NCBI GenBank assembly: GCA_937919725.1
Contig: CALFOS010000258.1
Coordinates: forward strand, 1-38,902
Source: an uncultured Fluviicola sp.
GTDB lineage: Bacteria > Bacteroidota > Bacteroidia > Flavobacteriales_D > Crocinitomicaceae
DNA length: 38,902 bases
Direction: 5' to 3'
Below, in pieces: positions 1 to 38,902 of the stretch; positions within the stretch are counted from its first letter, which is position 1, and each line of letters opens with the position of its first letter. Position numbers and translations under genes: made by a program. The notes beneath the pieces were generated by a model that worked only from the letters and a program-made list of their open reading frames with translations, had not been told where the DNA came from and searched no databases.

Positions 1-549
1 ATTCACCAGCTTCTCTTCGATGAAATCAGTGACATATTGTTGTTCGAAGCGTTCTTTTTTGCCCCACGGGGTTTGATCTTCCGTTTTCATTGTTCCCGCT
101 AACGCGACTGTTTCTCCACGTTCGCGATTGCACGAAATCAATACTTCGGGTGTTGCGCCGATCCAGGTTCCGAAAAATTCACTGGAAATCAAATAGACGA
201 AGGCAGATGGGTAAGCAGTGCACAGTTTTGTGAATAATTTTTGAGGATCGCCATCAAAATCAACCCGTTTTATTCTGGATAAGATCGCCTTCGAAAGTCC
301 GCGTGTCCGAATATGGTCAATGAAAAACTCTGCTTTTTCGAGGTATTCAGCTTTGGAGTAGTAAACTGGTTTCAGCGCAATTTTTTCAAGGTGAGAAATC
401 GCATCTTCTACAAAAACAAACGCTTCGGATTTATCGAAATTGCTAACAATAAAACCATCCGTCAATTCTGAAAATGGAATATTTTTGAAACTTCCGATTT
501 TTTCAACGGAATTTTCGAACGGTAATCTATATGAAAGTTTAGCTCCCAA
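1..549 (-). CDS. menF: Isochorismate synthase / chorismate-binding enzyme, C-terminal part missing (window edge)
   Basis: This is the first 183 codons of a chorismate-binding enzyme that runs off the left edge. Reading the minus strand gives a low-conservation N-terminal half, then the family blocks GTWIGATPEVLI and ETVALAGTMKT near residues 125-155, followed by KKERFEQQY, all typical of isochorismate synthase and related anthranilate/aminodeoxychorismate synthases. The reaction would be chorismate to isochorismate, the entry to menaquinone synthesis. An in-frame TGA at 564-562 leaves the TTG at 549 as the only ordinary start; the upstream thioesterase stop is two bases away, so the two genes are probably co-transcribed. 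The adjacent thioesterase could be the DHNA-CoA hydrolase, which favours the menaquinone role over a siderophore one. The family call is seen in the sequence; the pathway is inferred from context. Confidence 0.85.
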   Translation of the reverse strand, partial: MGAKLSYRLPFENSVEKIGSFKNIPFSELTDGFIVSNFDKSEAFVFVEDAISHLEKIALKPVYYSKAEYLEKAEFFIDHIRTRGLSKAILSRIKRVDFDGDPQKLFTKLCTAYPSAFVYLISSEFFGTWIGATPEVLISCNRERGETVALAGTMKTEDQTPWGKKERFEQQYVTDFIEEKLVN

Positions 550-551
550 GA

Positions 552-974
552 TTACGTTTTTTCAACAATCATAACTGTTAATCGACCCGTACAAATGAGT
601 TTTTCCGTCGCTTCATCGCGGATATCTACCTGCCAAACATGAGTGCGTTTTCCTGCGTGAATCACTGTTCCTTTGGCCCGCACACTCCCCGATTTCATAC
701 CCCCGAGGTGATTTGCGTTTATTTCGAGTCCAACGGGCATGTACTTTTCGATGTCGATTAACAAAACAGATCCCATCGAGCCAATCGTTTCGATAAGTGC
801 TGCACTTGCTCCTCCGTGAAGCAATCCCATTGGTTGATGCGTTCGGTGATTGACAGGCATGGTAGCCACGAGGTAATCGTCTCCCAATTCAACACACTTG
901 ATGTCCAACAATTCCATCATGGTGTTCTTGTTCATCGAGTTGATAAGTTCGAGCGGTACTTGTTTTAATTTCAT
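552..974 (-). CDS. menI: PaaI/MenI-type hotdog-fold thioesterase
   Basis: A 140-residue single-domain hotdog acyl-CoA thioesterase, normal for the PaaI/YbgC/MenI group. The signature HGGASAALIETIGSMGS lies near residues 53-70, with the helix residues (HGG and the Glu of ALIET) that form the active site in this family. It probably hydrolyses a CoA thioester in the cytosol. Because the next gene on the same strand is an isochorismate synthase, the best guess is 1,4-dihydroxy-2-naphthoyl-CoA hydrolase of menaquinone synthesis, although PaaI homologues with other aromatic substrates cannot be excluded. The ATG at 974 sits exactly four bases after a TAAATTTA box, so the mRNA may be leaderless. A perfect 22-bp palindrome lies immediately upstream. 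Confidence 0.82.
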   Translation of the reverse strand: MKLKQVPLELINSMNKNTMMELLDIKCVELGDDYLVATMPVNHRTHQPMGLLHGGASAALIETIGSMGSVLLIDIEKYMPVGLEINANHLGGMKSGSVRAKGTVIHAGKRTHVWQVDIRDEATEKLICTGRLTVMIVEKT

Positions 975-978
975 GGTC

Positions 979-986
979 TAAATTTA
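979..986 (-). promoter_or_regulatory. Predicted -7 box of the menI-menF unit
   Basis: On the minus strand the sequence is TAAATTTA, one base from the Bacteroidota -7 consensus TAnnTTTG. A TTG 21 bases upstream (1010-1008) is a plausible -33 element. The box ends four bases before the ATG at 974, so transcription is predicted to begin at or next to the start codon. Confidence 0.55.
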
Positions 987-1000
987 CGGTTCAATTTGCA

Positions 1001-1022
1001 CATTTCGCAATATTGCGAAATG
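1001..1022. promoter_or_regulatory. Perfect 22-bp palindrome, candidate operator
   Basis: The half-site CATTTCGCAAT is followed directly by its exact reverse complement, with no spacer. The element covers the predicted -33 TTG of the divergent thioesterase gene, a position suited to repression. No regulator gene lies beside it. The symmetry is seen directly; an operator role is inferred. Confidence 0.5.
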
Positions 1023-1272
1023 GCAATAAAGCCTATTTTATTAAAATCTTGAATACCAATAACTTAAAACTAAATCATTCATTGTGGTTTTTCATTTCTA
1101 AGACCGCTGAAGAAGAAAAGTCACAGCTTTTGAAAGTGAACGGAAGTTCACCTACTGCGAAGCTAACTTGACCTATTTTATCTCAATTCAGCAACCCCAG
1201 TTTATACAATTTAACAACAATCGACCGTTGGCGATTTTTCATTTCCTTGGGCTTGGCTAGAGCGATTTCTAT

Positions 1273-1280
1273 TAACTTTG
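1273..1280 (+). promoter_or_regulatory. Predicted -7 box of murB
   Basis: TAACTTTG matches TAnnTTTG exactly. TTG triplets at 1253-1255 (17-base spacer) and 1247-1249 (23-base spacer) could be the -33 element. The box ends four bases before the murB ATG, implying a leaderless transcript. Confidence 0.65.
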
Positions 1281-1284
1281 TCAC

Positions 1285-2292
1285 ATGATTCAGGAAAACG
1301 TCAATCTTCGCCCGTTCAATACCTTTGGAATTGAGGTATGTGCAAAGCGCTTTGCATCATTTTCATCGATTTCAGAATTAAAGGAACTGATCGCTCAGCG
1401 CAACGGAGATCCACTTTTGTTTTTGGGTGGGGGAAGTAATATTTTGTTCACGAAAGATTTCGATGGATTCGTTTTGCACAACGAAATGACGGGGATTTCG
1501 ATCGTTGAAGAAACGGAATCGGAGGTAAGAATCCGATCAGGTGCTGGCGAAGTATGGCATGATTTCGTGCTGTTTTGCGTTGAAAATAATTTTGGAGGAG
1601 TCGAAAATCTATCGCTCATTCCAGGCAGCGTGGGCGCAAGTCCAATGCAGAATATTGGTGCATACGGAATAGAAATTAAAGATGTTTTCGTTTCCTTGGA
1701 AGCGTTTCACATTGAAAGTGGCGAAATTCATTCGTTCGATAATGAAGCGTGCAAATTTGGCTACCGCGAAAGTGTGTTCAAGCGAAAATTGAAGGATCAA
1801 TATGTGATTAGTTCGGTAACATTCAAACTCACGAAGCTGCATAAAATCAACTCTACTTACGGTGCAATTGAAACAGAATTGGCGGAGAAGGGAATTAAAT
1901 CTCCAACGATCAAAGACATCAGCAACGCGGTGATAGCGATTCGTTCGAGCAAGTTACCGGATCCTGCTAAAATTGGAAATGCGGGAAGTTTTTTCAAGAA
2001 TCCCGCTGTCGATAAAAGCGTTTTAGAGAAAATTCAAACGAATTATGATAACGTTCCGAATTATCCAGCACCTGAAGGAAAAGTAAAATTAGCAGCTGGT
2101 TGGCTGATCGAGCAAGCGGGCTGGAAAGGGAAGACGTTTGATACGTATGGCGTGCACAAATTGCAAGCTTTGGTATTGGTAAATTATTCGACTACAAAAG
2201 GCTCTCTGATTTATGACCTTTCAACGGCTATAATTGAAGACATTGAAGCGAAGTTTGGGGTGGTTTTGGAGCGAGAGGTGAATATAATTTAG
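1285..2292 (+). CDS. murB: UDP-N-acetylmuramate dehydrogenase MurB
   Basis: MurB reduces UDP-N-acetylglucosamine enolpyruvate with NADPH to UDP-N-acetylmuramate, the second committed step of peptidoglycan synthesis, in the cytosol. The 335 residues match the E. coli-type (type I) length. The FAD-binding domain shows LGGGSNILF near residue 47 and SLIPGSVGASPMQNIGAYG near residues 110-130. The C-terminal substrate domain has GNAGSFFKNP, whose Ser is the proton donor in this family, then AAGWLIEQAGWKGK and VHKLQALVLVN. The ATG at 1285 is fixed by a -7 box four bases upstream. The gene stands alone and runs convergently into the DEAD-box gene with only three bases between the stops. Confidence 0.97.
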   Translation: MIQENVNLRPFNTFGIEVCAKRFASFSSISELKELIAQRNGDPLLFLGGGSNILFTKDFDGFVLHNEMTGISIVEETESEVRIRSGAGEVWHDFVLFCVENNFGGVENLSLIPGSVGASPMQNIGAYGIEIKDVFVSLEAFHIESGEIHSFDNEACKFGYRESVFKRKLKDQYVISSVTFKLTKLHKINSTYGAIETELAEKGIKSPTIKDISNAVIAIRSSKLPDPAKIGNAGSFFKNPAVDKSVLEKIQTNYDNVPNYPAPEGKVKLAAGWLIEQAGWKGKTFDTYGVHKLQALVLVNYSTTKGSLIYDLSTAIIEDIEAKFGVVLEREVNII

Positions 2293-2295
2293 GAA

Positions 2296-3525
2296 CTACC
2301 ATTCATCGCCCGTTCCGTCAGCTTCATTCGCTTCGTCAATTAACTTTTTCCAGTTGTACGATCCGTCTTCGCTGTCCTTCACAATTGTCAAGTACTCATT
2401 TTTGTCCATTTCGTAGCGATCTATGGTATCGCCCGTGTACGTTTCAATTTCCTCGAGCAGCGGAATTTCGTCTTTACTGCAAAATGAAAGTGCTTGACCG
2501 AGTTTATTTCCTCGACCCGTTCGTCCGCATCGGTGTACGTAATTTTCAGGCAAGTCGGGCAAATCATAGTTGATCACCATTTCCACATTCGGAATGTCGA
2601 TTCCGCGTGCGGCAACATCGGTCGTTATGAGAAGTTTGTTCTGTCCTTCTCTAAATCGCTCCAAAATGGCGAAGCGGTCTTTCTGTTCTATTCCGCCGTG
2701 CAATGCCTCCGATGCTAAATCTACACGAGCCATCGCTGCAACAACACGTTCGGCACGCACTTGAGTTCGAACAAAAACCACCATTTTTTGGTCTGGATAT
2801 TCCTTCGCCATGTTTTCGAGGAAAAAGCGTTTGTCGTCCATTTCTACCATCACGATGGCGTGTGAAATGGTTTTTGCTACAGGATTCTTCGGTGATATCT
2901 GAATGCGGATTGCGTTACGAACAACGTCGTATGCCAGTGATTTAATTTTTTTAGAGATCGTTGCGGAGAAAAAGAGGGTTTGTCGTTTTGCGGGAACGAA
3001 CTTGAGTACATCAGTAATGTCTTTTGCGAAGCCGAGGTCGAGCATCAGATCTGCTTCATCGAGGATAAGGTATTTCACAGTCGTCACGTCCAATGCGCCT
3101 TGCGAAATGAGGTCGAACATGCGTCCAGGTGTCGCCACGAGGATATCAATTCCGTTGTTGAGGGTCGCGATTTGTTGCTCTTGCTCCACCCCACCATACA
3201 ATCCGAAGGATTTCACTTTAGTGAGTTTACTGATGTCGCGGTAGACGCCAGCGATTTGCCGGGCGAGTTCACGCGTAGGCACAAGCACCAAACATTTCAC
3301 GCCTTTACTTTTCGCGTATTTATCTTTGGATCGACTAATCATATGAATGGTTGGAATGGCAAATGCCGCCGTTTTTCCAGTTCCCGTTTGAGCTATTGCC
3401 ATCACATCTTCGCCATCCAAAATAGGACGAATCGCCTTGAATTGAATATCGGTTGGACGGTTGAACCCAAGCACTTCCAATTGCTTAATTATTTCTGGCG
3501 CGATGTCGTAATCCGAAAATTTCAT
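2296..3525 (-). CDS. DEAD-box ATP-dependent RNA helicase (RhlE-like)
   Basis: A 409-residue DEAD-box helicase core. In order: Q motif GFNRPTDIQFKAI near residue 25, Walker A AQTGTGKT near 48, PTRELA, TPGR, DEAD near 157, SAT near 190, and in the second RecA domain ARGIDIPNVEMVINYD and HRCGRTGRG. The C-terminal tail is short and acidic, without an RNA-binding extension. Likely roles are RNA duplex remodelling in mRNA decay or ribosome assembly. I chose the ATG at 3525 (MKFSDYD) over the in-frame TTG at 3531. It follows the zinc-ribbon gene on the same strand, but a terminator-like hairpin separates them. The window has a second such helicase at 34956-36113, as is usual in this phylum. Confidence 0.94.
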   Translation of the reverse strand: MKFSDYDIAPEIIKQLEVLGFNRPTDIQFKAIRPILDGEDVMAIAQTGTGKTAAFAIPTIHMISRSKDKYAKSKGVKCLVLVPTRELARQIAGVYRDISKLTKVKSFGLYGGVEQEQQIATLNNGIDILVATPGRMFDLISQGALDVTTVKYLILDEADLMLDLGFAKDITDVLKFVPAKRQTLFFSATISKKIKSLAYDVVRNAIRIQISPKNPVAKTISHAIVMVEMDDKRFFLENMAKEYPDQKMVVFVRTQVRAERVVAAMARVDLASEALHGGIEQKDRFAILERFREGQNKLLITTDVAARGIDIPNVEMVINYDLPDLPENYVHRCGRTGRGNKLGQALSFCSKDEIPLLEEIETYTGDTIDRYEMDKNEYLTIVKDSEDGSYNWKKLIDEANEADGTGDEW

Positions 3526-3542
3526 GCTCAATCGTTTAAACT

Positions 3543-3587
3543 AAAAAAAGGATTCCATTATCGAACGAATCGAAACGAAATCCTTTT
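3543..3587 (-). terminator. Rho-independent terminator after the zinc-ribbon gene
   Basis: On the minus strand AAAAGGATT (3587-3579) pairs with AATCCTTTT (3554-3546) and runs into a T tract. The stem is nine pairs with a 24-base loop. It lies between the coiled-coil zinc-ribbon gene and the DEAD-box gene. Confidence 0.6.
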
Positions 3588-3608
3588 CAGTATGTATTAA
3601 TGTGTATC

Positions 3609-4358
3609 CTAATCTTCTAACTCCGATGGAACGAGAATTCGTCCACAGTGCTCGCAAGCGATCACTTTTTTCTTTGTTTGAATGTCTAATTGACGTTGTG
3701 GTGGAATTTTGTTGAAACAACCTCCGCACGAATCACGATCTACAGGAACAACCGCCAAACCGTTGCGAGCATTTGAACGCAAGCGTGTGTAAGCCGCAGA
3801 CAAACGAGTATCCAATTTTTTAAGCGCAGCTTGTGATTTTTTATCCAATTTCTCTTCTTGAGCTTGCGTTTCAGCGATGATTTCATCCAACTCCGCTTTC
3901 TTAGAAGACAAATCTTCCGCTCTGAAATTTCTGCGTTCTTTAGCAGTATCAAACACCTCTTTTTTGTTGGTGATCGCAAATTTCGTTTCTTTCGATCGTT
4001 TCTCGTTCAAACGCATTTCCAATTCTTGGAATTCTATTTCTTTCGAGATGGATTCAAATTCGCGGTTGTTGCGAACGTTATTTTGTTGCTCTTTGTACTT
4101 AGCAATTGCCACTTCTGCATCTTTATTTCCGTTCTTACGATCAGTAATCTCTGTATCTAGTTCCTTTATTTCCGACTCGATATTAGCAATGCGCGTGTCC
4201 AATCCTGCCAATTCATCTTCCAAATCTTGCACCTCCAAAGGAAGTTCACCACGAATCGTTCTAATTCGATCGATTTCAGAATCAATACGTTGCAAATCAT
4301 AGAGACTGTGCAGCTTCTCAGCGATTGTCATTTCTTTTTTCGTTGCGGTTTTTGCCAT
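3609..4358 (-). CDS. Coiled-coil protein with C-terminal zinc ribbon (CT398/YbgI-neighbour type)
   Basis: A 249-residue cytosolic protein. Residues about 10-190 are charged, heptad-rich and predicted to form a long coiled-coil hairpin. The C-terminal 40 residues carry two CxxC pairs (CGGC and CEHC) spaced like a zinc ribbon, with the segment FNKIPPQRQLDIQ between them. This architecture is the widespread C4-type zinc-ribbon family often placed beside Nif3/YbgI, exactly as here; its biochemical role is not firmly known, with nucleic-acid or flagellar/secretion chaperone roles proposed in different lineages. The ATG lies four bases past a TATTTTTA box that overlaps the Nif3 stop, so it may have its own leaderless promoter besides read-through. 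Confidence 0.85.
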   Translation of the reverse strand: MAKTATKKEMTIAEKLHSLYDLQRIDSEIDRIRTIRGELPLEVQDLEDELAGLDTRIANIESEIKELDTEITDRKNGNKDAEVAIAKYKEQQNNVRNNREFESISKEIEFQELEMRLNEKRSKETKFAITNKKEVFDTAKERRNFRAEDLSSKKAELDEIIAETQAQEEKLDKKSQAALKKLDTRLSAAYTRLRSNARNGLAVVPVDRDSCGGCFNKIPPQRQLDIQTKKKVIACEHCGRILVPSELED

Positions 4359-4361
4359 GAG

Positions 4362-5456
4362 CTAAAAATAATTTATTGGGTTCGTGTTGACCTCCGTTAA
4401 ATGAACCGCAAATTTAGGAAATTTTTTTGTCAAAATACCGTGTAAAAGGTTTGAAGTGAATTGTTCGCTTTCATAATGACCGATATCGGCGATAATTAAA
4501 TGATTCTCAGCATCAAAAAACTCGTGGTATTTGTAATCTCCGGTAATAAAAATATCGGCTTCTTGAGCGATGGCATTCCGCAGCAAAAAACTCCCTGCTC
4601 CTCCGCAATATGCTACGCGTTCGATTTCATCAGTCAGCAACTCGGTGTGACGAATCACCCCGCATCCGAAGGTTTGCTTGATGTGCGTCAAGAAATCACG
4701 TGTGCTCATTGCCTCGGGCAAATTTCCTATCATTCCCGCTCCTTCAAACTGATTATCGTTCAAGATTGGATACGCTTCGTAGGCAACTTCCTCGTAAGGA
4801 TGTGCTTCTTTCATTGCTCGAATAACTTTATTCAAACTATGCTTCGAAACAAGCACTTCAATTTTCGTTTCTAGTGCATTTTCACGTTCTCCTTCTGTTC
4901 CAACGAATGGATTCGATCCTTCTTTGGGCAAAAATGTTCCCGTTCCCGAAGTTGCAAAACTGCATTCGGCATAATTGCCAATGGATCCCGCCCCAGCATC
5001 GAAAATGGCATCTTTAACTGATTCCACGTAATCATCTGGCACAAATACGACCAATTTTGCGAGCACGTCACTTTTTGGAGCGAGCACCGAAATATTTTCT
5101 AATCCAATTCGTTGCCCGATCTCCGCATTCACGCCAAAACGGTAATTGTCAAGGTTGGTATGAATGGCATAAAGCGCAATGTCGTTTTTGATGGCTTTTT
5201 GGATCGTTCGTTGCACGTAATCGCTGCCGTTCAGTCGTTTTATGCCTTTAAATAAAATGGGATGGTGCGCGATGACAAGATTACATTTCTTTTCAATCGC
5301 TTCATCTACAACGGATTCTATACAATCTAGACTCACCAATGCGCCCTTTACTTCCATGTTTGGGTCACCAACGATCAATCCTGAGTTGTCATACGATTCT
5401 TGGCTCGAAAGTGGCGCAAGCGATTCCAAATAAGCAGTTAGTTCATTTAATTTCAT
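4362..5456 (-). CDS. Nif3/YbgI-family dinuclear metal-centre protein
   Basis: A 364-residue Nif3-like protein of the long form, with a PII/CutA-like insertion (about residues 130-235) between the two halves of the Nif3 fold. Metal-ligand motifs are visible: AHHP at residues 63-66, HTNLD at 99-103 and a late GHYESE near residue 330. Family members form toroidal hexamers with two metal ions per subunit; they are often labelled GTP cyclohydrolase 1 type 2 homologues, but the cellular function is uncertain. The gene follows the outer-membrane protein by two bases and precedes the zinc-ribbon gene by three, so all three are likely one transcript. The Nif3/zinc-ribbon pairing is conserved in many bacteria. 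Confidence 0.92.
   Translation of the reverse strand: MKLNELTAYLESLAPLSSQESYDNSGLIVGDPNMEVKGALVSLDCIESVVDEAIEKKCNLVIAHHPILFKGIKRLNGSDYVQRTIQKAIKNDIALYAIHTNLDNYRFGVNAEIGQRIGLENISVLAPKSDVLAKLVVFVPDDYVESVKDAIFDAGAGSIGNYAECSFATSGTGTFLPKEGSNPFVGTEGERENALETKIEVLVSKHSLNKVIRAMKEAHPYEEVAYEAYPILNDNQFEGAGMIGNLPEAMSTRDFLTHIKQTFGCGVIRHTELLTDEIERVAYCGGAGSFLLRNAIAQEADIFITGDYKYHEFFDAENHLIIADIGHYESEQFTSNLLHGILTKKFPKFAVHLTEVNTNPINYF
4363..4370 (-). promoter_or_regulatory. Possible internal -7 box before the zinc-ribbon gene
   Basis: TATTTTTA on the minus strand overlaps the last codons and stop of the Nif3 gene and ends four bases before the next ATG. It could be chance, since it encodes Tyr-Phe-stop, but its spacing matches the other predicted leaderless starts. 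Confidence 0.35.
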
Positions 5457-5458
5457 AC

Positions 5459-6214
5459 TTAAAGTTTGAACGTTAGTCCGATATCGAAGCCAAGTGCTCG
5501 ACCAAAATGATTGTACGAATCGGTTACCACATACGAATCGCTCAATTGAATTCGATATTCGGGCATGATGAGCAGCGTGAAATTATCCGAAAACGACAAT
5601 TGGATTCCCACATTGATTGCCGCGCTCAGTACAAAAGAAGAATAGCCATTTCGTTTTTCGATGGTAGCATCTCCTGTTGCGTCGACAGCATCTCGCCACT
5701 CTTGCTTCTGAACATAGCCCGTAAAAAGTTGCGGTGTAAGTCCGCCACCGGCTAGAAACTTGATTTCGTTTCCATAGGTGAAAAGCGCTTTGATCGGCAT
5801 TCCGATGTACGAATAGCTAGTGGTGTACTTAAATAAGGTATCGGAATCTTCGAAAAGGTAACTTTCGCCGTTGCGGACATAACTTACGCCAGCTTGAATC
5901 GCGAAATACGGATTAATTGCATTTCGAAATCCGATGCCGAACGACCATTTATTGAGTCCCGTTTCGAACTCTCGTTCTCCCAGCGGATCACCAAATGGAC
6001 CTTCATTTACTTCGAGCTTGCGTGTTGTGCGCGAACAATTTGCGGTGAAATAAACTTCAGTGCTACCGTCTTTATTCGCAACTTTCTTCTCTTTCAATTC
6101 AACCTCCTTCTTTTCTTTTTCCTCATCTGTGTCTCCACCCAACTCAATTTGAGTCATCCCGCAAAAGGCGAATGCAACGCACATCGTGATACTCGCAATT
6201 TCTTTTATCATCAT
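5459..6214 (-). CDS. Outer-membrane beta-barrel protein, unknown function
   Basis: A 251-residue exported protein. Residues 1-20 look like a signal sequence, followed by a highly charged linker (about 28-50, rich in E and K) and then alternating amphipathic strands such as FGIGFRNAINPYFAIQAGVS and YSYIGMPIKALFTYG, ending in GFDIGLTFKL, a typical beta-barrel C terminus. This fits the small porin-like/outer-membrane beta-barrel group common in Bacteroidota. No substrate can be inferred. It is the first gene of the run leading to Nif3 and the zinc-ribbon gene. A GATATTTG element upstream on the minus strand may be its -7 box. Confidence 0.72.
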   Translation of the reverse strand: MMIKEIASITMCVAFAFCGMTQIELGGDTDEEKEKKEVELKEKKVANKDGSTEVYFTANCSRTTRKLEVNEGPFGDPLGEREFETGLNKWSFGIGFRNAINPYFAIQAGVSYVRNGESYLFEDSDTLFKYTTSYSYIGMPIKALFTYGNEIKFLAGGGLTPQLFTGYVQKQEWRDAVDATGDATIEKRNGYSSFVLSAAINVGIQLSFSDNFTLLIMPEYRIQLSDSYVVTDSYNHFGRALGFDIGLTFKL

Positions 6215-6288
6215 ACTATTCTAGTTATCGTTACAAATATCGCGATTTAGGTTGAGAACCTTTCTACCGTTCAATCAGTGAGATTCAC

Positions 6289-6296
6289 TATTTTTG
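6289..6296 (+). promoter_or_regulatory. Predicted -7 box of the LtaS-like operon
   Basis: TATTTTTG matches TAnnTTTG exactly and ends six bases before the ATG at 6303. It overlaps the upstream in-frame TTG at 6294, which argues that translation begins at 6303. The 5' leader would be about two bases. Confidence 0.6.
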
Positions 6297-6302
6297 AAAA
6301 AA

Positions 6303-8213
6303 ATGAACCGACTCAACCTTTATCTTCCCTCACACGTTCGCGCCTTGCTTCTCCGATTGGCGATTGTTTTTGTATTGCTCCAACTCACCCGCATCATCTT
6401 CTATTTCAGTAATTCCAATTCGTTTTTGGAGGTGAGCTTCTGCGATTTTTTTTGGGGAGCATGGTTCGATCTCGTTACGATTTCCCTCTATTTTCTCGCT
6501 TACGGCAGTTTATTTTTACTTCCCATTCGAATCCGACATTTGCGTTGGCACCGATTGACGTTTAAAATCAGCTTCTTACTGATCACGTTTTTCATGGTGA
6601 TGCTGAACTTGATCGATTCTGCCTATTTCCCGTTCACTCAAAAGCGTTCAACAAGCGATTTGGTAAGTACCGTTTCCACAGGCAGTGATTTTGGTCAACT
6701 CGTTACTACTTTTCTATCTGAAAATTGGCACCTCTTACTCCTCTTTGGATTCCTGATATTGATTACGGAACAGTTTTACCGAAAAACGGAAGAAACGGAA
6801 GAAAAGTTGGGGATTTCTGCACAAACGAAGTCACAGTTCCGAAAATCAAATTGGATTTCCTTTCTCGTGCTCGTGCCGATTTTTATCTTCGTAGGTCGAG
6901 GTGGAATTCGCCCCAAACCAATCGGAGTATTGGATGCCACAGCCTTCACGTCTTCCCAAAACACGGCTCTTGTACTCAATACGCCTTTCACATTTCTGAA
7001 AACGATTGGAGTAGATGGCCTGCAGGAAAAGTACTATTTTTCGAAGGAGGAAGAACTGCACATGTTTGATCCAATTCGCACCTCGATTCCAGCTAATCTT
7101 CTGCCCCATAACACAAACGTGGTCATTTTAGTTCTCGAAAGCTTCGGAAAGGAATTCGTAGGAAAACTGAGCGGTGAGGAATCTTATACACCGTTCCTGG
7201 ATTCACTGATGGGGCAATCCTTGTATTACGACAATGCTTTTGCGAACGGTAAAAAATCGAATGAGGCGATTCCTGCAATCTTAGCTTCCATTCCATCTCT
7301 TGCCCAAGAACCTTATATGTCCTCGCCCTATTCCGACAATCAACTTATTGCATTGCCGACGATTTTGAAGGAAACAGGCTATTCAACTGCATTTTTTCAC
7401 GGTGCTACAAACGGTTCCATGCTCTTCGATAGTTTTTCAAAACGCTGTGGAATCGACCAGTATTATGGTCGAACAGAATACGGAAACGATGCACATTTCG
7501 ATGGAACTTGGGCCATTTCCGACGGTTATTTCAATCCGTGGGCGGCGAAGAAAATGAGCGAGCTGAAACCGCCGTTTTTTAGTTTGCTTTTCAATACATC
7601 ATCACATCATCCATACTTCATCCCTGAAAAATTCAGAAAGCATACCAAAACGGGTCCTCAGCCAATTTGCGCTTCGATCAGTTATGCGGATTACGCCCTG
7701 AAATTATTTTTTGAAGAAGCAAAAAAACAGGATTGGTACGCGAACACGCTCTTCGTTTTTGTGGCTGATCATAGCCCCGGAAGTGAGACGCCAGAATACA
7801 GTTTTCGCCACGAAATGTATCGGATTCCTATCGGTTTTTACCATCCAAAAGGATTGATTAAAGCCGAGAAAAGAAGTGAAATCACCCAACAATTGGACCT
7901 ATTCCCAACCATTTTGGACCTTTTAAATGTGAAAAACACGTATTATTCCTATGGCTCCTCACTTCTACAAAACACTGAAAGATACGTGATTACGCACCTT
8001 GAAGGGAGTTATTACTACTTCAGTGGTGAAGAAATGATGATTTTTAATGACGATAAGGCACAAATATTGCTTAATTTTACTAATGGTGGTCTTGTAACCG
8101 AAAGTGAACTCCCAAACTATACTCGTATAGTAGCAGTTCGCGAAAAAAGGTTGAAAGCCATTCTACAAAGGTATTCGAGGGATTTAATTTCGAATCAAAC
8201 AAAAGTGAAATGA
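6303..8213 (+). CDS. LTA synthase-like membrane phosphotransferase (sulfatase fold)
   Basis: A 636-residue inner-membrane enzyme: about five transmembrane helices in residues 1-190, then a periplasmic sulfatase-like domain. The domain opens with NVVILVLESFGKEF (metal-binding Glu), continues with ANGKKSNEAIPAILASIPS where the Ser takes the place of the catalytic Thr of LtaS, and later shows SSHHPY and VADHSPG, the His and Asp-His metal ligands. Relatives move phosphoglycerol or phosphoethanolamine from phospholipids to polymers or LPS-like acceptors, leaving diacylglycerol when the donor is phosphatidylglycerol. In a Gram-negative cell lipoteichoic acid is not expected, so the acceptor is unknown. 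The stop overlaps the next start (ATGA), so it is coupled to the lipid kinase. Confidence 0.88.
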   Translation: MNRLNLYLPSHVRALLLRLAIVFVLLQLTRIIFYFSNSNSFLEVSFCDFFWGAWFDLVTISLYFLAYGSLFLLPIRIRHLRWHRLTFKISFLLITFFMVMLNLIDSAYFPFTQKRSTSDLVSTVSTGSDFGQLVTTFLSENWHLLLLFGFLILITEQFYRKTEETEEKLGISAQTKSQFRKSNWISFLVLVPIFIFVGRGGIRPKPIGVLDATAFTSSQNTALVLNTPFTFLKTIGVDGLQEKYYFSKEEELHMFDPIRTSIPANLLPHNTNVVILVLESFGKEFVGKLSGEESYTPFLDSLMGQSLYYDNAFANGKKSNEAIPAILASIPSLAQEPYMSSPYSDNQLIALPTILKETGYSTAFFHGATNGSMLFDSFSKRCGIDQYYGRTEYGNDAHFDGTWAISDGYFNPWAAKKMSELKPPFFSLLFNTSSHHPYFIPEKFRKHTKTGPQPICASISYADYALKLFFEEAKKQDWYANTLFVFVADHSPGSETPEYSFRHEMYRIPIGFYHPKGLIKAEKRSEITQQLDLFPTILDLLNVKNTYYSYGSSLLQNTERYVITHLEGSYYYFSGEEMMIFNDDKAQILLNFTNGGLVTESELPNYTRIVAVREKRLKAILQRYSRDLISNQTKVK

Positions 8214-9097
8214 AACAACGTATTCAATTTATTATTAATCCGATTTCGGGCGTCCACAAAAAAACGGACATCCCTGGTTTGATTGATAAATATTTGGATC
8301 TCGATCAATTCGACTACGCCATTTCATATACTGAGTACCGTAAGCACGCCTTTGAACTTGCTACAAAATGCTCTGATGATGGAGTTGATATCATCTGCGC
8401 CGTTGGTGGAGATGGTTCAGTTCACGAAGTTGGAACTGCTTTAATCGGCAAGAAGACGCACATGGCGATCATTCCTGTTGGATCTGGAAATGGCCTGGCG
8501 CGTCACCTCAATATTCCGCTTAATGTGAAAGATGCAATTTTGTGCATCAATGATGGAAAGTACATTCACATGGACACAGTTAAAGTGAACGATCGCGCAT
8601 TTATCGGAATTGGGGGTTATGGCTTCGATGCTGTAGTTGCCAAAGAATTTGACAAAGGAAAAAAACGCGGATTGTTGGGATATGTCATCACCGTTATACG
8701 CGAGCTATTCAAATACAACCCATTAAACATTTCTATTGACATCGACGGAAAAGTAAAAACGCTTCCTGTGATGCTTTGCACCGTTGCGAACTCGTCGCAA
8801 TTTGGAAATGGATTTACTGTATCGCCAGATTCTAATGTTGAGGACGGAGAATTGGAATTATTCATTCTCAAACCATTTTCAATATGGAACGCACCGCGAA
8901 TTGCCTATAATTTCTTTCGTAAGAAAACGCAGAACGCAAAATTTGGTGAAATCATCCGCTTCAAAAATGCACGGATCAAACTTTCGGAGAAAATTGCACA
9001 CTACGATGGTGAACCTATCGACGTAACCGACGAATTGAGCGTTAGCGTTGTACCAAAAAGTCTTCATATATTAGTCGGAAAAAAACGACATGAGTGA
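8210..9097 (+). CDS. Diacylglycerol/lipid kinase of the YegS-DgkB family
   Basis: A 295-residue soluble lipid kinase with the diacylglycerol-kinase catalytic fold. INPISG near residue 10, VGGDGSVHEV near residue 65 (nucleotide-binding GGDGT-like motif) and PVGSGNGLARHL near residue 90 are all present, and the C-terminal beta-sandwich ends with HYDGEPIDV, the typical late acidic metal site. Members phosphorylate diacylglycerol, sphingosine or phosphatidylglycerol at the inner membrane. The ATG overlaps the stop of the LtaS-like gene by four bases. Because LtaS-like enzymes release diacylglycerol from phosphatidylglycerol, a recycling kinase immediately downstream makes functional sense; this link is inference. 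Confidence 0.92.
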   Translation: MKQRIQFIINPISGVHKKTDIPGLIDKYLDLDQFDYAISYTEYRKHAFELATKCSDDGVDIICAVGGDGSVHEVGTALIGKKTHMAIIPVGSGNGLARHLNIPLNVKDAILCINDGKYIHMDTVKVNDRAFIGIGGYGFDAVVAKEFDKGKKRGLLGYVITVIRELFKYNPLNISIDIDGKVKTLPVMLCTVANSSQFGNGFTVSPDSNVEDGELELFILKPFSIWNAPRIAYNFFRKKTQNAKFGEIIRFKNARIKLSEKIAHYDGEPIDVTDELSVSVVPKSLHILVGKKRHE

Positions 9098-9542
9098 TTT
9101 TCTTTCACCAGATCTAGAAACCCTTCTCGGAAAGTTGAATGGACTGATACCCGATGCTTCACCTGCTTGGGGCTCAATGAATGCTCAACAAATGGTGGAA
9201 CACCTTTCGAATAGTCTCGATTTATCCATGGGAGTGATACAAGGAAAACTGAGCATTCCCGAAGAAAAAGTGGAAAGTGCAGTAACTTATTTGTTTTCTG
9301 AAAAGCCATTTCCACAGGACTTCAAAGCAAACTACGCCCCCGAGAATCCTACTTTACGCAACGAAAATTTGGACGACGCCATCGACGAATTAACGATGAA
9401 GTGGATTGCTTTCGAAGAACATTACGAAGAAAATAATGTGAGTAAAAACATGCATCCAGTATATGGAATGCTCGATTTTGAAGGTTGGATGCGCGTTCAT
9501 TCAAAGCATTTTACACATCACTTTTTGCAATTCAATCTCTGA
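9090..9542 (+). CDS. DUF1569/DinB-like small protein
   Basis: A 150-residue soluble protein. The stretch WGSMNAQQMVEHLSNSLDL near residue 27 and HPVYGMLDFEGWMRVHSKHF near residues 122-141, with the closing HHFLQF, resemble DUF1569 and other DinB/YfiT-type four-helix bundles, in which spaced histidines bind a metal (candidate ligands in VEHLSN and VHSKHFTHH). No reaction can be assigned. It overlaps the lipid kinase by eight bases and the following small membrane gene by one, so it belongs to the same polycistronic unit. Confidence 0.75.
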   Translation: MSDFLSPDLETLLGKLNGLIPDASPAWGSMNAQQMVEHLSNSLDLSMGVIQGKLSIPEEKVESAVTYLFSEKPFPQDFKANYAPENPTLRNENLDDAIDELTMKWIAFEEHYEENNVSKNMHPVYGMLDFEGWMRVHSKHFTHHFLQFNL

Positions 9543-9703
9543 TGTCCCCAATTTTGCTCTACCCAATTTTCCCAGCGGTCGGTCTTGGAATTTTTACATG
9601 GCTCTATTATCGCAAGCAAGGATTATCCAACACTCCTCAGCTGTTCTTGGGAATTTTTGTCTTTTACGCGATTTTTTACAGCCTTTTCAAGGTTTTTATA
9701 TAA
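9542..9703 (+). CDS. Small 53-residue membrane protein
   Basis: The ATG at 9542 overlaps the previous stop in a TGATG junction, typical of translational coupling, so I prefer it to an upstream in-frame ATG at 9485 that would overlap the previous gene by 57 bases. The product has two hydrophobic segments (about residues 2-19 and 31-52) separated by a short basic loop, YYRKQGLSN. No family is recognised. Its position between the DinB-like gene and the EI24 gene suggests an envelope role, but that is guesswork. Coding potential rests on the junction and on the coherent two-helix composition. Confidence 0.55.
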   Translation: MSPILLYPIFPAVGLGIFTWLYYRKQGLSNTPQLFLGIFVFYAIFYSLFKVFI

Positions 9704-9709
9704 TTAGCT

Positions 9710-9717
9710 TAAATTTG
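9710..9717 (+). promoter_or_regulatory. Predicted internal -7 box before the EI24/mutase genes
   Basis: TAAATTTG fits TAnnTTTG exactly. Four bases later is an ATG at 9722 that opens an 11-codon ORF, out of frame with the EI24 start at 9732. The promoter would allow the mutase genes to be transcribed apart from the upstream lipid genes. Confidence 0.55.
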
Positions 9718-9721
9718 AACA

Positions 9722-9757
9722 ATGGAAGTAAATGAGAGCGATCAACTATCATATTAG
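9722..9757 (+). CDS. Possible leaderless 11-codon upstream ORF (MEVNESDQLSY)
   Basis: An ATG exactly four bases after the TAAATTTG box opens 11 sense codons and ends at TAG (9755-9757). It overlaps the EI24 start at 9732 in another frame. If transcription begins at 9722 as the spacing predicts, ribosomes loading on the leaderless end would read this ORF first and could reduce EI24 translation. It may equally be meaningless. The reading frame is seen; translation is not shown. Confidence 0.25.
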   Translation: MEVNESDQLSY

Positions 9758-10487
9758 AGGAATCATCACCTCATTTGAACATTTGTCGAAAGGCAAGTAC
9801 CTGATTTATTTTCTCCCCGGATTAATTCTAACGATAATTTTCTGGTATTTTCGATCAAAAACGATAGCAATTGATGAAGCCATCGATTTAACATCTGAGT
9901 ATTCGTGGTTGGATTGGTTCGGAAGTGCAGTTGATACAGGAATTTCAAAAGTATTCGGCATTATCGATTGGTTGATGGAGCAAGTGTACATTTTCCTCGT
10001 GCTTACAGTGCTCTCTCCTTTTTTTACGGCTCTTGGCGAACAATACGACAAAGAATTAACAGGCAAAGTGACCGAGAGTGGAATTTTGCGCTTCGTGAAT
10101 GACTTCATTCGAATGGTTTTCGTTGTGATTCTAGCGCTAGTGCTCGAGTTTTTCATTATTGGAATTTATTGGTTGATCGACAAAATTTTTGGATTCCCTG
10201 AGATGATGGACACCATCTTGCGTTACGCAATCAGCGCATTTTTCTTCGGATTTGCCTTCTACGATTTCGCACTTGAGCGCTACGAGAAAGGGGTGTTCTC
10301 GTCCCTCGGATTCGCTTTTTCCGCTCCGCTTGGCATGATCATCATTGGAACACTATTTAAACTTATCTACGCTGTTCCATACATCGGAATCCCCTTGGCT
10401 CCAGTCCTCGTGGTGATGGTTTCCACCGTCGCATACGCCTATTACATCAAGAGTTTGCCCAAATCAAATCTACCGACGAATGAATAA
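9732..10487 (+). CDS. EI24/CysZ-like integral membrane protein
   Basis: A 251-residue integral membrane protein with about five to six hydrophobic helices (near residues 26-42, 75-105, 125-152, 170-185, 200-240). The segment LTVLSPFFTALGEQYDKELTG and the pattern of paired helices match the EI24 domain family, whose bacterial members include the sulfate transporter CysZ. There is no sulfur-assimilation gene nearby, so sulfate transport is not supported. The last three codons overlap the mutase small-subunit start, pointing to coupled expression with methylmalonyl-CoA mutase. The chosen ATG is preceded by a short out-of-frame ORF. Confidence 0.8.
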   Translation: MRAINYHIRGIITSFEHLSKGKYLIYFLPGLILTIIFWYFRSKTIAIDEAIDLTSEYSWLDWFGSAVDTGISKVFGIIDWLMEQVYIFLVLTVLSPFFTALGEQYDKELTGKVTESGILRFVNDFIRMVFVVILALVLEFFIIGIYWLIDKIFGFPEMMDTILRYAISAFFFGFAFYDFALERYEKGVFSSLGFAFSAPLGMIIIGTLFKLIYAVPYIGIPLAPVLVVMVSTVAYAYYIKSLPKSNLPTNE

Positions 10488-11823
10488 TTTTCTCAAGGAA
10501 TTTAGTCCCGTTTCGAAGGATCAATGGATGGAAAAAATCCGAATTGATCTCAACGGAAAGGATCCGAGCATATTGGGGCATAACGACGCGATTGAAGAAC
10601 TTGATTTTTCAAGCGTTTACCATGTGAGCGACCAAGGGGAACCCGAAACTCCAGGTGGATTTCCATTCACGCGCGGACTAAAAACAAAACTCAACGATTG
10701 GAAAAATACTGCTTACGTTTTTGTGGAGGATGAAAAAGTGGCGAACGAAACGATTCTCAATTTTTTGATGTCGGGAGCTGATGCGATCTGGATTGTTGCT
10801 GCACGCACGAACATGAATTGGAAAGCTTTACTGGACAGCATACAATTCGAGCACATTCATGCACAATTTAGTTTGAAGTCATTGGAAGACATGGAAGCGA
10901 TTCAAGCGCTCACCTCCCACTCGTCTCACTCGGTTCAATTCAACTTTGATTTTATTGACGATAATCAACTTCAAATAAAGCAATTCTCTCAGCTTTTTAG
11001 AGAAAATCAACAACGTTTCGCCTGCGTAAATGGATTTGGGATTCAACAAAGCGGAGGAACGACTTGGCAGGAAATTGCATTTTGTTTGAATGTTGGACAC
11101 GAATACCTCGTTCAGTTGATGGAAAGCGGACTCACTATAGACGAAGCATCTGCATGTATTGGTTTCCACCTTGGAATTGGGAACAATTATTTCTACGAAA
11201 TCGCTAAAATTCGATCGCTACGTGCACTTTGGGCAAAGATTATCGATGCATACCAACCAAAACATGATTGCACCTACAATTGCGCCATCACGGCGGTAAT
11301 TGGTCATACGAACAAATCGCTTTCCGATCCCCACACCAATTTGTTGCGGCAAACAACCGAAGCAATGTCGGCGCTGAATGCTGGAGTAGACAACATTGTT
11401 ATTCTTCCGCATGATTTATATTCCGACCAAGAAACATCGAGTTTGAGTGAGCGCATGGCAATCAACATCCCGCTTATTTTGAAAGAAGAATCCTATTTTG
11501 ATAAGGTGATCGACCCAATTGGTGGAAGTTATTCACTGGAACAACTCACCGAAAAAATTGGACACAGAGCGTGGAATTTATTTCAAAAATTGGAAACGCA
11601 CGGCGGATTATTCGCTCAAAAGGCACGAGTAAACTTCGTAGATCAAGTTACAGCGAAACGAAATTTACGTGAAAAATTATTTCTTGCGGGAGAATTCATG
11701 CTGATCGGCATCAATAAATATCCGAATCCTAAAATCGTGCTTGCGAACTGGAAAAAACTTCCATCCTACCTTGGAATCGACGCGCTCAATTACGAACGGA
11801 CCACTAAAACAGTATCGCTATGA
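10480..11823 (+). CDS. mutA: Methylmalonyl-CoA mutase small (beta) subunit
   Basis: A 447-residue small subunit of the heterodimeric mutase, with the TIM-barrel domain only ([54 protein letters not shown]). It lacks the C-terminal cobalamin-like domain found in longer small subunits; this short form is usual in flavobacteria. The small subunit is structural and non-catalytic. It joins MutB in converting succinyl-CoA and (R)-methylmalonyl-CoA, in propionate metabolism. Its start lies eight bases before the EI24 stop, and its stop overlaps mutB by four bases (ATGA), so the two subunits should be made in step. Confidence 0.95.
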
Positions 11824-13952
11824 AACGAGTAGATTTTAGTATAATTCCTTTCAAAACGGAGCGCAAACAGAACACCGTAGCACCAACATCGACGTACACA
11901 ACCGCCGATAAAATTGAACTAAAACAATTTTACGCTGCATCGGGCGAAGCACAAACAATAGGATTCGTTTCAGGAATCCCACCTTATTTGCGCGGACCGT
12001 ATAGCTCGATGTTCGCGATTCGTCCATGGACAATAAGGCAATATGCAGGATTTTCAACTGCGGAAGAATCGAACGCTTTTTACCGAAGAAATTTGGCCGC
12101 TGGACAAAAAGGACTTTCCGTTGCGTTTGATTTGGCGACTCACCGAGGCTACGATTCCGATCACCCACGCGTAGAAGGCGATGTAGGGAAAGCAGGCGTT
12201 GCCATCGACTCGATTCTCGACATGAAAGTGTTGTTCGATCAAATTCCCTTGGATGAAATGTCCGTTTCGATGACGATGAACGGCGCTGTTTTGCCCATTA
12301 TGGCGTTTTATATTGTTGCTGCTGAGGAACAAGGAGTAAATCAAGAACTCTTGGCGGGAACGATTCAGAACGACATTTTAAAAGAATTTATGGTGCGGAA
12401 CACCTACATTTACCCACCTCTTCCATCCATGCGGATCATTTCCGATATTTTTGAATATACAGCAGAACACATGCCCCGCTTCAACTCGATTTCCATTTCT
12501 GGTTATCACATGCAAGAAGCGGGCGCCACAGCATCTATCGAATTGGCTTACACGCTAGCCGACGGACTCGAATACCTTAAAGCAGGAGTAAATGCAGGTA
12601 TGAACATAGACGAATTTGCCCCGCGATTGAGCTTCTTTTGGGCGATTGGAATGAATCATTACATGGAAGTTGCAAAAATGCGCGCTGGCCGATTGTTGTG
12701 GTCGAAAATTGTCCAGAAATTCGATCCGAAGAACGAAAAATCACTTGCTTTGCGCGCACACTGTCAAACATCTGGTTGGAGTTTAACCGAGCAAGATCCA
12801 TACAATAATGTAGCTCGAACATGTATCGAAGCACTCGCAGCTGCGTTTGGAGGAACACAATCTTTGCACACCAACGCACTCGATGAAGCCATTGCACTTC
12901 CAACAGATTTCTCCGCTCGCATTGCACGAAACACACAAATTTATCTTCAACAGGAAACGGGAATTACTCAACACGTCGATCCCTTAGGCGGAAGTTACTA
13001 CGTTGAAGAATTGACGAGCCAATTGGTAGAAGAAGCTTGGAAATTGATCGAGGAGGTCGAAGAATTGGGGGGAATGGCCAAAGCAATTGAAACGGGAATT
13101 CCAAAAATGCGCATCGAGGAGGCCGCTGCACGCAAGCAAGCTCGAATTGACGCTGGGAAAGACATAATTGTTGGGGTGAATCGTTATCAGATCGAAATAG
13201 AGGATGAAATGGACATTTTGGAAGTCGACAACACGAAGGTGCGCGATTCTCAAATCGAACGCCTCAACGAATTGAAAGCGAACCGAGATACGGAAAAAGT
13301 AAACGAATTGCTCTCAGAACTCGAACTTGCAGCGAAAGACAAAACAGGAAATCTACTCGAAATTGCGGTACGTTGTGCACGTGAACGTGCTTCGTTGGGG
13401 GAAATTTCTTCAGCACTCGAGAATCAGTTTGGACGTTATCAAGCAACCATCCGTTCGATAAATGGCGTATATTCATCAGAAGCTATGGGAGATTCAGATT
13501 TCAATAAAGCACTCGAAATGGCCGATCAGTTCAGTAAACTGGAGGGTCGACGTCCACGAATTATGGTCGCAAAAATGGGACAAGACGGTCACGACCGTGG
13601 AGCAAAAGTGATTGCGACATCTTTTGCAGACATCGGTTTTGATGTAGATATCGGTCCATTATTTCAAACGCCAGCGGAAGCAGCAAAGCAAGCCGTGGAA
13701 AACGACGTACACATTTTGGGTGTATCGTCCTTAGCTGCAGGACACAAAACTTTGATTCCAAAAGTGATCGCGGAACTCGAAAAACTAGGTCGCGGCGATA
13801 TCATGGTGATTGCGGGTGGAGTTATCCCTCATCAAGACTATGGTTTTTTATATGAAGCTGGTGTGTTTGGCGTTTTCGGTCCAGGAACAAAAATCTCGAA
13901 AGCAGCACAAGAAATACTTGCTCTGTTAATCAAGAGCTTCGAACAAAAATAA
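11820..13952 (+). CDS. mutB: Methylmalonyl-CoA mutase large (alpha) subunit, cobalamin-dependent
   Basis: A 710-residue catalytic subunit, of standard length. The barrel domain carries [49 protein letters not shown] and [10 protein letters not shown]. The C-terminal B12-binding domain starts near residue 578 with [18 protein letters not shown]; His591 of DGHDRG is the expected lower ligand of cobalt. [12 protein letters not shown] and [10 protein letters not shown] complete the Rossmann-like cobalamin fold. It isomerises methylmalonyl-CoA and succinyl-CoA by a radical route in the cytosol. Coupled to mutA by an ATGA overlap. I saw no cobalamin riboswitch upstream, and no epimerase or MeaB chaperone in the window. 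Confidence 0.97.
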
Positions 13953-13967
13953 TTCCTGAAAAATTCA

Positions 13968-13975
13968 TACCTTTA
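13968..13975 (+). promoter_or_regulatory. Possible -7 box before the secreted protein at 14033
   Basis: TACCTTTA is one base off TAnnTTTG. A second weaker candidate, AATATTTG, lies at 13998-14005. Either would initiate upstream of the ATG at 14033. Confidence 0.35.
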
Positions 13976-14032
13976 GAAAAATAATTAAATTCGGCACAAT
14001 ATTTGAAAACCTTTATGCAAAAACGAACCAAT

Positions 14033-14788
14033 ATGAAGCATTTAGTCGCAATTTTTAGTTTTCTTTTTTTATCATTGACAGCGTTCTCGCAGGCTCCTGA
14101 TTACCAAGACCTTATTATTCTCTACGCCGATGGAACATTCGATAGTTACAAAAAACTCGTGAAGGAAGCAGAGAAATACACGCTCAAGGACGATTCAAAG
14201 AAGGATGTCCCCCCTTATTTTTGGTTGGCGAAGGGCTTGTATAAAATTCATAACTCTGGAACAGATGATGAAAGTTTCAAAAACGCCTACAAAGACGCAA
14301 TTAAATACCTTGGAAAAGGCATGGAATACGATTCTAAGTACAACGAGGGTGCATACACTGCGGAAGAAGATGAGTTTGTGAAGTTGTTTCAGATGTCATT
14401 GTTCGAAACGATCAACAACGAAATTGCAAGCGGTGGATTCAAACGTGCATTCGGCTGGGTATTAAAATACTCGAAAGTGTCGAACAACAACTGCGGTACA
14501 AACTATTTGATGGGCGCATGTAAGTACGAAGACAACGACAAAACGACGGCCCGCGATTATTGGAACACTGCGGACAAAGAATTGGCTACAATTGAATCCC
14601 TTGAAAATTGGAGTGAAGCCGATAAAAACATGCTGAAGTTCGGAGTTTTATACTCTGCAGCAGCTTTGAAGAAAACCCGTCAAGAAGACAAAGCGAAGGT
14701 TCTCGTTGGAAAAATTGCACAATGGTTCGAGGAAGATCCAGATTGGTCAGAGCAATACGACGAGATCGTAAACAAAGCTGGAAAGTAA
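14033..14788 (+). CDS. Secreted TPR-like protein of unknown function
   Basis: A 251-residue exported protein. From the ATG at 14033 the N terminus MKHLVAIFSFLFLSLTAFSQ is a clean signal peptide with cleavage before APDYQ; upstream in-frame starts at 14003 (TTG) and 14015 (ATG) would only lengthen its front. The mature part is helical, rich in Tyr, Lys and Asp, with segments such as YFWLAKGLYKI and GTNYLMGACKYEDND that look like degenerate tetratricopeptide helices. I recognise no catalytic motif. It is a single gene between the mutase operon and a strong terminator, probably periplasmic or surface-associated. Confidence 0.7.
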   Translation: MKHLVAIFSFLFLSLTAFSQAPDYQDLIILYADGTFDSYKKLVKEAEKYTLKDDSKKDVPPYFWLAKGLYKIHNSGTDDESFKNAYKDAIKYLGKGMEYDSKYNEGAYTAEEDEFVKLFQMSLFETINNEIASGGFKRAFGWVLKYSKVSNNNCGTNYLMGACKYEDNDKTTARDYWNTADKELATIESLENWSEADKNMLKFGVLYSAAALKKTRQEDKAKVLVGKIAQWFEEDPDWSEQYDEIVNKAGK

Positions 14789-14809
14789 GCTCCACCCTAA
14801 TAACATTCA

Positions 14810-14854
14810 AATCCCGATCTCGACATTTTAACGTCGGCATCGGGATTTTCTTTT
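14810..14854 (+). terminator. Strong rho-independent terminator
   Basis: AATCCCGAT (14810-14818) pairs with ATCGGGATT (14839-14847), with an inner GAC/GTC pairing, and is followed by a T-rich tail (TTCTTTT). It ends the transcript of the secreted TPR-like gene. Confidence 0.85.
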
Positions 14855-14904
14855 GAACTAAACTCTAAACAGAATGTACAGTACCAAAACACAACATTGA
14901 TCCT

Positions 14905-15627
14905 ATGAAAAATATCGTCTTCCTCCTGTTCTCCTTTAGTTTGATCTTCCAAGTCTCATCGCAAGATAGCGATTCGCCACTCGTGAGCTTCGAGGACTAC
15001 GAAATATTAATGTCGAAAGTGAAAGAACATCGAAAAACGCATTTGGTCGATTTGGCGAATTTTAATCAGATGCAACAAAAAGAAAACGTCTACATTTTGG
15101 ACACGCGTTCGAAAGAAATGTACGATCGAAAACATGTGAAAGGCGCAATTCACATCAACTTCTCCGATTTTACACAAGAAAATCTCGACGCACTTTTCCC
15201 ATCGCGCGACGCGAACATTCTCATTTATTGCAACAACAATTTCATCGAAAGCGTTCAAATTGATCCAACTTCTTCCCAAATAAGAATGATCGCAGATATG
15301 AATTTCGCATCGAAAGTTTCACGTCCAGATATGCGCGAATTTCAAATTCAAACCATCGATCGTGGTTCAATTCCAAATGCTGTTTTTCAGATGAATAGCG
15401 GATGGACTATTGAAACCATTGAAGTAGAAGAAGCCATTGAGGATCGAGCAGAAAATATCGAATCAGAAAAACCAATCACGCTCGCGCTCAACATTCCGAC
15501 CTACATCAATCTCTACGGTTACGGTTACCGAAATGTATTTGAATTGAGTGAATTGGTTTACACAAATGATCCGCGTATTCAATTTGAAGGAACCGAAGTG
15601 GACACTGCCGGATTGAGAAACGACTGA
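14905..15627 (+). CDS. Exported rhodanese-domain protein
   Basis: A 240-residue protein with a signal peptide (MKNIVFLLFSFSLIFQVSSQ) and one rhodanese domain at about residues 45-130: VYILDTRSKEMYDRKHVKGA, then INFSDFT, and the active-site loop around Cys109 (IYCNNNF). The loop is shorter and less canonical than CRxGxR of active sulfurtransferases, so a true sulfur transfer activity is uncertain. The C-terminal 100 residues include GYGYRNVFELSELV, which resembles the end of a rhodanese fold separated by an insertion that begins near residue 115. It is probably periplasmic. No obvious partner is adjacent. Confidence 0.78.
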   Translation: MKNIVFLLFSFSLIFQVSSQDSDSPLVSFEDYEILMSKVKEHRKTHLVDLANFNQMQQKENVYILDTRSKEMYDRKHVKGAIHINFSDFTQENLDALFPSRDANILIYCNNNFIESVQIDPTSSQIRMIADMNFASKVSRPDMREFQIQTIDRGSIPNAVFQMNSGWTIETIEVEEAIEDRAENIESEKPITLALNIPTYINLYGYGYRNVFELSELVYTNDPRIQFEGTEVDTAGLRND

Positions 15628-15645
15628 TTTTGGTGTGAATTGCTA

Positions 15646-15653
15646 TATTTAGG
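15646..15653 (+). promoter_or_regulatory. Possible -7 box of the flavoprotein gene
   Basis: TATATTTA, one base from TAnnTTTG, is 20 bases upstream of the ATG at 15674. The intervening leader contains AGGAG paired with CTCCT directly before the ATG, so a small hairpin could form over a Shine-Dalgarno-like sequence. Confidence 0.35.
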
Positions 15654-15673
15654 AGGAATCAACAGAAACTCCT

Positions 15674-17143
15674 ATGCTCAATCAACAAGATGACCGACGG
15701 AAAATCATCAAAACCCTTATCCTTGCTGGATTTGGAATTCAGCTGATTGGTTGCACCACACCAACCAAAGACGATCCAATTGCGAAAAAGAATACCGAGA
15801 AGGTGATTGATGAAATTGAACAAGCGATCAAAACGAACAACGTCACCTATCTCACCAACCAAGATGAGAAATTTGATGAATTAGCAACCTATTTTAATCG
15901 TTTCACCCAAAAAAGTCCAGCAATTATTGCTTTAGTGATGAACGCAGATGGAATTTCGGAAGCGATTTTACACGCCAAAGCATTAAAATTACCTGTTGCC
16001 GTGAAAAGTGGCGGTCATTCCTTCGAGCAATTCTCATCGAATAATGGTGGAATGGTGATCAACCTCTCACTCCTAAACAAAATTGAGTGGCTCGAAAACA
16101 ACCTAGTGAAAATTGGACCCGCTTGTTTGCTCAAAGAAATGTACGATGAGCTCCTCCCAAAACAACGAATTCTTCCCGCTGGATCTTGCGGAACAGTTGG
16201 AGTTGGAGGATTGACGCTCGGCGGCGGCTACGGATTTTTCGCGCGGAAATATGGCCTAACGTGCGACAACCTCATCGCTTCAACGTTTGTTGATGGAAAT
16301 GGAAAAATACACGAACTTTCGGATGATCACGAACTACTTTGGGCGTTACGCGGAGGTGGAAATGGAAATTTCGGGGTAGTAAGTTCCTTCACATTCAAAA
16401 CTCATCCAATTCCACAGCACTTTTCCTACACGCGCTTCAAAGCTAAAAATCTGGATACCGAACGTGCAAAATTACTTCTAGAAACATGGTTCGAGTATGC
16501 ACACCAACTTCCCGAAGATTGCTTTTCTGCTTTCGTGTTGAATGGACAATCCTTGACGGTTTTGATTACTCATTTCGAGCAAGAATCATCCGAACTTTCC
16601 AACTTGATTTCCGCTCTTACGCCAATTTGCGACAGCGTGACATCAAAACGAAACACGAACATCGCCGACGCACTCAAAAATTATTATGGCATTCAAAAAC
16701 CCATTTATTTCAAAAACGCATCCGCAGGCTACTACTCCACGTTCGAGGACGTTTCGGGTTGTATAGAACAAGTTTTGGAAAAAGTTGTCTCCACTCCCGG
16801 CTTGATTTATCAAGTGAATACCTTGGGAGGTGCAATTAATTCGTCTCAACACGGATCAAAATCAAGTTATGCACACCGAAACTTCGAGTATTTGAGTGAA
16901 TTACAAACGTACTGGAGCGAAGGGCAAAATCAAAAGCGCGACAATTACCTCAAGGAATTCGAATACATTCAAAATTTGTTTTACGAAAATGGAAATCGGG
17001 CACAGTATCGAAATTATCCGAGTATTGGCTTCAAAATGTGGGATTCGGCATATTTTGGTGACAATTATCCGCGATTGCAGCGAATTAAACAGAAATACGA
17101 CCGCGACAACACCATTCGGCACGAGCAAAGCATTCGGAGTTAA
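15674..17143 (+). CDS. Exported FAD-linked oxidoreductase (BBE family), bicovalent flavin type
   Basis: A 489-residue flavoprotein. The N terminus has RRKIIKTLILAGFG followed by LIGC, suggesting twin-arginine export and lipid anchoring at Cys27. The PCMH FAD domain spans about residues 75-255. His115 in VKSGGHSF and Cys172 in PAGSCGTVGVGG are at the places where berberine-bridge-type oxidases attach FAD by two covalent bonds. GGGYGFFARKYGL and ALRGGGNGNFGVV support the fold, and the tail YDRDNTIRHEQSI is the BBE domain. Such enzymes oxidise sugars or other alcohols with oxygen or another acceptor; the substrate is unknown. Export folded with cofactor would explain the Tat-like signal. Confidence 0.88.
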   Translation: MLNQQDDRRKIIKTLILAGFGIQLIGCTTPTKDDPIAKKNTEKVIDEIEQAIKTNNVTYLTNQDEKFDELATYFNRFTQKSPAIIALVMNADGISEAILHAKALKLPVAVKSGGHSFEQFSSNNGGMVINLSLLNKIEWLENNLVKIGPACLLKEMYDELLPKQRILPAGSCGTVGVGGLTLGGGYGFFARKYGLTCDNLIASTFVDGNGKIHELSDDHELLWALRGGGNGNFGVVSSFTFKTHPIPQHFSYTRFKAKNLDTERAKLLLETWFEYAHQLPEDCFSAFVLNGQSLTVLITHFEQESSELSNLISALTPICDSVTSKRNTNIADALKNYYGIQKPIYFKNASAGYYSTFEDVSGCIEQVLEKVVSTPGLIYQVNTLGGAINSSQHGSKSSYAHRNFEYLSELQTYWSEGQNQKRDNYLKEFEYIQNLFYENGNRAQYRNYPSIGFKMWDSAYFGDNYPRLQRIKQKYDRDNTIRHEQSIRS

Positions 17144-17211
17144 TTGCGGTTTTGAACAACTCGGCTTGCAAAAGAATATCAATTAAATCGAAATCGAGTG
17201 TTCATTTCGGC

Positions 17212-17219
17212 TAAATTTG
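17212..17219 (+). promoter_or_regulatory. Predicted -7 box of the FtsB-like gene
   Basis: TAAATTTG is an exact match to TAnnTTTG, ending four bases before the GTG at 17224. This supports GTG as the real start and predicts a leaderless mRNA. Confidence 0.6.
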
Positions 17220-17223
17220 GAGT

Positions 17224-17511
17224 GTGAAAAAGTGGTTGCAATATCTCAAGAACAAATTCATTCTCGCAAGTGTGATTTTTTTGGTGTACACTCTTTTCTT
17301 GGACGAAAACGATATTTTCACGATCATCCGTCACAAACACAAATTGTACCAACTCGAAATTGCCAAACAGGAAGTGAGCGCCGATTTGGAGAAAGCACGA
17401 AAAACGTTGCGCACATTGAACAGCAATAATGAGTTGGAACGATACGCCCGTGAGGAGAAATTTTTCAAAAAAGATGATGAAGATATTTTTGTGATTTTCG
17501 AGGAGAAATAG
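17224..17511 (+). CDS. Septum formation initiator, FtsB/DivIC family
   Basis: A 95-residue bitopic membrane protein. A short basic cytoplasmic tail (KKWLQYLKNK) precedes one transmembrane helix (about residues 11-26), then a periplasmic coiled coil with Leu/Ile heptads from residue 38 to 72 and a closing YAREEKFFKKDDEDIFVI that fits the conserved end of FtsB/DivIC. In the divisome this protein pairs with FtsL to link FtsQ with FtsW/FtsI. The start is GTG, directly after the -7 box. In many flavobacteria this family is the only FtsB homologue. Confidence 0.85.
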   Translation: MKKWLQYLKNKFILASVIFLVYTLFLDENDIFTIIRHKHKLYQLEIAKQEVSADLEKARKTLRTLNSNNELERYAREEKFFKKDDEDIFVIFEEK

Positions 17512-17601
17512 ATCTTTAAATATTTTCTATTTTAGCTCATTTTCAATGATTTACCTGTTTTATTTTGTTCATCTCTTTCGCATAGGAAATTAAGGGATCG
17601 A

Positions 17602-18744
17602 TCACAAATCGCCATATGGCTTCACGCTCACTCCATCAAAATAGAATTCAGCAATTTGCTTGTACGTGAAACCATTTTTCGCCATGTTCATCGCGCCTTC
17701 TTGACATAAACCAACACCGTGACCAAAACCTCGACCGACCAACACAACATCATTTCCTTCGGGATGCGCACTAAAAAACGTTGATTTCAACTTAAATTCT
17801 GCGCGCAAATCACGCAGTGGAATTCCCAAACATGGATGAATGTAAAATGACTTTCTGTGTTCTTGCTCGAAGGTGAAAATCTGCGCAGCCATAATGGAAT
17901 CGTAGATTGGGTAGCCATATTGTTTCACCAAAAAACTACGAAATGTTGTTTGTGGAATGCGCGCTGTCCACCTAGCCTGAACCGTGTGCACGCAAAACGT
18001 ATCGAGAAACGGGACAACATGCGATATCGAAGTATTCCAAACCATCGACGCATCGCACACCTCACCGCCGCAATTAGCGGAAAAATAAGTGCTCACCGCA
18101 TTGTTTTTTCCATCTACCAGCACATCTTCTTGTGTCGCACGAACGGCCGTCCGAATTTCAGGTGTGTAACGCAACATGTTGTGATATGCTTGACAATGAA
18201 CACCATCACACAGCGAAAAGCCCTCATTTCTGTGACGATCTTTGTTTTTGTACGTGTATGTTCGGCTCATCACCGCTTGCACTTTATAGTATTCGCCGTG
18301 TCGACCTCCACCCCCTTCCGATTCGATCACGCCGCACAAATAATTCTCCATGCTCACTTTATTCACTATCGTCATTTGACCGCCAACCACGGAAATCTCG
18401 AAGCTATCTTGGTATTTCCGTTCGCGTACACTCGGTACTTTGGAGATAAGAGCAAGCGTTCCGTTTCCTTGAGATGTGAGTGTTATTTTTGAGAAACTTC
18501 CTTGAGAAACCGTATTGTAGTTCAACGCCAACTTCCCTCCAACCAGTTCTATTTCAATAAATTGTTGCGCATTTAATGAGCCAATACTCGAACTATCTGC
18601 CTGAATGCTGTACGTACCCAAATGCTGGCTAAATGTTATACGTTTTACTTTGTGATCACGAAGCAAACCAATGCTTTCCACTTGTCCTGTTGCGGTAAGC
18701 GAAAAGAATAAAAGGAGTATGGAAATTGATTTATGCACGCTCAC
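17602..18744 (-). CDS. SpoIID/LytB-domain exported protein
   Basis: About 380 residues with a signal peptide (KSISILLLFFSLTATGQ). The SpoIID domain covers residues about 130-360: MENYLCGVIESEGG, QAVMSRTYTYKN, FSANCGGEVCDAS and GRGFGHGVGLCQEGAMNMA, all family blocks. SpoIID proteins are lytic transglycosylases or amidase enhancers acting on peptidoglycan; in non-sporulating Bacteroidota the role is wall remodelling of unknown purpose. In-frame starts at 18762 (TTG), 18744 (GTG) and 18738 (GTG) are all possible; 18744 gives the best-proportioned signal peptide. It lies 60 bases downstream of lpxB on the same strand, so co-transcription with surE and lpxB is likely. Confidence 0.85.
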   Translation of the reverse strand: MSVHKSISILLLFFSLTATGQVESIGLLRDHKVKRITFSQHLGTYSIQADSSSIGSLNAQQFIEIELVGGKLALNYNTVSQGSFSKITLTSQGNGTLALISKVPSVRERKYQDSFEISVVGGQMTIVNKVSMENYLCGVIESEGGGGRHGEYYKVQAVMSRTYTYKNKDRHRNEGFSLCDGVHCQAYHNMLRYTPEIRTAVRATQEDVLVDGKNNAVSTYFSANCGGEVCDASMVWNTSISHVVPFLDTFCVHTVQARWTARIPQTTFRSFLVKQYGYPIYDSIMAAQIFTFEQEHRKSFYIHPCLGIPLRDLRAEFKLKSTFFSAHPEGNDVVLVGRGFGHGVGLCQEGAMNMAKNGFTYKQIAEFYFDGVSVKPYGDL

Positions 18745-18804
18745 TTGTACGATAGAGTTCAATTAAGGTTACTACAAACGAGTAGCCGAGAAACTTCAAA
18801 CTAT

Positions 18805-19938
18805 CTATTTTTCTAATTCACGAAGCAAAGACTGTGCAACTTTATCGCTTGCCCCACCTCCGCCTAATATTTTTTCGAGTTCCTTGTAATTGAACATCAG
18901 TTTTGCGCGATACTCGTCATCGTTCAACAACCTCGATAATTCTTTCCTAATAGCGTTCGCATTGCAATCGGCTTGGATGAGTTCTTTCACCACTTCTTGA
19001 TCCATGATCAGGTTTACGAGCGATATGTATTTAACCTTCACCAATCGCTTGGCAATTTCGTAGGAGAAACGTGAACTTTTGTAGCATACCACCTCCGGAA
19101 TTTTGAACAAAGCCGTTTCCAATGTTGCGGTACCAGACGTTACTACAGCCGCTTCAGAGCTGGCCAAGAGCGCGTAGGTTTCATTCGAAATCATTTTCAC
19201 ATTCTCACTATTGAACGGTGCATAGAATTCGGCATCCAAACTTGGAGCGCCAGCAATGATCACCTGATAATCTGGAAATAATTTGAGTGCATCGAGCATA
19301 ATCGGTAATTTCTTGCTCACTTCCTGACGTCTACTTCCAGGTAACACTGCTATGATGGGACGCTCGTCCAAATCGTGCCTTTGATAAAATTGTGATCGCT
19401 GCTCATCGTTGAATCCGTGTTTTGCAATTTCATCGAGTAGCGGATGTCCTACATAATCTACTTCGTAATCAAATTGCTCGTAGAATTCCTTCTCGAAAGG
19501 CAGAATAACGTACATTTTATCGACCACTTTCTTGATTTTGTGCACGCGTTTTTGTTTCCAAGCCCACACTTGAGGAGAAATGTAATAGATCACTTTGATT
19601 CCTTTTTCGTGCGCCCACTCTGCGATTCGTAGGTTGAATCCAGGATAATCTACTAATAGAATAGCATCTGGTGCATACTCCAAAATATCTTCCTTGCAAA
19701 AAGTAATATTTTTAAGAATCTTACGGATGTTGGTGATCACTTCCCAAAATCCCATGAACGCTAAATCGCGAATGTGCTTTACGAGTCCAGCGGATTGAAC
19801 GTGCTTCATTTTGTCGCCGCCCCAAAATCGAAAATTGATGTTTGGATCACGATCGAGCATGGCTTGCATCAGGTTACTAGCGTGCAGATCGCCCGACGCC
19901 TCACCTGCAATGACATAGATTTTTTTCTGCTGTGTCAT
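18805..19938 (-). CDS. lpxB: Lipid-A-disaccharide synthase LpxB
   Basis: LpxB joins UDP-2,3-diacylglucosamine and lipid X to form the tetra-acyl disaccharide core of lipid A, as a peripheral inner-membrane GT19 glycosyltransferase. The 377 residues are normal length. Signature blocks: GEASGDLHASNLM at residue 12, LVDYPGFNLRIA near 93, YYISPQVWAWKQKRVHKIKK near 117, VLPGSRRQEVSKKLP near 199 and TSGTATLETAL near 265. Its presence shows a Gram-negative outer membrane. It follows the small membrane gene by three bases and, through it, surE; this neighbourhood recurs in flavobacteria. Confidence 0.97.
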   Translation of the reverse strand: MTQQKKIYVIAGEASGDLHASNLMQAMLDRDPNINFRFWGGDKMKHVQSAGLVKHIRDLAFMGFWEVITNIRKILKNITFCKEDILEYAPDAILLVDYPGFNLRIAEWAHEKGIKVIYYISPQVWAWKQKRVHKIKKVVDKMYVILPFEKEFYEQFDYEVDYVGHPLLDEIAKHGFNDEQRSQFYQRHDLDERPIIAVLPGSRRQEVSKKLPIMLDALKLFPDYQVIIAGAPSLDAEFYAPFNSENVKMISNETYALLASSEAAVVTSGTATLETALFKIPEVVCYKSSRFSYEIAKRLVKVKYISLVNLIMDQEVVKELIQADCNANAIRKELSRLLNDDEYRAKLMFNYKELEKILGGGGASDKVAQSLLRELEK

Positions 19939-19941
19939 GCA

Positions 19942-20247
19942 CTAGAAAAATTTGATGTAAATCACGTAAGGTGCAAATGCGATGGAGCCAAGAATGACGC
20001 CCATGCCATACTCCCATTTGGTTCGATTGAGAAAATAGTAGAACCACAACAAGTTGACGATAATGGAAAGTGTGAGCATTTTTACCCGGTAAGGTCCATT
20101 GGACGTGAACTTATGACAGAGGTAATTAAAATCGTAATCCTGCAACCACGAGAGCAACAAAAGCAAGATCGGCACACACAAAATAGGCGTGATAATTCCT
20201 AAAAGCATTCCAAATGTATGTCCCTTGGACCAATTTCTCAAACTCAT
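19942..20247 (-). CDS. Small three-helix membrane protein between surE and lpxB
   Basis: A 101-residue protein if translation starts at the ATG at 20247, which overlaps the surE stop as ATGA; an in-frame TTG at 20256 would add three residues but is less likely. Three hydrophobic segments are visible (about residues 13-35, 58-74 and 80-100), separated by short polar loops with NYLCHKFTSN and LNRTKWEYG. I do not recognise a named family. Its strict placement, overlapping surE and three bases before lpxB, argues for a conserved role tied to the envelope or lipid A route, but there is no direct evidence of function. Confidence 0.75.
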   Translation of the reverse strand: MSLRNWSKGHTFGMLLGIITPILCVPILLLLLSWLQDYDFNYLCHKFTSNGPYRVKMLTLSIIVNLLWFYYFLNRTKWEYGMGVILGSIAFAPYVIYIKFF

Positions 20248-21011
20248 AAATTCCAATTTTCTAGTTCTTCTAATGCCGCATAGGCCGTGAGGTCATATTG
20301 AGTAGGCACGATGGTGGCGTAACCTTTATCAATCCAATAAACATCGGTGTCACTGCTTTGGTCTTGATCCACAAAATCTCCCGTCAGCCAATAATACGTT
20401 CTATCGAATTGATCCTTTCGTTTATCGAAGCGATCATCCCAATAGGCGTTCGCTTGTTTACAAATTTTTATTCCTTTAAAATCCGATTTGTGTATGTCCG
20501 GAATGTTCACATTGAGGCAAACCCCGATTGGCATCTTCTCTAAGAGGACTTTCTTTACGACAGATCGAGTAACCTCAATTGCCAGTTCGAAATCGGCATC
20601 ACTGTCAAATGAACACAGCGAAAACCCGATAGATGGAATTCCCTCCATGGCTCCCTCTACTGCCGCTGACATCGTTCCAGAATACAACACATTCGTTGCA
20701 ACGTTGGCTCCGTGATTAATTCCAGATAGAATCAAATCTGGCTTTTTGTGCATCACTTCGTATACACCTAATTTCACACAATCAACAGGTGTTCCCGTGC
20801 ATGCGAACGACTCACAATCAAACAAATACGAGTATTCAAGACGCAAAGGATGATTGATGGTAATAGCATGCCCCATGCCCGATTGAGCTGAATCTGGCGC
20901 AATTAAAACGATCTCACCAAACCCTTTTACAGCTTCGTAGAGCGAACGAATTCCTTTCGACGATATTCCATCATCGTTGGTAATAAAAATTAAGGGTCTC
21001 AATTCGCTCAT
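20244..21011 (-). CDS. surE: 5'/3'-nucleotidase SurE
   Basis: A metal-dependent survival-protein phosphatase that removes phosphate from nucleoside 5'- and 3'-monophosphates and short polyphosphate. The 255 residues include the metal-binding FITNDDG at residue 9, PDSAQSGMGHAIT near 39, CTGTPVDCVKLG near 71 and SGINHGANVATNVLYSGTMS near 95, all diagnostic. It is the first gene of the unit surE, small membrane protein, lpxB, spoIID-like. The start ATG at 21011 gives the expected distance to NDDG. A TACTTTCG element some 25 bases upstream is a possible weak -7 box. Confidence 0.97.
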   Translation of the reverse strand: MSELRPLIFITNDDGISSKGIRSLYEAVKGFGEIVLIAPDSAQSGMGHAITINHPLRLEYSYLFDCESFACTGTPVDCVKLGVYEVMHKKPDLILSGINHGANVATNVLYSGTMSAAVEGAMEGIPSIGFSLCSFDSDADFELAIEVTRSVVKKVLLEKMPIGVCLNVNIPDIHKSDFKGIKICKQANAYWDDRFDKRKDQFDRTYYWLTGDFVDQDQSSDTDVYWIDKGYATIVPTQYDLTAYAALEELENWNL

Positions 21012-21099
21012 CTCTCAATAGAATTAATGGGTTTACGAAAGTAACTAAACTTCTCAGATTCTTTCTAAATTGTTTCGCAGATTGCGTATGAATTTGCTA

Positions 21100-21107
21100 C
21101 TTTTGGA
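21100..21107 (+). promoter_or_regulatory. Predicted -7 box of the DinB-like/NlpC genes
   Basis: TACTTTTG matches TAnnTTTG. It lies 31 bases before the ATG at 21139 and rules out the earlier in-frame TTG at 21070 as the normal start. Confidence 0.5.
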
Positions 21108-21138
21108 ACAAGCAATTAACGCAGAACGAGGTCGCGAC

Positions 21139-21720
21139 ATGATGACTACACTAGAATTAAGATCAACGGTATCCGAGATCACAACAAAGAACATCCAACA
21201 TGCTACGAGTTGGATGACAAAATTGAGCGAGAATCAACTCCATTGGCGCCCAAATCCTGGTATTTGGTCGATTGCCGAAGTTTTGGCTCATCTCAACTCC
21301 TACGCAAGATATTATCATCCTGCCATTCTCAAGAAAATCACTAAAACGCGCTATCGAAATGCCAAGGAAGAATTCGTGAGTTCTCCACTAGGACGTTCGG
21401 CGTGGAAATCGATGAAATTGGGACGTGCAAACAACGTGAAACGAAAATTTAAAGCACCAAAAGGACACAATCCATCCATCGATCAAGAATTACTCGACGG
21501 AAATGAATTGCAAAAATTTTTGGCGCAACAAGAAGAATTAATCGATATTTTGGATAAATCGAAGGAGGTGAATGTGCGAAAAGTGAAAATTCCCATCTCG
21601 ATTTCGAAAATTGTTCGCTTGCGTTTGGGTGATGCTCTCTTATTTATCACTTTTCACAACGAGCGGCACATGCAACAAATTCTCAATTTGAAAACGCATA
21701 AGAATTTCCCGATCAAATAA
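21139..21720 (+). CDS. DinB-superfamily protein (bacillithiol transferase-like fold)
   Basis: A 193-residue four-helix-bundle protein. WSIAEVLAHLNSYARYYHPA puts the first candidate metal ligand at His51, and LLFITFHNERHMQQI near residues 172-186 supplies the other two, in the His-x3-His pattern of DinB/YfiT-type enzymes. The middle, rich in Lys and Arg, is variable. Homologues are metal-dependent thiol transferases or hydrolases, but the substrate is unknown here. I start it at ATG 21139, downstream of the predicted promoter. Its stop overlaps the next ATG (TAATG), so it is coupled to the NlpC/P60 gene. Confidence 0.82.
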   Translation: MMTTLELRSTVSEITTKNIQHATSWMTKLSENQLHWRPNPGIWSIAEVLAHLNSYARYYHPAILKKITKTRYRNAKEEFVSSPLGRSAWKSMKLGRANNVKRKFKAPKGHNPSIDQELLDGNELQKFLAQQEELIDILDKSKEVNVRKVKIPISISKIVRLRLGDALLFITFHNERHMQQILNLKTHKNFPIK

Positions 21721-22472
21721 TGGAATTGAAAAACGCATTTTGCTTGGTGAGTATATCCCCCGTTCGGCTTGCGGCTGATGACGGATCAGAAATAATTACG
21801 CAATTACTCTTTGGTGAGTTGATTGAAGTGCACGATTTAGATGCCCCTTGGGCAAAAATTAGAACTATTGCCGATGGTTACTCCGGATTTATCGACCACA
21901 AACACCTTGCTTATCTCACTCCAAAAGAAGCTCGTCGTTGGAGTGATGGACTTTCTTATTTGAAGGAACGCGAACGAACGGTCTTGACGCCTTGGGGGAA
22001 ACAACGCATTTGTCGTGGATCCTTCGTTCCAGAAAACGAAACGACTTTTTCGATTGGAAATCATAACTTCGAGCTTCAGTCATACACCGAAACGCCGTGT
22101 AAAACCATTCTGGAATTCGCTGAAGATTACTTGAATACGCCGTATCTCTGGGGAGGTAAATCGCCATTTGGAATCGATTGTTCAGGAATTACGCAAGTAA
22201 TTTATCGGTTTTTTGGGTGGAATTTGCCGCGCGATGCCTTCGAACAGATCGATCATGGTCAAGAAGTTGATTACAATGAACTCCAAGCTGGAGACTTGGC
22301 GTATTTCAAAAATAAAACAGGAAAAGTGACGCATGTTGGCATTCTCGATGGCACGGGAGGAATCATTCACGCGAGCGGACATGTAAGGCGAGATCTATTT
22401 ACTGCAGATGGAATTTTCCGTGAAGACATCGAGTCGCTTACGCATCCACTTTTTATAATAAAACGGCTTTGA
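21720..22472 (+). CDS. C40-family NlpC/P60 peptidase with SH3 domain
   Basis: A 250-residue putative cell-wall gamma-D-glutamyl-diamino-acid endopeptidase. Residues about 1-65 form a bacterial SH3-like domain (VSISPVRLAADDGSEIITQL, WAKIRTIADGYSGFI). The NlpC/P60 domain begins near residue 125 and shows the catalytic set: Cys154 in FGIDCSGITQ, His in KVTHVGIL and His in IIHASGHV. No signal peptide is apparent, which is common in the Bacteroidota YkfC/DipeptidylpeptidaseVI-like group that recycles muropeptides in the cytosol. That role fits murB and SpoIID elsewhere in the window, but it could also be exported by another route. Confidence 0.9.
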   Translation: MELKNAFCLVSISPVRLAADDGSEIITQLLFGELIEVHDLDAPWAKIRTIADGYSGFIDHKHLAYLTPKEARRWSDGLSYLKERERTVLTPWGKQRICRGSFVPENETTFSIGNHNFELQSYTETPCKTILEFAEDYLNTPYLWGGKSPFGIDCSGITQVIYRFFGWNLPRDAFEQIDHGQEVDYNELQAGDLAYFKNKTGKVTHVGILDGTGGIIHASGHVRRDLFTADGIFREDIESLTHPLFIIKRL

Positions 22473-22535
22473 TCGACACGATGACTCCCGAGGCAATCGA
22501 AAATTAATGTCGATATTTGCATGAAATCTACTCGA

Positions 22536-23453
22536 ATGAAAATACTTATTACAGGTGGCGCAGGATTTATTGGAAGCAATTTGGCGAAACGTTTAGCAGA
22601 CGACAATCACGACGTAGTTGTGCTCGATTCATTGCTGCGCGGAAATAAGTTGGACAAAGAAACCTTTGCTAAAATTAAATTCATCAAAGGAGATGTGCGT
22701 GATTTTGACATCGTTCTTCAAGCTTCGGCTGGATGCGATTTGATTTTTCACTTCGCCGCAGTTCTTGGAGTAGATATCGTAGCTGACAACCCAGTTGAAA
22801 CGATGGATGTCGAGGTAATTGGGACGCGAAACGTGGTGAACGCCGCGGAGCTGAACAACATCAAAAAAATCATGTACGCTTCCACGAGTGGAATTTATGG
22901 TCACTCGGCAATCGAAGCTGCTTTAACAGAAGAAATACTAGTAGACCCGCGCACATCCTACGCGATGGCGAAACGCTACAACGAGATATACTTGGCATCG
23001 CACCACGCAGAAAAAGGCTTGCATGTTGTCTCCCTCCGATTTTTCAATGTGTACGGATGGAATCAAGACAACCGTATGGTGATTCCATTGTTTTTTGAGC
23101 AAGCACTCGCTGGAAGAGACATCACCGTGTTTGGATCGGGTCAGCAAACCCGCGATTTCACGTACATCGACGACACAATAGAAGCATGCGTTCGTTTGAT
23201 GGATTTGAAAGGATGTCACATCATCAACATTGCCAACGAAGCAGAATGGTGCATTACCGATGTTGCCGAGAAAATCAAAGAAATAACAAAATCGAGTTCC
23301 AAAACAGTGTACATCGAAGCTCCAAAAAAACGCTACGATTACGAAGTAGAACGACGCGTGGGAAGCTCCAAAAAGTTGAAAGAACTCACACAATATAAGC
23401 CCGACACCACGCTCTCGGAAGGATTAGAACGCATTTACCAACGTAATTATTAG
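22536..23453 (+). CDS. NAD-dependent sugar nucleotide epimerase/dehydratase (extended SDR)
   Basis: A 305-residue extended short-chain dehydrogenase. [20 protein letters not shown] is the standard beginning, with GGAGFIG binding NAD. The catalytic set is ASTSGIYGH (Ser/Thr) and [10 protein letters not shown] (Tyr-x3-Lys). [10 protein letters not shown] and [14 protein letters not shown] are typical of UDP-glucose 4-epimerase and related UDP-hexuronate or GDP-mannose enzymes. The exact substrate cannot be read from sequence. The ATG at 22521 sits one base after a GATATTTG element and would be upstream of a transcript starting there, so I use 22536. It is eight bases from glyA and probably co-transcribed with it. 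Confidence 0.88.
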
Positions 23454-23461
23454 AACCAAAT

Positions 23462-24736
23462 ATGTCAAGAGATAAAGCAATTTTTGATTTAATTGAAGAG
23501 GAAAAACACCGTCAACTGAACGGAATTGAATTGATCGCATCCGAAAATTTTGTGAGCGACGACGTAATGAACGCAATGGGAAGCGTGCTCACGAACAAGT
23601 ATGCGGAGGGACTTCCTGGAAAACGCTATTATGGTGGATGCGAAGTTGTTGACAAAGTCGAGCAACTGGCAATCGATCGTCTGAAAGAGTTGTTTGGTGC
23701 CGAATGGGCGAATGTTCAACCTCACTCTGGTGCACAAGCGAATACCGCTGTATTTTTGGCATGTTTAGAACCTGGCGATAAAATTTTAGGATTCGATTTA
23801 TCACATGGCGGTCATCTCTCGCATGGCTCACCTGTCAATATCTCTGGAAAATATTACAAACCACATTTCTATGGCGTAAGCAGAGAAACAGGGCAAGTGG
23901 ATTACGATGCACTGGAAAAAGTGGCGCGTGAAGAACGTCCGAAATTGATTATTTGTGGAGCATCTGCTTACAGTCGAGATTGGGATTATGTTCGAATCAG
24001 AAAAGTAGCCGATGAAATTGGTGCGCTTGTACTTGCTGATATTTCTCACCCGGCTGGACTAATTGCGACAGGCATGTTGAACAATCCACTCGAGCATTGC
24101 CACATTGTTACAACAACTACGCACAAAACACTCCGTGGACCTCGCGGAGGTGTAATCATGATGGGGAAAAACTTCGATAATCCTTTCGGTTTGGTTTGGA
24201 ACAACGGAAACCCGAAATCGATGGCAGCCTTGTTGGACGCCGCTGTCTTTCCTGGAACGCAAGGTGGACCATTGGAGCACGTGATTGCCGCAAAAGCAGT
24301 TGCTTTTGGTGAAGCATTGACGGATAATTACAAAAACTACATGAAAGAAGTGCTTGTGAATGCGCGCATCATGGCAGACGAATTTGTGAAACGGGGCTAT
24401 GCCGTAATTTCTGGCGGAACAGACAATCACTCCATGCTAATCGACCTTCGTTCGAAAGGAGTGACAGGAAAAGATGCCGAAAACACCTTGGTCTTGGCCG
24501 ACATCACGGTCAACAAAAATATGGTTCCGTTCGATACCGAATCGCCTTTTGTAACATCTGGAATTCGCGTTGGAACCTCTGCAATTACAACACGCGGCGT
24601 TTCTGCTGATGAAATCCCAACAATTGTTGGGTACATCGACGAAGTGCTATCGGATATCGAAAATGAAGCGGTAATTGCTTCCGTTCGAAAAAAAGTAAAC
24701 GATATGATGAGTCACCGCCCCTTGTTTAAGTGGTAG
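23462..24736 (+). CDS. glyA: Serine hydroxymethyltransferase GlyA
   Basis: GlyA converts serine and tetrahydrofolate to glycine and methylene-tetrahydrofolate, the main source of one-carbon units. The 424 residues are full length for the PLP fold type I enzyme. Lys222 in [15 protein letters not shown] is the PLP Schiff-base lysine. Other blocks are [13 protein letters not shown] at residue 20, [32 protein letters not shown] and [10 protein letters not shown]. The gene follows the SDR epimerase closely and is ended by a clear terminator hairpin at 24766-24798. Confidence 0.98.
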
Positions 24737-24765
24737 GAGCAGAATAGAATTTGGAATTGATATAG

Positions 24766-24798
24766 AACTCTGGAGATTTTTCTTTAGAGTTTTTTTTT
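24766..24798 (+). terminator. Rho-independent terminator of glyA
   Basis: AACTCTGGAGA pairs with TCTTTAGAGTT through an 11-pair stem containing two G-U pairs and a TTTT loop, then a run of nine T. It is 30 bases after the glyA stop. Confidence 0.85.
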
Positions 24799-25067
24799 GT
24801 AGACAAGTCTATAGGATGGATATAAAAAAGCCAATACGTTTACTGAATTGTAGGTGACCAAATTCAATTTCCACATTACATTCCGATCGCTTTCATGCAA
24901 AGGGCGTCCGTGTTTCCTTTGCCTATGGCCTCAAACTGCTTTTCGCAGAAGTCAGAGCGCTAAATAAAGAATTTCCGTTGATAATCGTCGCGAAACAAAA
25001 ATTGCTGTTTTTTCGACTTGTTAGCACCACTTAAAAGTTGGGTGTGTTCGGGTTTTTCGTCCTCCGA
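24799..25067. other. Non-coding stretch with inverted repeats between glyA and the SDR gene
   Basis: About 270 bases without a convincing ORF. It contains an inverted repeat GCAAAGG (24897-24903) and CCTTTGC (24916-24922), a small CTGC-ttttc-GCAG hairpin in the region after it, and a TAGAC-AA-GTCTA element at 24800-24811. On the minus strand it lies just after the SDR stop. It could be a structured RNA, a dispersed intergenic repeat or a decayed gene; I cannot tell these apart from this window. Confidence 0.4.
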
Positions 25068-25862
25068 TTACGTTGCGCTCTGCTTGCGAATTACCCTCCA
25101 AAAGAGCCTTGGTAAAAATCTCTTTAAGGTCACTGCCTTAATTTCCTTATTTCCAATAAGGACTTCCTTTTTGCCTTTTTTAATCGCTCTGAATAATTTC
25201 TCTACACATTTTTCCACGGACATTCCAGTTGCCTGATTGTGGTCCATCACGCCATGCGATTCGCCAACAGCGTTGAGTGCATTCACAGAAATCGGCGTAT
25301 TTATTTTCCCCGGACAGGCGATCAGTACTTTGATATTGTTCTTCTCTTCTTCGAGCATCAAACTTTCGTAGAATCCATGAAGCGCGTGCTTTGATGCACT
25401 GTATGCACTCCGCAGGAAGAATCCAAATTTCCCAGCAATGCTAGAAATCACGACAAATTGACCCGACTGCTGCTCTCTGAAAACTGGCAATACAGCTTTG
25501 GCGAGTGCAATGTTTCCAAAATAATTCACCTCCATGATCTTGCGGTCCACATCTATCGGTGTTTCGTGTACTTCGGAACGTTGAGAAAGTCCACCATTGT
25601 TCACCAACACATCAATTCGTCCATATTTCACCATCACATGTTCCACCAGCGAATCAAAATGATCAGAGTCGCTCAAATCGAGTGGCAGCACCAGATGCCG
25701 TTCAGAATTTGGAAGCGATACGCGAACCACTTGCAGTTGGGCTTCTTTCCGCGCTGAGAGAATGAGCGTGGCCCCTGCGTGTGCAGCTTGCTTGGCAATT
25801 TCTGCTCCAATACCAGAGGATGCACCAGTTACCCAAACAATTTTATCCTTCATATCCTTCAT
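25068..25862 (-). CDS. Classical short-chain dehydrogenase/reductase
   Basis: A 264-residue SDR. VWVTGASSGIGAEIAKQA near residue 9 is the NAD(P)-binding TGxxxGIG motif. NNGG (residues ~88-91) is the NNAG motif, VISSIAGKFG supplies the catalytic Ser and YSASKHALHGF the Tyr-x3-Lys pair near 155-160. The family reduces or oxidises hydroxy/keto groups of lipids, sugars or steroids; the substrate is unknown. The tail is basic (LKRFLPRLFWRVIRKQ), suggesting membrane association. The ATG at 25862 lies exactly four bases past a TAGTTTTG box. The last few codons precede an unusual structured gap, so the C terminus may have been altered by insertion. Confidence 0.9.
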   Translation of the reverse strand: MKDMKDKIVWVTGASSGIGAEIAKQAAHAGATLILSARKEAQLQVVRVSLPNSERHLVLPLDLSDSDHFDSLVEHVMVKYGRIDVLVNNGGLSQRSEVHETPIDVDRKIMEVNYFGNIALAKAVLPVFREQQSGQFVVISSIAGKFGFFLRSAYSASKHALHGFYESLMLEEEKNNIKVLIACPGKINTPISVNALNAVGESHGVMDHNQATGMSVEKCVEKLFRAIKKGKKEVLIGNKEIKAVTLKRFLPRLFWRVIRKQSAT

Positions 25863-25866
25863 ATCA

Positions 25867-25874
25867 CAAAACTA
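25867..25874 (-). promoter_or_regulatory. Predicted -7 box of the SDR gene
   Basis: TAGTTTTG on the minus strand matches TAnnTTTG exactly and ends four bases before the ATG at 25862. The transcript should be leaderless, which supports the upstream ATG over the one at 25853. Confidence 0.6.
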
Positions 25875-25901
25875 ATGAAGATTAAGGAATATGTGGAAAA
25901 G

Positions 25902-25940
25902 AAAAATCCCGCACATTCGTTGATCTACGATTGAGCGGGA
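25902..25940 (-). terminator. Terminator of the small secreted protein gene at 25964
   Basis: On the minus strand TCCCGC (25940-25935) pairs with GCGGGA (25912-25907), followed by TTTTTC. It lies between this gene's end and the SDR promoter. Confidence 0.65.
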
Positions 25941-25963
25941 CAAATTATGATTGAACGCCATTC

Positions 25964-26386
25964 CTACAAATCGTCCGGAAGCGTAATTTCTTTGTATGAT
26001 TTCTGTTTCGGCTTGAGCGCGTCGATGAACACAACTTTAAACTTCTCACCGTCTGTGTTGTAGATCATCTCTGTGATTCCGTTCACTATTACAGGTGGTT
26101 GTTTTTGCGCATTGTAGAATTTTTTCTCCATCAATTCGTACGCATCATCCTCAAACTGTTTGAACACTGATTGAACCAATCCTTTTTCAACTCGTGCTTT
26201 TCCTGAGATGCAATAAGATGTTCCATCCGATTCGAAAAACGTAAGAATTACATTGCGGTGCATATCGTCAGCAACGGCATACGCTCCACGAGTATCAAAC
26301 GCTTTTTGCAAACGAGTGAAGCAATCTTGTGCACTCGCAGTCATTGCAATAAAGACGGTAAGAACGAGTAGTAAACTTTTTTTCAT
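25964..26386 (-). CDS. Small secreted protein, unknown function
   Basis: A 140-residue exported protein with a clear signal peptide (MKKSLLLVLTVFIAMTASAQ, cleavage before DCFTR). The mature 120 residues have an alpha/beta composition with two Cys (CFTR and YCISG) that could form a disulfide. Segments AYAVADDMHRNVILTFF and YELMEKKFYNAQKQ are visible, but I recognise no family. It is likely periplasmic. It is a single gene, with its own promoter upstream and a terminator behind. It is divergent from gmhA with about 110 bases between the starts. Confidence 0.72.
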   Translation of the reverse strand: MKKSLLLVLTVFIAMTASAQDCFTRLQKAFDTRGAYAVADDMHRNVILTFFESDGTSYCISGKARVEKGLVQSVFKQFEDDAYELMEKKFYNAQKQPPVIVNGITEMIYNTDGEKFKVVFIDALKPKQKSYKEITLPDDL

Positions 26387-26418
26387 AGTTTGATATTTTT
26401 GAGCTTCGCTCGGGTTTT

Positions 26419-26426
26419 CAAATATA
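26419..26426 (-). promoter_or_regulatory. Predicted -7 box of the secreted-protein gene
   Basis: On the minus strand TATATTTG fits TAnnTTTG. The leader to the ATG at 26386 is roughly 28 bases and contains the short hairpin GAGC-gaa-GCTC. Confidence 0.55.
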
Positions 26427-26469
26427 GCAAGTTTGATTCAATATTTTCTCTCCTGCATTTAAGATTTTG

Positions 26470-26477
26470 TATTTTTG
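26470..26477 (+). promoter_or_regulatory. Predicted -7 box of gmhA
   Basis: TATTTTTG, an exact TAnnTTTG match, overlaps the in-frame TTG at 26475, so translation should begin at the ATG 26496. Confidence 0.6.
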
Positions 26478-26495
26478 ACAAAAATCTTTTTTCTG

Positions 26496-27065
26496 ATGAG
26501 TGAAAAACAAATAGCAGACCAATTTTCGCAAGCAGCCGAAATTTTGCAAATATTTAACACTCCAGAGAATATGCAACGTATCGCAAAAGCTGGTCAATTA
26601 ATGGTGGAAGCCTTGAAGAACGGAGGGAAAATCATTAGTTGTGGAAATGGAGGGTCGATGTGCGACGCGATGCATTTCGCCGAAGAACTTACGGGTCGTT
26701 TTAGAGATGATCGCGCTTCAATTGCTGCAGTTTCGATTTCAGATCCAAGTCACATCACGTGCGTAGCAAACGATTATGGTTTCGATTTCATCTTTTCGCG
26801 CTACGTGGAGGGGATGGGAAACAAGAATGATGTATTATTGGGAATTTCGACGAGTGGCAATTCAAAAAACGTGCTCAATGCACTACACGCTGCGAAATCT
26901 AAAGGCATGAAAGTGATAGGGTTAACAGGTAAAACAGGCGGGGAAATGGCAAATATTTGTGACGTTGAAATTCGAGCACCAAAATCCGAGTACGCCGACC
27001 GCGCTCAAGAAATTCATATTAAAGTGATTCATTCATTGATTCACTATATTGAAAATAATCTATAA
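26496..27065 (+). CDS. gmhA: Phosphoheptose isomerase GmhA (sedoheptulose 7-phosphate isomerase)
   Basis: GmhA converts sedoheptulose 7-phosphate to D-glycero-D-manno-heptose 7-phosphate, the first step to ADP-heptose for LPS core or glycoprotein glycans. The 189 residues closely follow E. coli Gmh[57 protein letters not shown] and [16 protein letters not shown], with the SIS phosphosugar-binding fold and the His/Glu zinc and catalytic residues. The predicted promoter overlaps the upstream TTG, so I place the start at 26496. No other heptose genes (gmhB, hldE) are near. The enzyme is cytosolic and homotetrameric. Confidence 0.95.
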
Positions 27066-27093
27066 GAATCAGAAACTGGGCAATTGAAAATAG

Positions 27094-27101
27094 TATCTTT
27101 G
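27094..27101 (+). promoter_or_regulatory. Predicted -7 box of the TerB-like gene
   Basis: TATCTTTG is an exact TAnnTTTG match, 21 bases before the ATG at 27123. It makes the in-frame TTG at 27084 an unlikely start. Confidence 0.5.
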
Positions 27102-27122
27102 CCACGAATTTTAAGAAGACAA

Positions 27123-27545
27123 ATGGGAACAATCGCACAATTTTTTGAATCAGGTGAGCAGAGCGCAAACAAAGGATATTTTAACAACTTGGTAATGCTT
27201 GCGCGTATAGATGGTAAAGTGGACAACGATGAAATCAATTTGTTGACACGAATTGCAACTCGATTGGGATTGACATCGAAACAAGTGAAAGAAATTATTG
27301 AGCACCCGGATCAATACCCAATGGTGCCGCCAGTTTCACTTGAAGAACGCTACGAACGATTTATTCAATTTGTGAAAATGATCTGCGTTAACGGACATAT
27401 CGAACCAAGTGAAGAACGTCTCGTATCCAAATACGGAACAGCACTTGGCATGACGGAGGAAAGCATCGAAAAAATGTACCCGATCATTTTAGCAAAAGTG
27501 AAAGCAGGAATTTCAAGAGATGTAATTTTGGAAGATATTCTCTAA
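27123..27545 (+). CDS. TerB-like protein
   Basis: A 140-residue helical soluble protein. Repeated pattern: NLVMLARIDGKVDNDEINLLTRIATRLGL in the first half and FIQFVKMICVNGHIEPSEERLVSKYGTALGM in the second; each has the acidic loop (DGKVDNDE, NGHIEPSEE) found in TerB/DjlA-type domains that bind metal. The function of these small TerB proteins is unknown; tellurite resistance should not be read from the name. I use the ATG at 27123, downstream of a -7 box. It is a separate unit after gmhA with a terminator behind it. Confidence 0.8.
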   Translation: MGTIAQFFESGEQSANKGYFNNLVMLARIDGKVDNDEINLLTRIATRLGLTSKQVKEIIEHPDQYPMVPPVSLEERYERFIQFVKMICVNGHIEPSEERLVSKYGTALGMTEESIEKMYPIILAKVKAGISRDVILEDIL

Positions 27546-27567
27546 GAGCTATAAATAATTTACATTG

Positions 27568-27597
27568 AGCCATTTCACATCGAGGTGGCTTTTTTTT
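27568..27597 (+). terminator. Terminator of the TerB-like gene
   Basis: AGCCA (27568-27572) pairs with TGGCT (27586-27590) and is followed by seven T. The stem is short but the T tract is strong. Confidence 0.7.
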
Positions 27598-27713
27598 GTA
27601 CACATCTAAGCTTTCCTCAAAACTTACCCTCAATACGCTATGCTAAGTGCCAATTGTGAATAACTCCGTGAATTCATTTATAAAATTGTTTCCCGCAACC
27701 GCTCAATATTCAC

Positions 27714-27721
27714 TAATTTTG
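27714..27721 (+). promoter_or_regulatory. Predicted -7 box of the fur-purA operon
   Basis: TAATTTTG matches TAnnTTTG and lies 17 bases before the ATG at 27739. An out-of-frame ATG at 27729 comes first in the expected transcript. Confidence 0.55.
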
Positions 27722-27738
27722 TTGCTTAATGAATGTGA

Positions 27739-28191
27739 ATGATTCAGGAAGAGTTACAAAGTACCGTCAAGGACATTTTCTCGGCATATCTTGAGAAAAA
27801 TGGGCATCGGAAAACCCCCGAACGCTTTGCCATACTCGCGGAAATCTACAATTACACGGGGCACTTCGATATCGAATCGCTTTATGTGGAGATGAAAAAT
27901 CAAAACTACCGCGTTTCGAGAGCCACACTTTATAATACCATCGAGCTTTTACTCGCTTGTAACTTGGTCCGAAAACACCAATTTGGAAAAAACATCGCAC
28001 AGTTCGAGAAATCACACGGATCAAAACAACACGATCACGTGATTTTAACTGATACTGGAGAGTTGATCGAATTTTGTGATCCACGGATTCAAACGATCAA
28101 AGCGACTGTAGAAGAAATCTTTGGAATCGACATTCAGCACCACTCACTCTACTTCTACGGAGTTCGAAAAGATGTATCCACCGATAAATAA
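27739..28191 (+). CDS. Fur-family transcriptional regulator
   Basis: A 150-residue Fur/PerR-like regulator with an N-terminal winged helix ([36 protein letters not shown]) and a C-terminal dimer/metal domain. Metal ligands HDH in [18 protein letters not shown] and the late HHSLYFYG are present. The CxxC pair that binds structural zinc in E. coli Fur is missing: the corresponding positions read TDTG, and there is no second pair near the C terminus. It probably senses Fe, Zn or peroxide and represses metal genes. The ATG at 27739 follows a -7 box; it heads an operon with STAS, purA and an OstA-like gene. Confidence 0.9.
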
Positions 28192-28197
28192 GCGCAC

Positions 28198-28551
28198 GTG
28201 AATTTGACCTACGACATATCCATTCATGATCCTGTTATTGTTTATACTTTGAAAGGAAAAATAACGACAGACGACGATTATCTCGGACTCGAAAAAGAAG
28301 TGTTCAATCACTTAAATCAGAATTATTACCGAATCGTGTTCAATCTCACCGAACTCACTCATACCAATTCCTCTGGGATAGGATTCTTTATGCGTACCCT
28401 CACTAAGACGCGCATCATGGGAGGAGATTTGGTACTCACGAACATCTCGGGCAACGTAGAAAAGATCTTCGAGATCGCAAAATTAACGGAAGTTTATACC
28501 ATCTGTGACAACGAAACAGCTGGAATTCAATATTTTAATACACCAAAATGA
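28198..28551 (+). CDS. STAS-domain protein (anti-sigma antagonist-like)
   Basis: A 117-residue single STAS domain, with the strand-helix pattern and the conserved block LTHTNSSGIGFFMRTLT, in which the Ser of NSSG is the usual phosphorylation site of SpoIIAA-type antagonists. The start is GTG, six bases after the fur stop. The stop overlaps purA (ATGA). No anti-sigma kinase or sigma factor lies in the window, so its partner is unknown; partner-switching control is a family property, not a demonstrated role here. The gene order fur, STAS, purA is a known flavobacterial arrangement as far as I recall. Confidence 0.85.
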   Translation: MNLTYDISIHDPVIVYTLKGKITTDDDYLGLEKEVFNHLNQNYYRIVFNLTELTHTNSSGIGFFMRTLTKTRIMGGDLVLTNISGNVEKIFEIAKLTEVYTICDNETAGIQYFNTPK

Positions 28552-29831
28552 AAGTAGACGTTTTACTTGGTTTACAATGGGGCGACGAAGGCAAAGGAAA
28601 GATTGTTGACGTACTCACGCCAAATTATGACATCATCGCACGATTTCAGGGTGGACCAAATGCTGGTCACACACTCGAATTCAACGGTATCAAACATGTC
28701 TTGCACACCATTCCATCGGGAATTTTCCGTGAAGGAGTGCTCAACTTGATTGGCAACGGTGTAGTGATCGATCCAGTGATTTTTAAAGCTGAGTTAGCGA
28801 AATTAGCTCCGTACAACATCGACATCAAATCGCGTTTGATCATTTCAAAAAAAGCGCACTTGATTCTTCCAACGCACCGTTTGCTCGATGCAGCATCCGA
28901 AGCAGCGAAAGGAAAAGATAAAATTGGTTCGACTTTGAAAGGAATCGGTCCAACGTACATGGATAAAACGGGTCGAAACGGCTTGCGCGTTGGAGATATC
29001 TTCTCGCTAAATTTCGAAACGAAATACAATGCATTGGTCAACAAGCACAAAGACATTTTGAATCACTATGCGGATTTCGAGTACGATTTGACAGAATTGG
29101 AAGGTCCATGGCTTCAAGCGATCGATGAATTGCGCGAATTGACAGCAGTCGACAGCGAACAATACTTGAACGATGCCATGAAAGCTGGTAAGAAGGTGCT
29201 GGCAGAAGGCGCGCAAGGAACAATGCTCGACATCGACTTTGGAACGTATCCATTTGTCACTTCATCCAACACCGTGACGGCTGGAACCTGCACAGGATTG
29301 GGAATTGCACCAACGAAAATTGGTGAGGTGATCGGGATCTTCAAAGCGTACTGCACACGTGTTGGAAGTGGACCTTTCCCAACGGAATTAGACAACGAAG
29401 TAGGAGAAAGAATTCGCACAGAAGGATTCGAATTTGGCGCGACAACTGGACGTCCGCGTCGTTGTGGCTGGGTCGATATTCCGCAGTTGAAGTACGCAAT
29501 CATGATCAACGGAGTCACAGAACTTTCGATGATGAAATCGGATGTACTCGACAAATTTGACACCATAAAAGCATGTACGCACTATATTATTGACGGCGAG
29601 CGATACGATTACTTCCCTTACGACGTTAATGACGTGGAAGTTATTCCTGTTTACGAAGACATTAAAGGGTGGAATTGTGACACAACAAAATTAAGTTCAT
29701 ACGATGATGCTCCGAAGGAGTTGAAAGACTACGTCGAGTATTTGGAACAAAAATTGGAAGTACCGATCACGGTTGTATCGGTAGGACCAGATAGAACACA
29801 AACATTAAGTAACAAAAAAGTGCTCGCTTGA
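28548..29831 (+). CDS. purA: Adenylosuccinate synthetase PurA
   Basis: PurA catalyses IMP plus aspartate plus GTP to adenylosuccinate, the first step from IMP to AMP. The 427 residues are of usual length. Asp13 in GLQWGDEGKGKIVDV and His41 in GGPNAGHT are the catalytic pair. STLKGIGPTYMDKTGRNGLR, EGAQGTMLDIDFGTYPFVTS and FGATTGRPRRCGW are further invariant blocks. It starts within the STAS stop, so it is translationally coupled, and its stop overlaps the TTG start of the OstA-like gene (TTGA). The protein is cytosolic and dimeric. Confidence 0.98.
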   Translation: MKVDVLLGLQWGDEGKGKIVDVLTPNYDIIARFQGGPNAGHTLEFNGIKHVLHTIPSGIFREGVLNLIGNGVVIDPVIFKAELAKLAPYNIDIKSRLIISKKAHLILPTHRLLDAASEAAKGKDKIGSTLKGIGPTYMDKTGRNGLRVGDIFSLNFETKYNALVNKHKDILNHYADFEYDLTELEGPWLQAIDELRELTAVDSEQYLNDAMKAGKKVLAEGAQGTMLDIDFGTYPFVTSSNTVTAGTCTGLGIAPTKIGEVIGIFKAYCTRVGSGPFPTELDNEVGERIRTEGFEFGATTGRPRRCGWVDIPQLKYAIMINGVTELSMMKSDVLDKFDTIKACTHYIIDGERYDYFPYDVNDVEVIPVYEDIKGWNCDTTKLSSYDDAPKELKDYVEYLEQKLEVPITVVSVGPDRTQTLSNKKVLA

Positions 29832-31444
29832 TCTCACTTAAAAATAGTGTGAAAAGTGCGCTCCTTGGATGCGCACTTTTTTTGCTTTCTGCGAATAGCT
29901 TCGCTCAGAACAACATTCTAGAGCTGCTTCCAGGTGCAAAAAAAATGATCTACGACAAAGATTCCGATAAGCACCGCTTGATTGGAAACGTCAACTTTAT
30001 CTACCAAGGAAATAAAATGTACTGCGATTCAGCGCACTACTACGAGCGAAAGAAAGTCGTGAAGGCGTATGGAAAAGTGCACGTAAACAAGCGTGATACA
30101 CTCAATTTATTCTGCGATTCGCTCAGCTACGATGGCAATACACGTTTGGCCAAATTGTGGGGTCACGTGCGCGTGCGTGATAACGAATACAAACTCTCCA
30201 CCGACTCGCTTGAATACGACACCCGCGGTGGACATGCAACGTATCGGAACGGAGGACGTGTGGAAAGTATCCTAACGAATGAAGTATTGACCAGTCGCGT
30301 TGGTTATTTCCATCCCGAGACGAAAAATTTCTTCTTCAGCAATAAGGTCAAGTACAAAAGTGCCGACATCACGATGACCACAGACACGCTACGTTATCTC
30401 TACAGTCAGAAGAAAACATTTTTCTACGGTCCGACGAACATCGACACCAAGGGCGCGAAAATTTACTGCGAATCGGGTTGGTACAACATCGAAACAGAAG
30501 AAGGAACGCTTTACAAAAATGCCGAAATCCACAGAGAGAATGAACTCATCAAAGGCGATACGCTCATTTATCAGCCCAAATTAGGTACTTCGATTGGACG
30601 AGGAAATGTGTATTACCGCGATTCGACTCAAAAAATGTCCTTTAAAGGGGATTACGGATTTATCTCAGACAGTCTTCATTACACCTTGCTGAGTGGTCAC
30701 ACACTCGCCGTCAAAGAATTGGACAATGACACGATGTACGTTCACGCAGATACGCTCTACTCTTTCAAACACGACTCGATCGAGTACATGCGCGCGTACC
30801 AAAACGCATCCATCTTCTCATCTAAATTCCAATGCAAAGCCGACAGTATTTCCTACACGCCCAACGAAGATAAAATGGAACTATTCCGCGATCCAATCGT
30901 GTGGTCAAACGGCGCAGAGCTCAAAGGCGATTCAATGGAACTACAACTCAGCGACTCCATTTTGCGCCGTGTAATCATCAAAAATAAAGGCTCCGTGATC
31001 ATGTCGGTGGACAATGACAAACTCTATAATCAGATTGGCGGAAAAGAAATCATCGCCTACTTCCGCGACAACGATTTGTACCGAACCAATGTAAATGGAA
31101 ACGCAATCACGATTTTTTATCCAGAAGATGAAACCAAAACTGACTCCACGGTGGTGAAAGAACGAATGGGTATGAACCGAATCTATTCGAGCACTTTGCG
31201 TATCGATATTGATAGTAATGAAGTAAGTGGGATTACTTATTTGGGCGAACCCGACGGCGTTTTTTATCCGATGGATCAAATCGATAAAGACGAGCAATTC
31301 ATTCCAGGATTTGAGTGGCTTGATTTACTCCGACCGCGATCATTTGAAGATCTATTGAAAGAAAAAGTTGTGGTGATTGAGGAAGAATTGGAAGAAGCAG
31401 AAGATGAATCGCTCGAAAAAATCGACCCCCTCGACATCAAATAA
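29828..31444 (+). CDS. OstA/LptA-like exported protein
   Basis: A 538-residue exported protein of the OstA/LptA-LptD N-terminal type. A signal peptide (residues about 5-27, ALLGCALFLLSANSFAQ) is followed by a long repeated beta structure with motifs like MYCDSAHYYERKKVVKAYG, LFCDSLSYDGNTRLAKL and STDSLEYDTRGG, the typical jellyroll repeats of LPS-transport proteins. It lacks the LptD barrel. It likely contributes to the periplasmic LPS bridge of a Bacteroidota cell. The start is TTG at 29828, overlapping the purA stop (TTGA). An acidic tail ends it. Role inferred from family; it fits lpxB and gmhA elsewhere. Confidence 0.85.
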   Translation: MISLKNSVKSALLGCALFLLSANSFAQNNILELLPGAKKMIYDKDSDKHRLIGNVNFIYQGNKMYCDSAHYYERKKVVKAYGKVHVNKRDTLNLFCDSLSYDGNTRLAKLWGHVRVRDNEYKLSTDSLEYDTRGGHATYRNGGRVESILTNEVLTSRVGYFHPETKNFFFSNKVKYKSADITMTTDTLRYLYSQKKTFFYGPTNIDTKGAKIYCESGWYNIETEEGTLYKNAEIHRENELIKGDTLIYQPKLGTSIGRGNVYYRDSTQKMSFKGDYGFISDSLHYTLLSGHTLAVKELDNDTMYVHADTLYSFKHDSIEYMRAYQNASIFSSKFQCKADSISYTPNEDKMELFRDPIVWSNGAELKGDSMELQLSDSILRRVIIKNKGSVIMSVDNDKLYNQIGGKEIIAYFRDNDLYRTNVNGNAITIFYPEDETKTDSTVVKERMGMNRIYSSTLRIDIDSNEVSGITYLGEPDGVFYPMDQIDKDEQFIPGFEWLDLLRPRSFEDLLKEKVVVIEEELEEAEDESLEKIDPLDIK

Positions 31445-31535
31445 GCGGAATTCCGTGTTAAAAATTTCCTATTAAATCGATCGCGCTGACCCAACTGAAT
31501 AATTTCAATTAATTTAAGCGTCTCAAAGTTGACTT

Positions 31536-32612
31536 ATGAAATCTATTCGACCATATCTACCCTGGACACTTCGGATCCTTGTTGCGTTTTTATTCCTGTT
31601 TTCGGCGTATGCCAAAATTTACCCATCAGCAAGTTTCGCGCTTCCAACTTTCGAAGCTAAGCAACTCGTTCCACTTGGATTTCCAGAATGGTTAGCTCCA
31701 TATTTCTCGCGATTGATGATTGCACTCGAGTTTGCTTTGGGAATTGGAATCCTTCAAAAACACTTCCTCAAACGTATTATCGTTCCAGCAACCATCGCAT
31801 TATTGGTGATTTTCTGTATTCATTTGTCATATGGTATCGCAACGGGAGTTGGTGGAAATTGCGGTTGTTTCGGAGAATTGCTTCCGATGTCGCCTCTTCA
31901 AGCACTCATCAAAAATATTATCACAATTGCATTATTGGCGTGGTTGTTCAAAATGTTGCCAAAAGATACGCCTCCGCACAATTTGCCTCTACTCGGATTG
32001 ATGTACACCGTTCCTGCGTTGTACCTATTCATGATCGCACCGATTCAAAATACAACATCAGTTTCCGCGGCAAACGCTGTAATTGTCGACGATGAACCCT
32101 TTGTAGATACAACGAGTGTTCTGGTTTTAGACACGACTGTTAAAGTGAAAACTCCAACTACCGATAGCACTAAGCCAATTGCCGTAGAAGTTCCGAAAGA
32201 CACTTCACCGAAAAAAGTGACATCACAGTTCAGTAAATACGTTCCAGCATCGATCAAACTAGACGAAGGAAAGAAAATTCTCTGCTTGTTTGCTCCCGGT
32301 TGTGAGCATTGTCAAGCAACAGCGAAAATTCTCACGCGCATGCGCAAGGAAGATCCGAACTTCCCGAAAGTCTACATTATTTTCATGGACGAAGCGCCCG
32401 AAGAAATTCCAGCCTTCTTTGCATTTGCTGGATCAAATTATTCCTATCAAATTGAAGACGTAGGCAAATTCTGGAGCATCCTCGGTGGAACTCGCGACAC
32501 GCCTGGCGTTGTGTACTTGTGGAACGGAAACATTCGTTATTTCTCAGATGGAATTGATGCGAAAGCGTTCGACGAGAAAGCCTTGAAGAAGGAATTGGCG
32601 AAGGAGAAGTAA
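31536..32612 (+). CDS. DoxX/MauE-type membrane protein with thioredoxin-like domain (BT_3928 family)
   Basis: A 358-residue inner-membrane protein. The N-terminal part (residues about 10-175) has four to five helices of the MauE/DoxX type, with GVGGNCGCFGELLPMSP near residue 105 as its two-Cys motif. A linker rich in Thr/Ser/Asp (about 178-230) leads to a thioredoxin-like domain with the active-site CEHC at Cys256 and Cys259. This composition matches the BT_3928 family. The likely role is disulfide exchange in the periplasm, analogous to vitamin K epoxide reductase or DsbD pathways. It begins 91 bases after the OstA-like gene. Confidence 0.85.
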   Translation: MKSIRPYLPWTLRILVAFLFLFSAYAKIYPSASFALPTFEAKQLVPLGFPEWLAPYFSRLMIALEFALGIGILQKHFLKRIIVPATIALLVIFCIHLSYGIATGVGGNCGCFGELLPMSPLQALIKNIITIALLAWLFKMLPKDTPPHNLPLLGLMYTVPALYLFMIAPIQNTTSVSAANAVIVDDEPFVDTTSVLVLDTTVKVKTPTTDSTKPIAVEVPKDTSPKKVTSQFSKYVPASIKLDEGKKILCLFAPGCEHCQATAKILTRMRKEDPNFPKVYIIFMDEAPEEIPAFFAFAGSNYSYQIEDVGKFWSILGGTRDTPGVVYLWNGNIRYFSDGIDAKAFDEKALKKELAKEK

Positions 32613-32704
32613 AATGCACTCGCATTGAAAGATTTGAAAATTTAAAGATTCAATTAATCGTTCAGTTATTCAATTTTTCAACCATTTCATCATTCAATTA
32701 AACT

Positions 32705-33157
32705 ATGATCAAATTGCACCAATTCTCTTTTATTATCTTGGCTTCACTGCTTCTCACATCCTGTTCGGATGAGTCAGAAACGACGGCTAAATCTCCCGAA
32801 GAAATTGCCAAAGAAGAAGCAGCGTCGCTCGAAGGTCCAAAAAACTGGAAAGAAATAAAGTTGGCCATTGTGAGTCGTGATGCAGAAGCATTGAGAGCAT
32901 TGACTCCCGAAAAAATCAATGAAGAACGATTTAATAAATTGATTGCACGCTTGTTTCAAGACGATATCAACAAAGCCATGGCTGGAACGAAATTCAAAGA
33001 TCTCGTTTCCATTGGGCAAAACGGAGATGAAATTTATGCGTTTTATTTCGGTGGAACAACCATTGCCGGAGATTACACGTACAAGCATGATACAGAAATG
33101 TTCGTCAAACTGTTGCCAGATGGATTGTGCGTTTGGAATTTTATGTTGGCGGAGTAG
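32705..33157 (+). CDS. Small lipoprotein, unknown function
   Basis: A 150-residue exported lipoprotein. The signal peptide ends in LLLTSCSDE, a lipobox with Cys20 as the lipid-modified residue. The mature part starts with an acidic, Lys/Glu-rich stretch (KSPEEIAKEEAASLEG) and continues as an alpha/beta domain (WKEIKLAIVSRDAEALRALTPEKINEERFN, IYAFYFGGTTIAGDYTY, MFVKLLPDGLCVWNFML). I recognise no family. It likely faces the periplasm or the cell surface. It follows the BT_3928-type gene by 92 AT-rich bases and may be its cotranscribed partner. Confidence 0.75.
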   Translation: MIKLHQFSFIILASLLLTSCSDESETTAKSPEEIAKEEAASLEGPKNWKEIKLAIVSRDAEALRALTPEKINEERFNKLIARLFQDDINKAMAGTKFKDLVSIGQNGDEIYAFYFGGTTIAGDYTYKHDTEMFVKLLPDGLCVWNFMLAE

Positions 33158-33305
33158 ACCGCATATTCCCCTTCTCAGCGATAGAGTATTTATCCTAGCA
33201 ACGATCTATTGATCCTGTCAAACCAAGCTAAATACTACCAGAAAGGACACATACGCAAATCTCAAATTTTGATCTACTCAATAAAACCTAAGGGTCAATC
33301 ATAAT

Positions 33306-33335
33306 CAAAAAAAAGCCCCTCATTTCTGAAGGGCT
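33306..33335 (-). terminator. Terminator of the T9SS cargo gene
   Basis: On the minus strand AGCCCTT (33335-33329) pairs with AGGGGCT (33320-33314) with an eight-base loop, followed by a run of T. It lies 25 bases past the stop of the minus-strand gene. Confidence 0.8.
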
Positions 33336-33359
33336 ATCTGAATAAATTTGGTAGTGATG

Positions 33360-34683
33360 CTAATACTCAATTTCCATCACGCGTTCCATTGTCCCATCTC
33401 TGTAGATGAAGATGAGCGGAGTATTCGGGACAAACTTCGTTTCACGCCCCATTAAATCAACAATTTTTACCAATTCTTTGCTGTCTTGCGCAAGCTCTTC
33501 GATTCCCGTGAAATCGATCAGTGTACACACAGAGGTGTCCAAGCAACCTTGAATGGTGAGTTCAATTGCATAATTCCCCGTTACTGTTGCTGTATACGAT
33601 TGATTCGTTTCTCCTATGATTGGAGAGAAGGCAGTGTCACAATTGACCCATTGGTAGCTTGCAAAGGTTTCATTTGACGTAATAGTTGGTCCGCTAACCG
33701 TCACAGTATTATCAATCGCTGGGTTGATCACGTTTTGTGTTTGCGTGGTGACATTTCCATTTCCATCATCAAATGTCCAAGTAATTGTCGAATTTCCAAG
33801 TGTTTGAATAGGCGCAGTTGTTGTCGTGGTTCCCGTGATGACTCCCGCACAGTTATCCATAGCTGTTGGAGGCGTTAAAGTCGTCACTTCACATTGATTG
33901 GTGAGATCTGGTAATTGTGTGAGATCTGGAACAGGCGGAGTTACATCGGCAATCACAATATCTTGCGTTTGTGAGGTAGTATTCCCCGCACCATCATCGT
34001 ACGACCACGTTATTTGCGTAGGTCCTTGTGTCGTGATTGGAAAGGTGACATTTGGAACACCATCCACCACATCGCCACAACTGTTGGTGGCAGTAGGAGG
34101 CGTTGTGATGGTAACCGAACATTCGTCATTTACAACAGGTAATTGAGTCAAGTCAGCCGTAATTCCAGATGGCGCACATCCCGGCCCGATGCTAATTTCA
34201 AAGTAAAAATCCGTAGTCGCCAGTGCCGATCCATCTTGCCACGCATGTCCTCCGGCATATTGACTTCCTGTCGTAAATCGAAAATTCTGAGTTGTCGCTT
34301 CAAAACGGAAAGAATATTGATTCCCTGAAGTCAAAGGCAAGGTTCCCGTAATATTGATCGTGATTGGTGATCCATTTCCTGCAACAGGAATATTAGGGTA
34401 AGCTTGCGTATAAATAGCGGTTCCGTTCGCTACATTCCCATTATATACAAACAAGATTGCCCCCGGAAAAGTTCCCGCCTGAGATGCTGTTAATTGGAAG
34501 TAATTCATATCCCCTGAACAAGGAGCCGTAAAGCTTTGGACATAATCAAACGTACCAGTATTATTCGTAGTGTTATAGGTTGCTGGCGTATTCAAAATTG
34601 TACATTGAGCATTGACAGAAATTCCTGAAAAAGTCAGTATCAGCAGGGGATGCGCTCTTTAAATTTAGTAGTGATTTTATCAT
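33360..34683 (-). CDS. Secreted HYR-repeat protein with T9SS C-terminal sorting domain, frameshifted at the signal peptide
   Basis: A surface protein of the type IX secretion route. The C terminus VKIVDLMGRETKFVPN then PLIFIYRDGTMERVMEIEY is a T9SS type A sorting domain. In front are an Ig-like segment (residues ~320-360 of the long frame, YQWVNCDTAFSPIIGE), two HYR-like repeats with TPPTA...CGDVV and TPPTAMDNCAGVI, and an N-terminal carbohydrate- or fibronectin-like part. The long frame opens at TTG 34595, but upstream in the same frame TFSGISVNAQC is a signal-peptide end. The start MIKSLLNLKSAS is at ATG 34683 in another frame. Removing one C from the CCCC run (plus strand GGGG 34646-34649) joins them into a 440-residue protein with a clean signal peptide. 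It may be an assembly error, phase variation or a pseudogene. Confidence 0.8.
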
Positions 34684-34955
34684 AGTTAATTAGTTTTTAT
34701 TCGTTGAAGATAATTATTCTAGTTGTGATTTGAACAATCATTTTCTCTTAACTCGATTTTATTGAACCACATAAATGTCCGTTTGCCAACCGAATTGGTC
34801 AAATTATGTTCTAATCACGTCGCTAGTAACTTATGTTCAATTGTCCAACGGTAACAATCTAAAAGCTCCATTTAAAAATATTCCAGTCGATAATTCCTTT
34901 TTCGTCTCTATAACCTCCATTTCGTCGTACCTTTGCACAATTCTTACAACGCGAT
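34684..34955. other. Divergent intergenic region between the T9SS cargo gene and DEAD-box gene
   Basis: A 272-base AT-rich gap. It contains the DEAD-box promoter (34928-34935). No convincing ORF or strong hairpin is seen. Confidence 0.5.
34928..34935 (+). promoter_or_regulatory. Predicted -7 box of the second DEAD-box gene
   Basis: TACCTTTG matches TAnnTTTG and lies 20 bases before the ATG at 34956. Confidence 0.55.
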
Positions 34956-36113
34956 ATGTCATTTTCCTCATTAGACCTTCCCAAATATTTACTCAAGGCG
35001 CTTGAGAATGTAAATTACGCTCAGCCCTACCCGATACAAGAACAAGCGATTCCAGCTATTCTCGAACGAAAGGATATTTTGGGAATTGCGCAAACAGGTT
35101 CTGGAAAAACAGCGAGCTACGTACTCCCGATTTTGGTGAATTTGGAATCGAGCGTGCTTCCATCAGACAAGCACGTGAGTGTTTTGGTACTCGTTCCTAC
35201 GCGAGAATTGGCGATTCAAGTCGCGGATGTATTTAAACTGTTCGCCGATGCGATGCCGTATCGCTGCAAATCTGTTGCGGTGTACGGCGGCGTGAATGTC
35301 GAAATACAATTACAAAGTCTGAGAGATGTGAGCGTTTTGGTCGCAACTCCCGGTAGATTAATCGATTTACTCAGCACCAATTCCATCGATCTTTCGGCGG
35401 TGGATACACTTGTTTTGGATGAAGCCGACAAGATGCTGAATCTCGGTTTTAAGGATGAAATGGACGAAATATTGACCTATTTGCCCGAAAAACGACAAAA
35501 TTTACTGTTTTCTGCCACATTAAGTCCACACATCGAAAATGTTCGTTCGTTGCTTTTGAAGGATCCTTTGGTGATTCAGATTGAACAACAAGAAGATCAA
35601 ATTGAGCTCATTAATCAATCGGCGTATGCGGTTTCAAACGAGCAAAAAGGTCCGCTCTTGCGCTATTTGATCACCGAAAAAAAGATGAAACAAGTGCTCA
35701 TTTTCACGTCTTCGGTGCACCAAGCGAATGTGGTTGTGCAGAAACTCAATCAAAATCGAATTGATGCAGACGCGATTCACAGCAAACGAACGCAACGAGA
35801 TCGAACAGCCATCTTGAAAGATTTCAAGAAAGGAAGATTGCGCGTTTTGGTAGCTACGGATTTGCTTGCGCGAGGAATTGACATCCAATTTTTGCCGTAT
35901 GTGATCAATTACGAATTGCCGCGTTCACCAAAAGATTTCGTTCATAGAATCGGTCGAACAGGTCGAGCGGAAAACCCTGGTGAAGCGATTTCGTTTATTA
36001 CCGAACATGACGAGCACCATTTCAAAGTGATTCAGAAGAAGATGAAGAAATTTGTGGATACGATTTCTGCGGAGGAAGTGAGTTTGTTGCTTGCTTCGAA
36101 GGTTGCGAAATAG
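34956..36113 (+). CDS. DEAD-box ATP-dependent RNA helicase
   Basis: A 385-residue helicase with the full core: Q motif YAQPYPIQEQAIPAI near residue 20, AQTGSGKT near 45, PTRELA near 82, TPGR near 131, DEAD near 157, SAT near 189, then in the second domain VLIFTSSVHQ, ATDLLARGIDIQFLPYVINY and HRIGRTGRAE. It lacks a long C-terminal extension, as does the helicase at 2296-3525, but the two are clearly different proteins. Expected roles are ribosome assembly or RNA turnover at low temperature. The start ATG at 34956 is preceded by a -7 box. It runs convergently into the methyltransferase, 29 bases apart. Confidence 0.95.
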   Translation: MSFSSLDLPKYLLKALENVNYAQPYPIQEQAIPAILERKDILGIAQTGSGKTASYVLPILVNLESSVLPSDKHVSVLVLVPTRELAIQVADVFKLFADAMPYRCKSVAVYGGVNVEIQLQSLRDVSVLVATPGRLIDLLSTNSIDLSAVDTLVLDEADKMLNLGFKDEMDEILTYLPEKRQNLLFSATLSPHIENVRSLLLKDPLVIQIEQQEDQIELINQSAYAVSNEQKGPLLRYLITEKKMKQVLIFTSSVHQANVVVQKLNQNRIDADAIHSKRTQRDRTAILKDFKKGRLRVLVATDLLARGIDIQFLPYVINYELPRSPKDFVHRIGRTGRAENPGEAISFITEHDEHHFKVIQKKMKKFVDTISAEEVSLLLASKVAK

Positions 36114-36142
36114 TGTTTTCTTACTAACAAACGAACTATCAA

Positions 36143-36700
36143 CTAGAATTTTCCGTGTTTCTTCTGGCAATGATAAATGTACTCAGCAGGAAAATTCGGC
36201 AATTTAACCATCTCGCATTCCTCAAAAACAGATTTAAACTTCTTAAAGTTGAACTTCGTAAGCAGCACCTGACTGAACCATCCTTCGGTTTCGAGCAAAT
36301 CGTAGGCATCTTGAATAATCGAATGACCTTTGTTGTCGGATAAAAATGAAAATGGGATCGATGAAACAACAGAATCAATTTTTTCGTTTAGGTGTTTTTT
36401 CAAATTCTCCGCACCATCGTTGATGATCACCAGTCGATCGTCGTTGATGGATTCCTGAACGTGCTCACAAAATTCTTGATTCACTTCGAACGCATACAAT
36501 TTCGAATCGGAGGAAATCGTCGACAAGATCTCTTTGGTGATATTGCCGTGTCCCATTCCGAATTCAACTACCGTTACTGCGCGATCACTTGGAATACTTG
36601 TGCAAATTTCGAGTTCTACACTTCTGCTCGTCTCTTTGAATGCGCCCGTTTCTCGGAAGTTTTTAAGAAATTGAATACCCGTTTTTCGCTTCTGACTCAA
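36143..36700 (-). CDS. SAM-dependent methyltransferase (phospholipid N-methyltransferase-like)
   Basis: A 185-residue class I methyltransferase. VVEFGMGHGNITKEIL near residue 44 is the SAM-binding loop, LYAFEVNQEF the acidic motif and VVSSIPFSFL near 112 the post-motif with the Pro-Phe pair that resembles phospholipid N-methyltransferase PmtA and rRNA dimethyladenosine transferases. Short length and lack of rRNA-binding parts favour a lipid or small-molecule substrate, but this is uncertain. The only reasonable start is TTG at 36700; upstream in-frame TAG prevents extension. It follows the SOUL gene on the same strand by 40 bases. Confidence 0.8.
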   Translation of the reverse strand: MSQKRKTGIQFLKNFRETGAFKETSRSVELEICTSIPSDRAVTVVEFGMGHGNITKEILSTISSDSKLYAFEVNQEFCEHVQESINDDRLVIINDGAENLKKHLNEKIDSVVSSIPFSFLSDNKGHSIIQDAYDLLETEGWFSQVLLTKFNFKKFKSVFEECEMVKLPNFPAEYIYHCQKKHGKF

Positions 36701-36740
36701 ATTGTGTGCTTTGATACTGTGTAAATGTTCACTCTAGCGA

Positions 36741-37325
36741 TTAGTTCAATTCAACGATCACTTCGTTCTTTCTACCGATTAAATCGAATGGCGGATTGTA
36801 CCCCAAGAAGGAAAATTTATTCGTGTAGGAAATTCCTTCTGCATCCAATGCGGCCGTGAGTTGATTTTTGTACTTCTCTATTTTCTGAGAATCGGCCCAG
36901 CCTCCAAACGTAATAGCCGCGACTTTTTTTGCTGGCTCTTCATGAATTTCGATGTTGGATTGATTCGGTTTTGGCAAGTCTTCTTTCTTAAACTTTTTGG
37001 GAACCATGAACATCATCGTCATCGAATCTTCAATGGACATAGCGACTGGTGATGTCATCGAGATTTTTTCCTTCTTGTCATTTCCACCAAAAATATAACC
37101 TGCCAAGATCGAAAAGCCCCGACCTGATGCTTCCTTGTAATCTCCTGTAGCTAATTTAACGGATGTAAATAATCTCGCTTCGTAGTTACGCACTTCAAAT
37201 GTATCGTATTTTTTGACGACTGTATATGGATAACTCTCGATGTTACTTCTGCTATACATGGCATAAATTTGAACGATCGTGACCAAAACGATAAGCACTC
37301 CGAGAACGATTAACATTGTTTTCAT
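36741..37325 (-). CDS. SOUL heme-binding family protein
   Basis: A 194-residue protein with an N-terminal signal anchor (MLIVLGVLIVLVTIVQIYAM) and a SOUL domain: YTVVKKYDTFEVRNYEARL near residue 33, SGRGFSILAGYIFGGNDKKE near 68, ISMTSPVAM near 88, MMFMVPKKF and the late FLGYNPPFDLIGRKNEVIVEL. SOUL proteins bind heme or tetrapyrrole in some members; no axial His is obvious to me. It is probably periplasmic and membrane-tethered. It lies between Rel/SpoT upstream and the methyltransferase downstream on the same strand. Confidence 0.93.
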   Translation of the reverse strand: MKTMLIVLGVLIVLVTIVQIYAMYSRSNIESYPYTVVKKYDTFEVRNYEARLFTSVKLATGDYKEASGRGFSILAGYIFGGNDKKEKISMTSPVAMSIEDSMTMMFMVPKKFKKEDLPKPNQSNIEIHEEPAKKVAAITFGGWADSQKIEKYKNQLTAALDAEGISYTNKFSFLGYNPPFDLIGRKNEVIVELN

Positions 37326-37378
37326 ACTTTTAATTTTACACGTGTGAACGAAATAGATTTTGAGTAAACCTAACTCAA

Positions 37379-38902
37379 TCAGTGTTCCTCCTTGCTCGAT
37401 CGCACTACGCGTTGGATGCCTTCGACTTGTTCGAATTTCGCCATCAAACTGCTCAAATGCTCCGTATCGTATACCATCACGGTCATGTTTCCTTCGAAAA
37501 TTCCGTCGTTTACTTCGAAAGAGATCGAGCGCATGTTAACGTTGTGTTCGTTGGAGATGATTTGGGTGAGTTGATTCACAATGCCTAGTCGGTCGATGCC
37601 ATAAACCGTGATCGATGCGATGTTCTCTTTAACTTCGGTGGATTTCCACGTTGCTTTGATGCAGCGATACGCCATTTTCGACATCAAATGTTCGGCATTC
37701 GGGCAGCTGTTTCGGTGAATCTTAATCCCTTCACTAATTGTTACAAAGCCAAATACTTGGTCGCCTGGAATCGGATTACAGCACTGAGACAATTTGTAGT
37801 CGATGTTTTTGAAATCGTCACCAATGACAATGATATCTTCCTTTTTGTTGATTTTGGAATAAACTTCTTTCGATTTTTTTCGCGTTGTTTTCGGTTTATC
37901 AACTTGCAGCAATCCATTGACATTTTCGATCTCACGCAATTTTTTCAGGTCGATTTTACCTTTCGCGATACGGAAATACAACTCGGTGGCTCCCGAAACC
38001 TTGTAGAATCGTTCGAGGATGGAGATGTTTTCGGAAACGAAACGAATGTTGTGCTGACGGAATTTTCGATCCAAAATCTCTTTGCCATCCATGGCGATAA
38101 GCTTTAGTTCTTCGTTGAGCGAAGACTTGATTTTTTGTCGAGCACGTGCTGTCACTACAAAGCGGAGCCATTCTTCGTTTGGTTTTTGTTTGGAAGATGT
38201 GATAATATCCACCTGATCGCCACTTTGCAACTGATAACTGAGTGGAACGAGTCGGTTGTTCACTTTCGCGCCGATGCATTTATCTCCAATTTGCGTGTGA
38301 ATGTCGTAGGCGAAATCCAAGATCGTTGCTCCTGTAGGAAGCACACGAAGATCGCCTTTTGGCGTAAAAATGTAGATTTCATCGTTGAACAAATTGAGCT
38401 TGAACTCTTCGATGAAGTCCAATGCGTTCGCATCTGGATTGGCGAGCAAATCCCGTATTTCTGTAATCCACCGGTCAAATTTCGTTTCGCTGACCTTCGA
38501 TTCTTTGTACTTGTAGTGAGCTGCGAGTCCCTTCTCAGCGATCTCGTCCATGCGCAAGGAACGAATTTGCACCTCGACCCATTTCCCCGTTGGTGACATC
38601 ACCGTGGTGTGCAATGACTCATATCCATTCGCGCGCGGAGTCGAAATCCAATCGCGTAAACGGTCTGGACTCGGTTGATAGAAATCAGTGACGATGCTAT
38701 AAATTCTCCAGCACTCCGATTTCTCCATCTCTTGCGGCGTATCCACAATAATACGAATCGCGAAGAGGTCGAAAACTTCCTCAAACGGCACACCTTTCGT
38801 GCTCATTTTCCGCCAGATAGATGAAATGGATTTTGTACGTGCTTTTATTTCGAAATCGTAGTCTTCCTTACTGCTAGATTGACGTAATTTTGTTTGGTAC
38901 TA
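37379..38902 (-). CDS. RelA/SpoT-family (p)ppGpp synthetase/hydrolase, 5' part outside the window
   Basis: The gene enters from the right edge; about 507 codons are visible. In order: end of the synthetase domain (FDLFAIRIIVDTPQE, RPRANGYESLHTTVMSPTGK-like block as TPRANGYESLHTTVM, VEVQIRSLRMDEIAEKGLAAHYKYKE), a TGS domain (IYIFTPKGDLRVLPTGATIL), a helical region, a zinc-finger-like CCNPIPGD block and a C-terminal ACT domain (ITVYGIDRLGIVNQLTQII). This is the long Rel/SpoT protein that makes and breaks (p)ppGpp in starvation. The hydrolase domain would lie outside the window. The frame remains open to 38899; the last three bases (38902-38900) read TAG in this frame, although the domain ought to continue upstream. 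Confidence 0.93.

Follow-up and report, generated by a model that had tools for sequence, protein, structure and literature searches.

A conserved pair of genes for an LtaS-like transferase and a lipid kinase in Bacteroidota that seem unable to make phosphatidylglycerol

What does an enzyme resembling lipoteichoic acid (LTA) synthase do in a Gram-negative bacterium, and why is the gene for a lipid kinase coupled to it? The question is raised by a locus in an uncultured Fluviicola species of the Crocinitomicaceae, from which a stretch of 38,902 nucleotides (the window) was analyzed. This stretch makes up contig C258 of a genome that spans 3.04 Mb in 315 contigs. Positions 6303 to 8213 of the forward strand hold an intact reading frame for an LtaS-like membrane transferase of 636 amino acids belonging to the alkaline-phosphatase superfamily, and positions 8210 to 9097 of the same strand an intact frame for a YegS/DgkB-type lipid kinase of 295 amino acids. 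Stop and start codon of the two genes overlap in the sequence ATGA (8210 to 8213). An earlier sequence-only reading had described a transferase of this type coupled to a diacylglycerol kinase-like gene, and the intact frames, the overlap and the Pfam and TIGR00147 matches reported below bear this out. The third gene of the unit, which was absent from that reading, encodes a DUF1569 protein (9090 to 9542, forward strand; PF07606, 2.7e-7) and overlaps the kinase gene by eight bases. Between the DUF1569 gene and the next gene lies a short frame (9485 to 9735) whose product would contain two hydrophobic stretches; it has no family match and possibly specifies a small membrane protein on the transferase-kinase transcript. 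Genes on the same strand go on at 9732 to 13952 with one for an EI24/CysZ-like membrane protein (a weak match below cut-off) and overlapping genes for the small and large subunits of methylmalonyl-CoA mutase. Upstream of the transferase gene and divergent from it resides an outer-membrane beta-barrel-like gene (5459 to 6214, reverse strand; Pfam match below cut-off). Searches of the window for Rfam families and tRNAs yielded no matches, and counts of promoter and terminator patterns in it did not rise above those in shuffled sequences.

The pair proved to be widespread. Among 199 genomes of the order, the transferase has an orthologue in 73 and the kinase in 75; 70 genomes carry both, three only the transferase, five only the kinase and 121 neither, a co-occurrence for which the Fisher value is inflated by shared ancestry. 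In 55 of the 73 genomes with the transferase, which belong to several families, the kinase gene follows directly downstream on the same strand, and the gap amounts to -1 to +26 in 53 of these 55 adjacent pairs when BLAST coordinates are used. In one genus (g2) the genes are mostly split, yet both are kept in 14 of 16 unlinked genomes. The neighbourhood of the transferase gene was also surveyed in 80 named loci from GTDB genomes, 30 loci from a phylum-wide draw and the loci of the order. Here, the kinase was the commonest neighbour (65 loci, some species counted twice), always downstream and on the same strand, and DUF1569 genes were among the downstream neighbours on the same strand in 34 loci. 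According to reading frame coordinates, 44 of 63 close pairs touch or overlap, and the overlap is exactly four bases in 32 of them. Given this constant position and the recurring four-base overlap, the arrangement goes far beyond what chance would produce. The pair, which Brumimicrobium salinarum (L099) also has, is thus found in most transferase-bearing genomes of the order as well as in many other Bacteroidota. This rules out the possibility, raised by the sequence-only reading, that the pairing is confined to this genome.

The pairing is also ancient and was lost or gained anew on several occasions, because the paired state requires at most 15 changes on a FastTree tree compared with a mean near 48 after shuffling; the value of 15 is slightly too high, as two loci labelled unpaired on the tree (L016 and L035) are in fact paired. 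Pairwise distances of transferase and kinase correlate with r 0.81 (permutation maximum 0.33), for which vertical inheritance alone could suffice. We found nothing on LtaS-like proteins of Bacteroidetes or Flavobacterium, or on the pair, in the open-access literature, and it is plausible that the pair represents an undescribed variant of known chemistry.

The product of the second gene contains the DAGK_cat and YegS_C domains (PF00781, 3.3e-27; PF19279, 2e-19) and passes the cut-off of TIGR00147 (121.5 versus 118.65 bits), features shared with the YegS/Rv2252/BmrU kinases and DgkB of Staphylococcus aureus. The solved chains nearest to it are those of a diacylglycerol-kinase catalytic-domain protein (4wer), of putative diacylglycerol kinases and BmrU (4wrr, 3s40, 3t5p) and of DgkB (2qv7). 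A GGDG nucleotide-binding motif (residues 66 to 69, positions 8405 to 8416, forward strand) lies within the DAGK_cat match. The protein differs from several solved relatives by the sequence PVGSGNG in place of a motif of the G-T-x-N-D type. As judged from these matches, diacylglycerol is the likely substrate. The idea that the paired kinase replaces DgkA was ruled out, as a DgkA-type kinase is also present in 40 of the 55 paired genomes, the one studied here included. For the same reason, diacylglycerol recycling does not depend on the paired kinase alone.

In principle, the two genes could be transcribed together and nevertheless serve separate pathways, with the former as a general-purpose lipid kinase and the latter as the enzyme of a separate modification, if the kinase is named first and the transferase second. 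Several observations favour this view over a strict pairing: the genomes of two congeners (G153 and G187) have no transferase match but retain the kinase and DUF1569 genes in order, DgkA occurs in most paired genomes, and the genome studied here holds two more kinases, one of the DgkA type and a kinase-like protein on another contig (C170). Furthermore, the transferase is not located beside the kinase in 88 of 150 cases sampled across the phylum (as labelled automatically), and the unpaired state is met with in many families and lineages, such as Sphingobacteriaceae, Pontibacter and Prevotellaceae types. On the other hand, adjacency in the same order with a conserved four-base overlap recurs across deep clades, the two genes occur together in 70 genomes of the order and apart in only eight, and both are retained where they are split. 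We therefore consider independent functions unlikely, albeit with roughly a one-in-four standing in our own estimate. Note that in the two congeners, which are of the same genus, no transferase gene intervenes between the genes for the outer-membrane protein and the kinase (L042 in G153, L037 in G187). In Sphingobacteriaceae-type loci (L148, L156, L167, L168, L183 and L186), a distant LtaS-like gene specifying about 624 amino acids precedes the transferase gene in tandem.

The transferase matches the Pfam Sulfatase family (PF00884, 8.8e-36), the only Pfam family found, and its profile matches include LtaS as well as VP1736 of Vibrio parahaemolyticus. With 99.6 bits against a cut-off of 970, it stays far below the NCBIfam LtaS equivalog NF053595. 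An AlphaFold2 model built from 25 relatives (mean pLDDT 88, pTM 0.85) predicts five long membrane helices followed by an alkaline-phosphatase-superfamily domain, just as in LtaS and LtaP; the helices, placed by model secondary structure and hydrophobic stretches, comprise residues about 10-36, 46-72, 81-112, 142-170 and 176-198 (6330 to 6896, forward strand). In Foldseek and VIA-align comparisons of the model, VP1736 (3lxq) ranked first with Z 46.9, LtaS and LtaP (2w5q, 4uoo, 4uop) came next with Z about 40, and sulfatases and PbgA/YejM were well below (Z about 30-31). No EptA or MCR chain was present in the best 50 fold matches, although the proteins may still be related, and the N-terminal Pfam domain of EptA (EptA_B) was not found before the Sulfatase domain. 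The other PF00884 proteins of the genome are one arylsulfatase-like protein and two small proteins; no EptA was seen among them.

In 154 distinct relatives of the transferase, residues E279, W403, D407, H435, D463, D489 and H490 are invariant. The LtaS metal site, consisting of E255, T300, D475 and H476, is matched by E279 (7137 to 7139, forward strand), S319 (7257 to 7259, forward strand), D489 and H490 (7767 to 7772, forward strand), each in 153 or 154 of the 154 copies. Ser319, situated in the motif GKKSNEA, takes the place of Thr300 of S. aureus LtaS. It is aligned with the catalytic threonine in the Listeria LtaS profile alignment, while the alignment with Bacillus subtilis LtaS is off by one residue at this point. 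In the model, it is the first residue of a helix (319-328), as expected for the nucleophile of the superfamily. The preceding position 318 is occupied by K, R, T or Q and is therefore unlikely to provide the nucleophile. Modelling and alignment thus place Ser319 at the catalytic position as the putative nucleophile. The sequence-only reading was correct about this position; the serine is not a peculiarity of this protein, because it is present in 153 of 154 copies (threonine in one) and is a family trait. The view that a change from threonine to serine indicates an inactive or aberrant enzyme was ruled out by the same token. VP1736 likewise has serine at the nucleophile position and shares a stretch F-x-G-[ST]-W-[AG] ... 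D with the transferase, but differs in the loop around His366.

This loop is where the protein departs from LtaS. In LtaS, glycerol phosphate is bound by H347, D349, F353, W354, R356 and H416, and activity depends on H347, D349, W354 and R356 among these (PMC4973235). An ungapped loop alignment maps the six residues to H366, A/G368, S/T372, M373, F375 and H435, the loop itself extending from His366 to Phe375 (7398 to 7427, forward strand). Both pocket histidines are kept (H366 in 153 of 154 copies), whereas D349, F353, W354 and R356 have given way to A/G, S/T, M and F. In column counts the methionine is present in 143 and the phenylalanine in 151 of 154 copies. Since the replacement residues are near-invariant, the altered pocket points to another bound group rather than to decay.

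Which phospholipid could then be the donor? The usual donor of LtaS is phosphatidylglycerol (PG), and the cells in question seem unable to make it, judging from their gene content. Not one of the 199 genomes of the order has a match to pgsA (TIGR00560) over the cut-off. In a phylum-wide control it was passed in 231 of 385 genomes, which shows that the model performs as it should and that the absence extends to the whole lineage; among the matches listed, all were from outside the class. PgpA was also found in none of the 199 genomes, which is weaker evidence as most control genomes also lack it. PgsA occurs in most of the phylum's other classes, and no member of the class among the matches listed passed the pgsA cut-off. 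The genome studied here specifies one CDP-alcohol phosphatidyltransferase, which scores 101 bits with pssA (cut-off 107) and 36 bits with pgsA (cut-off 109), and a Psd that passes its equivalog cut-off. PgsA, PgpA and a phospholipase-D-type cardiolipin synthase were not found in it. The latter had been considered as another route to PG and was rejected, as the only PLDc_2 protein of the genome is polyphosphate kinase 1. The lack of PgsA is not due to gaps in the assembly, because two one-contig genomes with the pair (G106 and G130) also contain a single PssA-like enzyme only. The genes for PssA and Psd indicate that phosphatidylethanolamine (PE) is available as a donor. In line with this, the polar lipids of Brumimicrobium ulvae, another member of the Crocinitomicaceae, are reported to comprise PE and an aminolipid, and the text describing them does not mention PG (PMC12313589). 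In the loci of one family (f16, L199-L203), a pssA-like gene for CDP-diacylglycerol-serine phosphatidyltransferase adjoins an unpaired transferase gene. A further locus (L079 in G109) specifies a second such phosphatidyltransferase of the CDP-alcohol type, about 193 amino acids long and of uncertain identity, flanked by genes that, read by eye, are HMG-CoA-reductase-like and phosphatidate-cytidylyltransferase-like.

These findings bear on the donor assumed in the sequence-only reading, which was PG. Transfer of phosphoglycerol from PG, the reaction of LtaS and of OpgB in E. coli, combined with recycling of the diacylglycerol by the kinase, would agree with LtaS and LtaP being the nearest characterized folds and with the occurrence of orthologues outside the class in genomes that do have PgsA (for example G352, G368 and G328). 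It would need an unrecognized enzyme for PG formation in an organism without PgsA, PgpA and phospholipase-D-type cardiolipin synthase, whose relative is reported to contain PE, and it is at odds with the replacement of four of the six pocket residues. We thus regard PG as an improbable donor. More improbable still is a function as a periplasmic, phospholipase C-like phosphodiesterase or as a PbgA/YejM-like sensor, which would fit the common superfamily with sulfatases and PbgA/YejM (Z about 30) but conflicts with the much closer similarity to LtaS and VP1736 (Z 40-47) and with the full set of metal ligands and nucleophile conserved in 154 copies, unlike PbgA, which has been argued to be without the LtaS metal site (PMC4973235).

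The logic of headgroup transfer followed by diacylglycerol recycling, as put forward in the sequence-only reading, remains the most natural one for the pair, and LTA is not to be expected. We propose that the two proteins form a donor-side cycle in which a PE headgroup is transferred to an acceptor in the cell envelope and the coupled kinase returns diacylglycerol to phosphatidate, a proposal to which we give somewhat less than an even chance. The LtaS-fold enzyme would be an inner-membrane protein that exposes its metal site to the periplasm, and Ser319 would attack the phosphate of a phospholipid. PE is the most likely donor because the PG genes are missing, and phosphoethanolamine rather than phosphoglycerol transfer is our favoured guess; this reading of the donor rests on gene content and pocket residues. 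Phosphoethanolamine would be passed to an acceptor, for which the lipopolysaccharide (LPS) core, lipid A or a periplasmic glycan or lipid are candidates. Headgroup transfer would release diacylglycerol, which the translationally coupled kinase would convert into phosphatidate and thus feed back into PE synthesis. The window contains genes for LpxB and an OstA-like protein, which hints weakly at LPS as the acceptor. The gene for a SpoIID-domain protein adjoins that for LpxB (17605 to 18762 and 18808 to 19938, both on the reverse strand).

A cycle of headgroup transfer and conversion of diacylglycerol into phosphatidate also operates with OpgB (MdoB) and DgkA in E. coli, where PG is the donor and a glucan the acceptor, DgkA is unrelated to the YegS-type kinase and the genes are not coupled. 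In the proposed chemistry, the transferase resembles the EptA-type phosphoethanolamine transferases, which use PE as donor, yield diacylglycerol as a by-product and act in the Gram-negative envelope. EptA modifies lipid A with phosphoethanolamine in one member of the Flavobacteriaceae, Capnocytophaga canimorsus (PMC4730577), and in dgkA mutants of E. coli, EptA is the probable origin of part of the diacylglycerol (PMC8027125). The EptA of C. canimorsus is paired with LpxE, while the transferase studied here is paired with a kinase. The absence of the EptA N-terminal domain and the position of VP1736 and LtaS/LtaP as the nearest solved folds speak against the proposed headgroup transfer from PE. 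LtaS and LtaP, in turn, share the metal ligands, the nucleophile position and the equivalents of H347 and H416 with our protein, which differs by serine in place of threonine, the remade pocket, its location in a Gram-negative cell without genes for PG synthesis and the attached kinase gene.

The transferase is therefore classed neither as EptA, of which it lacks the N-terminal domain, nor as LtaS, for which pocket, score and PG supply all fail. More tentatively, we suggest that it may belong to a class of enzymes, found throughout the Bacteroidota, in which the LtaS fold is combined with a nucleophilic serine and a remade donor pocket. Such enzymes would use PE as donor where canonical PG synthesis is lacking, act on an undescribed envelope acceptor and in many lineages have a diacylglycerol kinase of their own, specified by the same transcript. 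If so, the similarity-based name "LTA synthase family protein" would be a misnomer for a large class of enzymes in Bacteroidota, as these organisms have no LTA and apparently no PG from which to build it. Lipoprotein diacylglyceryl transferase normally draws its lipid from PG, and the findings raise the question how the class Bacteroidia supplies PG-derived lipid donors, for example for lipoprotein acylation. The coupled kinase, if the proposed cycle is true, would offer a direct handle on the reaction, and the acceptor could turn out to carry an unreported surface modification.
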